Of a stretch of DNA of 64,000 bases, positions 1 through 64,000 are shown piece after piece. Below the pieces are notes generated by a model. The model did not search any database. It was not told where the DNA came from and worked only from the letters and a program-made list of their open reading frames with translations. The translations under genes were made by a program, and so were the position numbers. Origin of the DNA: Ruania alba (GTDB lineage Bacteria; Actinomycetota; Actinomycetes; Actinomycetales; Beutenbergiaceae); NCBI RefSeq assembly GCF_900105765.1, contig NZ_FNTX01000002.1, positions 2,356,001 through 2,420,000 of the forward strand, given 5' to 3'. Positions within the stretch are counted from its first letter, which is position 1, and every line of letters begins with the position of its first letter.

Positions 1-1293
1 GCCCACGTTGACGACTCCCACGCCCGGTACGGCCAGGCCGATCATGGCGGCGAAGGTGGCCATCCGGTGGTCGTGGTAGGTCTCCACGTCTGCCCCGTGC
101 AGGTCGCCCCCGCGGATCCAGACGCCGTCTTCGAGCTCTTCGGCGATCCCGCCGAGCCGGGTGATCTCGGTGACCAATGCGGCAAGCCGGTCCGTCTCGT
201 GACCGCGTAGGTGTGCGATCCCGTGCAGGCGGGACTCGCCGGGGGCGAGGGCTGCGAGAGCAGCGACCGTCGGGGCCAGCTCACCCGCTGCGGAGAGGTC
301 GAGGTCCACAGGTGTGATGCTGCCGGTCCCGTGAACGGTCAGGACGCCGTCGGAGAGTTCCACGGTGCCGCCGAGCCGGGTGAGGATCTCGGGCAACAGG
401 CCACCGGGTTGCGTCGTGGTGGACGGCCAGAACGGCACGCTCACGCTCCCGCCCACGGCCAGGGCGGCACCGAGGAACGGCGCCGCGTTGGACAGGTCCG
501 GTTCGATCAGCACGTCGCCGCCGGAGATTTCGCCAGGCTCCACTCGCCACTTGCCGGGCGCGACGTCATCGACCTCCACGCCACGCTCGCGCAGGACCGC
601 GATCGTCATGTCGATGTGCGGCTGGCTGGGCAGCACCTCACCGACGTGGTGCAGGGTCAGCCCGGCTTCGAACCGGGGCGCGGCGAGCAGCAGGCCGGAG
701 ATGAACTGAGAGGACGTCGACGCGTCGACGTCGATCTCGCTGCCGCGGATCCCTCCGGTGCCGTGGACGGCCACGGGCAAGTACTGCGGCACCGTGTCGG
801 GATCCTGGCGGCCGGTGCTGTCGGTGGCGGAGGGAGCCCTGCCGGACGCCGTCACCGGTACTCCGAGGGCAGCGAGGGCGCGCAGCACGGGGCCCATCGG
901 TCGCACGCGTGCTCCGGGGTCACCGTCAAGGTGCACCGGCCCGTCGGCGAGGGCAGCGATCGGTGGCACGAACCGCATCACGGTTCCCGCGAGGCCGCAG
1001 TCGATACTCACGTCGCCACGTAGGGGACCCGGACGCACCTCGAGGGTGGCACCGTGGTCACTGCTGGAGATCTCGGTGCCGAGCGTGCGCAATGCGCCGA
1101 TCATCAGATCGGCGTCGCGGGAGCGCAATGCCCCGCGGATGGTCGTGGGTTCGGCGGCGATCGCGGCCAGGGGGAGAGCTCTGTTCGTGAGGGACTTCGA
1201 CCCCGGAACGATGACTGTTGCGTCAAGCGGTGCTGCGGCAGTCGGGGCTGGCCAGATGTCGGAGGTGTCGCTGAGAACGGGAGAAGTCGCCAC
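1..1293 (-). CDS. aroA: 3-phosphoshikimate 1-carboxyvinyltransferase (EPSP synthase), 3' end cut by window
   Basis: Transfers enolpyruvate from PEP to shikimate-3-phosphate, the sixth step of the shikimate pathway, in the cytoplasm. The minus frame from a GTG at 1293 is open for 431 codons to the window edge with no stop or frameshift. Near the N-terminus it reads VPGSKSLTNRAL, which holds the family's PEP/S3P-binding Lys, Ser and Arg. Later come LAGTVMRF, the block SQPHIDMTIAVLRERG, and near the visible end DHRMATFAAMIGLAVPGV, the typical C-terminal signature. EPSP synthases are about 430-450 residues, so only a short tail should lie outside. The GTG start fits the N-terminal spacing before WPAP and has a -10-like hexamer six bases upstream, suggesting a leaderless transcript. 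Confidence 0.96.
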   Translation of the reverse strand, partial: MATSPVLSDTSDIWPAPTAAAPLDATVIVPGSKSLTNRALPLAAIAAEPTTIRGALRSRDADLMIGALRTLGTEISSSDHGATLEVRPGPLRGDVSIDCGLAGTVMRFVPPIAALADGPVHLDGDPGARVRPMGPVLRALAALGVPVTASGRAPSATDSTGRQDPDTVPQYLPVAVHGTGGIRGSEIDVDASTSSQFISGLLLAAPRFEAGLTLHHVGEVLPSQPHIDMTIAVLRERGVEVDDVAPGKWRVEPGEISGGDVLIEPDLSNAAPFLGAALAVGGSVSVPFWPSTTTQPGGLLPEILTRLGGTVELSDGVLTVHGTGSITPVDLDLSAAGELAPTVAALAALAPGESRLHGIAHLRGHETDRLAALVTEITRLGGIAEELEDGVWIRGGDLHGADVETYHDHRMATFAAMIGLAVPGVGVVNVG

Positions 1294-1299
1294 GAGGTC

Positions 1300-1305
1300 A
1301 GCCTA
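1300..1305 (-). promoter_or_regulatory. -10 element of aroA, probably leaderless
   Basis: The minus strand reads TAGGCT, then six bases, then the aroA GTG. That spacing would put transcription start on or next to the start codon, and no Shine-Dalgarno sequence is present. No convincing -35 was found. Leaderless genes with TANNNT at this distance are common in actinobacteria; the assignment is inferred from sequence only. Confidence 0.5.
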
Positions 1306-1433
1306 CTGGGCTGGTGGGCGGCGCCGGCTGTCGCTGGTGCGCGATAGCGGTCGACCGCGGGGCTCAATCTGGCTCCCGGACATGCCGAGGCCCCCGCTGA
1401 CGGGTGGTGTCGGCGGGGTTCGGGGTGGGGTGG

Positions 1434-3140
1434 TCAGTCTGGTGGTGGGTCGGTGTGGCCGGGCAGGTTTGGCCGCGGTGGATCAGCGACGCACTCGCTG
1501 TGTGGCTGGTCAGGTCTGCTCTCGGGCGGACCGCTGCCACGGGGGCTGCCCCGTCCGTTTCGTGGCCTATTGCCGGCGGTGGGGATGGGGTAGGTGCCAG
1601 AAGGTGTCACCAGATAATGGACACCATCGGGTGCAGCCCAGTAATACACCCCAGGGGTGATCATCGAATACGACCACCCGGTATGGGTTTTCGCCCGGTG
1701 GTGACGTCGACACAAAGCGGCCATATTCACCGAACTCGTTCGACCACCCTGGTCGTAGGGAACACTATGATCCAGATCGGCAGAACGCGCGGAGCGATTG
1801 CAATAGGGAAACCGGCACCGCCCGTCACGAAGAATGATCCGCTCGCGCAGTGTCGGGCTGGCCTCATACGTGGTGGCATCGGTGTGCCCGGCCAGATCGA
1901 TCACCGGACGCACCAGGATTCGTCCCGCAGTGGCACACCATTGACGAATCTGCTCTTTCGAGACCGGTGATTTGGTGTTTTCGCACCGGCCCACGATCCC
2001 GGACCCGAACACGTTCCCGGCGCCGTCCGCCCCTGCACCGGTGTGGTCGTTGAGGGCGTCGGCGGGCAGGTGGAGGTAGAGCATCACGGTCCGCCCCATC
2101 CCACCAGTAGCACCAGTCGCCCCCTCGATGCTGGGGCCGGTCGTGCCGGTGCCGCCGGTCGTTCCGCCAGCCGGGTCCTCACCCCCGGTCGAACCTCCGT
2201 CCGGGCCCGTCACTCCGCCGCCGTTGCCAGCAGCTCCGCTGCCGGGGGTGGTCTCGGGGATGGGCAGGGTGGTGTGTCCGCGGGCGAGGTCGCCCACGGC
2301 GATGGAGCGGCGCACATTCTCACTGGTGCCGGGCAGGAACCCTGCCAGCGCACGGGCCTGGTCGGACACCGCAGCCTCAAGATCCAACGCGTCAGCAAGG
2401 TCGAGGCCGCCCTCGACCCGCACCACCGACCCCACACCCAATCCCGATCCCGGCGCCGCGGTGGTGCCTGCCTCATCGAGACGGATATCGAAGTGGCGCC
2501 CCTCCAACGCTGCTTGTTCGTCCTTGGCGGCTTGGTCGGGGTCGAAGGTGGCCATCGCCGCACTCACGGTCCGCTCAATCTGCGCGACCGTGCAGGACCC
2601 GATCGTCCAGGCCACCTGGGCGTCCACCCAGGCGGCACCGGCGAACGGGAGCCTCTTGCTCATCCGGGTCACTGTCCGGGCCCGGTGGATGCTGACCTGC
2701 TCGGCCCGTACCCGTTCCCAGAGTTGGGGGAGCCGGTAGGCGAGCTCGACCACCACACCCACATAGGCCAGGGCTGCTTCGTTCGACTGCCCCAACGCAG
2801 TCGCCAACCGGGTGAACTCCAGGTCCGAGACCAACGGGGCACCATCCCCAGCTAGGCGCATCGGCTGCTCCGTCCCCGGCACCCCCGCATACTCGACCGG
2901 TAGTCCGGCATGCTCATCCGGAACCGGTAGGCCTTCGTGTTCGTCCGGGTCGAACATCGGCCCACCCGTCGCGGAGCCCATCGTGGCTGGGTCGATGGCT
3001 CGCTCGCCCACCCAGGCGACCACCAGCTCGGCACGCTCAACATCAACTGCCCGAGCCGTGGTGACGTTCTCCCGCAGGGCAGCCAGCACCGCATTCCCGG
3101 CCGGGGCCGAGAACACGGAACCAGTAGCTGTCGACGTCAT
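1434..3140 (-). CDS. DUF222 / HNH endonuclease signature protein
   Basis: Belongs to the DUF222-HNH family, found in many copies in actinobacterial genomes; its biological role is not established. The N-terminal two thirds match the helical DUF222 type (VVELAYRLPQLWERVRAEQVS region). A Gly/Thr-rich low-complexity linker follows. An HNH nuclease domain lies at about residues 438-489: it opens with a CRFPYC zinc-type cysteine pair, then DLDH, then a C-R-R-H-H motif. The tail is Pro-rich and disordered-looking. The start chosen is the ATG at 3140, because the sequence from there (MTSTATGSVFSAP) is also found in the remnant upstream. The frame stays open to 3212 without homology support. About 568 residues. 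Confidence 0.85.
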   Translation of the reverse strand: MTSTATGSVFSAPAGNAVLAALRENVTTARAVDVERAELVVAWVGERAIDPATMGSATGGPMFDPDEHEGLPVPDEHAGLPVEYAGVPGTEQPMRLAGDGAPLVSDLEFTRLATALGQSNEAALAYVGVVVELAYRLPQLWERVRAEQVSIHRARTVTRMSKRLPFAGAAWVDAQVAWTIGSCTVAQIERTVSAAMATFDPDQAAKDEQAALEGRHFDIRLDEAGTTAAPGSGLGVGSVVRVEGGLDLADALDLEAAVSDQARALAGFLPGTSENVRRSIAVGDLARGHTTLPIPETTPGSGAAGNGGGVTGPDGGSTGGEDPAGGTTGGTGTTGPSIEGATGATGGMGRTVMLYLHLPADALNDHTGAGADGAGNVFGSGIVGRCENTKSPVSKEQIRQWCATAGRILVRPVIDLAGHTDATTYEASPTLRERIILRDGRCRFPYCNRSARSADLDHSVPYDQGGRTSSVNMAALCRRHHRAKTHTGWSYSMITPGVYYWAAPDGVHYLVTPSGTYPIPTAGNRPRNGRGSPRGSGPPESRPDQPHSECVADPPRPNLPGHTDPPPD

Positions 3141-3349
3141 ACCCTTATTCTCCCAGCAGCCACTGACAATGGCCATGCCAAAGGCGACACCTGTGGATAA
3201 GTCCCGCTCCAACGAGAGATGGTGATAGCCCGTCCTGGAAAGCTGACACAGAATCCCTCAGCCAGCGGCTCAGGAATGCTCATCCACGCGGCAGCCAGCT
3301 CGTTCTCAACCAATGCTGAGAATGCGGAACTAGTGGCTGTCAACGTCAT
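3137..3349 (-). pseudogene. Decayed duplicate of the DUF222-HNH 5' end
   Basis: The ATG at 3349 begins MTLTATSSAFSALVENELAAA, which parallels the intact neighbour's MTSTATGSVFSAPAGN at residue level. At DNA level about 32 bases around each start codon agree at roughly 27 positions (3318-3349 against 3109-3140). Similarity fades after about 20 codons, and the frame then runs through intergenic DNA to a stop inside the neighbour's upstream region. It looks like a leftover of a tandem DUF222 gene deleted or recombined down to its 5' tip. Confidence 0.5.
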
Positions 3350-3642
3350 ATTCACATACTTCCTGAGACCACCGACATCGGACCGGTCGACCAGGTCTCC
3401 GTGGACAGCCGGACGCCAGACACGGAAAGCCTGTTCGAGCGCATCGCCTGGAACCGGTCGGTCCGCACACCGCCCCCGTACCGACCCCCCGTTCTCACCC
3501 TCACCCACCTCAGGCAGGACCCGCCGCCTGGCCGGGACCGGCGGTCGCGCTGCCAGCCCGTCGCCGCTCGCGACCTCACCCGAGCACGCGCACCGTCAGA
3601 CTTGCATCACGTCTAGAGTGGCCCGCGGCGAAAGGACCGTGC
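3350..3642. other. Intergenic region upstream of tdk
   Basis: No coding potential was recognised on either strand. A -10-like TAGAGT at 3614-3619 and a Shine-Dalgarno AAAGGA at 3631-3636 precede the tdk start. Nothing else was identified. Confidence 0.5.
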
Positions 3643-4260
3643 GTGGCCAAGCTCTACTTCCGGTACGGAGCGATGAACTCCGGAAAATCCACCAGTCTGC
3701 TGCAGGCTGCGTTCAACTACGAGGAGCGTGGGCAGCGGGTCCTGTTGGCGAAGCCTTCGGTGGACACGAAGGGTGAGGGTGAGGTCATCTCCAGACTCGG
3801 TCTTACCCGCGCTGCGGACTTCCTGGTGCCGCCGGAGGCGTCAGTCCGTGATCTCTTCACCGCGCACGCGGCAGGTCGTGAACCCGGCACACTGGATATC
3901 GACGTCCCGTCCGTGGCGTGCCTGCTGGTGGACGAGGCCCAGTTCCTGACGACTGAGCAGGTGGAGGACCTGTTCCGGATCGCCGTGATCGATGGGGTGC
4001 CCGTGCTCGCCTACGGCATCCGCACGGACTTCCGAACCCGCGCGTTCGCCGGATCCGCGCGGCTGCTGGAGCTCGCGCACTCCCTCGAAGAACTGAAGAC
4101 CATCTGTCGATGTGGTCGAAAGGCGGTGCTCACGACCCGCACGGTGGGTGGGCGCGTGGTCCTGGACGGTGATCAAGTCGCCATCGATGGTCAGCGGGTT
4201 GCCTACGAGGCCAGATGCGGGACCTGCTACCTCGACGCCTCAGGGGACCGACTCGGTTGA
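3643..4260 (+). CDS. tdk: Thymidine kinase (type II)
   Basis: Phosphorylates thymidine to dTMP in the pyrimidine salvage pathway. The 205-residue length is normal for type II bacterial enzymes. The P-loop GAMNSGKST lies at residues 9-17, the DEAQ box with the catalytic Glu98 at 97-100, and the four zinc-site cysteines at 155, 157, 192 and 195. The lasso region before the last cysteine pair is present. Translation starts at GTG 3643, with AAAGGA seven bases upstream. The gene is monocistronic and convergent with the DoxX-like gene. Confidence 0.95.
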   Translation: MAKLYFRYGAMNSGKSTSLLQAAFNYEERGQRVLLAKPSVDTKGEGEVISRLGLTRAADFLVPPEASVRDLFTAHAAGREPGTLDIDVPSVACLLVDEAQFLTTEQVEDLFRIAVIDGVPVLAYGIRTDFRTRAFAGSARLLELAHSLEELKTICRCGRKAVLTTRTVGGRVVLDGDQVAIDGQRVAYEARCGTCYLDASGDRLG

Positions 4261-4282
4261 GTGGTCTGTACTGCTGCGCGGC

Positions 4283-4852
4283 TCAGGACAACGTGGCTTG
4301 TGCAGTGCGCAGCCCGGACTTCAATTCGGCCTTGCCCGCCTTGATCTCCGCCTTGGCGATCCGGAGTTGATCTTCGAGATCGGATTTGACGTCGGAGAGA
4401 TCGGTGCGATGTTCACGCCAGTTCTCCACCTGCCAGGCGAGCGATGGCTTCCCGCGACGGTCCTGCGCGGCGAAGATCAACCCGGCCACCAGAGCGCCGT
4501 TGCGCATGAAGCCGTTCAACTTCTCGCGGCGTTCGGCACCCTTCGCGCTCCAGAACGGGTAACGCACGACGGTCTGCTTCAGCGCCACCACGGCCAGCAC
4601 ACCCGCGGCCAGCCGAGGAGCCTTCCCGGAGGCGAGGAGTGCCCCGGCCGCCACGCTGGTCCCACCCATCACCCGCACCATCGTGGTGCGCTTCTTCGGT
4701 ATCCCGGGCACCTTCTCGGAGACCTTGGCCAGTAGCGGCTCCCACGGTTCGAGCAGGGCAGCATGCTCGTCGGCATTCTTGATCGCATCGATACCGTCCA
4801 CGACGAAGACGGAGGCGAGCAGAGGTCGGGCGATAGCGCGCACGGGATCCAT
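4283..4852 (-). CDS. DoxX family membrane protein
   Basis: A 189-residue membrane protein with hydrophobic segments near residues 5-22, 60-75, 80-95 and 118-135, arranged as in the DoxX/DoxD family. The family motif of an early 'RPLLASVFVVDGIDAI' helix followed by 'PWEPLLAKVS' is recognisable. The C-terminal 55 residues are charged and probably form a cytoplasmic coiled coil (EDQLRIAKAEIKAGKAELK). DoxX proteins have been linked to oxidative-stress membrane complexes in mycobacteria; here the divergent neighbour is the oxidative-stress sigma factor sigR. No substrate can be assigned. Confidence 0.8.
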   Translation of the reverse strand: MDPVRAIARPLLASVFVVDGIDAIKNADEHAALLEPWEPLLAKVSEKVPGIPKKRTTMVRVMGGTSVAAGALLASGKAPRLAAGVLAVVALKQTVVRYPFWSAKGAERREKLNGFMRNGALVAGLIFAAQDRRGKPSLAWQVENWREHRTDLSDVKSDLEDQLRIAKAEIKAGKAELKSGLRTAQATLS

Positions 4853-4937
4853 GCGTCATTGCTACCGCAGATCCGGCTTGGGTGCGAGCCCATCAGTGCA
4901 CCTGTGTCGTCCGGAGTGACATGCCACACTGCCGGGT

Positions 4938-4963
4938 GGAATGTCTGAGCGAGTGGAGGCGTT
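4938..4963 (+). promoter_or_regulatory. SigR-type (thiol-oxidative-stress sigma factor) autoregulatory promoter
   Basis: GGAAT at 4938-4942, exactly 18 bases, then GTT at 4961-4963. This matches the known SigR/SigH-type consensus GGAAY-N18/19-GTT. It lies 155 bases upstream of the short sigR start and about 10 bases upstream of an in-frame GTG at 4973, so the predicted transcript would begin at or near that GTG. Autoregulation of sigR through such a promoter is established in Streptomyces; here it is inferred from the match. Confidence 0.7.
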
Positions 4964-5105
4964 GCGCACAACGTGAGTGCAGCAACCCTTCCCGCGACCT
5001 CGAATCCCGTCCGCGGCCGCGATCGGCGGACCTCCAACACCCCGACACGCCCGCCCAGTCAGCCCTCCCGCGACCGTGCGGTGATGCGCCGCGCCGTGCG
5101 CCCAC

Positions 5106-5111
5106 TAGGCT
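5106..5111 (+). promoter_or_regulatory. -10 element of the proximal sigR promoter
   Basis: TAGGCT lies five bases before GTG 5117 and eight bases before ATG 5120. A transcript from this element would be essentially leaderless and encode the short SigR. The same hexamer stands in front of aroA, kgd and the atp operon. No clear -35 was identified. Confidence 0.45.
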
Positions 5112-5119
5112 CACAGGTG

Positions 5120-5740
5120 ATGACTGACTTCAACGATCGGGCACCGCAGGCCGAGAGCGTGGCCGAGCGGGAACGGCGGTTCGAGGATGACGCGATGCCG
5201 TACCTCGACCAGCTCTATGGCGCCGCCCTGCGGATGACCCGCAATCCGGCCGATGCCGAAGACCTGGTGCAGGAGACCTTCGCCAAGGCCTATGCGGCTT
5301 TCGCGCAGTACAAGCCAGGGACCAACTTGAAGGCGTGGCTGTACCGGATCCTCACCAACACGTTCATCAACACCTACCGCAAGAAGCAGCGCACGCCGCA
5401 GCAGTCGGACTCGGACCAGGTGGAGGACTGGCAGATCCACCGTGCCGCCTCGCACACGTCCACGGGGCTGCGCTCGGCAGAGACCGAGGCCCTGGATGCA
5501 CTGGGCAGTTCAGAGGTCAAGGAGGCGTTGGCGGAACTGGGAGAGGACTTCCGCCTCGCGGTCTACCTCGCTGACGTGGAGGGCTTCGCATACAAGGAGA
5601 TCGCCGAGATCATGGATACTCCGATCGGGACGGTGATGTCCCGGTTGCACCGTGGTCGTGCCCAGCTGCGTCAGCTGCTCGCCGAGCACGCGCGCTCGCT
5701 CGGGATCAAGGTCAGCGCCGACAAGGAAGTACGGACATGA
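5120..5740 (+). CDS. sigR: ECF sigma factor SigR/SigH (thiol-oxidative stress)
   Basis: Group IV sigma factor that directs RNA polymerase to thiol-oxidative-stress promoters. The short form is 206 residues. Region 2 contains [17 protein letters not shown] and the [15 protein letters not shown] block. Region 4 is [26 protein letters not shown], a helix-turn-helix. rsrA follows with a 4-base ATGA overlap, the arrangement of Streptomyces sigR-rsrA. The ATG at 5120 gives the usual N-terminus (MTDFNDR). The frame remains open upstream to GTG 4973, which would add 49 Arg/Pro-rich residues. Because a SigR-type promoter ends just before that GTG, an extended isoform is plausible. Confidence 0.93.
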
Positions 5741-6000
5741 ACACCGAACGTGGGCACGAGTGCCAGTGCGAAGAGGCGCTGGAACACTTGTACGAGTATA
5801 TCGACGCGGAGATGACCCAGCTGGAGTTGGACCGCTTGCGCGCCCATATCGCCGAGTGCGCTACCTGCCTCGAAGCGGTGAGCCGGGAGCGGGAAGTGCG
5901 AGTGATCCTGCGTAAGTCCTGCGTGGAGGTCGCACCGGATGAGTTGCGGATGCGGGTGCGCACGCAACTGACTCTGCTGCGGGAGAGTCGTCGCGCCTGA
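5737..6000 (+). CDS. rsrA: Zinc-binding anti-sigma factor RsrA
   Basis: Redox-sensing anti-sigma factor of the ZAS family. In the reduced state it binds zinc and sequesters SigR; oxidation forms disulfides and releases the sigma factor. The 87-residue protein carries Cys11 and the H-x3-C-x2-C motif His37/Cys41/Cys44 at the same numbering as Streptomyces RsrA, plus Cys62 near the C-terminal cysteine region. It overlaps the sigR stop codon (ATGA), so the two proteins should be made in a coupled ratio. A strong terminator follows. Confidence 0.93.
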
Positions 6001-6018
6001 CTCCAGGACGAACGACGA

Positions 6019-6050
6019 ACGCCGGGCCCACCTCACGGTGGACCCGGCGT
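6019..6050. terminator. Bidirectional intrinsic-type hairpin between rsrA and bL37
   Basis: A 14-base arm (ACGCCGGGCCCACC), a 4-base loop and a complementary arm form a stem with one imperfect pair. That pair is C-A on the plus transcript and a G-U wobble on the minus transcript. It sits between the convergent rsrA (ends 6000) and bL37 (ends 6071). There is no clear U-tract, as is usual in actinobacteria. Confidence 0.7.
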
Positions 6051-6070
6051 GTCGCTGCGTTCCAGCTCGG

Positions 6071-6145
6071 TCAGGAGTTGGGGCGCTTGCCGTGGTTGGC
6101 GGCGCCGTGACGGCGCGCCTTGCGCTTGCGTCCGCGCTTGCTCAT
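6071..6145 (-). CDS. 50S ribosomal protein bL37 (actinobacteria-specific, 24 aa)
   Basis: The minus strand from the ATG at 6145 encodes a 24-residue, extremely basic peptide beginning MSKRGRKRKARRHG and ending NHGKRPNS. This matches the very small ribosomal protein bL37 found in mycobacterial and other actinobacterial 50S subunits (also annotated as AURKAIP1/COX24-domain protein). It is too short for many gene callers. A purine-rich GAGGAGC lies upstream of the ATG. It is convergent with rsrA. Confidence 0.92.
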   Translation of the reverse strand: MSKRGRKRKARRHGAANHGKRPNS

Positions 6146-6235
6146 CGCAGCTCCTCGGGTTCGGGTGATCAGGGCCGTCGTCCATCATCCCACATTCGCC
6201 CCTGCACTCAGAGCGCGTCCGACCTTCGGGGATCG

Positions 6236-6241
6236 TACGCT
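6236..6241 (+). promoter_or_regulatory. -10 element of the quinone-oxidoreductase-like gene, probably leaderless
   Basis: TACGCT is followed by six bases and the ATG at 6248. No Shine-Dalgarno sequence is present, so the mRNA probably begins at the start codon. Confidence 0.45.
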
Positions 6242-6247
6242 TAACGG

Positions 6248-7219
6248 ATGCGTGCGATCTACGCAGCTCGACAGGATGCAGCCGCCCCGCTGACGGGTCT
6301 GGAGGTGGGGGACCTGCCCGAACCGGCCCCGCCGACGGGATGGGTGCCCGTACAGGTGCGTGCCGCCGCCCTGAACCATCACGACCTGTGGAGCCTGCGC
6401 GGCGTCGGCCTGCGTGGCGAACAGTTGCCGATGATCCTTGGTACCGATGCGGTCGGCACTGATCCCGATGGCCGCCAGGTGCTCGTCCACGCCGTCATCT
6501 CGTCCACGGACTGGGTGGGGGAGGAGACGCTCGACCCTCGCCGCACGTTGCTCTCGGAGAAGCACCCTGGCACGCTCGCCGAACGTGTCTGGGTGCCGGC
6601 CCGCAACCTGATCCCGGTACCGCACTCGCTCTCAGCGGCCGAGGCCGCTTGCCTGCCGACGGCGTACCTCACCGCATTCCGGATGGTGGTGCACGAGGCG
6701 CAGGTGCGCCCAGGTCAGCGGGTGCTCGTGCAGGGCGCTGGGGGAGGAGTCGCGACGGCGGCCGTCCAGCTGGCGCTGGCTGCGGGCGCCCAGGTGGTGG
6801 TCACCTCCAGGACTGAGGCCAAGCTCGAGCGAGCCCGCATCCTGGGTGCGCACGAGGCGGTGCCGACCGGCACCCGGGTGAATCCGGTGGACGCGGTGAT
6901 CGAGACGGTCGGTGCTGCCACCTGGGAGCACTCGCTGCGGTCTCTGCGTCCGGGCGGCGTGGTGGTCGTGGCGGGTGCCACCAGCGGGCCCGACCCGTCG
7001 GCGGACCTGAATCGAGTGTTCTTCCGCAGCCTGCGGATCCTGGGCAGCACGATGGGCACGGCAGCCCAGCTGGCTGAGCTGGCGGCGATGGTGGAGACCA
7101 CCGGTGTGCGGCCGGTGATCGACTCCGAGCACGACCTCGGTAGCGAGGCTGGGGTGCGTGCCGCGTTCGAGCGGCTCGACTCCGGTGCAGCATTCGGGAA
7201 GGTGGTGCTGACGACCTGA
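6248..7219 (+). CDS. MDR-superfamily zinc-type/quinone oxidoreductase
   Basis: A 323-residue medium-chain dehydrogenase/reductase. The N-terminal GroES-like fold has AAALNHHDLWSLRG, where zinc alcohol dehydrogenases have their catalytic Cys. That Cys is replaced by His, and no structural four-Cys zinc lobe is seen, which favours a quinone-reductase-like enzyme. The nucleotide-binding segment reads VQGAGGGVATAAVQLA at about residues 159-174, followed by VVVTSRTEAKLE. NADPH preference is likely but not proven. The substrate is unknown. It stands alone between bL37 (divergent) and the NSS transporter. Confidence 0.85.
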   Translation: MRAIYAARQDAAAPLTGLEVGDLPEPAPPTGWVPVQVRAAALNHHDLWSLRGVGLRGEQLPMILGTDAVGTDPDGRQVLVHAVISSTDWVGEETLDPRRTLLSEKHPGTLAERVWVPARNLIPVPHSLSAAEAACLPTAYLTAFRMVVHEAQVRPGQRVLVQGAGGGVATAAVQLALAAGAQVVVTSRTEAKLERARILGAHEAVPTGTRVNPVDAVIETVGAATWEHSLRSLRPGGVVVVAGATSGPDPSADLNRVFFRSLRILGSTMGTAAQLAELAAMVETTGVRPVIDSEHDLGSEAGVRAAFERLDSGAAFGKVVLTT

Positions 7220-7314
7220 GTGTTTCGCGTGACCTGCGGGTGTGTAGAGCGCTACGGTGTGAGGCACTTCACTGAGCGCTGAGGTGCCGAGGTGAGACCA
7301 CGAAGGGGCAGAGC

Positions 7315-8856
7315 ATGAGCGAGAGACAGCAATTCAAAGGGCGGCGGGCGTTCATCTTCGCCGCCATCGGGTCCGCCGTCGGACTCGGCAATATCTGGCG
7401 TTTCCCGTACGTGGCCTACGAGGGCGGCGGTGGTGCGTTCATCCTGCCGTACCTGGTGGCACTGCTCACCGCGGGTGTGCCACTGCTCTTCATGTACTAC
7501 GCGATCGGGCACAAGTACCGCGGGTCTGCGCCGCTGAGCTGGCGCCGACTCGGCGGTGGCGCCGAGGCGATCGGCTGGTGGCAGGTCGGGATCTCGTTCG
7601 TGATCGCCGTCTACTACGCCGTGATCATCGCCTGGGCGGTGCGTTACGTCGGGTTCTCCGCCACCCAGGCCTGGGGCGACGACGCCGCAGGCTTCCTGCT
7701 CGGGGACTTCCTGCAACAGGCCGAGGGTGACGCCGCATTCGAGGTCGGGGTGAACCTGGTACCGGGTGTGGCGATCCCGCTGGTGCTGGTCTGGATATTC
7801 GCCCTGATTGTGCACTGGCGCGGGATCCAGGGCGGTATCGCCCGGATCTCGATGATCTTCATCCCCATCCTGGTCGGGATCTTCCTGCTCCTGATGATCT
7901 GGTCGCTGACCCTTCCGGGGGCCTTCGATGGGCTGAACGCCCTGTTCACCCCGAACTGGGCGGCCCTGGGTGACTCCAACGTGTGGGTTGCCGCCTACGG
8001 GCAGATCTTCTTCTCCTTGTCCATCGGGTTCGGCATCATGATCACCTACTCCGCGCACCTGAAGCGGAAGACGAACCTCACCGGCTCCGGCCTGACGGTC
8101 GCGTTCTCCAACTCCGGGTTCGAGCTGCTCGCCGGTGTCGCTGTGTTCGCCACGCTCGGATTCATGGCCCAGGCAGCTGGTGTGGGTGTGGGCGAGGTAG
8201 CGGGGGCCGGCATCGGGCTGGCGTTCATCGCCTTCCCCACCATGCTGTCCACCATGCCCGGTGGTCCGATCTTCGGGGTGCTGTTCTTCTTGTCCCTTGT
8301 GCTCGCCGGCATCACCTCGCTCGTCAGCATCGTCGAGGTGGTGCTGACCGCAGTGGAGGACAAGTTCGGGATCAGCCGGAACGCGGCAGTGTTCGGGGTG
8401 GGCGGTCTGATGGCGATCATCTCCATCCTGCTGTTCCCCACCACCACCGGATTGAACCTGCTCGACGTGGTAGACGCCTTCGCGAACAACTTCGGCATCG
8501 TCGGCGCCGGGCTCGTCTCGGTGATCACTCTCGCCTGGTTGCTGCGCAAGCTCCGTGTGCTCGGTGACCACCTCAACGGGGTGTCCTCGTTCAAGGTGGG
8601 CATGGTCTGGAAGCTCATGATCGCCCTGGTGACACCGATCATCCTGGGCTTTATGTTCGTCACCGAGATCATCGACCGGATCCAGGAAGGGTACGGGGAG
8701 ATGCCGTCCGAGTACGTCACCCTCTACGGCTGGGGATCGGCGATCGCGCTGGTCGTCATCGCCGTCATCCTCACGCTCATCCCCTGGCGCAAGGGAGTCG
8801 TGGACGCACCGCTGGATCAGGAGGGGAGCGCAAAGCTCCCCGGGAAGGAGGCGTGA
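7315..8856 (+). CDS. Sodium-dependent neurotransmitter/amino-acid symporter (NSS family)
   Basis: Na+-coupled importer of the NSS/SNF family, the fold of LeuT. The 513 residues hold about eleven or twelve hydrophobic segments. TM1 carries FAAIGSAVGLGNIWRFPYVAYEGGGGAF, the family's sodium and substrate-binding signature. The later FSLSIGFGIMITYSAHLKR segment matches the TM6 region. The downstream 51-residue MetS-like small subunit overlaps its stop codon, which is the arrangement of methionine/alanine transporters such as MetP-MetS of Corynebacterium. A methionine or alanine substrate is therefore the best inference. A good Shine-Dalgarno (AAGGGG) precedes the ATG. Confidence 0.93.
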   Translation: MSERQQFKGRRAFIFAAIGSAVGLGNIWRFPYVAYEGGGGAFILPYLVALLTAGVPLLFMYYAIGHKYRGSAPLSWRRLGGGAEAIGWWQVGISFVIAVYYAVIIAWAVRYVGFSATQAWGDDAAGFLLGDFLQQAEGDAAFEVGVNLVPGVAIPLVLVWIFALIVHWRGIQGGIARISMIFIPILVGIFLLLMIWSLTLPGAFDGLNALFTPNWAALGDSNVWVAAYGQIFFSLSIGFGIMITYSAHLKRKTNLTGSGLTVAFSNSGFELLAGVAVFATLGFMAQAAGVGVGEVAGAGIGLAFIAFPTMLSTMPGGPIFGVLFFLSLVLAGITSLVSIVEVVLTAVEDKFGISRNAAVFGVGGLMAIISILLFPTTTGLNLLDVVDAFANNFGIVGAGLVSVITLAWLLRKLRVLGDHLNGVSSFKVGMVWKLMIALVTPIILGFMFVTEIIDRIQEGYGEMPSEYVTLYGWGSAIALVVIAVILTLIPWRKGVVDAPLDQEGSAKLPGKEA

Positions 8857-9011
8857 TGGACGCGAGCGCCGTGATCATGATGATCATCGCCCTGGGTCTG
8901 GTCTGGGGTGCGCTGGTCGCAGCCTTGATGCACCTACGCAAGCACCCGGAGGAGCCGGACTCCTACGACATCGACGGCGACGGCAAGGCGGACGCACCGC
9001 CGTCCACTTGA
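8856..9011 (+). CDS. metS: Methionine/alanine import NSS transporter small subunit
   Basis: A 51-residue single-span membrane peptide (MDASAVIMMIIALGLVWGA...), followed by a charged tail rich in Asp and Pro. Its ATG overlaps the last base of the transporter's TGA (TGATG), so it is translationally coupled. Its size, single helix and position match the MetS family, which is required for transport by the partner NSS protein in Corynebacterium. Confidence 0.88.
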   Translation: MDASAVIMMIIALGLVWGALVAALMHLRKHPEEPDSYDIDGDGKADAPPST

Positions 9012-9033
9012 CCGGGCCCTGGTGGCGAACGCG

Positions 9034-9073
9034 GGGTTCTGCGGCAACTGTCGCGTCAGGTGCCGCAGAACCC
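9034..9073. terminator. Long hairpin between convergent metS and the SGNH gene
   Basis: A perfect 13-base inverted repeat (GGGTTCTGCGGCA and its complement) flanks a 14-base loop in which CTG/CAG can extend the stem. It lies between genes converging at 9011 and 9108, so it probably terminates both. It is long enough to be a mobile-type palindrome instead, but no second copy was seen here. Confidence 0.6.
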
Positions 9074-9107
9074 AGCGGTCGGCCCGGCGGGAGCTGGGCG
9101 CCAGGTA

Positions 9108-9719
9108 TCAGTCGTCCTGCGGGATGCCCAGCCAGTCGTGCCATCCGTTGTGCAGGACCAGCCAGGTGAGCAGGCCGTAACCGGCTTGCTCGGGGTGCGT
9201 CCCGCCACTGGAGGCGAGGTCCGCGAGCCACTGCTCGTGGTCTGCGAGCGGCGCGTAGGTCTCCACGTACGGCACGCCACGGCGGCTGCACACGTCCGAG
9301 AACGCCGTCGACAACTCGGCCTGGGCTGCGGCATCGGTGTCCGTGCGCGGCGGCGGACCCAGCACGAATGTGGGGATCTGCCGCGCCGAGGCGTCGTCCA
9401 GCACGTTGGCCAGGTTGAGCCGGCTGCGCGCCAGAGTCACGCCGTGCCGAAGGTCGGCCGAGCCGGGGGCCACGACGAGCCGGTTCTCCCCGGGGCCGAA
9501 CCGGCGGTTGCACTCGGTCTCCCAGCGGGCTGAGAGCGCTGTCGTCGTCTCGTTCGGTACGGGCAGCGGGTAGTACTCCAGCACCTCGTCGCTGCGCGTG
9601 CGTGCGGCGACCCGGCCCGTCCAGCCGAGACCCCGAGCATCCCCGACACCGGCGACGAGTTCATCGCCGATCACGCAGATCCGCCGCCGACCGGTCTGTT
9701 CCGCGGCGTATGCGCTCAC
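9108..9719 (-). CDS. Degenerate SGNH/GDSL-fold protein coupled to kgd
   Basis: A 203-residue protein with an SGNH-hydrolase layout: an N-terminal beta strand ending in GDELVAGVGD, a GSADLRHG block, and a C-terminal THPEQAGY block. The canonical GDS nucleophile is replaced by GDE (Glu20 in place of Ser). The Asp expected three residues before the C-terminal His is Gly, so the catalytic triad is incomplete and esterase activity is doubtful. Its GTG overlaps the kgd stop codon (GTGA), which implies translational coupling to the TCA-cycle enzyme. No known function links the two. Confidence 0.75.
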   Translation of the reverse strand: MSAYAAEQTGRRRICVIGDELVAGVGDARGLGWTGRVAARTRSDEVLEYYPLPVPNETTTALSARWETECNRRFGPGENRLVVAPGSADLRHGVTLARSRLNLANVLDDASARQIPTFVLGPPPRTDTDAAAQAELSTAFSDVCSRRGVPYVETYAPLADHEQWLADLASSGGTHPEQAGYGLLTWLVLHNGWHDWLGIPQDD

Positions 9720-12700
9720 CGGGCGAACGCCTCCTCCAGGAGCGTGGCCTGTTCTGCCTGGTGCACCTTCGCCGTCCCGGCGGACGGTGCGGCTGAGGCA
9801 GGCCGGGAGATCACTCGCATCCCGCGCTCGGCGACCACAGGCACGTAGGCCGGCAGTCGGGTGATCAGGTACGTCCACGCGCCCTGGTTCCGAGGCTCGT
9901 CCTGTACCCACACGAACTCGGCGTTCGGGTAGCGGTCCAGTTCGGCGACGATCTGCTCGGCATCGAGCGGGTAGAGCTGCTCGATCCGGACCAGGGCCGT
10001 GGTGGCGTCCTCCCGCTTGGAACGCTCGGCGAGCAGGTCGTAGTAGACCCGACCGCTGCACAGCAGCACCCGCTGCACGGCGGCGGGGTCGACGCTGGAG
10101 TCCCCGATCACGGGCTGGAAGGTGCCCGAGGTGAAGTCCTCGATCGAACTCGTCGCCGCCTTGAGGCGGAGCAGCTGCTTGGGGGTGAACACCACCAGCG
10201 GACGGCGCGGGCGCTGGTAGGCCTGGCGCCGCAGCAGGTGGAAATGGTTCGCCGGGGTGGAAGGCTCGGCCACGATCATGTTGTCCTCGGCCGCCAGCTG
10301 GAGGAACCTCTCCTTGCGTGCCGAGGAGTGGTCCGGACCTTGCCCCTCGTACCCGTGCGGCAGGAGCAGCACCACCGACGAGGTCTGCCCCCACTTCTGC
10401 TCGGCCGCCGAGATGAACTCGTCGATCACGACCTGGGCGCCGTTCACGAAGTCACCGAACTGGGCTTCCCAGAGCACGAGGGCATCGGGGCGTTCCACCG
10501 AGTAGCCGTACTCGAACGCGAGGCAGGCGTACTCGCTCAGCGACGAGTCATAGACCCAGAACTTGGACTGGTCCGGGGAGAGATACATCAACGGCGTCCA
10601 CTCGGCGCCGTTCAAGCGATCGTGCAGGACGGCGTGCCGCTGGACGAACGTGCCACGGCGGGAGTCCTGACCGGCCAGGCGCACCGGGGTGCCCTCCATC
10701 AGCAGACTGCCGAAGGCGAGGATCTCTCCGAACGCCCAGTCCACGGCACCGTCGGTGGACATCTGCGAGCGCTTGTCCAGCAACTGGTTGAGCTTGGGGT
10801 GCACGTTGAAGCCCTCGGGCGGGCGGGTATGAGCGGCGCCGATGTGCGCGAGCACCTTGTCCGGGACGGCAGTCTGCCACCCGATGATCACCCCGGCGTC
10901 CTCCATCTGGGACTCCGGGCGCTCGAGACCGGCCACCTGGGTGGCGGAGGACTGCTGGCCGTCGCTCTTGCGTGCCTCGGTGAAGACCCGCTCCAGCTCG
11001 GACTTGTAGTGCTGCAGGGCCTCTTCGGCCTCGTCCTCGGTGAGGTCGCCGCGGCCCACCAGGGCTTCGGTGTAGAGCTTGCGGACGCTGCGCTTCTTCT
11101 CGATGAGGGAGTACATCACTGGCTGGGTCATCGACGGATCGTCGCCTTCGTTGTGCCCGCGGCGGCGGTAGCACACCATGTCGATGATGACGTCCTTGTT
11201 GAACTCCTGCCGGTAGTCGAAGGCGAGCTCGGCGACGTGCGCCACCGCCTCCGGGTCGTCCCCGTTGACGTGGAAGATCGGGATCTGCAGACCCTTCGCC
11301 ACATCGGTGGAGTACAGCGTGGAGCGGGACGAGGACGCGCCGGTGGTGAAGCCCACCTGGTTGTTGATGATCACGTGCACGGTGCCGCCCGTGCGGTATC
11401 CGCGCAGCTGGGAGAGCTGGAGTGTCTCCGTCACCACACCCTGGCCGGCGAACGCGGCGTCACCGTGGATCAGCAGCGGCAGCACCGAGAATCCGGCCCC
11501 GCCGAGATCGATGCGGTCCTGCTTGGCGCGCACCACGCCCTCGAGCACGCCGTTCACGGCCTCGAGGTGCGACGGGTTGGCAGCGAGGTACACCTTCGTG
11601 GTGGAGCCGGTGGAGGCGGTGAACGTGCCCTCGGTGCCGAGGTGGTACTTCACGTCCCCGAGCCTTGGACGGTGCGCGGGTCCTGGTTGCCCTCGAACTC
11701 AGCGAAGATCTGCGCATAGGACTTCCCGGCGATATTGGCCAGCACGTTGAGACGGCCGCGGTGCGGCATCCCGATGCTCACCTCGTCCAGTGCTTCCTCG
11801 GCGGATCGTTCGAGCACACGGTCCAGCAACGGGATCAGCGACTCGCCACCCTCCAGGCTGAACCGCTTCTGCCCGACGAACTTCGTCTGCAGGAACGTCT
11901 CGAAGGCCTCGGCCGCGTTCAGGGTACGCAGGATCCGCTTCTGCTCCTCGACGTCCGGCTTCGCCCAGCCGGACTCCAGGCGCTGCTGGAACCACCGACG
12001 CTGTGCGCCGTCGTGCAGGTGCATGTACTCCGCGCCGATGGTGCGGCAGTACGAGTTGCGCAGCAGCCCGAGGATGTCGCGAAGCAGCATCTTCGCCTTG
12101 CCGCCGAACCCGCCGGTCGGGAATGTACGGTCCAGGTCCCACAGCGTCAGCCGGTGGTTCTGCACGTCGAGGTCGGGGTGCTTGCGCTGCCGGTAGGCGA
12201 GCGGGTCGGTATCGGCCAGGAGGTGCCCGCGGGAGCGGTAGGCGTGGATCAGTTCGGCGATCCGCGCCGGCTTGCCCAGGTCGTCCTCGCTGTCGGAGTA
12301 GACGTCGGTGGTCCACCGCACCGGCTCGTACGGCACCCGCAGGGCCGCGAACACCCGGTCGTAGAAGCCGTCCTCACCGATCAGCTTGCTGTGCACGATC
12401 CGCAGGAAGTCGCCGGACTGTGCGCCCTGGATGATCCGGTGGTCGTAGGTGGAGGTGATCGTGAGGATCTTCGAGATACCCAGTTTGGAGAGGGTCTCCG
12501 GTGCCGCGCCCTGGTACTCGGCCGGGTAGTTCATCGCCCCGACACCGATGATCGTGCCTTGTCCCTCCATCAGGCGCGGCACCGAGTGCACGGTGCCGAT
12601 GGTGCCTGGGTTGGTGAGGGTGATCGTGGTGCCGGCGAAGTCTTCGATCGTGAGCTTGTTGTTGCGGGCCTTGGCCACGACGTCCTCGTACCCGCGCCAG

Positions 12701-13605
12701 AACTCGGCGAAGTCCATCGACTCCGCGCCCTTGATCGAGGGCACGAGGAGCTGGCGGGATCCGTCCGGCTTGGCCAGGTCGATCGCGAGCCCGAAGTTCA
12801 CGTGCGAGGGACGTACCTGTCCGGGCTTACCGTCCACTGTGCGGTAGCCGGCGTTCATCTCGGGCATGTCGCCGAGCGCTTCCACCACGGCGAACCCGAT
12901 GAGGTGGGTGAAGGACACCTTGCCGCCACGGCTGCGGCGGAGGTGATTGTTCAGCACGATCCGGTTGTCCACGAGGAGCTTCGCGGGAACAGTCCGCACG
13001 CTCGTCGCCGTCGGGACGGCGAGGCTAGCCTCCATGTTGGTGACCACCCGGGCAGCGGGGCCGCGCAACTTTGCGACCTCGTCGTCGCCACCTGCGTCAC
13101 GGGGGCCGCCGCCGGTGATGGACCGGGTGTAGGTGGCCGTTGGGGCCTCTGCGGTAGCCATCGGTGGTTCTGGGGGGACGTCACCTTTGACGTTGAGCGT
13201 CGGTGGCGTGGTGTCGTTCGCCTGAGCCGTGGTGGCCGGAGCTGGTTCGATCGGCTTGGCCGGGACGACGTGCGGGGTGCCGGACGCAGTCGGCGTGGGG
13301 GTGGCGTCCGCCGGAGCGGTCTGGTTTCCGGTGCGTGGTGCTGGCTTACCGGCGGGCTCGGGTGCAGCGGGAGCGTTTTCGACCGGCTGGGACGGTGCCG
13401 CAGAGGCGGTCGAGGGCTCAGCGCTCTCGCCGTAGGAGTCCGGGCTCACTTCGCGTGGTGAGTACGACTCGAAGAAGTCCCACCAGGCTGGATCCACCTG
13501 CGACTTGTCCTCGCGGAACTGGGCGTACATCTCCTCGATGAGCCACTCGTTCCCGCCGAAGGTCGCCGATGCTGACGTGTCATCGTGGGGTGCCTGCTGG
13601 GACAC
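9716..13605 (-). pseudogene. kgd: Multifunctional 2-oxoglutarate decarboxylase/dehydrogenase E1-E2 (Kgd), frameshifted as given
   Basis: ThDP enzyme that decarboxylates 2-oxoglutarate in the actinobacterial TCA cycle. Domains in order are: an N-terminal [20 protein letters not shown] segment, a Pro/Ala linker, an E2-like acyltransferase domain with [13 protein letters not shown], then the E1 part with [14 protein letters not shown], the cofactor region VCYRRRGHNEGDDPS, and a C-terminal transketolase-type domain. One base is missing in a G4 tract (CCCC at 11656-11659 on the plus strand). The first frame stops at 11650, and the second opens at a GTG at 11653 reading KYHLGTEGTFTAS. Adding one G restores [11 protein letters not shown] and one frame of about 1296 codons. 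The start chosen is the GTG at 13605, after GAGGG. It is usually intact and important, so a sequencing error is likely. Confidence 0.88.
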
Positions 13606-13656
13606 TCGGGGATCGCCCTCTTTCACGTGGTGCGCGTGTGTGGATGTGTGTGGTCC

Positions 13657-13662
13657 AGCCTA
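13657..13662 (-). promoter_or_regulatory. -10 element upstream of kgd
   Basis: TAGGCT on the minus strand lies about 50 bases before the kgd GTG. This leaves room for a short leader containing the GAGGG ribosome-binding site. It is the same hexamer as in front of aroA, sigR and the atp operon. Confidence 0.4.
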
Positions 13663-13781
13663 GGCGACGCAGGCGGTGGTCTGCGCATCTTGAGTGCCGC
13701 GATTCCGCGATTCGGCTCGGGATGCGGCCGCCGTGAAGCCTCGGGATCAAGGTGAAGTCAACACCCGGTCAGGAGTAGACC

Positions 13782-14975
13782 TCACCTGTCGGCCGGGGAT
13801 GTGGCGCCTGCATCGGTTCCGTCCGCCGGCGGATGCGTGCTCGGTCGGGTCGTGGTGACACCGCGTCGCGGACCCGCACCCGGCAGGGTCACGCGGATCA
13901 TCGCGCCCGAGCCGCGCGGAGGGTCAGCAACGGCGATCGTGCCGCCGTGCAGAGTGACCGCCCACCGGGCAATCGCGAGTCCCAACCCGGTGCCGCCGGT
14001 GCTCTGTCCGCTGCGTTGGCCGGGGGCGTTGCCGCGTTCGAAGCGTTCGAAGACTTTCTGTCGATCGGCCACCGGTATGCCCTGCCCCTCATCGAGCACC
14101 TCGATCACGACGGCGGACCGGTGGGGTTCTGTCCGTGCGCTGAGCCAGATGGTGCCGCCGGGCGGGGAGTGTCGGGACGCATTGCCCAGGAGGTTCGAGA
14201 TCACTTGACGGAGCCGCTCTTCATCGGCGCGCAGATGCAGGTCCTCGGGGTTGGTGCTGACCTCCCACCGCAGGTCCCGGCCGGTCTCAGCGGCCGCGTG
14301 GCGCGCTTGGGTGACCACATCCTGCAAGAACGGGCCGATGGCGAGATCGTCGAGGTCGAGGTCCGCTGCGCCGGCCTCCAAGCGAGACAGGTCGAGCAGA
14401 TAGCTGATCAGGCGGGAGAGGCGCTCCACCTGGGTGAGTGCGGACTCCAGCTCCCGCGGATCGGGCTCGACCACCCCGTCGGCCAGGTTCTCCAGCTGGG
14501 CACGCAGGGCCGCCACGGGCGTGCGCAGCTCGTGCGAGACGTTGGCAACCATCTCCCGGCGCTGCGTGTCGAGCATGTCCAGGTCGTGTGCCATGGAGTT
14601 GAACGCGGCCGCGAGTTGCCCGACCTCGTCCTGACTGTCGGTGTGGACCTGCTGGCTGTAGTCGCCACGAGCCATGGCGCCGGCCGCCGCCGTCATCTCC
14701 CGGAGAGGGCGTGTCATTCCGCGGGCCAGAATCTGGGTGAGCACGAGCGAGCACACGAGCGCCACCGGAAAGGTGCGGAGCACCCCGAAGTCGAACCGAT
14801 CCCCGATCCAGGTGACCAGGGTGAACAGTGCGACCGTGGCACCGATGATCACGATGAGCTTCATCTTGATCGAGCGCACCGGGTCCAGCGGGCGTAGGTC
14901 GCCGTAGAGGCCGTCCAGGCGGTCCCGCCAGCTGACGGCGTTGCGCGCGTGCCGAAGGCTGCCAGCCCTCTTCAT
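13782..14975 (-). CDS. Two-component sensor histidine kinase (HAMP/HisKA/HATPase)
   Basis: Membrane histidine kinase of 397 residues. Two closely spaced hydrophobic segments at about residues 38-55 and 63-82 bracket a very short extracellular loop, so it may sense within the membrane. A HAMP domain (MTRPLREMTAAAGAMARGDYSQQV) comes next, then the HisKA box VSHELRTPVAAL, the N box NLLGNASRHS, and G boxes DEGQGIP and GTGLGLAIA. The start is the ATG at 14975, with GAGGTGAG upstream. It lies 35 bases downstream of the response regulator in the same direction and is probably co-transcribed. The signal is unknown. Confidence 0.92.
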   Translation of the reverse strand: MKRAGSLRHARNAVSWRDRLDGLYGDLRPLDPVRSIKMKLIVIIGATVALFTLVTWIGDRFDFGVLRTFPVALVCSLVLTQILARGMTRPLREMTAAAGAMARGDYSQQVHTDSQDEVGQLAAAFNSMAHDLDMLDTQRREMVANVSHELRTPVAALRAQLENLADGVVEPDPRELESALTQVERLSRLISYLLDLSRLEAGAADLDLDDLAIGPFLQDVVTQARHAAAETGRDLRWEVSTNPEDLHLRADEERLRQVISNLLGNASRHSPPGGTIWLSARTEPHRSAVVIEVLDEGQGIPVADRQKVFERFERGNAPGQRSGQSTGGTGLGLAIARWAVTLHGGTIAVADPPRGSGAMIRVTLPGAGPRRGVTTTRPSTHPPADGTDAGATSPADR

Positions 14976-15010
14976 CGACTCACCTCGATGGCCCTCCTGA
15001 TCGGAGCAGC

Positions 15011-15757
15011 TCAGGCCGTGCCTGGTTCGATGCTCGGCTCGAGGGCATAGCCCACGCCGTGCACCGTGCGGATCAGGTCCGAGCCGAGCTTGCGCCGCAG
15101 CGCCTTGACATGGGAGTCGACCGTCCGGGTTCCCGAGGCGTCCGCCCAGTCCCACACCTGCGCGAGCAGCCGCTCGCGCGAGAGCACTGTCTTCGGGCTC
15201 TGTGCCAGGCACACCAACAGGTCGAACTCCGTCGGCGTCAGATGGGCTTCCTTGCCGTCTCGGCTCACCCGTCGCGCCGCGCGGTCGATCACCAGGTCGC
15301 CGAGGGTCAGGGGCAGCGCACCGGAGTCGGAGACCGGTGCATGCCGTGCTCGATCCACCCGCCGCAGTAGCACCTTGAGGCGGGCAAGGAGCTCGCGCAT
15401 GGAGAACGGCTTGGTCATGTAGTCATCGGCTCCCACACCAAGTCCGATGATCAAGTCCGTCTCATCGTCGCGTGCGGTGAGCATCAGAATCGGGGGTGCC
15501 GTGGTGCCCGCTCCGGCGTGCAGCGCCTGGATGCGGCGGCACGCTTCCAGACCGTCGACACCCGGAAGCATCACGTCCATCACGATGAGGTCGGGCTGCA
15601 GGGTCTCCGCAGCCCGCACACCGGCGAGGCCGTCGCCGGCCGTGTGCGGTCGCCAGCCCTCCGCCTCGAGGCGGCGGGCAATCTGGGTGGCGATCTCCGG
15701 TTCGTCCTCGACGACGAGCACGACGGTGGAGGGCGACCCTGATGCTGCGGCAGGCAT
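15011..15757 (-). CDS. OmpR/PhoB-family response regulator
   Basis: A receiver domain (VVLVVEDEPEIA, phospho-acceptor Asp61 in DLIVMDVMLPG, and DDYMTKPF with the conserved Lys) is followed by a winged-helix DNA-binding domain ending TVHGVGYALEP. About 248 residues. The ATG at 15757 is taken as the start; a GTG six bases upstream is equally possible. It precedes its cognate kinase in one operon. Its regulon cannot be read from the window, although the divergent neighbour is a cell-wall M23 peptidase gene. Confidence 0.92.
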   Translation of the reverse strand: MPAAASGSPSTVVLVVEDEPEIATQIARRLEAEGWRPHTAGDGLAGVRAAETLQPDLIVMDVMLPGVDGLEACRRIQALHAGAGTTAPPILMLTARDDETDLIIGLGVGADDYMTKPFSMRELLARLKVLLRRVDRARHAPVSDSGALPLTLGDLVIDRAARRVSRDGKEAHLTPTEFDLLVCLAQSPKTVLSRERLLAQVWDWADASGTRTVDSHVKALRRKLGSDLIRTVHGVGYALEPSIEPGTA

Positions 15758-16025
15758 GGACACACTGTTCCATATCGGTCTCCGACTGGCTGGTCCGCCT
15801 GGCCGGAGCGCCGTGCCGGCGTGTGTTCGTTCACAGTGGTAGACCGGGCGCACCCTGGTCCGTTACGCTTTCGTGATCTGGTTGACACGACCGGCAATGC
15901 CCCTCCGGGTCCTGCGGTTGGCGTAAACTGGACTAACTCTTCCCACCATGTAAGACCAGATCAGTGCGCCGCGTCCCTCCGCGGGCTACTGACCATCCTT
16001 CTTCGTCCCCCTGCCCGGAGGTTGT

Positions 16026-17270
16026 GTGAGGCCGCAGCGTGTGTCCGCCCCTGACGCGCTCCCGACCCGACGCCAGCTCCGTGAAGCCGCTCGACGCGGT
16101 GAGACGGTGCCGGACCGGTCGTCGACCCCTGGGCTCACCAGGACCGTGATGGCGTCGTCGCCGGCCACCGATGAGGAACCTCGGTTGACTCGCCGCGAGA
16201 TCCGGCGACGTGAGCGGGCGATGCTCAAGGGGTCCAGTGGTGCTCAGACCGGAGCGGGAGCGGGCGGGAACGTCGCGTCGGTCTCCGAGGACTCGCGCGC
16301 TCGGGTCATCGCCGCACTGCCCCTGCCTGCCGTCGAACGACCCGTGCCGGTGGCTGCGAGCGCCGGGACCGCGGCCGAGAGCCGAGCTATTCGGATTCGT
16401 CGCACCGCTCGTGTGCAGGAGGCCGCGATCCGCGCGAAGGCTGCGCGTACTGCGCGTTCGAACCACCGATGGCTGCCGCGACTGGCCGTGCTCGGCGCGC
16501 TCGGTGCGTTGACGACCGTGGTCCCACTGACCGGGGCGGCGATGCCAGCCACCTCCAGTGATGTCGCGACCGGCCACCCCGTGTCCGCGTCGAGCGCCTT
16601 CGAGGTCCTCGCCGCCGGCGGCACGCCAGCTTCCACGGATGCCTCGGCTGCACTGGCTGCGGACCCCCTCGCGTCCCTGCGCTCCCTCGCCTCGGCGAGC
16701 CGGAGCGACGCGGACCGCGCACCGAGTGCGTGCGGGACGCGCCCGGTGGACGCCAACGGTGTGCTGGCCTCCGAGGTGGAGACCGTGGCGCCGGAGGTCG
16801 TCCAGCCGTTGGCAGAGGGGTCCTACAATTTCACCTCGCGGTACGGGCCTCGGGTGCACCCCATCTTCGGCACTTCTAGCGTGCACACAGGGCTCGACAT
16901 GTCCGCCGCTGCCGGGACCCCGATCCATGCCGTGGCCGACGGAACTGTGGTGCACGCGGGCGCTGGGCGGGACGGTCGCAGCAGCATGCTCGTGATCATC
17001 GAGCATGAGATTGACGGTGAGAAGTACTGGACCTGGTATGTGCACATGTACCCGAACGGGGTCTATGTCCAGGAGGGGCAGCAGGTATCCGCCGGCGAGG
17101 TCATCGGTGCGGTCGGTTCCTACGGCAACTCCACCGGGCCGCACCTGCACCTCGAGGTCCACGTCGACGAGGCGCTGACCTCGGTGGACCCGGAGACATG
17201 GCTCGCGCAGCGCGATGCCGTGCCGCTGACGTCCGAGACGCTCCAGTGCACCGAGGGCACCCAGGGCTGA
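16026..17270 (+). CDS. M23-family (LytM-type) peptidoglycan peptidase, membrane anchored
   Basis: Zinc endopeptidase expected to cleave peptidoglycan cross-links or activate amidases outside the cell. The N-terminal 148 residues are charged, Arg-rich and probably cytoplasmic. One hydrophobic segment lies at about 149-172, and an Ala/Ser-rich spacer leads to the catalytic domain at about 265-385. Zinc ligands are visible: His287 and Asp291 in HTGLD, and HLHLEVH with His375. His340 is also conserved. This gives an N-in, C-out topology. The start is GTG 16026 behind CGGAGG. It is divergent from the two-component system, about 270 bases away. Confidence 0.88.
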   Translation: MRPQRVSAPDALPTRRQLREAARRGETVPDRSSTPGLTRTVMASSPATDEEPRLTRREIRRRERAMLKGSSGAQTGAGAGGNVASVSEDSRARVIAALPLPAVERPVPVAASAGTAAESRAIRIRRTARVQEAAIRAKAARTARSNHRWLPRLAVLGALGALTTVVPLTGAAMPATSSDVATGHPVSASSAFEVLAAGGTPASTDASAALAADPLASLRSLASASRSDADRAPSACGTRPVDANGVLASEVETVAPEVVQPLAEGSYNFTSRYGPRVHPIFGTSSVHTGLDMSAAAGTPIHAVADGTVVHAGAGRDGRSSMLVIIEHEIDGEKYWTWYVHMYPNGVYVQEGQQVSAGEVIGAVGSYGNSTGPHLHLEVHVDEALTSVDPETWLAQRDAVPLTSETLQCTEGTQG

Positions 17271-17293
17271 CAGACACCACCCAGGGCTGACAG
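17258..17293 (+). repeat. 16-bp tandem direct repeat at the end of the M23 gene
   Basis: CACCCAGGGCTGACAG occurs at 17258-17273 and 17278-17293 with a 20-base period. The first copy encodes the last residues and stop of the M23 peptidase; the second is non-coding. It looks like a small slippage duplication. Confidence 0.7.
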
Positions 17294-17312
17294 GGGGGCG
17301 CCTCCTCCTCGC

Positions 17313-18227
17313 TCAGTCGAGGGTTATTCCCCAGGTGACAGTGTGGCTGGCGCCGGGGGAGAGCCGGACCAGGTCGTCTCCGGTGCGGAACGCATCGGCG
17401 ACACAGCTCATCGGTTCAGCGGCGAGTCCGGTGCGCTGCGCGGCCACTGCGGCCACCTCGTCTCCAGTGCACATCTGCCAGCAACTCATCGTTCGGTCCA
17501 TCCACACGGCCGCGGTCCGCCCGTCGGAGCCGCGCAGGCGCAGCCACGAGAGACCGTCGTCGTCGTAGGTGGCGCCGACGAAGGCATCGTCCAGTGCCGT
17601 GCGTCCCAGCGAGCGAGGCGCACGGAAGTCGAGCTCTTCCGGCAGGTCGGCTACGCCCGTCGGCAGCAGGCGATCATCGGTGGGGATCCACCGAGTGGCG
17701 TCGAGCTGCAGCACGGCGTCGTCGAGCGACCCGGGGCCGGGTGAGAGCCAGGGATGGAAACCCACCCCGTAGGGTGCGTCCGCTGCGCCGATGTTGGTCG
17801 CCGTCGTGGTGATCTGCAGACCAGTGGCACTGAGCACGTAGCGCACAGTGATACTGAGCGGGAATGGGTACCCCGGTGTCGGGGGCAGGTCGATGCCGAG
17901 TTCGACCGCGTCGTCGGTGTGCTCGTTCGCTACCCAGCGCTGCCACGAGGCCAGCCCGTGCAGAGCGGTGCCGCGGGCCGGCTCCGTCACCGGTACTTGA
18001 TAGTCCACACCGTCCCACGTGTACCGACCGTCTCGGATCCGGTTCGGCCAGGGCACGAGCACCGCGCCGTTCGAGGCAGGGGGCAGTTCGTCCGCGGGGA
18101 AACCGACCACCACATCGCGGTCGGCGACGCGATACTCGCGCAGGTGGGCGCCGACCTCGGTGACGGTGGCGACGGCACCTGAATGGGTGATCTGGAACTG
18201 CTGTCCGGTCGGTGGTGTGAGTGGCAC
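17313..18227 (-). CDS. Aldose 1-epimerase family protein (galactose mutarotase-like)
   Basis: Interconverts alpha and beta anomers of hexoses. The 304-residue protein has the family landmarks LVPWPNRIRDGRYTWDG near residues 57-73, the catalytic-type His in GTALHG, GVGFHPWL with the second His, and a Glu near the C-terminus (GLAAEPMSC). No signal peptide is seen, so it should act in the cytoplasm. It converges with the M23 gene and diverges from the PT-rich membrane protein gene. The sugar specificity is not determined. Confidence 0.9.
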   Translation of the reverse strand: MPLTPPTGQQFQITHSGAVATVTEVGAHLREYRVADRDVVVGFPADELPPASNGAVLVPWPNRIRDGRYTWDGVDYQVPVTEPARGTALHGLASWQRWVANEHTDDAVELGIDLPPTPGYPFPLSITVRYVLSATGLQITTTATNIGAADAPYGVGFHPWLSPGPGSLDDAVLQLDATRWIPTDDRLLPTGVADLPEELDFRAPRSLGRTALDDAFVGATYDDDGLSWLRLRGSDGRTAAVWMDRTMSCWQMCTGDEVAAVAAQRTGLAAEPMSCVADAFRTGDDLVRLSPGASHTVTWGITLD

Positions 18228-18338
18228 CTCTTCACCCTAGCGGCTCCGTTGAGACCTCTCAGTGGTCGACTCTCGCCGAATCGGACGAGAGGCGGCATAC
18301 TGTACGGACGACTAATCTGGCCGACCATCGGGGGAACG

Positions 18339-19520
18339 ATGAGCACGACCGCGCCGCGCGAGCCTGCCTACGGCACGGAGGTGGGTGGCGACGCTCGCGC
18401 GCAGGTCACTCTTGAGGTGCTGGGACGTCAGTCGCACACCATCGTCACCAGGATGTGCGTCGAGGGCCGCTCCGTCGACGACGTCGCCGCTGAGCTGGAT
18501 CTGGACAGCACACGAGTCGCCGCCCGTGCCGTGCATGCCGATCGGCAGTTCCGCCGCGCGTATTTGGCACCACTCGTCGCCTCAGCCGGGGACGTCGTTT
18601 GCGATCGGTTCCGCAAACGAATCCTCGGTGCGGCCATGGACCGGCAGGAGATCCACGACGGCGGTCACGCCCGCCGATGCGACTCCTGCCGCGGACAGGT
18701 GGCTGCATTGAGCGCCGGAACGGCGGCGGCCGATCGGTTCCTGGCTCCGCTCACGGCCACTCTCTTCCTCGCCCCGGAGCCTGGCGCCGCGGCGACCGCG
18801 TCTGCGACGGAGCCTCCGCCACGACGTCGCGTTGTTCCGTGGCGCATCCCGGTCGGTGTTGCCTTCGTCCTGGCAGGTCTGGCCTTCCTCATCATTCCGT
18901 CCCTGACGGCACCGCTGGACCTGGCCGACCGCGACGCCTCCGGACTTGCGGCCGAAGGGATAGCGAACGACCTGTCCGGAGACGCGACCGTGCGTTGGTC
19001 CGGTGAGGCGAGCATCACGCCCACGTCGGACGAGACGGAGGATGCCGGATCCACCGAGGATCCCGCCGACGTCGACGATGCCGAGTCGGCAGACGAGAGC
19101 GAGCCGAGCGCGACGGAGAGTGGTACTGGATCCCAACCCAGCGACACTGGCCCGACCACGACGGCACCGACCACATCCGCGCCTGCTGCGCCGTCGCCGA
19201 CGGAGTCGGCGCCAGCGCCGTCGGGGTCCGAGTCGGGTCCGACGACGGCACCGAGTCCTACGCCGACGCAGCCGTCGAGCCCCACGCCGACGCAGCCGCC
19301 GACTCAGGAGCCCGCGCCGAGCCCCACGCCGACGCAGCCCCCTGCTCCGAGTCCTACGCCTGCCCCGGAGCCGAGCCCGGAACCTTCTCCGGAGCCGAGC
19401 CCCGAGCCTGCGCCAGAAGAGCCTGCAGACGAGGAGGATGAGGACGACTCGGGGCTGATCGGAGACGTGGTCGGGGTGGTGGACGATCTCGTGGGTGGCC
19501 TCCTCGGCGGAGGTGACTGA
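18339..19520 (+). CDS. HTH / zinc-finger / single-TM / Pro-Thr-rich surface protein
   Basis: Not a family I can name. The 393 residues fall into distinct parts. A sigma-region-4-like helix-turn-helix lies at about residues 42-75 (GRSVDDVAAELDLDSTRVAARAV). A zinc-type H-x3-C-x2-C motif follows (His110, Cys114, Cys117), as in ZAS anti-sigma factors. One membrane span lies at about 168-190. About 170 residues of Glu/Asp- then Pro/Ser/Thr-rich repeats (many SPTPTQP and SPEPSPEP units) should cross the cell wall. The tail is Gly/Val-rich (GLIGDVVGVVDDLVGG). The layout suggests an envelope sensor coupled to transcription, but this is inference. ATG 18339 follows GGGGAA. Confidence 0.65.
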   Translation: MSTTAPREPAYGTEVGGDARAQVTLEVLGRQSHTIVTRMCVEGRSVDDVAAELDLDSTRVAARAVHADRQFRRAYLAPLVASAGDVVCDRFRKRILGAAMDRQEIHDGGHARRCDSCRGQVAALSAGTAAADRFLAPLTATLFLAPEPGAAATASATEPPPRRRVVPWRIPVGVAFVLAGLAFLIIPSLTAPLDLADRDASGLAAEGIANDLSGDATVRWSGEASITPTSDETEDAGSTEDPADVDDAESADESEPSATESGTGSQPSDTGPTTTAPTTSAPAAPSPTESAPAPSGSESGPTTAPSPTPTQPSSPTPTQPPTQEPAPSPTPTQPPAPSPTPAPEPSPEPSPEPSPEPAPEEPADEEDEDDSGLIGDVVGVVDDLVGGLLGGGD

Positions 19521-19627
19521 GTGCTGCCCTTTCGCGGGTGCTCATGCGGAGACTGGACCGTCCTGCGGAGGTCGCCGGATGGACGCGGCGCTGCAGTTGG
19601 TTGGCAGGTCGATTGTCGATATCTGGG

Positions 19628-21091
19628 TCAGACCTGACGGAACTCGATCCCAAGAAGTGAGGCGGCGGCACGGTAGTCGTTGGCGCGATGCCCGACCGAC
19701 AGGGACCAGTGGTGACCGACGCCGGTGGCGGACCATTCGTCGACCCACTCACCGGGGTCGCGCCCGAAGTCGACCCGACTCGTCGTGTTGCCGATTTCCA
19801 GCAACGGGCCGGCGACGACGGTTCCCTCCGAGGCGATGAACACCAGACTCCCGTCCCGGTCCTGGCCGAGCCCCAGGAGTGTCACGGGTCCGTGCTGCAC
19901 GTCGAACTCGACGCTGGCTCCCCACCCGCGCTTGCCATGATAGACGCCGAGCCCCCGAAGTAGCGGGTCGCGGCTCGACACAGCGAGGTGAGCCGGTCCG
20001 TCGTGCCCCATCTCGACCACGCCGTCCTCGAAGTTCAGGGCTTGGATCTCGCAGAAGGAACCGCCGGCCCCGACAACCTCGGTCGCCAGCTGCGCAACGG
20101 TGGTCCGCAGCTCGTACTCTCCCGTCGTTGGGATTCCCCGTGCGGTGAGCAAGGAGGCGCCGAGAATCATCCCGGCGCCGAGCCGTTCGTGCTGCTCGCC
20201 GTTCAGCCCACGGTGGTAGTAGGCGAGCGTGTCGAGCTCGAAATCCTCGACCAGGCGGTCCAGACCGATCGAGACACGTGCACCCCACTCGAAGTCGTCA
20301 TCGTTCACGCTGTCGTCGCGGGTGAAGATCTCACGAGCGAGAGCCATCCGTTTCTGGGTCTCGGTCTCCGTCGCAGCTTCCACCCGGACCCGGAGGTCGT
20401 CGAACTCGAGGACCTCGATGTGCGACCCGAAGGTGGTGGGCAGCAGGGTGAGGTCGGTCGACACGTCGAGCATCCCAGGGTAAAGGTGGCCCATCAGGCC
20501 GTGCCGAGCGTGCCTGATCGCGGCACGTACATGAGCGGCGTTGATCCACTGCTCGATGCGACTCCAGGCGGACTCCTGCCGGAGCCAGCCGGAGACGGAG
20601 CGGAACTCGATCCCGGCGCGGCGGAACACGTTGCCAACCTCCGGCACCGGGCACTGGCCGCAGTAGGCCAGCCACGCCCCCGTGTCGAAGTTGGCGTGGT
20701 CCATCTTCTCGCTGGGTTGAAGGTCGATCACGAGCACCGGGGCGTTCGCGCGTTGCGCGATCGGAAGCACCATCGACGAGGTGAGGTACGTCGTCAGGAA
20801 CAGGACGATGAGGTCGCAGTCAGTGCGCCGGAGCGTATCGGCTGCGACCGCCCCCTCTGCGGCATCCGAGATGAAACCGACGTCGGTCACCTCGGCATCC
20901 ATCTGCTGGAACCGCTGAGAGACGTACTGCGCGGACTCCTCGAGCTGAGGGAGGAGACCGGGAAACTGGGGCCAGTAGGTGCCGAGCCCACCGGCGACCA
21001 GGCCGACGCGTGGTCTCCGCCTTGTCTTCGGAGCCAGAAGCGGTGTCTGGCCAAGAGCGGGCGAATCGAGGCTGGCGCCGGGATGTTGCAT
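19628..21091 (-). CDS. L-arabinose/L-fucose isomerase family protein
   Basis: A 487-residue protein resembling the AraA/FucI isomerases that convert aldoses to ketoses with a divalent metal. Recognisable blocks are PRVGLVAGGLGTYWPQFPG at the N-terminus, LFLTTYLTSSMVLPIAQ, a central HARHGLMGHLYPGMLD, and C-terminal segments MGHDGPAHLA and GVGHHWSLSVGH that supply likely metal-binding histidines. The actual sugar is unknown; L-rhamnose, L-fucose and L-arabinose are all conceivable given the adjacent GH106-like gene. The start is the ATG at 21091, with GGGAG seven bases upstream. A LacI operator sits over its promoter. Confidence 0.8.
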   Translation of the reverse strand: MQHPGASLDSPALGQTPLLAPKTRRRPRVGLVAGGLGTYWPQFPGLLPQLEESAQYVSQRFQQMDAEVTDVGFISDAAEGAVAADTLRRTDCDLIVLFLTTYLTSSMVLPIAQRANAPVLVIDLQPSEKMDHANFDTGAWLAYCGQCPVPEVGNVFRRAGIEFRSVSGWLRQESAWSRIEQWINAAHVRAAIRHARHGLMGHLYPGMLDVSTDLTLLPTTFGSHIEVLEFDDLRVRVEAATETETQKRMALAREIFTRDDSVNDDDFEWGARVSIGLDRLVEDFELDTLAYYHRGLNGEQHERLGAGMILGASLLTARGIPTTGEYELRTTVAQLATEVVGAGGSFCEIQALNFEDGVVEMGHDGPAHLAVSSRDPLLRGLGVYHGKRGWGASVEFDVQHGPVTLLGLGQDRDGSLVFIASEGTVVAGPLLEIGNTTSRVDFGRDPGEWVDEWSATGVGHHWSLSVGHRANDYRAAASLLGIEFRQV

Positions 21092-21145
21092 CTGGGGCTC
21101 CCTGATCATCGTCGATAGCGGTCCACGGAGGGAACGCAGCGGGGA

Positions 21146-21190
21146 TTTAATGGATTAAAATCAGCGTAGTGGCTGTCTCTGATTTGTCAA
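21146..21190 (-). promoter_or_regulatory. Isomerase promoter with LacI-type operator at +1
   Basis: On the minus strand, TTGACA (21190-21185), 16 bases, and TACGCT (21168-21163) form a standard promoter. Three bases downstream lies the palindrome TTTAATCCATTAAA (21159-21146). The same palindrome with the same three-base gap occurs at the binding-protein promoter, so both should bind the LacI regulator encoded between them. Binding here would block initiation. Confidence 0.75.
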
Positions 21191-21208
21191 TGGACCCATC
21201 AGGGGAGG

Positions 21209-22228
21209 TCAGGGAGCCGAAGACCGCACGACGAGCGAAGGGTCGTGCAGGACCGCCTCGTGGTGGTGCCGCTTGCCGGCGGACTCGATCTCGCCGAGGA
21301 GCAGGTCGACGGCAGATCTGCCCAACAGATCCTTCGGCTGACGGATCGTGGTGAGCGGGAGCAGGGACTCGGTCGCGAGCGCGAGGTCGCCGTAGCCAAC
21401 CACGGACACCTCGTCGGGTACCCGTACTCCTGCCCGGGCAAACCCGCGGATTGCACCGACCGCCAGCTGGTCGTTCGTGGTGAAGACACCGCCGGGGGTC
21501 TGCGACGCCAGCTCGAGGGCGGCGGTCTCGCCGGCCTCGATCGTCATTTCCGCCACTGTCCTGGTGATGAGCTGGTCCGGATCGAGGCCCGCTGCGCCGA
21601 GCGCGGCGCGTGCGCCGGTCTCGCGCTCCAGGCACTGGGGAATGTCGAGCGGTCCATTGATGATCGCGACGGCGCCGGTCGTCGTCTCCAGCAGGTGACG
21701 GACTGCGAGGAAGCCGCCACGCTCGTCGTCGATCGCGACCGAGCACCCGTCGTCCACGGGCCATCGACGGTCCACCAGCACGGGATGGGCGTCGACGAGG
21801 CGAAGGCGAGCCAAGCGGGAGGTGTCCGCTCCGAGCGGGACGACGATTGCGCCGGCGGCCCGTTGCTCGGCGAGCATCGTGAAGTGGGCCATCTCGACCT
21901 CGGCGTCGTCGCCGCTGACGCACAGCGCCATCACATACCCGCGTTCCCGTGTCGCGGTTGCGACCACCTTGGCAATCGCGGCATAGAACGGGTTGACGAT
22001 GTCGGGCACCACCAGACCGATCAGGCGTCCGGACCCGTTGCGTAGGGCAGAGGCGGACCGGTTCGGCACGAACTGCAGCTCCTCGATCGCGGCACGAACG
22101 CGTGCTTGGGTGGCCGGCGCCACCATGTGCGGTCGATTCAGGGTATTCGAGACCGTAGCGGTGGACACTCCGGCCCGCTTCGCGACGGCAGCGACGCCCA
22201 ACTCGTGCGCTCGCTTCTTAGTGGCCAC
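21209..22228 (-). CDS. LacI-family transcriptional repressor
   Basis: Sugar-responsive repressor of 339 residues. The N-terminal HTH (VAAVAKRAGVSTATVSNTLN) with the hinge RAAIEELQFVPNRSASALRNG is typical. The periplasmic-binding-protein-like effector domain follows, with LVVPDIVNPFYAAIAKV. Translation starts at GTG 22228 behind AGGAAG. It is divergent from the ABC operon and upstream of the isomerase. Two matching palindromic operators (21146-21159, 22573-22586) flank it, so it most likely represses both units until a pathway sugar is present. Confidence 0.92.
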   Translation of the reverse strand: MATKKRAHELGVAAVAKRAGVSTATVSNTLNRPHMVAPATQARVRAAIEELQFVPNRSASALRNGSGRLIGLVVPDIVNPFYAAIAKVVATATRERGYVMALCVSGDDAEVEMAHFTMLAEQRAAGAIVVPLGADTSRLARLRLVDAHPVLVDRRWPVDDGCSVAIDDERGGFLAVRHLLETTTGAVAIINGPLDIPQCLERETGARAALGAAGLDPDQLITRTVAEMTIEAGETAALELASQTPGGVFTTNDQLAVGAIRGFARAGVRVPDEVSVVGYGDLALATESLLPLTTIRQPKDLLGRSAVDLLLGEIESAGKRHHHEAVLHDPSLVVRSSAP

Positions 22229-22539
22229 GGAGCTTCCTGTCGACGGATCTGCGCATCAGCATGAGCGTAGCCTGTCGGGAGTTCTCCTGTTCCTACCGGA
22301 TTTCCACGGACTGCGGACGGCCCTCCGTGTCTCGGCCCGGTCCTCGTGCGTGTGCTGCCCGTGCCGATGTCGACAGACGGTGCGATATCGCGAGGAGGCT
22401 TCGCTGGAACCCTGCGGCCGTCACGACCACTTGGCTCGCTGCTGCGTACCCGCTCGATGAGCGATCGCAATATGCCTGCTGGTGGTGCACGGGCTCACCC
22501 ACGGCGAAGCACGGCGGGAGCACGCGAGCACAGCAGGTC
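22229..22539. other. Non-coding upstream region between lacI and the ABC operon
   Basis: About 310 bases before the promoter at 22540. No gene was recognised on either strand. It must contain the lacI promoter on the minus strand, but no clear -35/-10 pair was found there. Confidence 0.4.
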
Positions 22540-22586
22540 TTGACGAGCGACCCGATCGGCCCCTACGGTCTATTTAATCGAATAAA
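22540..22586 (+). promoter_or_regulatory. Promoter and LacI operator of the sugar ABC operon
   Basis: TTGACG (22540-22545), 18 bases, TACGGT (22564-22569), then three bases and the palindrome TTTAATCGAATAAA (22573-22586). The operator covers the expected transcription start. It shares TTTAAT and the terminal TAAA with the isomerase operator and lies at the same distance from the -10. AAAGGAGG precedes the GTG start of the binding protein. Confidence 0.78.
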
Positions 22587-22628
22587 TCCGAACGAGCGGC
22601 ACTGCCGCCCAGTCCAAAGGAGGACACG

Positions 22629-23945
22629 GTGACACAACGATCATGCCGCTATGCGGCTACAGGCGGGTCTGGGTACCGCAACCGACGCGGCATCGTTGGG
22701 GCGGCCTCCGCTGCCGCGCTGGCATTGGCGCTCGCTGCGTGCGGGGGAGTGGGTGAACAAGGCGGTGATGACACTGCAGCGGTGACGTTGGAACTGGTCG
22801 GGAACCAGGATCAGACGGAGCCGACCGAGGCGCTCGTCCGGGCGTACGAGAGCGAGAATCCGAACGTCAGGATCGAGACCTCCTACCTGCCTGTCGATCA
22901 GGCGCAAACAGCATTGAGAACGCGGCTCGGCGCCGGGAACGCCCCGGATCTTTTCGTTGCGTGGCCAGGCAATGGCAGCGCGATGTCCACCGTGCAACTC
23001 GCACAGGCCGGCCTCCTGGAGCCCATCAGCGGGCAGGAGTGGTTGGACGGAGTGCCTAGCTCATTGAGGTCTTTGCTCGGGCACGAGGGTGAGGACTATC
23101 TATGGTCCGCCGGTGTGACCGTCATAGGGACGATCTACAACGAGTCTGTGTTCGACGAGCACGACATACAGATACCCCAGACGTGGGATGACCTGCTGGC
23201 GACATGCGCACAGTTGCAGGACATCGGCATCGCACCCTTCGCCTTGGCTAACCAGACTCCGTGGGTTACGCAACTGGTCAGTTACGCAATCGCACCATCG
23301 GTTGCGTTCGGGTCGAATCCAGATCTTGCTCAGGAGATGATGACAGGGGAGGCAACGTTCTCGAATTCCGGTTGGAGGCAAACCCTGCAGCAGTACATGG
23401 AGATGGACGAGCGCGGGTGCTTCAATGACAATGCCAACGGAACGACGCTGGAGCAGGCAATCAGTATGCTTGCCGACGGCGACGCTGCGATGATGGTGCA
23501 GGTTTCGGGTATCTATCAGCAGGTAGAAGAAGTCTCTGAGGGGCGTGCCGAGTATGCAATGTTCCCTTTCCCTGCATCGGGCAATTTCGAAGATCTGCGC
23601 ATTCCAGCGGGGATCAGTTCGGGCTTGGTCGCGAGCCCCACGGGAGATCACGTCGAGGTCGCGAAGGATTTCCTCAGCTTTGCAGGGCAAGAAGAGCAGA
23701 TGGAGATGTTTGCGGCGGCCAACTCTGCACTTCCGTTTGTTGTTGAAGATGCGACGTCGCTGGACCCGATACTGCAGCCATTCGTTCCCTACATGGAAAA
23801 TGACATGGCCATACCGTTCATGGACCAGGAATGGCCCAACGCGGAGGTTCAGCCGACGCACTTTGCAGTGATCCAGGAACTGTTCTCGGATGCGATCACC
23901 GTCGACGAGGCGCTCGAGAAGCTGGATACGGCATACGCCGGCTGA
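22629..23945 (+). CDS. Sugar ABC transporter substrate-binding lipoprotein
   Basis: Extracytoplasmic solute-binding protein of the family 1 (MalE-like) type, 438 residues. A positively charged N-terminus is followed by the hydrophobic segment AAALALALAACGG, with a lipobox Cys38. After processing it should be anchored to the membrane by a diacylglyceryl group. The mature part has family features (PDLFVAWPGNG, TWDDLLATCAQLQ, and a DGDAAMMVQ block). It is the first gene of the operon that includes both permeases; no ATPase is encoded here, so a shared MsiK-type ATPase probably energises the system. The start is GTG 22629 behind AAAGGAGG. Confidence 0.93.
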   Translation: MTQRSCRYAATGGSGYRNRRGIVGAASAAALALALAACGGVGEQGGDDTAAVTLELVGNQDQTEPTEALVRAYESENPNVRIETSYLPVDQAQTALRTRLGAGNAPDLFVAWPGNGSAMSTVQLAQAGLLEPISGQEWLDGVPSSLRSLLGHEGEDYLWSAGVTVIGTIYNESVFDEHDIQIPQTWDDLLATCAQLQDIGIAPFALANQTPWVTQLVSYAIAPSVAFGSNPDLAQEMMTGEATFSNSGWRQTLQQYMEMDERGCFNDNANGTTLEQAISMLADGDAAMMVQVSGIYQQVEEVSEGRAEYAMFPFPASGNFEDLRIPAGISSGLVASPTGDHVEVAKDFLSFAGQEEQMEMFAAANSALPFVVEDATSLDPILQPFVPYMENDMAIPFMDQEWPNAEVQPTHFAVIQELFSDAITVDEALEKLDTAYAG

Positions 23946-23950
23946 TTCTC

Positions 23951-24904
23951 GTGGCTAATTCCATGAATTCGCGCGCCTCGCACAACAGGGCTGTAGACCC
24001 GTCAATGAGAACTACTAAACGACTATCTAGATCATCGACCAGGCCTCCGTTCTGGTTTGCCATCCCGGCCCTGACTGTCTATGCATTCGTGGTGATCTAC
24101 CCTTCACTGTCGGGAGCGGTCTATGCTTTCACTGATTGGAGTGGGCTGGGTGAGGATCTGCAATTCGTGGGGCTGGACAATTTCCGAAGCATCTTCAGCG
24201 ATGGGCAATCGTTGGATGCACTGTCCAATGCGATCCTGCTCACCGTGATGATCGTGGTCGTGCAGAACGGTGTCGGCCTGCTGCTGGCGCTGGGAGTGAA
24301 TGCGCGACTCAAGGCCAGAAATGTGTTGAGGACAATATTCTTCGCGCCGGCTGTGGTCAGTCCAGTTGTTGTCGCTTTTCTATGGAAGTACCTATTTGAC
24401 CCTAGGCAGGACCAGGGAATTAATGCGATTCTCGGAATGATTGGCCTCGATTTCTTGCAGCAAGATTGGCTCGGTGATCCTGACATTGCGCTGTGGGCAA
24501 TTGGAATGACGATCGTTTGGCAATTGGCGGGATACTCTATGGTTATATTCTTGGCTGGTCTGCAAGGTATACCTAAGGGTCTGTATGAGGCAGCGGCCCT
24601 TGACGGGGCAGGCCCTTTCTGGCGGTTCCGCTCGGTGACGATTCCGATGCTCGCGCCGGCCATCACCATCGTGGTGATGCTCTCGACCATCGGGGGCCTC
24701 AAGCTGTTCGATCAGGTATTCGCCATGACCAATGGTGGTCCCGGATATGCGACGGAGATGCCATCTACTCTGATATACAAAGAGGCATTTGTGTATGGAA
24801 ACTACGGATACTCGACGGCAGTAGCGCTAGTCCTGACGCTCCTGGTAGGAACGATCGCACTGGTGCAGTTGCGATGGTTGCGGAGCAAGGAGACTGAGGG
24901 ATGA
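23951..24904 (+). CDS. Sugar ABC transporter permease (MalF/UgpA type)
   Basis: Inner-membrane permease of about 317 residues with six main hydrophobic segments. The EAA cytoplasmic loop reads LYEAAALDGAGPFWRFRSVTIPML. The start is uncertain: GTG 23951 is five bases after the previous stop, while ATG 23963 and ATG 24005 (MRTTKRLSRSS) are also possible. The last fits family N-termini well. It overlaps the next gene by ATGA. Codon use is less GC-biased than its surroundings, with several ATA, AAT and TTG codons. Confidence 0.9.
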   Translation: MANSMNSRASHNRAVDPSMRTTKRLSRSSTRPPFWFAIPALTVYAFVVIYPSLSGAVYAFTDWSGLGEDLQFVGLDNFRSIFSDGQSLDALSNAILLTVMIVVVQNGVGLLLALGVNARLKARNVLRTIFFAPAVVSPVVVAFLWKYLFDPRQDQGINAILGMIGLDFLQQDWLGDPDIALWAIGMTIVWQLAGYSMVIFLAGLQGIPKGLYEAAALDGAGPFWRFRSVTIPMLAPAITIVVMLSTIGGLKLFDQVFAMTNGGPGYATEMPSTLIYKEAFVYGNYGYSTAVALVLTLLVGTIALVQLRWLRSKETEG

Positions 24905-25728
24905 TGTCGAAATACAGGTTCCGCACGCTTGCCTTGGAAGTCGTGATGATCGGCGTGGCTGTGGTTTTCCTGCTGCCGGTCTACATCCTAGTTTCTCTTT
25001 CCTTCAAGTCCGCGCAGGAGATTAACGCAGGAGGTCTTGGTCCGCCTGCCGACCTCTATTTGATGAACTATCCCGAAGCGTGGGAAGGGGCTTCGATGGG
25101 CGCAGCCTTCTCTAACTCGATGGCTATCACAGTGGCGAGCCTCGTTCTGCTCGTGGTGCTCGGTTCGTCGGCGGCGTACTACCTGGCTCGGGTGAAGAGT
25201 GGACTCAGTCACGGATCGTACCTGCTATTTCTCGCTGGAATAGTGCTGCCGTTCCAGCTTGCGCTGGTTCCCTTGTATCGAATGGTGCAGGATGCGGGGC
25301 TGCTCGGGACGTTCACCTCGATGATCGTTTTCTACGTCGGTTTACAAATGCCCTTAACGATCTTTTTGTACGCCGGGTTTACGCGTGCTCTGCCGGCTGA
25401 GTACGGGGAAGCGGCACTCGTGGATGGAGCGAGTCATCTGCAGAGCTTCGCGCGAATCACGTTCCCGCTGCTACGTCCGATAACGGGTACTGTGGTGATT
25501 TTGAATGGCGTGTTCATATGGAATGATTTTCTCACGCCGCTTCTGTATCTCAATGGATCTGGAAACGAGACTCTTCCAGTGGTGATCTACGCATTTGTGG
25601 GGCAGTACCAGGCTGAATGGGGTCTTGTCTTCGCTGCGGTCGTGTTGGCAGCTTTGCCGATGCTGGTGGTTTTCCTGGCGCTGCAGCGGTACATGATTCG
25701 AGGTTTCGCGAGCGGGCTCAAGGGGTGA
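24901..25728 (+). CDS. Sugar ABC transporter permease (MalG/UgpE type)
   Basis: Second permease subunit, 275 residues, six membrane segments. The EAA loop is YGEAALVDGASHLQSFARITFPLL, and the C-terminal MIRGFASGLKG is a hallmark of MalG-like proteins. Translation begins at an ATG overlapping the stop of the first permease (ATGA), so it is coupled. It partners with the upstream permease and lipoprotein to import an oligosaccharide whose hydrolysis is presumably carried out by the GH106-like enzyme downstream. Confidence 0.93.
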   Translation: MMSKYRFRTLALEVVMIGVAVVFLLPVYILVSLSFKSAQEINAGGLGPPADLYLMNYPEAWEGASMGAAFSNSMAITVASLVLLVVLGSSAAYYLARVKSGLSHGSYLLFLAGIVLPFQLALVPLYRMVQDAGLLGTFTSMIVFYVGLQMPLTIFLYAGFTRALPAEYGEAALVDGASHLQSFARITFPLLRPITGTVVILNGVFIWNDFLTPLLYLNGSGNETLPVVIYAFVGQYQAEWGLVFAAVVLAALPMLVVFLALQRYMIRGFASGLKG

Positions 25729-25859
25729 CCCGGGCTCTGAGCTGCGTTGCTGTGCTGGGGGCCTGAGGTGGTCTAGTGCGGGTACAGGTTCGGGGGCGAG
25801 GGTGCATTGTTGTCGCGCCCTACCTGAACGTCCGCGTGATGAACGATTGACATTCGAGA

Positions 25860-25880
25860 GAGGCGCGCGGTTCGCGCCTC
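25860..25880 (+). promoter_or_regulatory. Hairpin immediately upstream of the GH106-like gene
   Basis: GAGGCGCG, a five-base loop and CGCGCCTC form a perfect 8-bp stem. It is flanked by two direct copies of CGAGAGAGG (25855-25863 and 25880-25888), the second of which contains the Shine-Dalgarno sequence of the gene. It could shield the ribosome-binding site, attenuate read-through from the permeases or stabilise a processed mRNA end. Role inferred only. Confidence 0.45.
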
Positions 25881-25894
25881 GAGAGAGGAAGAAG

Positions 25895-28800
25895 ATGACC
25901 CCCGAACTCGACAAGTTGTTTGTCGACCCGCCCCGGACCTTCGGGCCGAATCCGCTGTGGTGGTGGTCGGGTGCGGCTGTGACGGCTGAACGACTAGCGT
26001 GGCAGATGGAGCGTTATGACGAGGGGGGGATTCATAATCTTGTGGTTATCAATCTGGCGCCGGCCGGTCCTCTGTTCAGTTCGGTCCCTGATGACCCGCC
26101 ATGGTTCAGTGAGACGTGGTGGGACCGTTTCGTCCAAACATGCGAGATCGCGTCCGACCGTGACATGAAGGTGTGGTTCTATGACCAGATCGGATTCTCG
26201 GGTGCGAATATTCAGGGCCGGATCACCGGCGAGCACCCTGAGGCTACCGGTAGCACGCTGAGGTCACGTATTGTTCGGGTTGATGGCGGGGGCGTTCTGC
26301 TTGACGGCAACGAAACACTGATCGGGGCCTATCGTCTCTCAGACGAAGGGCGCCTCGAGTGTTCCTCGGACGGTAAGGTCGAAGGGGTCGGTACCGGGAG
26401 CGAGGTTCGGATCGTCACTGTTGTACCCACCGCGTTCGACTATCTTGACCCATCGGCCGTGAGTCTGCTGTTGGATCTGGTGCACGGGGAGTACGACCGG
26501 AGAGTTCCGGAGTATCTGGGGAGTGTGATTCCTGGCAGTTTCCAGGATGAAGCGCCTGCGACGAACGCTTGGACACCGCGACTCGCGGAGGAGTTCACGG
26601 CACGCTGTGGCTATGACATCCTTGACCATCTCCCGTCGCTCTTCACAGGGACAAGCGCAGAAGCGCAGAAGATTCGCAGTGACTACTACGCTGTGAGGGG
26701 TGCACTGGCGGAGGCATCATTCTTCCGGCCGCTAGCTGAATGGCACAGTGAGAGAGGGATGATCATCGGTGCTGACCAATTCAATCCCGCTCGCGCCGGA
26801 TATCCCACTCAGTCGACGCAGCTGTACACCGACTACATGCGTACCCATCGCTGGTATGGCGCGGCTGGGAGTGACCATCAGGGCGACTCGAAGATCCATT
26901 CCTCCCTTGCTCATCTCTACGAGCATGAGCGAGTATGGATCGAGTCGTTCCACTCGAGTGGGTGGGGTGGGACATTGGAGGATACCTACGACTGGCTTCT
27001 ACCGTTTTTCCGGAGTGGCGCAAACCTCTACAACCCTCACGCCAGTTATTTTGGCACAGCGGGAGGTTGGTTTGAATGGGCGCCCCCGTCGACCGACTGG
27101 CGCCAGCCGTACTGGCAGCAGTATCCGGCTTTCTCGCGGGCGGTTGCGCGAATCGCATCGATGCTGTCATGGGGAACGTATGATGCGGATGTCACTGTGC
27201 TGTATCCCACGAGTACCGCGCAGGCGGGGCTCACCCTCGATGTCCCCGTGGACCACTTCGGTGATGGCCAGATCGGGACGGACGCCTACGAAGACGTCGA
27301 CAGCGCACAAACGGTATATCTCGACCTGGTCGGCACCAACGACTGGTTCGATACGCGTATTGGTGCTCTCGACCGAGCTCGTGTTGCCTTTGACGTCATC
27401 GACGACGACTCCCTTGTTCGCGAGGCGTTGGATGGCGCTTCTATCGTAGTAGGTGCGCAGCGCTATCGTGCGGTGATCATTCCATCGATGACCGTGCTTG
27501 AAGAGGCGACGGCGCGGCGGTTGGTTGAACTGTTGGATGCCGGGGGGCGCGTGGCCGTTGTCGGGATGGCTCCTCGTCTGGCGGCGGGCCGCTCCGGTGA
27601 TGACAATGTCGTGCAGGCGCTGTCCGATCACCCCAGTGTTGAGCGATACGGGAACGTCGTGACCGCTGCTGAGGCGTTCCAGAGCCTTGCAGGTCATGCG
27701 GTGAGCGACGTTCCGGTACTCGTTCGTCGGGACGGCATGAACGGCCTTGCCTTCGTCACGGGCGCGTTCCCGAATGCGAGTGGGGACCGTCGAACGGAGG
27801 AGACGGGTTGGCTGTGGCCGGACAACACGTTCGACTCGAACCTGTATGCGGATAACAGATGGCTACGAGTGGCGGCGCCAGTGGTGGAAGCCACCGTCTT
27901 GAACCCGGCGACGGGTGAGAGATCAACTCCGGTCATCGAACCAGACGGAGATGGCAGCATCCTCCGATTCGTCACGGGAGGCGCACCTGCGGTTCTGGTC
28001 ACCTGGACCGAGGGTGACAAATCTGCGTCGCGTCCACGGCCGGAGGTAGGGCCAGGTGGGAGCTGCACGGTCGACGGCCCGTGGACGGGAACACTCGTTC
28101 CGACGCTCGACAACACGTGGGGCGACCTCGCCCTCCCGATGGGTACTGATGTCGACGCACTGCAGATCTGGTCGTTCGACTGGCGCGAAGGTCGGTGTGT
28201 GGAATGGCGGCGGGCGAAGGCCACGTACGGCAACCGCGTGCGGAAGCAGGGGCCGATCCCGATCGCGGAGGCGCCCGATCCGCTTGACTCCTGTGCGGTT
28301 GCGCGGATCAGGGCTGGAGAGCAGAACCTCGCCGAGGATTGGGAAGTCTCGGTGTTCTCGAGTAGTCGCGGTATCGAGAAGCCTGGGCTTGGGGCGCTAG
28401 GGAACAAGGGACTTGTTCCGGAGGAGTTCATTCACGTAGGAGTGCCCAAGGCCGGTGAAACCGCAGTGGTCAGAACCCTCGTCGAGAGCGATGTGCGTGG
28501 CGAAGCGGACCTTCTCGTGTACGCGGGGCAGAGAAGACAGTCTGGTGGAACGGCACCGAGGTGGCGCGCACCGATGCCAACATCGCGACCGCCCGCGTCA
28601 CGGTCGAGGACGTGAATGTTCTCGAGTATCGATTGGGCGAGAGTCGCAACGCTCCCGGAGCCACAGCCCGCGGCGACGAGTATCTTGGCTGTGGCTTCAC
28701 TGTCACCGCGCCCGACACGTTCGAAAGCCGTCCTGCCTTCATGCGCCTCCCCGAGGGTCTTGTTCCGGACGGTGCGGTGAGGTTTGAGTCGTCCGTGACG

Positions 28801-29850
28801 ATGCCAGCGGATGCCGAATGGTCGCAGCTCGTCGTCGGCGCCGCCGTCGGCGTCACGGTCCTCATCGATGACGTGGTTGTCGCGCGACAGGCGAAGGTTG
28901 AGTACTACGAGTCCGAGTGGGGCGCCAACCCGGCGTATTTCTCACACGACATCGCTGACCTGCTGACGGCCGGATCGCATACGGTCACGATCGTCGCGCA
29001 AAGCGTGAAGGCGAACGATGTTCTCTTCGTCGACCTTGTCACAACGGTCGGGGAGCGCACTGTCACTCTCGTGAGCGAACCCGGATGGACCGTGACGACC
29101 GGCGGCGTCCAAGGTCAGACGATCGAGCACCTCGGCCACTGGGACGACCCGGCGTCGACTCGTGCTGCGCTACGAGCGCACCCGCTTCCTGACGCCGAAT
29201 GGCTCAGGGGAGTGCCTCTCGTTGGTCGGACCGTACCCGGCTTCCGGACGTCCGACTCGGTCGAGCGCCGTGCGCAGTATTACCGCTTCACCGTGCCGGC
29301 CGGTACGCGCGAACTCGAGATCCCGATGATCGTCGACGCTCGCGTGAGAGTTGACGGTCGCGAAGTCGGGTGCGAGGAGGGGCGCGCCGTCCTCGACGCA
29401 CCGCTCAAGACACCGAGCAGGGTGGAGATCGAGACGGACGAAACGGCCTTCCACCGCGGTGGTTCGGCCTTCACAGGTCCAATCCGTGCGACGGTCGACG
29501 AAGCTCCCATTCAGCTCGGCGACTGGCGGGCAATTGGCCTCGCGTCATGGTCCGGGGGGGTGCAATACAGCACCGACATCGAGGTTCGCGCCGATGCGAC
29601 GGCTGCCGTGCTCGATCTTGGTGGCGCAAGGGGAAGCATGCGCATCGAGATCGATGGCGACGTGGTTGCTGATCTGTTCTGCGCGCCCTACCGCGTGGAT
29701 ATCGGTGATCGGCGAGGACTCTTGCACGTGACCGTCACAGTCAACAACACGTTGGGTCCGTTCCTCCATGAGTCGACGCCGACGTCGTGGGTGTTCCCTT
29801 CCCAGATGGCTTCCGGACTCTACGGTCCGGTGACTTTGCACATGCAATGA
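25895..29850 (+). pseudogene. GH106-like (alpha-L-rhamnosidase-type) glycosyl hydrolase, frameshifted as given
   Basis: Very large hydrolase (1318 residues after repair), similar to putative alpha-L-rhamnosidases of family GH106. The N-terminal PPRTFGPNPLWWWSG and WQMERYDEGGIHNLVV, then KVWFYDQIGFSGANIQGRI and ERVWIESFHSSGWGGT, belong to the catalytic barrel; the C-terminal part is beta-sandwich-like. No signal peptide is seen, so it should act on imported oligosaccharides. The first frame ends near 28615 after unrelated residues. The second frame (to 29850) continues with KTVWWNGTEVARTD. One extra G in the tract at 28525-28528 joins them as VYAGAEKTVWWNG. The start is the ATG at 25895 behind GAGGAAG. 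It closes the LacI-controlled operon, unless it has its own promoter. Confidence 0.82.
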
Positions 29851-30185
29851 CCCCGTCATACCGGGGCAGAACTCCATCGTGAGGCACCCGGATCCCTTGA
29901 CCCATCCTCGGAGCAAGGGTTCCCGACCTTGCGAAGGCTCAATCCGAAGCGATAGGTCGAATGTCTCAGGCTTGGGCAACGCAACTCACGACATCTGATC
30001 AGGTATCTGTCCGGTTCTCGGTCTTCGCCTCACTGGTATCGGGGCGATCCTCGGCCGACCCGCCTTGATATTGTCGGGCTACAAGCACAGAGGACAGATG
30101 ACACCTCGGCTCACCCGACCCAAGAGCAGAACGGGTGACCCGATGGGGTTCACCCGTTCGCGGAGTCGTGAACTGTCACAAAGGG
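29851..30185. other. Intergenic region between the hydrolase gene and tRNA-Arg
   Basis: A 5-bp GC hairpin (CCCCG/CGGGG, 29851-29866) directly after the stop codon may act as a weak terminator. No gene, repeat of the tRNA 3' end or integrase was recognised in the rest. Confidence 0.4.
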
Positions 30186-30258
30186 TGCCCCCGGCGGGAT
30201 TCGAACCCACGACCTTCTGCTCCGGAGGCAGACGCTCTATCCACTGAGCTACAGGGGC
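30186..30258 (-). tRNA. tRNA-Arg (anticodon CCG)
   Basis: Reads codon CGG. The minus strand folds as a full cloverleaf of 73 bases. The acceptor stem is GCCCCTG paired with CGGGGGC with one wobble, discriminator A. The D arm contains AGCTCAGTGGATAGAGC, the anticodon stem TCTGC/GCAGA surrounds the loop CTCCGGA, and the T arm carries GGTTCGAATCC. CCA is not encoded. Confidence 0.96.
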
Positions 30259-30427
30259 TTTCGCCGCGCTGGAGCCTATCAGGATGGAGCGGTCGGACTG
30301 AAATCGACCGACGTCAGGCTTGTCCCCGTGCGCGCCCGCGCTCGATCTCACCTGACCGGAGTCGCCGTCACGGTCCTACGATGGCTTCCGGGCGCATCGC
30401 GTCCTGATCCACCTGAGAGGAGACGCG

Positions 30428-31060
30428 ATGACACAGGCACCCGGGACCAACGACCCGACCCCGCCACCCGGACCGGAACCAGGAGCGCCGTCGGGAAGGC
30501 GTGGAGCGCTCGCGGTGGTCGGTGCCGTCGTGGGCGGACTGGCACTGCTCGCCGCACTGATCGTCGGCGCGGTGGTGCTGGTCGACTCCCGGGACGAGCC
30601 GATCGAGACCGATCCCACGCCCACGGCTAGCGACACTGCCCCGGAGCCTGCCGGTGAGTTGCACGAGATGCTGCTCGAGGACGCCGATGTGGTCACCGAC
30701 GCCGACGGAGAGACGTGGCTTCTGGACGAAGCGGGCTGGGTCGAGTCGCCGGATACCAGCGCAGAGGCGGTCGAGGCCTACACCGGAACGTTCGCCGCTG
30801 ACTCCGGGGCGGTCACCCTCACGGCGCTCTCCTTCGCCGACGAGGAGGCTGCCACGGCGTACCTGGACCAGGTACGTGAGGATTCCGGGGAGCCGGACTA
30901 CGAGGGTGCAGTCTGGGAAGACGGCAGCGGCACCCGCTTCGACTACGAGTCGGGGGAGGAGAGCACCGTGTACTGGCGCGACGACGCCTCGATGCTGGTC
31001 TTCTCGGTTGCCGGGCCCACCGGGGCTGCTGAGTCCTTCTACGCGGGATTGCCGTTCTGA
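30428..31060 (+). CDS. Conserved-type membrane-anchored hypothetical protein
   Basis: Not recognised. The 210 residues start with a Pro-rich cytoplasmic tail (TPPPGPEPGAPSG). One strong membrane span follows at about residues 27-52 (LAVVGAVVGGLALLAALIVGAVVLV), then a very acidic extracellular domain rich in Asp, Glu and Tyr. The domain has an alternating beta/alpha pattern (ALSFADEEAATAYLDQV, TVYWRDDASMLVFSVAG). It follows GAGAGGAGA at a good spacing. It precedes the DALR-domain gene in the same direction. Confidence 0.7.
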   Translation: MTQAPGTNDPTPPPGPEPGAPSGRRGALAVVGAVVGGLALLAALIVGAVVLVDSRDEPIETDPTPTASDTAPEPAGELHEMLLEDADVVTDADGETWLLDEAGWVESPDTSAEAVEAYTGTFAADSGAVTLTALSFADEEAATAYLDQVREDSGEPDYEGAVWEDGSGTRFDYESGEESTVYWRDDASMLVFSVAGPTGAAESFYAGLPF

Positions 31061-31095
31061 CGTCCGACGCTGAGCGCGCCGAGCCGCCACCGATC

Positions 31096-31836
31096 GTGTG
31101 GCCGGATGACCTTGCCGCCGCGATCGCCCGCGTGCTCGCCATTCCGGCGGGGGCGCCGGTCCCGTTGCGGGCGGGCACCCACGCCTCCGCCGACTGGCAC
31201 ACCGACGCTGCTCGGACGCTCATCCGATGGCTCGACCCCGAGGCGGCCGCAGATCCCGACACGGTCGATGCGTGGCAGAACGCTACCGCGCGCCGCCTGG
31301 CTGACGGGTTGGACTCCCACGACGACGTCGTCCGGGCGTGGGCAGACGGGGCGACGGTACGGGTCGCCCTCACCTCAACCTGCCTCCTGCGGGTCGTTCC
31401 CGCTGTGCTGTCGGAGTGGCCCGACACTCCACGGCGGACCGGCGAAAGGCGTGCAGACGCCGATGCGCTCAGCGACGTCCGGTTCGCGCATGCCCGCGCC
31501 CGGAACGTCTCCCGGATCGCGCGAGCCCACAGAGTCGCCCCTGCGGTCCTCCCAGGCGTGGCGACCGAGCTCGAGACACCGGACCGGCGCCTCCTGGTGG
31601 CCCTGGCCGGCTCCCGGTCCGCCCTGAGGGTCGGGACCGTGCGTGCCGTGCACGCGCACGCCCGGGCGCTCACCTCGGCCTATCACCTCTGGTACGCGAG
31701 CACGAGGACGGCTCCTCGCGCCGCCGACGAGATAACCTCGATCCATCGCACTCGACTTGCCCTTAACGATGCGGTCGCCGTGGCCCTCGCCACGGAGTTG
31801 ACCGCCGTCGGCCTCGACGCCCCGGAGCACCTGTGA
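31096..31836 (+). CDS. Freestanding DALR anticodon-binding domain protein (ArgRS C-terminal-like)
   Basis: The C-terminal half (from about residue 133: VRFAHARARNVSRIARAH ... RTRLALNDAVAVALATELTAVGLDAPEHL) resembles the helical DALR anticodon-binding domain of arginyl-tRNA synthetase. No HIGH or KMSKS catalytic motifs are present in the 246 residues. The N-terminal part is helical and unassigned. Its GTG 31096 has no good ribosome-binding site, and the frame is open upstream across the previous stop, so the true start may differ. lysA overlaps its stop (GTGA). argS commonly sits upstream of lysA in actinobacteria, which makes this a probable truncated paralogue. Confidence 0.75.
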   Translation: MWPDDLAAAIARVLAIPAGAPVPLRAGTHASADWHTDAARTLIRWLDPEAAADPDTVDAWQNATARRLADGLDSHDDVVRAWADGATVRVALTSTCLLRVVPAVLSEWPDTPRRTGERRADADALSDVRFAHARARNVSRIARAHRVAPAVLPGVATELETPDRRLLVALAGSRSALRVGTVRAVHAHARALTSAYHLWYASTRTAPRAADEITSIHRTRLALNDAVAVALATELTAVGLDAPEHL

Positions 31837-33167
31837 CACATCCCCACGCCCCCGGCCTGTGGCCGCAGTCCACCGACCTCATCGACGGCGCGCTGCACCT
31901 GGGTGGTACACCAGTGACCGCGCTGGCGGACACGTTCGGGACGCCGTCCTACGTCCTCGATGTTCCGGGCCTGCGAGCGAGGGCGGCCCACTACCGGGCC
32001 GCGTTCACCGACGCCTTCGCGCCGGCGGAGGTGCAGGTGTACTACGCGGGCAAGGCTTTCCTGTCCACCGCTGTTGCGCGCTGGGTGCACGCCGAAGGAT
32101 TGCGGATCGACACCGCGTCGGCAGGCGAGCTCACCACCGCGCTCGCGGCCGGGATCGACGGCCGGGACATCGGCCTGCACGGCAACAACAAGTCCCGCGA
32201 TGAGATCGACCTCGCGCTGGAGCACGGCGTCGGCCGGATCGTGATCGACTCACTGCCGGAGATCGAGCTGGTGGCCCAGCGTGCGGCCGCCCGCGGGGTC
32301 CGTGCACCGGTGATGGTGCGCGTCACCACCGGCGTGCACGCCGGCGGCCACGACTTCATCGCCACCGCGCACGAGGACCAGAAATTCGGCCTGTCCCTCG
32401 CCGGCGGAGCCGCGATGACGGCCCTGGAGCGCATCCTGGAACTGCCGGAGCTGGAACTGCTCGGCCTGCACTCCCACATCGGTTCCCAGATCCTCGACGC
32501 GGACGGGTTCGCTGCTGCTGCCGCGGCACTGCTCGGGCTGCGCGCCGACCTCGCTGCACGCACCGGTCACATGGTCACCGAGCTCGACCTCGGTGGCGGG
32601 TACGGCATCGCGTACACCCCGGAGGAGACTGCGGTGGACGTGGTGGCCGTGGCGTCCTCGCTCGCGCACGCATGCCGGTCCGAGTGCGAACGACTCGGCA
32701 CCCCGATGCCGGCGTTCTCTTTCGAGCCCGGCCGCGCCATCGTCGGGCCGAGCATGATCACGCTGTACAAGGTGGGCACGGTCAAGTCGGTCCAGTTGGA
32801 CGGCGGCTCGCGCCTGTATGTGTCTGTGGACGGTGGCATGAGTGACAACATCCGCCCCGCGTTGTACGGCGCCGCTTACCACGCCGAACTGGCCTCCCGG
32901 GCGTCGGACGCACCGGGTGTGGCCGCGCGCGTCGTCGGAAAGCACTGCGAGAGCGGAGACATCGTGGTGCGTGACGTCGAGCTTCCGGCCGATGTTCGCG
33001 CCGGCGATCTGCTCGCGGTCCCGGCCACCGGCGCCTACGGACGCTCGATGGCAAGCCAGTACAACCTGCTTCCGCGCCCCGGCGTGGTGGCGGTCGGCGA
33101 TGGTGCCCCGCGTGAGATCGTCCGTCGGGAGACCCTGCAGGACCTGCTCGCGCTCGATCTCGGCTGA
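31833..33167 (+). CDS. lysA: Diaminopimelate decarboxylase
   Basis: PLP enzyme making L-lysine from meso-diaminopimelate, the last step of lysine synthesis. The 444 residues have a fold-III barrel with the PLP Lys74 in VYYAGKAF, the HSHIGSQ motif, a Gly-rich phosphate site LGGGYGI, FEPGRAIV, and CESGDIVV with the catalytic Cys at the dimer interface. The GTG start overlaps the stop of the DALR gene. The homoserine/threonine genes follow, the usual order in actinobacteria. Confidence 0.97.
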   Translation: MTHPHAPGLWPQSTDLIDGALHLGGTPVTALADTFGTPSYVLDVPGLRARAAHYRAAFTDAFAPAEVQVYYAGKAFLSTAVARWVHAEGLRIDTASAGELTTALAAGIDGRDIGLHGNNKSRDEIDLALEHGVGRIVIDSLPEIELVAQRAAARGVRAPVMVRVTTGVHAGGHDFIATAHEDQKFGLSLAGGAAMTALERILELPELELLGLHSHIGSQILDADGFAAAAAALLGLRADLAARTGHMVTELDLGGGYGIAYTPEETAVDVVAVASSLAHACRSECERLGTPMPAFSFEPGRAIVGPSMITLYKVGTVKSVQLDGGSRLYVSVDGGMSDNIRPALYGAAYHAELASRASDAPGVAARVVGKHCESGDIVVRDVELPADVRAGDLLAVPATGAYGRSMASQYNLLPRPGVVAVGDGAPREIVRRETLQDLLALDLG

Positions 33168-33309
33168 ACCATCGATGGGCCGGGTGATCAGGTCCACACC
33201 GCCCGGCAGGTGAAACGCGAGCGAGAACCGGCCGCAAGCCCTCTATTGTTGAGGTGCTGCGGGCGGTGTCGGACCAGCCGCCGCTTCACCTACAGCCACG
33301 AAGGAGACC

Positions 33310-34617
33310 ATGAACGACGGCGCCCCCGCCACCCTCCGGGTGGCCGTGCTCGGTTGCGGTGTGGTCGGCACCGAGGTGGTCCGAGGACTCCTCGACAATG
33401 CCGTCGAGCTCCGTTCCCGTACCGGTACCCAGCTCGATCTCGTCGGCATCGGCGTGCGTTCGACTGCGACGCCACGAGATGCGGTCGTCCCGGTCGACCT
33501 GTTGACCGAGGACCTGACGGGCCTGGTCGAGCGGGCCGACCTGGTGATCGAGCTGATGGGCGGCATCGAGCCGGCCCGAGCTCTGATCCTGGACGCCCTG
33601 GCCGCAGGCGCGAGCGTGGTGACGGCGAACAAGGCCCTCCTGGCCCAGCACGGGCCCACGTTGTACGAGGCTGCCGACGCCTCCCGGGTGGACCTCTTCT
33701 ACGAGGCTGCCGTGGCCGGTGCGGTCCCGGTGGTGCGTGGGGTGCGCGAATCGCTCGCGGGCGACAAGATCACCCGGGTGCTCGGGATCGTCAACGGCAC
33801 CACGAACTACATCTTGGACGAGATGACGTCCAACGGGCTCGACTTCGGCACCGCTCTGGCGCAGGCCCAGGATCTCGGTTACGCGGAGGCGGACCCGACC
33901 GCTGATGTCGAGGGATTCGACGCTGCCGCCAAAGCCACCATCCTCGCGTCGCTCGCGTTCCACTCCCGGACCTCCATGGATGACGTCCCGGTGCAGGGGA
34001 TCACCTCGATCACCCCGGAGGACATCTCGGCTGCGGCGCAGACCGGACATGTGATCAAGATGCTCGCGATCGCTGAGCAGGGCGAGCACGACGGCATCCG
34101 AGGCCTGGCCGTGCGCGTGCACCCGGCCCTGGTGCCCGAGACCCACCCGCTGGCCAGCGTTCGTGGCCCGTACAACGCTGTGTTCGTGGAGGCCGAGGCC
34201 GCCGGCACGCTGATGTTCTACGGGGCTGGGGCCGGGGGAGCGGCGACCTCCAGCGCCGTTCTCGGCGACGTCGTCGCCGCCGCACGTGACCGGGTGAACG
34301 GAGGGAAGGCGCCCTCGGAGTCGGCCCATGCCGCCTTGCCCGCGATGCCGGCCCAGGCGGTGCACACGCGCTACCAGATGCGCCTGGACGTGCTCGACGT
34401 GCCCGGCGTCCTGGCCGAGATCGCTGCCGCCGTGGCTGCCCACGGTGTCTCGATCGAGACGGTCCGGCAGGGGGTGCGGGACCCGGAGGAGGGTGCCGCC
34501 CTGATGATCGTCACTCACTCCGCCAGCGAGTCCGCGCTCGCGGCGACGGTGGCCGACCTCGATACCCTCGATGTGGTCGAGCGGATCACCTCGATCCTGC
34601 GTGTGGAAGGAAACTGA
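33310..34617 (+). CDS. hom: Homoserine dehydrogenase
   Basis: Reduces aspartate semialdehyde to homoserine with NAD(P)H, the branch point to threonine and methionine. The 435 residues comprise a Rossmann domain ([12 protein letters not shown] at residues 13-24), the catalytic domain with [12 protein letters not shown] and a [16 protein letters not shown] segment, and a C-terminal ACT domain (about 355-430) for allosteric control, presumably by threonine. ATG 33310 follows GAAGGAG. The thrC ATG overlaps its stop codon. Confidence 0.97.
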
Positions 34618-35678
34618 TGGCCAAGCCGTGGCGTGGCGTGATCGCCGAGTACGCCGACCGACTTCCGATCGAGGATGGCGACCCGGTCGTCACCCTGGGT
34701 GAGGGCGGCACCCCGCTGGTGCCGGCCCCGGCCCTGTCGTCGACGACCGGTGCCCAGGTCTACCTCAAGGTGGAGGGGGCGAATCCGACCGGCTCCTTCA
34801 AGGACCGCGGCATGACGATGGCGATGAGCAAGGTGGCCGGCACGGGCACCGAGGCGGTCGTGTGTGCCTCGACCGGGAACACCTCCGCCTCGGCGGCCGC
34901 GTACGCCGTTCGCGCCGGGCTGGGATGCGCCGTCGTGCTCCCGCACGGCAAGATCGCGGCCGGCAAGCTCGCCCAGGCGATCGTGCACGGCGCCACGCTG
35001 CTGGCCGTGGACGGCAACTTCGACGACTGCCTGCGGATCGTGCGCGAGCTCGCCGACTCCTATCCGGTGGCCCTGGTGAACTCGGTGAACCCGTACCGGC
35101 TGCAGGGGCAGAAGACTGCAGCCTTCGAGGTCGTGGACGCCCTCGGCGACGCGCCGGCCATCCACGTGCTGCCGGTGGGCAACGCAGGCAACATCTCCGC
35201 CTACTGGATGGGCTACCGCGAGTACGCCGCCGATGGTCTGGCCTCCCGCACCCCACAGATGTGGGGTGTCCAGGCCGACGGCGCGGCGCCGTTGGTCAAG
35301 GGCGCGCCCGTGGAGTTCCCTGAGACGGTGGCCACCGCCATCCGGATCGGGAACCCGGCTTCCTGGACCTTGGCGACCGCCGCCCGGGACGATTCCGGTG
35401 GGCGTATCGATGCCGTGAGTGACGCCGAGATCCTCGAGGCTCAAGCGCTGATCGCCCGTGAGGTCGGGGTGTTCGTGGAACCCGCCTCGGCGGCGAGCGT
35501 GGCCGGCCTGCTGGCGCGTGCGCAGGCAGGTGAGGTGCCCGAGGGTGCCACCGTGGTGTGCACGGTGACCGGGAATGGCCTCAAGGACACCGCTACCGCC
35601 CTGGGCGGGCGGGATGTGGACCCGCAGGTGATCGGGACCGACGTGGCCGATGCGGCCCGCGCCCTCGGCCTCGCCTGA
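34617..35678 (+). CDS. thrC: Threonine synthase
   Basis: PLP fold-II lyase converting O-phosphohomoserine to threonine. The 353 residues include the PLP-binding Lys62 in [11 protein letters not shown], the SGN-type loop [13 protein letters not shown] and the phosphate-binding PVGNAGNI. The length matches the short actinobacterial type. It is coupled to hom through a TGATG overlap and is followed by thrB one base after its stop. Confidence 0.97.
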
Positions 35679-35679
35679 C

Positions 35680-36582
35680 ATGAGGCTCGTTCGCGACGAG
35701 GTGCGGGTACGGGTGCCCGCCACCAGTGCCAACCTCGGCCCCGGGTTCGATGCCTTCGGGCTCGCCCACACCGTGCATGACCAGGTGCGAGTACGTGCCA
35801 CGACCGGCGCTACCGAGGTGCGGGTGATCGGGGAGGGCGCCGGAGAGGTCTCCGACGGTGACGACCACCTCGTGGTGCGCGCGTTGCGTGCTGGGCTCGA
35901 GCACGTCGGCGCACCGCAGGCCGGATTCTCTCTTGACTGTGAGAATGCGATCCCGCACGGCCGAGGACTGGGCTCCAGTGCGGGAGCCGTTGTGGCCGGT
36001 CTCGTCGCGGCACGTGGCCTGATCAGCGAACCGGAGGCGTTGGACGACCAGGTGCTGCTCGAGCTGGCGACCGAGTTCGAAGGGCACCCCGACAATGCGG
36101 CGCCGGCACTGCTCGGAGGAGCCACCGTCGCGTGGATGCAGGGGCGAGCTGCCCGCGCCGCGCGGATCGAGGTCAACCCGCAGATCGCACTCACCGTGCT
36201 GATCCCGACCGAGCGGTTGCCCACGAAGCGCGCCCGCGCGGCATTGCCAGCCACCATCTCGCACGCCGATGCTGCGTTCAATGCGGGGCGTGCGGGGCTG
36301 CTCACCCTGGCACTGAGCACCCGACCGGATCTGCTGATGGCGGCCACCGAGGACCGCCTGCACCAGACGCAGCGGGCCGACGCGATGATGGCGACCATCG
36401 CCCTGGTAGGGCGGTTGCGAGAGGCAGGCCATCCGGCGGTCGTCTCCGGGGCAGGCCCGACCGTGCTGGTCTTCAGCGAGCTGGAGCACCGGGACCTGGA
36501 GGCCGTCGGGCTCGCCGGGGCAGGGGAGACCTGGACGGTGCGGCGGCCGACCATCGATACCGCCGGGGCACAGCTCCTCTGA
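35680..36582 (+). CDS. thrB: Homoserine kinase
   Basis: GHMP-family kinase producing O-phosphohomoserine. The 300-residue protein has the family motif 1 PATSANLGPGFDAFG, the ATP-binding motif IPHGRGLGSSAGAVVAG, and motif 3 AVVSGAGPTVLVF near the C-terminus. The ATG at 35680 directly follows the thrC stop, so the three genes hom-thrC-thrB form one operon. Confidence 0.97.
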   Translation: MRLVRDEVRVRVPATSANLGPGFDAFGLAHTVHDQVRVRATTGATEVRVIGEGAGEVSDGDDHLVVRALRAGLEHVGAPQAGFSLDCENAIPHGRGLGSSAGAVVAGLVAARGLISEPEALDDQVLLELATEFEGHPDNAAPALLGGATVAWMQGRAARAARIEVNPQIALTVLIPTERLPTKRARAALPATISHADAAFNAGRAGLLTLALSTRPDLLMAATEDRLHQTQRADAMMATIALVGRLREAGHPAVVSGAGPTVLVFSELEHRDLEAVGLAGAGETWTVRRPTIDTAGAQLL

Positions 36583-36649
36583 CCCTGCCCGAGCCGTGAA
36601 CGCAGACCGGTCGGCGTGTGATGCCCTGCCCCTGGTGCCGGACCGGTGC

Positions 36650-36655
36650 TAGGCT
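36650..36655 (+). promoter_or_regulatory. -10 element of the rho promoter
   Basis: TAGGCT about 160 bases upstream of the rho start leaves a long 5' leader. Rho is autogenously regulated in other bacteria through its leader, so the length may be meaningful; no specific structure was identified. The -35 region is unclear. Confidence 0.4.
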
Positions 36656-36817
36656 GGCTCTGCAGGCTGCACCCGGGGGACGACGTCCCTTGCAGCGATG
36701 CCCGTCCACGTACCGCATTGCCGAGTGCGTGGCCCCATTCCACTCCGGCCGGTCAAGGCCGATGTCATCCCCGCCCTGGCGCTCTGAGGCCAGGTGCGCG
36801 TCGAGGGAAGGAACCTC

Positions 36818-38869
<2,052 letters not shown>

Positions 38870-38877
38870 CCCCACTG

Positions 38878-38943
38878 TCACGCGAGTGCGGCCGATCTCG
38901 CTCACTTGGTGAGATATGCCCGAGATTCGCCGCACTCGCGTCA
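38878..38943. repeat. Imperfect palindrome related to the 58-bp palindrome at 61674
   Basis: Arms of 23 bases at 38878-38900 and 38921-38943 match at 20 positions. An inner hairpin CTCAC-TTG-GTGAG occupies 38901-38913. The segment 38882-38904 agrees with 61674-61696 at 22 of 23 bases. It lies between rho and prfA and could end rho transcription, but the shared sequence points to a dispersed REP-like element. Confidence 0.75.
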
Positions 38944-38983
38944 CCGTCAGTGCGCACGAGTCGATCAACCAGAGAGGGTGAGC

Positions 38984-40066
38984 ATGAGCGAGGAGTTCGC
39001 TGCGGTCGAACCGCTGCTCGTCGAGTACGCGGAGATCGAGTCCGCTCTGGCGGACCCGGACGTTCATGCCGATCAGGCACGGGCGCGTACGTTGGGGCGC
39101 CGGTACGCCGAGCTCGGGCGCGTGGTGACGGCGTACCGCACCTGGCGTAGCGCGGTGGACGACGCCGGCGCTGCTGCCGAATTGGCTGCCGACGACCCCG
39201 CGTTCGCCGAGGAGGTCGAGCCGCTGCGTGCCGCAGCGGCCGAGGCCGCCGACGCGCTGCGCAATGTGCTCATCCCGCGAGACCCCGACGACGGCCGGGA
39301 CGCGATCGTCCAGGTCAAGGCGGGGGAGGGTGGCGAGGAGTCCGCGCTGTTCGCCGCCGACCTGCTGCGGATGTATCAGCGCTACGCCGAGCGACAGGGC
39401 TGGACCACGCAGGTGCTGGACGAGACGCACTCCGATCTCGGCGGGTACAAGGATGTCTCGATGGCGGTGAAGTCCAAGAGCACCGATCCCGCCGAGGGTG
39501 TCTGGGCCCACCTGAAGTACGAGGGCGGCGTGCACCGGGTGCAGCGGGTGCCCGTGACCGAGTCGCAGGGCCGCATCCACACGTCGGCGGCCGGTGTGCT
39601 GGTGTTCCCCGAGGTGGACGACCCTGGTGAGGTGGAGATCGACCAGAACGATCTCCGCATCGACGTGTTCCGGTCCTCCGGCCCGGGTGGGCAGAGCGTG
39701 AACACCACCGACTCCGCCGTGCGGATCACCCACCTGCCGACCGGCATCACGGTCTCCATGCAGAACGAGAAGTCGCAGCTGCAGAACCGTGAGCAGGCGA
39801 TGCGGGTGCTTCGAGCTCGGTTGCTCGCCGCTCAGCAGGAGGCGGCGGATGCGGAGGCTGCCGAGCTGCGCCGTTCGCAGGTGCGCACCGTGGACCGGAG
39901 CGAACGGATCCGCACCTACAACTTCCCGGAGAACCGGATCGCAGACCACCGCACCGGATACAAGGCCTACAACCTCGACACCGTGCTGGCGGGAGATCTC
40001 GGAACGGTGATCGCCTCCGCGATCGAGATGGACGAGGCCGAGCGCCTCGCCACCGCAGGTGAGTGA
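38984..40066 (+). CDS. prfA: Peptide chain release factor 1
   Basis: Recognises UAA and UAG stop codons and triggers peptide release. The 360-residue length is standard. The GGQ motif appears in [20 protein letters not shown], with [19 protein letters not shown] before it, which covers the stop-codon-reading region (PVT in place of the usual PAT/PVT tripeptide). ATG 38984 follows AGAGAGGG. The methyltransferase prmC that modifies its GGQ glutamine overlaps its end by eight bases, the usual pairing. Confidence 0.97.
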
Positions 40067-41048
40067 CCGCCGTCGCTCCACCGGTCGCATCGGCGGGGTG
40101 GGGCTGAGCGCCGACGCCGAACAGGCACGTGCCCACGCCTGGGAGAGCCTTGGATTGGCGACGGACGGTCCGACGCAACCTGCGCCGTCGTTGGATGCCA
40201 TCGTGCGCGCCGGCGCGGCGATCCTCGCCGAGGCGGGGGTGCCCTCACCGGAGGTGGATGCCTTGCGGATCGCTGAGCACCTGCTCAGCACACAGCGGCT
40301 CACCCTGGTGGTCCCGCCGCGGATGCCGACCGACTTCCCTGGTCGGTTCGCCGAGGCGATCGATCGCCGACGGCGGAGGGAACCCCTGCAGCACATCACC
40401 GGCACGGCGGCCTTCCGCTACATCGAGCTGGAGGTCGGGCCTGGGATTTTCGTCCCGCGCCCGGAGACCGAGCTGGTGGCCGGCGCCGCGATCGAGGCCG
40501 CTCAGGCGGCGATCGAGGCAGGCAACGCTGCGCCGATCGTCGTCGACCTGTGTAGTGGCAGTGGCGCGATCGCGTGCTCAGTTGCGGACGAGGTTCCTGG
40601 CGCCGAGGTGTACGCGGTGGAGCTCGGGCAGGTGGCGGCGTCGGCGACGGAGGAGAACGCCGAACGCCTGGGACTGACCATCGATGTGCAATGGTCGGAC
40701 GCGACATCACCGGACGTGCTGGACTACCTTGACGGCACGGTGGATGTGGTGGTCTCGAACCCGCCCTACATCCCTCCGGATGCCGTGCCGGTGGACCCCG
40801 AGGTGCGTGACCATGATCCCGACCTGGCGTTGTACGGCGGCGGAACCGACGGTCTGGAGATTCCCGAGGCGGTGCTCGCCCGTGCGGTGACGCTGTTGCG
40901 CCACGGTGGGGCGCTCGTGATGGAGCACGCCGAGGTGCAGGCGGGGGCGTTGCGCGAGCTCGCCGAGGCGACCGGAGTGCTCGACGAGGTACGGACCGGC
41001 CAGGACCTCACCGGCCGGGACCGGATGCTGCTCGCCCGCAAGCGGTAG
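40059..41048 (+). CDS. prmC: Release-factor glutamine N5-methyltransferase
   Basis: Methylates the GGQ glutamine of release factors using S-adenosylmethionine. The 329 residues have an N-terminal helical domain (about 45-130) and a Rossmann methyltransferase domain with [17 protein letters not shown] (SAM site) and the catalytic VVSNPPYIP. The GTG start at 40059 lies within the end of prfA. The N-terminus is about 40 residues longer than usual, so a later start is possible. Confidence 0.94.
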
Positions 41049-41058
41049 CGGGCAAGCC

Positions 41059-41454
41059 TCAGCGGCGGAGCCGGTGCCGGGTGATCATCGACGCGACGTA
41101 CCAGCCCACGGCGATACCGGCCAGGTCCGCGACGACGTCGAGCAGGTCTCCCGAGCGCGCGGGCAGTAGGAGATGCTGGATGAGCTCACTGATGCCCGCG
41201 TGAGCCGCCAGGCCGATCGCGAGCGGGATCGACGGGTACCGGGCCAGTCGTCCAGTCAGCATGACCAGGGCGAAGATCAGCACGTGCAGGGCCTTGTCGG
41301 ACCCGGGTGGGCTGGGGGCGCCGTCGGGAGTCTGCGGCACGTAGAGCGCCGCCAGTTGCAGCAGCACCGCCGCGACGAACGCCGCTTGGAGCAGCCGTGC
41401 CGATCGCGAACGAGTGGAGGACGAGCCAGGCGGGTGCGGTGCGGAGTTCGGCAC
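41059..41454 (-). CDS. VanZ-family membrane protein
   Basis: A small integral membrane protein of about 131 residues with four hydrophobic segments, and the motif PGSDKALHVLIFALVMLTGRL followed by SELIQHLLLPARSGDLLDVVADLAGIAVG, as in VanZ-like proteins. Function unknown; VanZ itself confers low-level teicoplanin resistance. The start is taken at GTG 41454; the frame continues to 41541. It is inserted on the opposite strand in an otherwise co-directional conserved block. Confidence 0.8.
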   Translation of the reverse strand: MPNSAPHPPGSSSTRSRSARLLQAAFVAAVLLQLAALYVPQTPDGAPSPPGSDKALHVLIFALVMLTGRLARYPSIPLAIGLAAHAGISELIQHLLLPARSGDLLDVVADLAGIAVGWYVASMITRHRLRR

Positions 41455-41528
41455 ATGGTCACTGTGCCATGCCGCGGCCCACGGCAGCCGTTGCCTGACG
41501 ATGCGTGGAGGCACACGGGCGGCAAAAC

Positions 41529-42455
41529 ATGAAAGACTCACCTCTCGTGAGTGACGAACAGATGCGGGACTGCTCCGACGCAGGGACCCGACCGGGCCAC
41601 CTGGACGAGGCAGTCAAGACTCTGGCCACCGGGGGCCTCGTGGTGTTCCCCACCGATACGGTCTACGGCATCGCTGCGGACGCCTTCACCCCGAAGGCGG
41701 TCACGGCGTTGTTGAACGCGAAAGGACGGGGCCGGCAGATGCCACCCCCGGTGCTGATCGGCGACCTGCGCACCCTTGACGGTCTGGCGACGGAGATCCC
41801 GCAGCCGGTGCGGGACCTGGTCGCGGAGTTCTGGCCCGGGCCGCTCACCGTGATCCTCACCGCGCAGCCCAGCTTGCACTGGGACCTGGGGGAGACCCAT
41901 GGCACCGTCGCCCTGCGGATGCCGGACAACGAGATAGCCCTTGAGCTGCTGCGTCGCACCGGCCCCCTGGCTGTCTCCAGCGCGAACAAGACCGGCCAGG
42001 ACGCCGCCGTGACGTGTGCGGACGCGGCCGAGCAGCTGAAGCGGGCCGTGCGTCTCTACCTCGACGGCGGAGCGACCCCGGGTGCAGTGCCGTCCACCAT
42101 CGTGGACGCGACCGGCCCACGGCTGAGGATCGTGCGGGAGGGTGTGCTGACTGCGGAGGAACTCGGTTCGATCGCGCCGGAACTCCTGCCGGAGAACCAG
42201 GTGGAGGAGCCGGCCGACGAGCCGACTGACGACGAGCCGGCTCACGAGGAACCGGCGGACGACGAGGCAGCCGACGGGGAGCGCGATGACGACGCCGGCG
42301 GCCCGCAGGACGGTGATGCGGACCTGCCCGACGCCGAGACGCCAGAAGCCGACGAGCCAGACCCCGAGGAGCACGACTCCGAGTCGACCGAGACCGCAGC
42401 AGGGACCGACCAGGCATCCGCCGACGAGACGCCCAGGGGTAGCACCGAACCGTGA
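41529..42455 (+). CDS. L-threonylcarbamoyladenylate synthase (Sua5/YwlC/YrdC) with acidic tail
   Basis: Makes threonylcarbamoyl-AMP for the t6A37 modification of ANN-decoding tRNAs. Residues about 20-215 form the YrdC fold (GGLVVFPTDTVYGIAADAF, LNAKGRGRQMPPPVLI, WPGPLTVIL, LAVSSANKTGQ, PSTIVDATG). The final 95 or so residues are an acidic, Glu/Asp/Pro-rich tail with no domain. The start is uncertain: ATG 41529 is chosen, with GTG 41547 possible. tagO/wecA overlaps its stop (GTGA). Confidence 0.93.
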   Translation: MKDSPLVSDEQMRDCSDAGTRPGHLDEAVKTLATGGLVVFPTDTVYGIAADAFTPKAVTALLNAKGRGRQMPPPVLIGDLRTLDGLATEIPQPVRDLVAEFWPGPLTVILTAQPSLHWDLGETHGTVALRMPDNEIALELLRRTGPLAVSSANKTGQDAAVTCADAAEQLKRAVRLYLDGGATPGAVPSTIVDATGPRLRIVREGVLTAEELGSIAPELLPENQVEEPADEPTDDEPAHEEPADDEAADGERDDDAGGPQDGDADLPDAETPEADEPDPEEHDSESTETAAGTDQASADETPRGSTEP

Positions 42456-43573
42456 GCGTCTACCTGCTCGTCCTCGCGATCGCTGCAGCGGTGACGTACC
42501 TGACGACGCCGTTGGCGCGTCGGTTGGCACAGCGCACCGGAGCAGTGACGGCGGTACGCGCACGGGACGTGCACACGATCCCGACCCCGCGGTTGGGGGG
42601 TGTGGCGATGGTTGCCGGTCTGGGCGCCGCGCTCGTGTTCGCGTCCCAGACCCGGTTCTTGCAGCCGGTGTTCTCCGATTCGCTGCCCTGGGCGATCCTG
42701 GCCTGCGCCGTCGGGATCTGCCTGCTCGGGGTCGCTGACGACATCTGGGACCTGGACTGGATCACCAAGTTGATCGGCCAGATCGTGGTCGCGGGCGTTC
42801 TCGCCTGGCAAGGGGTGCAGTTGGCCAGCCTGCCGATCTTCGGGCTGACCATCGGTTCCTTCCGGCTCTCGCTGATGGTCACCGTGATCGTGGTGGTGGT
42901 GGCGATCAATGCCGTCAACTGGGTGGACGGCCTCGATGGACTGGCCGCTGGGGTGATCGCGATCGGCGGATCGGCGTTCTTCATCTACACGTACGTGCTC
43001 ACCCAGAACAACAACCCCACCGACTATTCCAACCTCGCGACCGTGCTGATCGCGGCTGTCGTCGGCGGCTGCCTCGGCTTCCTTCCGCACAATTTCCACC
43101 CTGCACGCATCTTCATGGGTGATTCCGGAGCGATGGCGCTCGGACTCACCGTGGCTGCGGCGGCGATCATGGTGACCAGTCAGATCGACCCGAACGTGCT
43201 CGAGGCTCGGCAGGCGATCCCCGCCTTCGTTCCGATCATCTTGCCCGTCGCGGTGCTCATGCTGCCGCTGCTGGATGTCGGCGTGACGAGTCTGCGCCGG
43301 CTGCTCTCCGGGAAGTCGCCGTTCCACGCCGACCGGACCCACCTGCACCACAAGCTGCTGGACCGTGGGCACTCGCATCGTCGGGCCGTGGCGATCATGT
43401 ACGTCTGGACAGGCGTGATCTCGTTCAGCGCGGCCGCGCTGGTCTGGTTCCCCCTGCAGCAGGTCCTCATCGGCGCCGGGATTGGTGCTGTGCTCGCCAC
43501 GATCATTACCGTGGTGCCGCTACCCACTCCGGCGTTCCTCAAGCAGCGCACCGCCGGACCCGACCACAGCTAA
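42452..43573 (+). CDS. Undecaprenyl/decaprenyl-phosphate GlcNAc-1-phosphate transferase (WecA/TagO type)
   Basis: Polytopic membrane enzyme transferring a phospho-sugar (usually GlcNAc-1-P) to the polyprenyl phosphate carrier, the first step of wall teichoic acid, arabinogalactan linker or other surface glycan synthesis. The 373 residues have about eleven membrane segments. Family motifs are DDIWDLDW, NAVNWVDGLDGLAAG, FMGDSGAMALG and the cytoplasmic HIHH-like loop ADRTHLHHKLLDRGHSH. It lies in its conserved actinobacterial position directly upstream of the atp operon. Confidence 0.94.
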   Translation: MSVYLLVLAIAAAVTYLTTPLARRLAQRTGAVTAVRARDVHTIPTPRLGGVAMVAGLGAALVFASQTRFLQPVFSDSLPWAILACAVGICLLGVADDIWDLDWITKLIGQIVVAGVLAWQGVQLASLPIFGLTIGSFRLSLMVTVIVVVVAINAVNWVDGLDGLAAGVIAIGGSAFFIYTYVLTQNNNPTDYSNLATVLIAAVVGGCLGFLPHNFHPARIFMGDSGAMALGLTVAAAAIMVTSQIDPNVLEARQAIPAFVPIILPVAVLMLPLLDVGVTSLRRLLSGKSPFHADRTHLHHKLLDRGHSHRRAVAIMYVWTGVISFSAAALVWFPLQQVLIGAGIGAVLATIITVVPLPTPAFLKQRTAGPDHS

Positions 43574-43583
43574 AGGATCCCGA

Positions 43584-44042
43584 GTGCCTGAGAACTCTTC
43601 CTCGCCGCACGTCCCGACCGATTCAGTGCTCGGGATGCTACGGCTGGTGATCCGTCGTTTTGCTCTGGTCGGGCTTGCCGTCACGGTCGTGGTCTGTCTG
43701 CTGGGCGTGCTCGTCGCAGGGATGCCCGGCTTGTGGGGTGCGCTGATCGCGTCCGCCGTCGGGCTGGTGTTCATGGGTGTCACCGTGGTGTCCATGTACG
43801 TCATGGCCGGTCGAGGGCCGGAGATGTTCCAGATCGTGCTGCTCGGCGGCTGGCTGGTCAAGATCGTCCTGCTCGTTCTGCTGCTGAACTGGCTCAGCGA
43901 CATGACCTTCTACCACCGCACCATGTTCATCGTGGCGATCGTGGCGATCGTCGTGGCCGGACTCACCGTGGAGACGCTCACCGTGATGAAGTCCCGGATC
44001 CCCTATGTGCAACCGTCGAAGGGTGAGGATCAGGGCAGTTGA
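43584..44042 (+). CDS. atpI: ATP synthase protein I-like membrane protein
   Basis: A 152-residue protein with four hydrophobic segments. The central GLWGALIASAVGLVFMGVTVVSMYVMAGRGPEM and the following pair of helices match the AtpI-type protein encoded upstream of atpB in actinobacteria, thought to help assemble the c-ring. The GTG 43584 start follows AAAGGA. A separate promoter appears before atpB. Confidence 0.85.
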   Translation: MPENSSSPHVPTDSVLGMLRLVIRRFALVGLAVTVVVCLLGVLVAGMPGLWGALIASAVGLVFMGVTVVSMYVMAGRGPEMFQIVLLGGWLVKIVLLVLLLNWLSDMTFYHRTMFIVAIVAIVVAGLTVETLTVMKSRIPYVQPSKGEDQGS

Positions 44043-44092
44043 GGCCCACCTCACACCTTCACGGGAAGGTCACGAAACCTCCGCGAATCAGG

Positions 44093-44098
44093 TAGGCT
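44093..44098 (+). promoter_or_regulatory. -10 element of the atpB-C operon promoter
   Basis: TAGGCT lies about 100 bases upstream of the atpB start, with a weak -35-like GTCACG 18 bases further upstream. This suggests an independent promoter for the ATP synthase genes after atpI. Confidence 0.4.
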
Positions 44099-44196
44099 GA
44101 CCGCAGTCCCCGTTACTCGCCCGAGTTCGGTCCCCGCAGTGTTGCCTGGAGCATCCTGAACAGGGGATAGCCGTCTGACAACCCTGGGAGAGCACC

Positions 44197-45021
44197 CTGT
44201 CCACTGCAGCGATCGACGTCCCCGTACTCGCCGACGCGCAGAGTGAAGACTCTGGCGGTTTCCACGCTCCCACGCTGGAAGAGTTCTTCCCCGATGCGAT
44301 CTTCGGCGCCGGGACGTTCCTCGAGTTCGATCGGATCATCTTCGTCCGGCTGGTGATCGTCGCCATCCTCCTGCTGCTGCTCTGGCTGGGAGTGCGCAAG
44401 GCCAAGTTGGTGCCGGGGCGTGGGCAGAGCATCCTCGAGCTCTCCGTGGACTTCGTCCGCGTGCAGATCGCCGAGCAGGTGATGGGCGTCGAGCGAGCCC
44501 GGCCGTTCGTGCCGATGCTCACCGCCATCTTCTTCATCGTCCTCACGATGAACCTCGCCGGCCTGGTCCCGGGGCTGAACATCGCCGGGACCTCGCGCAT
44601 CGGTATCCCGCTGCTGCTGGCTCTCTGGGTGTTCATCGTGTATCTCAGCGCGGGCGTCCGGAAGCAAGGGCTGGGTGGCTACCTGAAGTCGCAGCTCTTC
44701 CCGCCCGGGGTGCCGTGGCCGATGTACTTCCTGCTCACCCCGATCGAGATCCTGCAGGTGTTCATCCTGCGCCCGGCCACGCTGGCATTGCGGCTCGTGG
44801 CCAACATGATGGCCGGCCACTTCATGATGATCCTGGCCCTGGCCGCCACCAACTTCCTCCTTCTCGAGGGAGCCGGGGTGCTGAAGGGCCTGAGCATCCT
44901 GACCTTCGCCGGTGGGATCTTCATCTTCCTGTTCGAACTGATGGTCGCATTCCTGCAGACCTACATCTTCGTGCTGCTCTCGTCGATCTACCTGAACTTC
45001 GCCCTCGAAGAGGAACACTGA
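44197..45021 (+). CDS. atpB: F0F1 ATP synthase subunit a, CTG start
   Basis: Forms the proton half-channels against the c-ring. After the start come GGFHAPTLEEFFPDAIFG and FLEFDRIIFVRL, conserved in actinobacterial AtpB, then membrane helices including the essential Arg in RPATLALRLVANMMAGHFMM. The frame is closed by TGA at 44176-44178, and no ATG, GTG or TTG occurs in it before 44353, which lies inside the first helix. CTG 44197 has GGGAGAG four bases upstream and is the only sensible start, giving 274 residues. A sequence error turning GTG into CTG is the alternative. Confidence 0.93.
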   Translation: MSTAAIDVPVLADAQSEDSGGFHAPTLEEFFPDAIFGAGTFLEFDRIIFVRLVIVAILLLLLWLGVRKAKLVPGRGQSILELSVDFVRVQIAEQVMGVERARPFVPMLTAIFFIVLTMNLAGLVPGLNIAGTSRIGIPLLLALWVFIVYLSAGVRKQGLGGYLKSQLFPPGVPWPMYFLLTPIEILQVFILRPATLALRLVANMMAGHFMMILALAATNFLLLEGAGVLKGLSILTFAGGIFIFLFELMVAFLQTYIFVLLSSIYLNFALEEEH

Positions 45022-45086
45022 TCATCTTCGCGGGTGGGCGGGTCTCTCATATCCGCCTCACGCACGTCACATATCCAAGTACCTAA

Positions 45087-45335
<249 letters not shown>

Positions 45336-45370
45336 TCGAACCCGGACTCGATGAGCCTAAGGAGTTCTGA

Positions 45371-45963
<593 letters not shown>

Positions 45964-45964
<1 letters not shown>

Positions 45965-46779
45965 TGCGCGCGAACAGCCAGTCTTCCACCGACGCCGCCC
46001 GGGAGCGTTTCGAGCCCGTGCTGCGTGCGGCGGGGGAGTCCGCCGACGCGCTCGGCACGGAGCTGTTCGCGGTCGTGGACGTCCTGGACTCCTCGGCCGG
46101 CCTGCGACGCGCCCTGACCGACCCCTCCCGTGAGGGGCAGGACAAGGCGCAGGTCATGACCGACGTCTTCGGCGGCAAGGTCAGTTCCGACTCCGAGGAC
46201 CTGCTCGCCGGGCTGGCTCGGGCGCGCTGGTCGACCGACCGGGATATCGCGGACGCGATCGAGGTTCTCGGGACCGACGCGGTGCTCGCGAGCGCCGAGG
46301 CTGCCGGCACGCTTCTTGACGTGGAGACGCAGATCTTCTCGGTGATCCGGCTGTTGGCCGCGAACCGTGAGCTGCGGTTGGCGCTCTCGGACAAGTCGCG
46401 ATCGATCGAGGACCGCGCTGGACTGCTGGAGAATGTCGCCGGTGGACGAGTCGCTTCGCAGACGGGGCTGCTGCTCCAGCGGGCACTCGGGAACCGCCGA
46501 GCGCCGACCCTCACGGCAGGCCTGGTGCGTCTGAACGAGGCAGCGGCGGCACGCCGTCAGCAGCTCGTCGCCACCGTGACGGCCGCTGTTCCGCTCAACC
46601 AAGGTCAGCGGGACCGGTTGAGCGACATCCTGCACCGCGCCTACGGGCGCGGTGTGCAGCTCAACGTGGCTGTGGACCCGAACGTCGTGGGCGGCGTGCG
46701 GATCCAGATCGGTGACGAGGTCGTGGACGCGACCACGCTCAGCCGCCTCGACGAGGCTCGCCGGCGCCTGGCCGGCTGA
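45964..46779 (+). CDS. atpH: F0F1 ATP synthase subunit delta
   Basis: Links the b stalk to the alpha3beta3 head. The 271 residues are longer than the ~180 of typical delta subunits, as is usual in actinobacteria. The N-terminal half carries the additional helical segment. The C-terminal half has the delta signature [13 protein letters not shown]-like stretch ([13 protein letters not shown]) and [28 protein letters not shown]. The ATG at 45964 overlaps the atpF stop; a GTG at 45961 is an alternative. Confidence 0.95.
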
Positions 46780-46844
46780 CCCCGCCCCCATCGCTGAAGA
46801 ACGAACCGATCGCCGACGGCGGTCTAAGGAGAAGGACACACAAG

Positions 46845-48476
<1,632 letters not shown>

Positions 48477-48478
48477 GC

Positions 48479-49372
48479 ATGGGCGCCCAGCAGCGGATCT
48501 ACAAGCAGAGGATCAGGTCGACCCAGACCCTCAAGAAGATGTTCCGCGCCATGGAGCTGATCGCCGCCTCCCGGATCGGCAAGGCCCGGGACCGCGCGGT
48601 CAAGGCGAGCCCCTATGCGCGGGCCATCACCCGAGCTGTCTCGGCGGTGGCCACACACGCGGACATCAAGCACCCGCTCACCTCCGAGCGCACCGATACC
48701 AACCGGGCGGCAGTCCTGGTGGTGACGGCCGACCGTGGTCAGGCCGGCGCATACTCGGCGAGCGTGTTGCGTGAGGCCGAGGCGCTCCGGCAACAGCTGG
48801 AGGAGGAGGGCAAGGAAGTTGCCCTCTACGTCACCGGTCGTCGCGGCGTGAGCTTCTACCAGTTCCGTCGTCGCGAGATCACCAAGAGCTGGACCGGTGA
48901 CTCGGACAACCCGTCGCTCGAGACCGCGCAGGAGATCGGCAACGTCCTCCTCGACGCCTTCGAGGCCCCAGCCGATGAGGGTGGGGTGGCTGAGCTGCAC
49001 GTGGTCTTCACCCAGTTCAAGTCCATGGTCGCGCAGGAGCCTCAGGTGATCCGGTTGCTTCCGCTCGAGGTCGTCGACGGCGTGGCGCCGGCTGAGGAGA
49101 AGGCGCTCCCGCTGTATGAGTTCGAGCCGTCCTCGGAGGCAGTGCTGGATGCGTTGCTCCCGCGGTACATCCGCAGCCGCCTCTTCAACGCCATCCTCCA
49201 GGCAGCGGCCTCGGAGCTGGCGGCTCGGCAGCGTGCGATGAACACTGCCACGAAGAACGCCGAGGACATCATCCGCAAGTACACCCGGCTCGCCAACCAG
49301 GCCCGGCAGGCCGAGATCACCCAGGAGATCAGCGAGATCGTCTCGGGTTCCGACGCCCTGGCCGCCAGCTGA
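48479..49372 (+). CDS. atpG: F0F1 ATP synthase subunit gamma
   Basis: Central rotor shaft, 297 residues. The N-terminal helix ([33 protein letters not shown]) and C-terminal helix ([41 protein letters not shown]) form the coiled coil. The central Rossmann-like domain contains [17 protein letters not shown]. Where the consensus has DRGLCG, this protein has DRGQAG. Start ATG 48479, two bases after the atpA stop. Confidence 0.97.
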
Positions 49373-49376
49373 CTGA

Positions 49377-50870
<1,494 letters not shown>

Positions 50871-50908
50871 CAGAGCCCGCTGGACTGGACGAGACGAAGG
50901 AGGGCGGC

Positions 50909-51190
50909 GTGCCGCTCACGGTGGAGATGGTCTCCGCGGACCGCACCTGGTGGTCCGGGGAAGCAACAAGCATCGGCGCCCCGGCGGCGGACGGTGACCT
51001 GGGTATCCTGCCTGGTCACCAGCCCGTCCTGGCCGTGCTGCGTGCCGGCACGGTGAAGGTTCGCCCGTCCGACGGCGATCCGGTCACCATGGAAGTCACG
51101 GGCGGTTTCCTCTCGGTGGACTCTGACGACGTCACGATCGTCGTCGATCCCACCACCTCGGAGGACGCCGTCGGCGCAGGCGAGGCCTGA
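50909..51190 (+). CDS. atpC: F0F1 ATP synthase subunit epsilon
   Basis: Rotor subunit that regulates hydrolysis, 93 residues. It contains the N-terminal beta-sandwich (PLTVEMVSADRTWWSGEATSIGAPAADGDLGILPGHQPVLAVLRAG) and lacks the C-terminal two-helix inhibitory domain, as in other short actinobacterial epsilon subunits. The GTG 50909 start follows AAGGAGGG. Confidence 0.95.
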   Translation: MPLTVEMVSADRTWWSGEATSIGAPAADGDLGILPGHQPVLAVLRAGTVKVRPSDGDPVTMEVTGGFLSVDSDDVTIVVDPTTSEDAVGAGEA

Positions 51191-51199
51191 GAGCCGGGC

Positions 51200-51613
51200 A
51201 TGCGGGTGGTGATGATCGCCGTCATTGTGGTGGTCATCGCTGCCCTGCTGCTCGTCGGTCTGTTCTTTTGGCGGCTGCGCACCCTCGGGCGCAGGGTCGG
51301 CTCCTTCGAGTGCGCCGTGCAGTCCGACAGCCGCTGGAAGGCCGGCATCGCCGCCTACACACGAGACCACCTCGACTGGTACGAGGTGGTCTCGTTGTCG
51401 TTACGCCCGTCCCGCCGGTGGGGGCGGCGCGAGCTGGACATCCTGGGCCGGCGTCATCGCAGCGTGCACGGGCACAGCGAGCCGTTGAGCGAGGCGCGCT
51501 GCCGGTACCGAGGTGAGGAGTTCCTGGTGGTCGCCGAGGACGGCGCACTGGACGGTCTCCGGTCCTGGCTGGAGGCGGCACCACCGGACACCAGCACGTC
51601 TCGTATCGTGTGA
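51200..51613 (+). CDS. DUF2550 family membrane protein
   Basis: A 137-residue protein with one N-terminal membrane helix ([22 protein letters not shown]) and a basic cytoplasmic domain that includes FECAVQ, a [22 protein letters not shown] block and the [14 protein letters not shown] patch. This matches the DUF2550 proteins encoded directly downstream of atpC in actinobacteria. Function unknown. It starts nine bases after atpC and probably belongs to the same transcript. Confidence 0.9.
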
Positions 51614-51662
51614 GAGCGCACCCGCGCAGAACGCCCCAAGTGACGGAGAGGCAGCACCACAC

Positions 51663-52354
51663 GTGAGGATCGTCATCGCGACGTGCTCGGTGGACTACAC
51701 CGGACGACTGACCGCACACCTTCCCCTGGCGACGAGGGTGCTGATGGTGAAGGCCGACGGCTCGGTGCTGGTGCACTCCGACGGTGGATCGTACAAACCG
51801 TTGAACTGGATGACCCCGCCGTGCACGCTGACGGAGTCCGACCCCTCGCCGGAGCAGCGCGAGGCCGGCGTGCAGGCGGTGTGGACGGTCCGCAGCAGCA
51901 AGTCTGACGACCGCCTGATCGTGTCGCTGCACGAGGTGCTCGGGGAGCACTCCTACGAGCTCGGCGTGGACCCGGGCCTCGTCAAGGACGGGGTGGAGGC
52001 CCACCTGCAGAAGCTGTTGGCCGAGCAGATCGGCGTGCTTGGCGATGGGCACTCGTTGGTCCGCCGGGAGTACCCCACCGCGATCGGTCCGGTGGACATC
52101 CTGGCGCGGGCCGACACCGGGCATGTGGCCGTGGAGATCAAGCGCCGTGGTGACATTGACGGTGTGGAGCAGCTCACCCGCTATCTGGACCTGCTGAACC
52201 GTGACCCGCTCCTCGCACCGGTCGCCGGGGTGTTCGCTGCCCAGGAGATCAAGCCCCAGGCGCGGGTGCTCGCCACCGACCGGGGATCCGGTGCGTGGTG
52301 CTCGACTACGACGCGATGCGCGGGATCGACGACGTCGACTCCCGGCTGTTCTGA
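51663..52354 (+). pseudogene. nucS: Mismatch-specific endonuclease NucS/EndoMS, frameshifted near the 3' end as given
   Basis: NucS replaces MutS/MutL in actinobacteria; it cuts both strands at mismatches. The N-terminal domain ([21 protein letters not shown]) and the RecB-like nuclease core with [10 protein letters not shown] and [22 protein letters not shown], which hold the catalytic Asp, Glu and Lys, are intact. After VLATDRG the frame is shifted by one missing G in the G4 tract at 52282-52285. One extra G restores [22 protein letters not shown] and the stop at 52352, 230 residues in total. As given, the protein loses this C-terminal segment, which binds the sliding clamp in characterised homologues, and reads on into nagA. 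Confidence 0.9.
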
Positions 52355-52364
52355 GAGGAAATCC

Positions 52365-53573
52365 ATGGTGCAGGCAGTGCGGGGCCGGGTCATCACCCCC
52401 GAGCAGGAGATTCCTGACGGCGGAGTGTGCTGGGAGGGGGACCGGCTCACCTGGGTGGGAGCTGTCGCGGACGCCCCAGCCGACGTGGCAGCCGAGCTCG
52501 CGACAGTACCTGCGGCACCGGACACCTCGTTGCTGCCCGGGCTGGTGGACATCCACAACCACGGCGGTGGTGGCGCCAGCATCCCCGCCGTCGAGGATAC
52601 GGTCGAGGCCCTGCAGGCCGTCACCGAGCATCGCCGGCACGGCACCACGCGCATGCTCGCCTCGCTCGTCACGGCGGCGCCGGAGGTGCTGCTCGCCCGC
52701 GCCGCGGTGCTTGCCGACCTCGCCGACGCCGGGGAGATCGAGGGGATCCACTCGGAGGGGCCGTTCCTGGCCGAGTCCCGCTGCGGTGCACAGGACCCCA
52801 CCTTCCTCATCGACGGCGACCCCTCGCTCGTGGAGCAGCTAGCCGCCACGGCGCGTGGTCACCTCGCCACGATGACCGTCGCGCCCGAGGTCCATGGTGC
52901 GGACGCCGCGCTGGACGCCCTCGTCGAGGCCGGCGCGCTGCCGTCCATCGGCCACACCGACGCCGCCTCCGAAACCACCCGCGCCGCCGTCGAGCGGCTC
53001 ACCGCGCGGCTCGCCGGGAGTGGACGCCGCGTGACGGTGACGCACCTGTTCAACGGGATGCGCCCGCTACACCACCGCGATCCCGGCCCGATCCCGGTGC
53101 TCCTCGCCGCGGCACGGCGCGGCGAGATCGTGCTCGAGCTGATTGCTGATGGCGTGCACGTGCACCCCGAGCTGGTGCGGGACATCATCGCCACCGTCGG
53201 TGCGGAGAACGTCGCCCTGGTCACCGACGCGATGGCCGCCGCCGGGATGGCGGACGGGGAGTACCGGCTGGGCAGCCTCGACGTGCGGGTGGCCGAGGGG
53301 GTGGCACGACTGGCTCACGGCGGCTCGATCGCCGGTGGTACGGCCCACCTCATCGATGTCGTGCGCATCACTGCCAGCGGGGGAGTGCCCCTGGTGGACG
53401 CTGTGCGCAGCGCCTCGCTCACCCCGGCCGAGGTGCTGCGATCGCGCAGGGGCGGCAGCACGCCTTTCGGCGCGTTGCGAGCCGGGTACCGCGCCGACAT
53501 CGTCGTGGTCGACAGTGACCTCCAGGTCCAACGGGTGATCCGGGACGGGCAGGACGTCGCCCGAGGCCGATGA
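52365..53573 (+). CDS. nagA: N-acetylglucosamine-6-phosphate deacetylase
   Basis: Amidohydrolase that deacetylates GlcNAc-6-P in aminosugar catabolism and cell-wall recycling. The 402 residues have the metal motif [43 protein letters not shown] and the catalytic Asp in [14 protein letters not shown] 52365 follows GAGAGGAAA and lies ten bases after the restored nucS stop. Because of the upstream frameshift, the nucS frame runs without a stop into this gene. It converges with a ROK regulator. Confidence 0.95.
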
Positions 53574-53589
53574 GTCCTCCGCCGAGCGC

Positions 53590-54780
53590 TCAGAGCTGGG
53601 CGTCGTAGGTTCGGAACATCACCAGGCCGGCGGCACCGAGGATGGTGGCATCATCCTGCTCGGGCGCCGCGATCACTCGGATCTCGGCACCTCGGCGCGG
53701 GATGCGCCGCGTGATCTCCTCGGCCACCAGGGCAGCGAACGCGTCGCCGCCACCGGCAGCATCGCCGTGCAGCACGTACGTCCCGGATCCGAGCAGCTGC
53801 TCGAGGTTGGCCAGTCCCAGTGCCAGGTTCCGGGCGTACTCGCCGCGCAGCGTGCGGGCTGCGTCGCTGGGGTCGGCGGCCAGGATGCGGGAGGTGAGCT
53901 CGTCCGGGCGAGCGATCCCGAGCTCGCGGGCCCGATCGCGCAGCCAGCCCAATGACGCCACCGTGTACCAGCAGCCGAGTTGTCCGCACATGCATCTGGT
54001 CCCGTGCTGGTCGACCACGGTGTGCCCGATCTCGCCACCCCCGCCACGCGGACCGTGCACGGCGCGGCCGTCGGCTACCAGGCCCACGCCGAGAACGTCC
54101 CCGGTGTAGACGGAGGCGAAGTCGCGGCAGTCGCGGCCCACTCCGAACCACAGGTCGCCGATGGCCTGCACGCGCGGGTGGTGGTCGACGTAGACCGGCA
54201 CGCCGAAGTGATCGGCGAGCAAGGGTCCCAGTGGGAGGTGATTGAGGGTCGGGATCCGATAGTTCTCCATGATGGTGCCGGTCGGAACGTCGACGGCACC
54301 GGCCGATCCCACGCCGATCCCGAGCAGGGTGTCCGCCCGGAACAGCCGCTCGCTGTGGGTCAGCAGGGTTGTACGGAAGGAGTCGACGTCGGTGAACCGG
54401 GCACGGCTGCGCTGCAGGACCTGCCCGTCGAGCGAGACAGTGGCCACGACGAGCACATCCGGTGCGGCGAACACGGCGCCGAGCTGCCAGGTGTCGGCGA
54501 ACCACAATGGCCGAGGTGGTTTGCCGTGCGCGGCCGGAACCTTCGCCAACTCGAGCAACAGGCCCTGGTCGAGCAACGGTTGCACGATCGTGGTGACGCT
54601 GCCCCGGCCGATGCCGAGCTCGCGTGCCACCTCGGACCGGCTCATCGGGCCGTGCACCTGGAGGGCACGGATGACCCGGGCGCGGTTGGCCCGGCCGAGG
54701 TCAGCAGGGCCGAGAACGCTGGTGGTCGCCATCGACGGTTCCTGTCGACGCGAGCCAATGTGGTGCTCCTGCTCGTTCAT
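53590..54780 (-). CDS. ROK-family transcriptional regulator
   Basis: Winged-helix DNA-binding protein (GPMSRSEVARELGIGRGSVTTIVQPL) fused to a ROK sugar-kinase-like domain with the zinc motif CMCGQLGCW and GGEIGH. About 396 residues from ATG 54780; a start at ATG 54732 (MATTSVLG) is equally plausible. Members such as NagC and XylR sense sugars or sugar phosphates. It is divergent from the D-aminoacylase operon, with a palindromic site between them, and its other neighbour is nagA. It probably controls the divergent operon; the ligand is open. Confidence 0.9.
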   Translation of the reverse strand: MNEQEHHIGSRRQEPSMATTSVLGPADLGRANRARVIRALQVHGPMSRSEVARELGIGRGSVTTIVQPLLDQGLLLELAKVPAAHGKPPRPLWFADTWQLGAVFAAPDVLVVATVSLDGQVLQRSRARFTDVDSFRTTLLTHSERLFRADTLLGIGVGSAGAVDVPTGTIMENYRIPTLNHLPLGPLLADHFGVPVYVDHHPRVQAIGDLWFGVGRDCRDFASVYTGDVLGVGLVADGRAVHGPRGGGGEIGHTVVDQHGTRCMCGQLGCWYTVASLGWLRDRARELGIARPDELTSRILAADPSDAARTLRGEYARNLALGLANLEQLLGSGTYVLHGDAAGGGDAFAALVAEEITRRIPRRGAEIRVIAAPEQDDATILGAAGLVMFRTYDAQL

Positions 54781-54831
54781 GGGCGTCGCCTTCACCTCAT
54801 CCTGATGCGCGCTGGGGTGTCACGCATTAAG

Positions 54832-54849
54832 TTATAGTTGCAAACATAA
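54832..54849. promoter_or_regulatory. Inverted-repeat operator between the ROK gene and the D-amino-acid operon
   Basis: TTAT-AG-TTG and CAA-AC-ATAA form a perfect inverted repeat with two-base unpaired positions (TTATnnTTGCAAnnATAA). It is an AT-rich island in GC-rich DNA, about 50 bases from ROK start candidates and 30 bases from the D-aminoacylase ATG. ROK regulators bind AT-rich palindromes of this kind. Confidence 0.65.
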
Positions 54850-54878
54850 TAGTCCGTCAGGCCGTGAGGAGCCCAGCC

Positions 54879-56438
54879 ATGCCGTCGACCGTCATCCGGG
54901 GCGTACAACTGGCTGACGAGCCCATGTCTGGACAGCTGGTGGACATCCACGTCGCTGACGGACAGATCGTGGCGGTGCATCCCGCAGCTCGGGCGACCGA
55001 GGCGGATTCGATCATCGACGGCGGTGGTCGCCTCGCCATGCCGGGCTTCATCGATGCACACGCGCACGCCGAAGGCGCCGTCTTCGACGACGAGGTGCAG
55101 CTGGCGATGCTCCGCCAGGGGGTGACCAGCGTGGTGGTGGGCAACGACGGTGTGTCGTTCGCGCCTGCACCCGGTCCGACAGCCGAGTGGGCCAGTGACT
55201 ACTTCATCGCGATCAACGGTGAGCACCCCGATGGTGCGCAGGCACGGATCGCGGATCTGCGTGCGGGCTACAACGGACGCACCCGGGTGAACGTGGCGAC
55301 CTTGGTGCCGCACGGGAACCTGCGCCATGCCGTGATCGGCGGATCGGACCGGCCCGCCACCGCGGGTGAGCTCGACGAGATGGTCAGCCTGCTTGAGCAG
55401 GGCCTGTCCGACGGGGCCTGCGGGCTGTCCACCGGCCTCGAGTACCAGCCCGGTGGATATGCCGACGTGGCCGAGCTGACGGCCCTGGCTCGGGTGGTGG
55501 CGGAGCACCGACTCCCGCACGTCAGCCACATGCGTGGCTACGAGGGGCTCGCCGTCGGCGCCATGGCCGAGCTTGCTCAGATCGCTCACGACAGCGGCGT
55601 CGCCACCCATATCTCACATCTGCACGGCCCGGACGATCAACTCGTCGCAGCGTTGGACAGCATGCAGGCGGAGGGGCTCGACGTCACGTTCGACTCCTAC
55701 CCGTATCTGCGCGGAGCCTCGATCCTGTCCATGGTGGCACTGCCGGACTGGGTCCCGCTGGCCGATCCGGCGCAGGCGGTGGCGCTGCTGCGGCGCCCGG
55801 ACGTTCAGGAGCGGCTGCACGCCGAGCACCTCCCGCAGCTGGAGGAGGTGTGGCCGCGGATCACGATGGCGCACGTGCCAGGCAAGCTGGCGTGGGCCGA
55901 AGGGCTCGGCCTGATGCAGGTGGCGGACCGGCTCCGCCTGTCCCCGGCGCAGACCGTGGTGGAACTGCTGATCAGCACCGAGCTGCGGGCGGGCTGCATC
56001 TTCGCCCAGCCGCCTACCAACTCGGAAGCCTCGGTCCGCACCCTCCTGGGCTCGCCGGGGCACATCGGTTCCTCCGACGCGATCTATTCCGGTGGGAAGC
56101 CGCACCCGCGCGGCTGGGGAGCATTCGCACGTTTCCTCGCCGAGCACGTACGCCGGCTCAGCGACTGGACGTGGGCCGAGTCACAGTGGCACCTCTCCGG
56201 TGCGGCTGCCGCCCGGTTCTGTCTCCATGATCGTGGCGCACTGGCGCCCGGAATGGCGGCGGACATCGCACTCATCGATCCGGACGCCGTCCAGGACAAC
56301 GCTGACTACGAGACGCCACGCACCCTCGCCACCGGCGTCGACGACGTGCTGGTCAACGGCACGCCCGTGCTGACCGGCGGCATGCTGACCCCCGAACGAA
56401 CCGGCCGCGCGCTACGACCCCCGAAGGTGACCCGCTGA
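54879..56438 (+). CDS. N-acyl-D-amino-acid deacylase family amidohydrolase
   Basis: Zinc amidohydrolase that releases D-amino acids from N-acyl derivatives. The 519 residues have the metal-binding GFIDAHAHAEG, a GVTSVVVGNDGVSFAP loop as in D-aminoacylases, LVPHGNLRHAVIG, SHMRGYEG with the second histidine cluster, HISHLHG, and a C-terminal metal Asp in HIGSSDAI. GALAPGMAADIALID is the typical end of the beta sandwich. ATG 54879 follows GAGGAG. First gene of a three-gene operon with a PLP enzyme and RidA. Confidence 0.9.
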   Translation: MPSTVIRGVQLADEPMSGQLVDIHVADGQIVAVHPAARATEADSIIDGGGRLAMPGFIDAHAHAEGAVFDDEVQLAMLRQGVTSVVVGNDGVSFAPAPGPTAEWASDYFIAINGEHPDGAQARIADLRAGYNGRTRVNVATLVPHGNLRHAVIGGSDRPATAGELDEMVSLLEQGLSDGACGLSTGLEYQPGGYADVAELTALARVVAEHRLPHVSHMRGYEGLAVGAMAELAQIAHDSGVATHISHLHGPDDQLVAALDSMQAEGLDVTFDSYPYLRGASILSMVALPDWVPLADPAQAVALLRRPDVQERLHAEHLPQLEEVWPRITMAHVPGKLAWAEGLGLMQVADRLRLSPAQTVVELLISTELRAGCIFAQPPTNSEASVRTLLGSPGHIGSSDAIYSGGKPHPRGWGAFARFLAEHVRRLSDWTWAESQWHLSGAAAARFCLHDRGALAPGMAADIALIDPDAVQDNADYETPRTLATGVDDVLVNGTPVLTGGMLTPERTGRALRPPKVTR

Positions 56439-57736
56439 TGCCTGAACGGATACTGGACACCCACCTCAAAGGGCTGAACGTCGACCCTGGCACATCGGTG
56501 CCCGAGCTGCTCGCGGGCACACCGTCGATCACCGATGACGTGTTCTCCTGGCCGCTGCTGACCCTGAGCGAGGTCGCGCTGGAGCACAACATTCAGACCA
56601 TGGCCAGCGTGTGCGCCGACGCCGGCGTGCTGCACGCCCCCCACGTGAAGACGGCGATGTCCCAAGAGCTCTACGCACGCCAAGCCGGGGCAGGGGCGTG
56701 GGGCGCCACGGTGGCCACCCCGGCGCAGCTGCGCGCCGTCCGCTCGTGGGGGTCGTCACCGGTGATGCTCGCGAACGAGCTGACTGACCCCCGCGAGCTG
56801 CGCTGGTTGCGCGAGCACCTCATCGGCGCGGCGAGGGACGGCGAGCCGGCCACTGTCTGGCACTGGGTGGACAGCTTGTGTGGTGTCGAGCTGGCGCGGC
56901 AGGCGCTCCGGCCGGAGGGTGACCCGGCGCCGTCGGGTTACGGCGTGTTGATCGAGCTCGGCGTTCCGGGTGGGCGCACCGGGGTGCGCTCCGCCGCCGA
57001 CGCACTCGAGCTGGCCCGGGGCCTCGCCGCCGCGAGGATTCCGCTGGTCGGTGTAGCCGGGTACGAGGGTCCGCTGGTCGACCACGACGAACGGCCGCGA
57101 GCCGGCCGGGTGATCGAGTACGTGCGCGCGCTGCGAGACCTGGCCGAGGCGATCGATCGGGAGAATCTGTGGGGCCCGGGTATCGGCACCGACGGCCTTG
57201 CCCCCGTCGTCACAGTGGGCGGCAGTGATGTCATCGACGTGATTCTGTCCGAGTTGGGCGAGGTCGACGGCCGAATGCCGATCCGCGGGGTGATCCGCTC
57301 CGGCGCCTCCCTCACCCACGATCACGGGCTCTGCGCGAGAGCCAACCCGTGGCAGCACCTCGGCCTGGCGCTGCAGCCCGCTGCCGTGGTGTGGGCGTCC
57401 GTGCTGTCCACCCCGGAAGAGGGGCTTGCGCTGCTCAACGCCGGACGACGCGACGTCCCCTTCGACATCGACCTTCCGGTGCCGCTGCACGTGCTCGGCC
57501 TGGCCGAGACCGGGGCGTGGGCCGGCCCCGGCCCGATCGAAGGATGGCAGGTGACGACGCTGAACGACCAGCACGCCTACCTGCGCACCACTAACGGCAC
57601 CTCCACCCCGCTCAGCCCGGGGGACGTCGTCGGGCTCGGGATCTCCCACCCCTGCACCCTGTTCGACAAATGGCGCACGGCCGTAGTGGTCGATGACCAG
57701 CTGCGCGCCGTCGACCTGATCACCACCCAGTTCTGA
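56438..57736 (+). CDS. D-serine/D-threonine dehydratase-like PLP enzyme (alanine racemase N-terminal fold)
   Basis: Fold-III PLP protein of 432 residues related to D-threonine aldolase and eukaryotic-type D-serine dehydratase. The PLP Lys71 lies in HAPHVKTAMSQ. The C-terminal DSD domain has GLGISHPCTLFDKWR, in which His and Cys typically bind zinc. The start overlaps the deacylase stop (TGATG). It should degrade or cleave the D-amino acid released upstream, producing an unstable enamine or imine, which fits the RidA gene that follows. Substrate not proven. Confidence 0.87.
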   Translation: MPERILDTHLKGLNVDPGTSVPELLAGTPSITDDVFSWPLLTLSEVALEHNIQTMASVCADAGVLHAPHVKTAMSQELYARQAGAGAWGATVATPAQLRAVRSWGSSPVMLANELTDPRELRWLREHLIGAARDGEPATVWHWVDSLCGVELARQALRPEGDPAPSGYGVLIELGVPGGRTGVRSAADALELARGLAAARIPLVGVAGYEGPLVDHDERPRAGRVIEYVRALRDLAEAIDRENLWGPGIGTDGLAPVVTVGGSDVIDVILSELGEVDGRMPIRGVIRSGASLTHDHGLCARANPWQHLGLALQPAAVVWASVLSTPEEGLALLNAGRRDVPFDIDLPVPLHVLGLAETGAWAGPGPIEGWQVTTLNDQHAYLRTTNGTSTPLSPGDVVGLGISHPCTLFDKWRTAVVVDDQLRAVDLITTQF

Positions 57737-57751
57737 ACCGAAGGAGCCATC

Positions 57752-58156
57752 ATGACCAAGACAGCCGTTCACACCGACGCTGCCCCGCCGCCCGCGCACG
57801 CCTTCCCGCAGGGGGTACGCAAGGGACCGTTCCTGCAGGTCTCCGGCCAGGGGCCGGTGGATCCGGCGACCCGCGAGTACGTCTTCCCCGACGACGTCGC
57901 CGCGCAGACGACCCGCGTGCTGGAAAACGTCGCGGCCATCGTGCGCGCCGGCGGCGCGTCCTTCTCCGACGTGATCTCCCTGCGCGTCTTCCTCACCGAC
58001 CGGTCGCTGTTCCCCGCCATGAACGAGGCTTACGCGGCATTCGTCGAGCAGCACGGCGGCCAGGACGTGTTCCCGGCACGCACCACCGTGATCTGCGGAC
58101 TGCCCCGTGAGGAGATGCTCGTCGAGATCGACGCGCTCGCGGTGGTCAGCGAGTAG
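57752..58156 (+). CDS. RidA/YjgF-family enamine/imine deaminase
   Basis: Hydrolyses reactive 2-aminoacrylate-type intermediates made by PLP enzymes. The 134-residue protein has the fold's conserved Arg110 in FPARTTVICGLP and a Glu in MLVEIDALAVV. It follows a PLP dehydratase-like gene by 15 bases with AAGGAG upstream. The combination suggests detoxification of the intermediate from D-amino-acid breakdown. Confidence 0.93.
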   Translation: MTKTAVHTDAAPPPAHAFPQGVRKGPFLQVSGQGPVDPATREYVFPDDVAAQTTRVLENVAAIVRAGGASFSDVISLRVFLTDRSLFPAMNEAYAAFVEQHGGQDVFPARTTVICGLPREEMLVEIDALAVVSE

Positions 58157-58173
58157 CGGCGACGCCGCGCCTC

Positions 58174-59628
58174 TCAGACGAGCGCGGCCTGCACCCGCTC
58201 GCCGTGCCGGGTGGCCAGGTCCGCTCGCCCCACTTCGTGCAACCAGGCTGAGTGCCGCTCCCAGAGGCGACGGACGTCGTCGGGACGTTCGCCGAGGAGA
58301 TCCTGAGACTCGGCGAGGTCGGCGGACAGGTCGAACAGGTGCACGCCGTCCCCGACGTCCACGTGCTCGACGGTGTGTACACCGCGCGCCTCGTCCGAGT
58401 CACCGTGGGTGATCCGCAGCTTGAGATCTCCCACCCGCACGGCCGACTGGAACCCGGTCTCCCAGTGCAGCGACTCGTGCCCCGCGCCGCCCTCACCACG
58501 CCACAGCGCGCCCTGGTCGGTGCCATCGCTGTCCAGGGTGGCCACGTCATAGCCGGCGGCGGCGAGCAGCGTCGGGTAGAGGTCCATCGAACTGACCAGG
58601 CCCGGCTGGGTGCGCCCACCGGACCAGCCGCCGTCGGGCCAGCGCACCAGGTAGGGCACCCGCACCCCACCCTCGGCGAGGGTGTACTTGGTGCCGCTGA
58701 GCGGGGTGTTGTCGCCGTAGTTGCAGGTGGAGCCGCCGTTGTCGGTGAGGTAGACAACGATGGTGTTATCGGCGTTCCCGGACTCGTCCAGCGTGTCCAG
58801 GAGGCGGCCGATCTCGGCGTCCATCAGCTCCAGCTGGGCCAGGTAGTACTCCCGGCCGTGCTCCAGGTTCGGGGCGATCGCCCCGTCGTACCAGTCGTGG
58901 TAGCTGAGCGCGTCGGCGTCGTGCCAGTCGGCCTTCGCGGGAAGGCCGCGCTTCTCGAGCTCCTCGGCCGGCAGCTGCCAGCAGAAGTTGTGCACCGCGT
59001 TGAACGCGACCATGGCGAAGTACGGGCCCTCGGTGGTGGTGATGAAGTCGCGGGTGCGCCGGCCCAGCTCAGCGGTGAGGAAGGAGTCGAGCTCCACCTC
59101 GTCGCCGTTGTGCAGCATCGGCTGCACCGCCATCCGCCACTGCGCCTCCGGTCCGTACTCGGCGACCGCGTCATCGCTGTGCACCAGGTAGTTGAGGCGC
59201 CCCTGCTGCTGCCCGGCAAGGCCGTAGTAGGACTCGTCGAACCCGTGCTCGGACGGGCAGGCACGATCACCGGGCTCCTCCGGGCCGTAGTGCACCTTGC
59301 CGAAGTAGCCGCAGGTGTAGCCGAGCTCGCCGAACCGTTCGGCGAGCGTGCTGCGCTCGTCCGGGAAGCGCGTGTCGGAGAACCAGGTGGACCCCCACCG
59401 TGCCGGATAGGAGCCGCTGATGATCGCACCGCGGGAGGGGTTGCAGATCGGCGCGGCCACGTAGGCGTCGGAGCAGCTCACCCCGTTCGCGGCGAGCCGG
59501 TCCAGCGCCGGGGTCCGCACGGCCGGGTCGAACCCGAGGGCGCTGCGGTCACCGTACCCATGGTCGTCGGAGAGGATCAGCAGGACGTTCGGTGGGTTGG
59601 ACGCAGGCACAGGGCTCCTTGCGGTCAT
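58174..59628 (-). CDS. Type I formylglycine-dependent sulfatase
   Basis: Hydrolyses sulfate esters. The 484-residue alkaline-phosphatase-fold protein has the formylglycine motif C-x-P-S-R at Cys62-Arg66 (CNPSR) followed by GAIISGSYPARWG. The metal Asp pair is in ILSDDHGYGD, with further ligands in TDNGGSTCNYGDN. No signal peptide is visible, so it should work inside the cell on imported sulfated sugars; a maturation enzyme must be encoded elsewhere. Its ATG overlaps the GH42 stop, last gene of the minus-strand glycan operon. Confidence 0.92.
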   Translation of the reverse strand: MTARSPVPASNPPNVLLILSDDHGYGDRSALGFDPAVRTPALDRLAANGVSCSDAYVAAPICNPSRGAIISGSYPARWGSTWFSDTRFPDERSTLAERFGELGYTCGYFGKVHYGPEEPGDRACPSEHGFDESYYGLAGQQQGRLNYLVHSDDAVAEYGPEAQWRMAVQPMLHNGDEVELDSFLTAELGRRTRDFITTTEGPYFAMVAFNAVHNFCWQLPAEELEKRGLPAKADWHDADALSYHDWYDGAIAPNLEHGREYYLAQLELMDAEIGRLLDTLDESGNADNTIVVYLTDNGGSTCNYGDNTPLSGTKYTLAEGGVRVPYLVRWPDGGWSGGRTQPGLVSSMDLYPTLLAAAGYDVATLDSDGTDQGALWRGEGGAGHESLHWETGFQSAVRVGDLKLRITHGDSDEARGVHTVEHVDVGDGVHLFDLSADLAESQDLLGERPDDVRRLWERHSAWLHEVGRADLATRHGERVQAALV

Positions 59629-61652
59629 GGGGTGGTGACGTGCCAGGTGGCGCCCGGCTGTTCCCGGACCACGGCGACCTCACCCGGTTCCAGCAGGATA
59701 CCGCCGTCGGTGCTGGCCTCGGTGAGGAGATCGTGGCCGGCTCCGGTGACCCGGACCGGCGCGCTGCCGTGGTGCAGGAAGAACAGGTAGTCCGCCTGCG
59801 CGCCACGGCGGCGCACCACTTCCAGGCCCGTCCCGACGGCGTCCGGGACAGGTGCGTAGATGTTCTCGGCCTGGCACAGCCTCGCCCAGAAGACGTCCCG
59901 GGACTCCTGCACGAGCCGGGCGGACAGGTAGGTGGCAGTGCCGGCACCGACGGTGCGGCGGGTGATCGCCGGTAGCCCGGCCAGGTCGCCATCGGCGTAG
60001 CCCGCTACCTGTTCGGCCCCTTCGAGGTGCACCCGCTCGGTCCACTGCTGGACCTGGCTGCCATCGGTGAGTGAGCCGGTGATCTCGGGGGCGAGCGGCC
60101 GGATCTCCTCCACCCGGATCCCGAGCAGGTCGCGGATCCGCCCCGGGTAGCCGCCGAGGACGACCCGCTGGTTCTCGTCCGCGACGCCGCTGAAGTGACC
60201 GACCACCAGGTGGCCGCCGGATGCGACATAGGCGTCCAGCCAGGCCACGGTCGCGTCATCCATGGCGAACAGGCTGGGCACGGCGAGGATCCGGTAGCGG
60301 GAGGCGTCCGCGCCCGGTCGGATGAAGTCGGACGCGATCCCGGCCCGCCAGAGCGAGCGGTGCGTGGCGCGTACCTCCTCGGCGTAGTCGATCCCGTCGT
60401 GCGGCAGGTGCGGAGTCTCCAGGGACCACCACCCGTTCGCGTCCCAGACGATGCCCACCTGCGCCTCCACCAACGGCCCGTCCGCAGGGGGCTCGGCCAC
60501 CTCGGCGATGCGTGTCAGGATGCGCCCGAGCTCGATGGTGGCCTCGAAGGAGCGGCTCTCGGGCCCCGCGTGCGGGACCAGGGCACCGTGCCAGAACTCC
60601 GCACCGGCCGCCGAGGCGCGCCACTGGAAGAACAGTGATGCCTGCGAGCCGCGAGCGATGTAGCCGAGGGAGTTGCGGATGTTCCGGTCCGGATCCTTGA
60701 CGAGGGTCAGCTCGCCGGTGCGGATGCCGGTGGCATTCTGCTCCATCAGCAGCCATGGGCCGTCGGCCCAGGACCGGGTGAGGTCGGCGCCGTACGCCAC
60801 GTGCGCCTCGCCGTCGGGTCCGGCGCTGTCCAGGTAGTGGTCCACGGAGACGACGTCCTGGTGCTCGGCCCAGGCCCATTGATCCAGGTGGTTCCAGGTG
60901 GGCAGCATGAAGTTGGTGGTGACCGGTGCGGCCGAGGACGCCCGGATCTCGGTGACCTGCTCGCGGTAGGCGGCGAGCATCTCGTCCGAGCAGAACCGTT
61001 TGAAGTCCACCACCTGGGCGGGGTTGTGCAGGTACTGGGTCTGCATCGGCGGGAGGATGTCCTCCCAGTCGCTGTAGTGCTGGGACCAGAACGCGGTGTA
61101 CCAGGCGTCGTTGAGGGCATTGAGGGTGCCGTAGCGGGCCTGCAGCCACCGGCGGAACGCCGCCGCGGCGTGCGGGCCGTGGTCGATCGTGCCGTACTCG
61201 TTGTGCACGTGCCAGCCGCGCAGTCGCGGGTGCTGCCCGTAGCGTTCGGCGAGGAACCGGGCGACCCGGCGGCATGCCTGGCGGTAGGCCGGGGCGCTGA
61301 TCGCGTACGTGTCCCGGGAGCCATGCAGCACCCGGGTGCCGTCCGGGCGGACCGGCATCGCGTCGGGGTGGGCGCGAGTGAACCACGGCGGGGGAGAGGC
61401 GGTCGGGGTGGCGAGGAAGAAGGAGATACCCGCCTCGTCCAGGGTGGCGATCACCTCGTCCAGCCAGGTGGCGTCGAACTCACCCTCCCGCGGTTCGAGC
61501 AGCGCCCAGGAGAACACCCCGAGGGTGACGGTGTTCACCCCGGCCCGGCGCATCAGCTCCATATCCTGCGCCCATACCTCACGGGGCCACTGCTCGGGGT
61601 TGTAGTCGCCGCCGAACAGGAATCCGGTGGTGCCGGATGCGATCTCGGACAC
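59625..61652 (-). CDS. Beta-galactosidase, glycoside hydrolase family 42
   Basis: Retaining beta-galactosidase of 675 residues. The N-terminal FLFGGDYNPEQWPREVWAQD is a GH42 signature. The acid/base Glu152 lies in WHVHNEYG and the nucleophile Glu304 in WLLMEQNATG. A trimerisation domain and a C-terminal beta domain follow. No secretion signal is present, so it hydrolyses imported galactosides. The start is GTG 61652 behind GAAGGAGG. It is preceded by a 58-bp palindrome and two permease genes, and followed by a translationally coupled sulfatase gene. Confidence 0.95.
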   Translation of the reverse strand: MSEIASGTTGFLFGGDYNPEQWPREVWAQDMELMRRAGVNTVTLGVFSWALLEPREGEFDATWLDEVIATLDEAGISFFLATPTASPPPWFTRAHPDAMPVRPDGTRVLHGSRDTYAISAPAYRQACRRVARFLAERYGQHPRLRGWHVHNEYGTIDHGPHAAAAFRRWLQARYGTLNALNDAWYTAFWSQHYSDWEDILPPMQTQYLHNPAQVVDFKRFCSDEMLAAYREQVTEIRASSAAPVTTNFMLPTWNHLDQWAWAEHQDVVSVDHYLDSAGPDGEAHVAYGADLTRSWADGPWLLMEQNATGIRTGELTLVKDPDRNIRNSLGYIARGSQASLFFQWRASAAGAEFWHGALVPHAGPESRSFEATIELGRILTRIAEVAEPPADGPLVEAQVGIVWDANGWWSLETPHLPHDGIDYAEEVRATHRSLWRAGIASDFIRPGADASRYRILAVPSLFAMDDATVAWLDAYVASGGHLVVGHFSGVADENQRVVLGGYPGRIRDLLGIRVEEIRPLAPEITGSLTDGSQVQQWTERVHLEGAEQVAGYADGDLAGLPAITRRTVGAGTATYLSARLVQESRDVFWARLCQAENIYAPVPDAVGTGLEVVRRRGAQADYLFFLHHGSAPVRVTGAGHDLLTEASTDGGILLEPGEVAVVREQPGATWHVTTP

Positions 61653-61673
61653 GCGGTCCTCCTTCACTTCTCG

Positions 61674-61731
61674 GCGAGTGCGGCCGATTTCGCTCATATC
61701 CCGGGATATGAGCGAAATCGGCCGCACTCGC
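61674..61731. repeat. Perfect 58-bp palindrome
   Basis: Both 29-base halves are exactly complementary around a CCCGGG centre (61700-61705). The arm begins GCGAGTGCGGCCGAT and recurs, with one change in 23 bases, at 38882-38904. It lies between the permease stop (61742) and the GH42 start (61652). As RNA it would form a very stable hairpin, able to reduce or protect transcription between transporter and enzyme genes. Confidence 0.9.
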
Positions 61732-61741
61732 GGTGTGGTGG

Positions 61742-62638
61742 TCAGCCCTTGATGCCGCCGCTGATCAGGTCCAGGCGCCAGTAGCGTTGCAGCACCAGCA
61801 TCATCACGACCAGCGGGATGATTGCCACGGCCGCGCCGATGATCGCCAGGCTGTACAGCGACGGCGTACCGGACCCCTTCGACAGCAACGTGTACAGGCC
61901 GACCGTCAACGGGTACATCCGCTCATCGGAGAGCATGATGAACGGCAGCAGGAAGTTGTTCCAGATGCCCACGAACTGCAGCAGGAAGATGGTCACCATC
62001 CCGGGGACCATCATCGGCAGGGCGATGGCGGTGAAGATCCGCACGTCGTTGGCCCCGTCGATCCGAGCCGCCTCCATCGTGTCGCTGGGGATCGCCGAGG
62101 CGGCGTAGACCCGGGCGAGATAGATCCCGAACGGGGAGATCAGCGAGGGCAGCAGCACCGACCAGTAGGTGCCGGCCAACCCGATCTCGGACATCAGCAG
62201 ATACTGCGGGATCGCCAGTGTGATGCCGGGCAGCAGCACCCCGCCGAGAATGGCGTAGAACACCGCCTGGCGGCCGGGGAAGGTGTACTTGGCGAGCGCG
62301 AAGCCGGCCATCGTGGAGATCAGGGTGGAGGCTGCCGCACCGAAGCCGGCGAAGATCAGGCTGTTCAGCGCCCACTGCGGGAATTGACCGCCACCGTAGG
62401 TGAACAGGTCTCGCAGGTTGTCCAGTAGGCCGGAGCCGGGGGCGAAGGTGAAGGTGGTGAACAGCTCGGCGTTCGACTTCGTCGAGGCGATCACCACCCA
62501 GGCCACCGGCACCAGGCAGTAGAGGGCGCCGAGCAGCAGGACCAGGGTGGGCAGGACCCGGCGCGGGTGGGAGCGGGGCCGCGGTGCGGTGCTCGAGACC
62601 GACCGGACCACCGGGCGTGCGGCGGTGCTGGTACTCAT
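61742..62638 (-). CDS. Sugar ABC transporter permease (MalG type)
   Basis: Permease of 298 residues with six membrane segments. The EAA loop reads DTMEAARIDGANDVRIFTAIALPMM, and the end LISGGIKG is typical of the MalG branch. The N-terminal 30 residues are basic and cytoplasmic. Its ATG overlaps the stop of the MalF-type permease (ATGA). With its partner it should import the galactoside that GH42 hydrolyses. Confidence 0.95.
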   Translation of the reverse strand: MSTSTAARPVVRSVSSTAPRPRSHPRRVLPTLVLLLGALYCLVPVAWVVIASTKSNAELFTTFTFAPGSGLLDNLRDLFTYGGGQFPQWALNSLIFAGFGAAASTLISTMAGFALAKYTFPGRQAVFYAILGGVLLPGITLAIPQYLLMSEIGLAGTYWSVLLPSLISPFGIYLARVYAASAIPSDTMEAARIDGANDVRIFTAIALPMMVPGMVTIFLLQFVGIWNNFLLPFIMLSDERMYPLTVGLYTLLSKGSGTPSLYSLAIIGAAVAIIPLVVMMLVLQRYWRLDLISGGIKG

Positions 62639-63570
62639 CAGGCGGCTCCGAACGTGCGCTTCTGGGTGAGTCGGAGCAGCAGCACCGACACGATCAGGGT
62701 GCCCAGCGCCAACACCACCGACGAGGCGGCGGCCAGGGACAGGTCATCGCGGACGAAGGCGTCGCGGTAGATCTTCATCAACGGCACCCACGTCTGGGAG
62801 ATGGAGTTGGTCATCGGGCGCAAGGTGGTCGGCTCGCCGTACACCTGCAGGGTGCCGATCAGCGCGAACAGCCCGGTCAGCACGAGGGCGGGGCCGACGA
62901 GCGGGATCTTGATCCGGTAGGCGATGTGCCACTCGTTCGCACCGTCGAGACGGGCCGCCTCGTACACCTCTCCGGGGATGCCACGCAACGAGGTGTACAG
63001 GATGATCATGTTGAAACCGACGCCGGTCCAGATCGCGATGTTTGCCACGGACGGGAACAACATGGCGCCGTCCAGCACAGCGATCGGATCGAGCCCGATC
63101 CGGCGCAGCACGTAGTTCAGCGGGCTGGTCGAGGGCAGGTACAGGAAACCCCACAGGAGCGAGGCGATCACTCCCGGCACGGCGTACGGGATGAAGATCG
63201 CGGTGCGCGCGAAGCGTGCGCCCGCCACCCGGGGGAGGTCGAGCAGCAGCGCGAAGGTGAGGGCGAGGCCAAGAGTGAGTGGCACGGCGATGAAGCCGTA
63301 GATCGCCAGGCGCCCGAATCCGGCCAGGAACTCGGGGTCAGTGAAGGTCGTGGCGTAGTTGGCGAAGCCGACCCAGGTCTCCTCCTGCACGCCGAACGGG
63401 CCGTCGCCGCTCACCCGTAACCCGCGGAAGCTCAGCACGATCGCGTACCCGATCGGGATCGCGAGGAAGGTGAGGTAGAGGATCCCGGCAGGCAGCAGGA
63501 AGCCGTAGGGGGCGACCCAGCGGTGGCGGATCCGGCGCCGGGTCGGTCTCGGTTCGGTAGCGGTGCTCAT
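62638..63570 (-). CDS. Sugar ABC transporter permease (MalF type)
   Basis: Permease of about 310 residues with six main membrane segments. The EAA loop is EVYEAARLDGANEWHIAYRIKIPLV. The start chosen is the ATG at 63570 (MSTATEPRPTRRR), with AAGGAG upstream; the frame is open to 63630. It partners with the MalG-type subunit through overlapping translation. The binding protein upstream belongs to the same operon; no ATPase gene is present in the window. Confidence 0.94.
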   Translation of the reverse strand: MSTATEPRPTRRRIRHRWVAPYGFLLPAGILYLTFLAIPIGYAIVLSFRGLRVSGDGPFGVQEETWVGFANYATTFTDPEFLAGFGRLAIYGFIAVPLTLGLALTFALLLDLPRVAGARFARTAIFIPYAVPGVIASLLWGFLYLPSTSPLNYVLRRIGLDPIAVLDGAMLFPSVANIAIWTGVGFNMIILYTSLRGIPGEVYEAARLDGANEWHIAYRIKIPLVGPALVLTGLFALIGTLQVYGEPTTLRPMTNSISQTWVPLMKIYRDAFVRDDLSLAAASSVVLALGTLIVSVLLLRLTQKRTFGAA

Positions 63571-63640
63571 CGCACACGTGCTCCTTCGTCGAGCGGGTGC
63601 CGGCGAGGAGGACATGGCTCCCGCCGGCACCCGGGGTGCG

Positions 63641-64000
63641 TCAGTTGGTGGTGACCGTGAAGCCAGCGGTCTCCATGTCCTCGACCACGACGTCCTGCGT
63701 CGCGGCCAGGGCCTCGCGCAGCGGCGTGCCGTTCTCGATGGCCGCGGACATGGCGTCCTGGAAGGCGCTCGAGGCGACGTTCACGTTCGGGCCCCAGCTG
63801 ATGTCGGGCACCGTGGTGGCCGCGATCTCCGCGGCGACCTCCCAGTAGTCGGACTGCTGCGGCATCAGCAGCGGCGGCTCGGAGTCGAGAGTGAGCTCCT
63901 GGCCGGTCAGCGAGGCCGGGTACTGACCCTGCTCGATCTGGATCGCGGCAGCTTCCTCGCTCGCGCCCATCCAGGCGGCGAACTCGGCGGCTGCCTCGGG
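63641..64000 (-). CDS. Sugar ABC transporter substrate-binding protein, C-terminal part (5' end outside window)
   Basis: The frame enters from the right edge in-frame with PEAAAEFAAWMGASEEAA and ends ALAATQDVVVEDMETAGFTVTTN. This pattern (a late helix followed by 'AMSAAIENGTPLREALAATQDVV') is the usual C-terminus of MalE-like binding proteins. About 120 residues are visible. It precedes the two permeases in the same direction, so it is the operon's solute receptor. Signal peptide and lipobox cannot be checked. Confidence 0.85.
   Translation of the reverse strand, partial: PEAAAEFAAWMGASEEAAAIQIEQGQYPASLTGQELTLDSEPPLLMPQQSDYWEVAAEIAATTVPDISWGPNVNVASSAFQDAMSAAIENGTPLREALAATQDVVVEDMETAGFTVTTN

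Follow-up and report, generated by a model that had tools for sequence, protein, structure and literature searches.

The question raised by this locus of Ruania alba is what a frame that ends like ArgRS, and that stands in the place of argS directly upstream of lysA, could be doing without the catalytic core of the enzyme. The gene lies in a stretch of 64,000 nucleotides (contig NZ_FNTX01000002.1, positions 2,356,001 to 2,420,000 of the forward strand), here called the window, whose first letter is position 1. The most likely answer, held with modest confidence, is that the gene descends from the resident argS and encodes a non-catalytic protein acting as a tRNA-binding accessory factor; a coupling scaffold for lysA comes second. 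The locus contains the following features.

30184–30258, minus strand: tRNA-Arg(CCG) gene, an inherited neighbour (ARAGORN; synteny in the family and in Sanguibacter)
30428–31060, plus strand: upstream gene, 210 aa, without a clear family and outside the system (ORF list, family searches)
31096–31836, plus strand: core-less ArgRS-derived gene, NrtL-like, GTG start uncertain, 246 aa (ORF list, profile matches, dN/dS, AF2)
31096–31422, plus strand: N-terminal ArgRS domain, residues 1–109, the part that grips the D-loop of the tRNA in true ArgRS (hhalign, VIA-align)
31423–31476, plus strand: junction left by the missing catalytic core, which spans about 300 residues in full argS (alignment with full argS)
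31477–31833, plus strand: DALR anticodon-binding domain, residues 128–246, ending in APEHL, not APERM (Pfam, HMM)
31833–31836, plus strand: GTGA overlap of the core-less gene's stop with the GTG start of lysA (sequence)
31833–33167, plus strand: lysA, diaminopimelate decarboxylase (TIGR01048, 426 bits)
33310–34617, plus strand: homoserine dehydrogenase (family search)
34617–35678, plus strand: thrC, threonine synthase (family search)
35650–36582, plus strand: thrB, homoserine kinase (family search)

Downstream of the core-less gene come, in order, lysA, the homoserine dehydrogenase gene, thrC and thrB, and a four-base overlap with lysA recurs in all 13 genes of the window's family (GTGA in 12, ATGA in one), so that the core-less gene is probably translationally coupled to lysA through its GTGA. 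The tRNA-Arg(CCG) gene to which the preliminary description drew attention is indeed present, 0.84 kb upstream on the minus strand, but its proximity is inherited synteny without special meaning. It stands divergent and upstream of lysA in 19 of the 20 family loci (the twentieth begins at a contig end), and it has no functional meaning for the core-less gene because it is also in place in 11 family members where that gene was not found and, in Sanguibacter, upstream of a full argS that is followed by lysA.

In the alignment, the GTG at which the core-less gene of the window starts coincides with the ancestral argS start, where the four nearest relatives read GTC or CTC (L004–L007; window 31057–31098); three of these four have no ATG, GTG or TTG ahead of the conserved WP(E/D)DL block. 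G005 and G002 carry a CTG with GAGG about 7 bases upstream, and in genera g7 and g4 (L012–L016) a TACGCT or TACTCT box lies 6–7 bases before the GTG, an arrangement resembling that of leaderless actinobacterial transcripts. As for the neighbouring frames, an ORF with a C-terminus like that of the 210-aa upstream gene (Y.GL.F or FYNGL.F) is found just before lysA in 5 of the 11 relatives without the core-less gene, and two overlapping frames of 937 and 429 aa at 25802–29850 (overlap 28561–28615) may represent a single long gene interrupted by a frameshift.

In the window protein the N-terminal domain of ArgRS is joined to its anticodon-binding domain, and the catalytic core is gone. DALR_1 (PF05746) is matched by residues 130–246 at 24.2 bits in hmmscan and 24.6 bits in the genome search, above the gathering cut-off of 22.3, and an HMM trained on the C-domains of full argS scores the protein at 66 bits, where the best of 1180 shuffled sequences reaches 8.2 bits; the same HMM recovers 59/59 core-less proteins at 39 bits or more. 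No catalytic-domain family was matched by the window protein in the Pfam search, in line with the preliminary description of a frame ending in a DALR domain and devoid of catalytic motifs. The NCBIfam argS models match the C-terminal part of the protein only, TIGR00456 (arginine--tRNA ligase) reaches 17.9 bits where its cut-off is 261.65, and nothing in the alignment corresponds to the stretch from about residue 110 to 420 of full argS. The DALR domain does not stand alone, however, as had been thought: hhalign places an ArgRS N-domain on residues 1 to about 109 when the family profile (the 13 sequences of the window's family, window included) is compared with full argS N-domains (probability 97%, E 9e-11, 101 columns), whereas the controls, cross pairings and reversed, lie at 0.1–0.3% (reversed 0.3%). 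A lone DALR domain is thereby ruled out. The N-domain emerges from the family profile and not from the single sequence, since an N-domain HMM leaves it undetected in the window protein alone (−1.4 bits) and likewise in L004 alone; in the window's family the HMM scores are weak overall, 11/13 exceeding the best of 1180 shuffles, and in other lineages all 46 proteins reach 17.7 bits or more. A Pfam survey of the 42 aligned proteins among 53 core-less candidates found DALR_1 in 42/42 and Arg_tRNA_synt_N in 28/42; no further family reached E ≤ 0.01. The best rows obtained with a profile of these 42 proteins match solved ArgRS structures in two blocks, the core being skipped, and the profile also matches 3gdz, an isolated N-domain structure.

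Both domains are predicted to still fold. The AlphaFold2 model of the window protein has a pLDDT of 92.3 and a pTM of 0.89, and its best 15 rows in VIA-align are all ArgRS (Z 20.1–14.8), 14 of them spanning nearly the whole model; the N-domain aligns to the isolated K. pneumoniae ArgRS N-domain 3gdz with Z 8.9 over 97 residues at 3.4 Å. The mutual placement of the two domains may differ from that in ArgRS, because Foldseek gives an rmsd of about 18 Å for both domains together, against 2.8 Å over 214 residues in VIA-align.

The distribution of argS points to where this protein came from. Adjacency of argS and lysA is common, as previously asserted: in an even sample of 89 genomes from the class, a full argS (defined as an open frame of at least 540 codons) stands just before lysA in 64, 59 of them with no other DALR gene found, and a second full argS occurs in 5 of the 64, one of the five (G288) being a weak second match. 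The core-less gene lies at lysA in 11 of the 89 genomes, and another full argS is present in 11/11; the remainder comprises five genomes without a linked gene, five cut by contig ends and four that have no strong lysA match and were left unclassed. The complete argS of the R. alba genome, expected elsewhere by the preliminary description, encodes 608 aa away from lysA, with HVGH and FKTRAG present in the sequence, and falls in another clade than the core-less gene. In genus g16 (14 genomes, taken like those of g94 from 47 hand-picked genomes and not from a random sample), 6 carry a full argS at lysA as their sole DALR gene, and 8 have the core-less gene and an unlinked argS; one of these 8, G130, has a long open frame, yet no core by alignment. 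Within the window's family, the core-less gene was found in 13 of 24 genomes and is dispensable, since it was not found in the other 11.

In a C-domain tree, a separate clade contains 25 of the 26 unlinked argS, and the core-less genes of g16, f36 and f1 (the window's family) fall among lysA-type argS, a class in which lysA adjoins 20/21 order references (L036 has no lysA within its flank) and linkage is assumed, not verified singly, for a further set of 20. The core-less genes of g94 adjoin the unlinked-argS clade (unstarred support 92/77, midpoint root). A second type of argS seems to have arrived and displaced the lysA-type argS, which was then gutted. Derivation from argS, proposed earlier from the position upstream of lysA, is borne out by synteny and trees. 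The remnant of a duplicated argS that had been suggested alongside is probably not what the gene represents: the tree puts the core-less genes with lysA-type argS and the complete argS in a different clade.

Elsewhere in the class, two genomes of g136 (G312 and G390; L143, L144) have both genes in one region, the other argS preceding the DALR domain of the core-less gene by only about 11 kb and 2 kb, respectively. In f36, the full lysA-type argS (L152, L153, L179–L184) have HIGH replaced by TLAS in 8/9 cases (genomes G243, G260, G358, G421, G302, G331, G276, and G340), with NPTGPVTLAS in place of the NPTGP(L/I)H(L/I)G(H/G) of the other full argS inspected; in G243, G260, and G276 this is the only DALR gene found. 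It would be remarkable for an ArgRS to function, as these apparently do, without HIGH.

The core seems to have been deleted several times independently among related bacteria. On a careful tree of N and C domains (84 rows, four of them, including the window, without N-domain columns), at least 7 switches between full and core-less genes are needed. A quick tree of 71 rows (32 core-less), from which 5 long rows and 8/13 family rows were left out, gives 6 changes, and family f36 alone (21 rows) gives 3. A single origin of all core-less genes is ruled out by AU tests (p 6e-7 on the quick tree), as is one origin within f36 (p 2e-4). The breakpoints vary between lineages: in the numbering of the Sanguibacter argS, the sequence is kept to about 170 and again from about 390 in G291 of f36, to about 110 and again from about 360 in G367 of f36, and to about 110–120, resuming between about 390 and 420, in g16 and the window's family. 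A clade uniting the window's family with g94 is rejected at AU p 0.027 in the careful tree, for which 8/13 family rows and 7/11 g94 rows were used. The two origins may nonetheless be one, because a quick tree of 61 rows, built without two of the g94 rows and without any core-less row from further families, joined them with an SH-aLRT of 94.6. In these two possibly separate lineages the C-terminal Met that all 39 full argS share is replaced by Leu (13/13 in the window's family, 11/11 in g94; window 31822–31833), the Arg before the terminal residue by His (13/13 and 8/11), and a fixed His-Arg stands shortly before the conserved Arg/His-Leu pair.

Codon comparisons indicate that the core-less gene is under purifying selection, weaker than that on lysA. 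Whole-protein dN/dS (Nei-Gojobori) ranges from 0.12 to 0.60 across 21 pairs, every one of them with a bootstrap upper limit under 1, values to be taken as guides rather than exact figures because branches are shared among pairs, dS is saturated in some and a non-coding start is possible. Taken by part, the upper limits stay below 1 in 21/21 pairs for the C-terminal part and in 19/21 for the N-terminal part, passing 1 in the remaining two; lysA, as a control in 8 of the 21 pairs, gives 0.07–0.18, below the core-less gene. Third-position changes are in excess in 8/8 tested pairs (z 2.6 to 6.5), and the frame is free of stops in all 13 family sequences. The preliminary description had reckoned with relaxed selection and a decaying fragment; dN/dS is instead clearly below 1, and the pattern argues against both unconstrained decay and a mere spacer.

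Whether the retained domains could still hold a tRNA may be judged from the residues that contact it. One source lists as the main identity points of bacterial tRNA-Arg the D-loop residue A20 and, in the anticodon, C35 together with G/U36 (PMC4742068), and a passage of another assigns the A20 pocket of E. coli ArgRS to the N-terminal domain, F82 and N84 included (PMC8975779). By alignment, and leaving aside the window's family, the Phe of F82 is retained by 31 of 32 core-less proteins and the Asn of N84 by 23 of the 32. In the 9 sequences of the window's family with aligned N-domains, the window protein itself not being alignable there, the Phe occurs in 0/9 and the Asn in 1/9. The mean net charge of the C-domain is +4.8 in the window's family (1 to 10; one member stands at −1 under another cut) and −3.6 in 39 full argS (−7 to 0), with a shift in the same direction in f36, f35, f58, and g94 and none in g16. 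The charge shift and the kept pocket residues fit an RNA-binding role without proving it, and the case for binding of tRNA-Arg is weakest in the window's own lineage, where the D-loop pocket residues are mostly lost.

The history that we favour would start from the resident argS of an argS-lysA operon. A distantly related second argS would have entered and taken over arginylation, and an in-frame internal deletion would then have removed the catalytic core of the old gene, both tRNA-contacting modules and the lysA overlap being retained. The product would grip tRNA-Arg with its C domain at the anticodon loop and its N domain at the D-loop/elbow; it might present tRNA-Arg to another enzyme, in analogy to the vertebrate DALRD3, which presents it to a methyltransferase, or protect or sequester it for such an enzyme, or dampen ArgRS, and the coupling to lysA would tie its amount to the lysine/threonine operon. 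The architecture, the kinship with lysA-type argS, the repeated parallel origin, the purifying selection and the predicted folding all draw their support from sequence, and the repeated parallel loss of the core suggests that the leftover protein has a job of its own. Among the steps beyond these, tRNA binding would be likelier than operon regulation; the balance tips slightly towards it overall, and less so for the window's lineage. Against the favoured reading weigh the eroded D-loop pocket in the window's family, the dispensability of the gene there, a dN/dS above that of lysA, the replaced C-terminal Met and the high Foldseek rmsd.

Several known systems offer points of comparison. In layout the window protein equals NrtL (NCBIfam NF045898, ArgS-related anticodon-binding protein), a family whose name carries no function and which likewise joins the ArgRS N-terminal and anticodon-binding domains without the core; the window protein shows this layout through the family profile, and scores 34.1 bits against NF045898, below the cut-off of 340, with residues 118–246 covering the C-terminal 127 of 327 profile positions. 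The cut-off is passed by 22 of 296 class genomes and by 5 of the 9 hand-picked g94 genomes examined, all 9 of which carry the core-less gene just before lysA and a full argS elsewhere; this NrtL branch and the window's branch are those set apart in the careful tree (AU p 0.027) and joined in one quick tree. No paper on bacterial NrtL or a core-less ArgRS was among the matches listed in the open-licence literature. HisZ is a non-catalytic synthetase derivative that has kept the catalytic-domain fold and dropped the anticodon domain; it resembles the window protein as a synthetase relative reused without aminoacylation, and is its reverse in the domains kept. The bacterial argS-lysA operon occupies the same locus, with tRNA-Arg(CCG) nearby in the loci checked, but argS is complete there and core-less here. 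DALRD3 likewise has a DALR domain without a synthetase core; as an excerpt of its paper describes it, it is confined to vertebrates and works with METTL2 on tRNA-Arg(CCU/UCU), and its authors count among its possible origins a duplicated argS that gave up catalysis while still binding tRNA (PMC7237682). The N-terminal part of DALRD3 is described there as without recognisable motif (PMC7237682), whereas the window protein has the ArgRS N-domain. DALRD3 serves as a working precedent for a core-free DALR protein.

Of the rival explanations, the one that survives best, though we hold it to be unlikely, is that the frame persists chiefly to bring ribosomes to the start of lysA. With the expression signals of lysA lying in its start and its end, a redundant ArgRS could then be dismantled only internally, and selection on its residues would amount to folding and non-toxicity. 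Such a coupling device would account for the overlap with lysA in 13/13 family genes, for deletions that are internal and spare both ends in the lineages aligned, for a dN/dS higher than that of lysA and for the loss of most pocket residues in the window's lineage. It would need few codons at each end, however, and yet 43/43 core-less rows align across both domains, some with internal gaps, an alignment in which the program favours end-to-end placement and for which the HMM scores against shuffles are the firmer test. The D-loop pocket residues are moreover kept in most sequences of other lineages, and 11/24 family members do without the core-less gene, 5 of these 11 with another ORF before lysA.

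A trans-acting sensor, which would bind uncharged tRNA-Arg and tune lysA-hom-thrC-thrB or the upstream transcript by arginine/lysine status, is decidedly doubtful. It has in its favour the operon position and the lysA overlap, together with an argS-lysA cluster of Brevibacterium lactofermentum whose regulation by arginine is announced in a title (Oguiza 1993) and, in an excerpt of a further source, the induction of argS by arginine and its repression by lysine (PMC7923171); the position was inherited from argS, however, and hence is no evidence of function. The regulator linking lysine/threonine synthesis to tRNA charging that the preliminary description had proposed is possible, and operon regulation by tRNA is a guess. 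Least probable by far is a decaying pseudogene, the leftover of a displaced argS heading for loss, for which speak the 11/24 family genomes in which the gene was not found, a series that can be arranged from argS alone through both and core-less plus other argS to the other argS alone, and the four relatives without a standard start codon at the ancestral place, but which is largely refuted by selection (dN/dS and upper limits below 1 in 21/21 pairs, third-position excess in 8/8, stop-free frames in 13/13) and by the confident two-domain fold of the AF2 model.

Selection that no single case could demonstrate can show itself in parallel evolution. At this locus the same deletion has seemingly struck the same gene several times, with a second argS in every sampled case, and it therefore becomes testable whether the RNA-binding parts of a synthetase are useful without the enzyme, and to what end. 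Tentatively, and short of what we would call probable, displacement of argS may repeatedly yield convergent tRNA-Arg-binding proteins, in about six or more actinobacterial lineages, that act on the supply of tRNA-Arg or on the lysine/threonine operon. Displacement followed by core loss would explain the patchy occurrence of “DALR domain” proteins before lysA.
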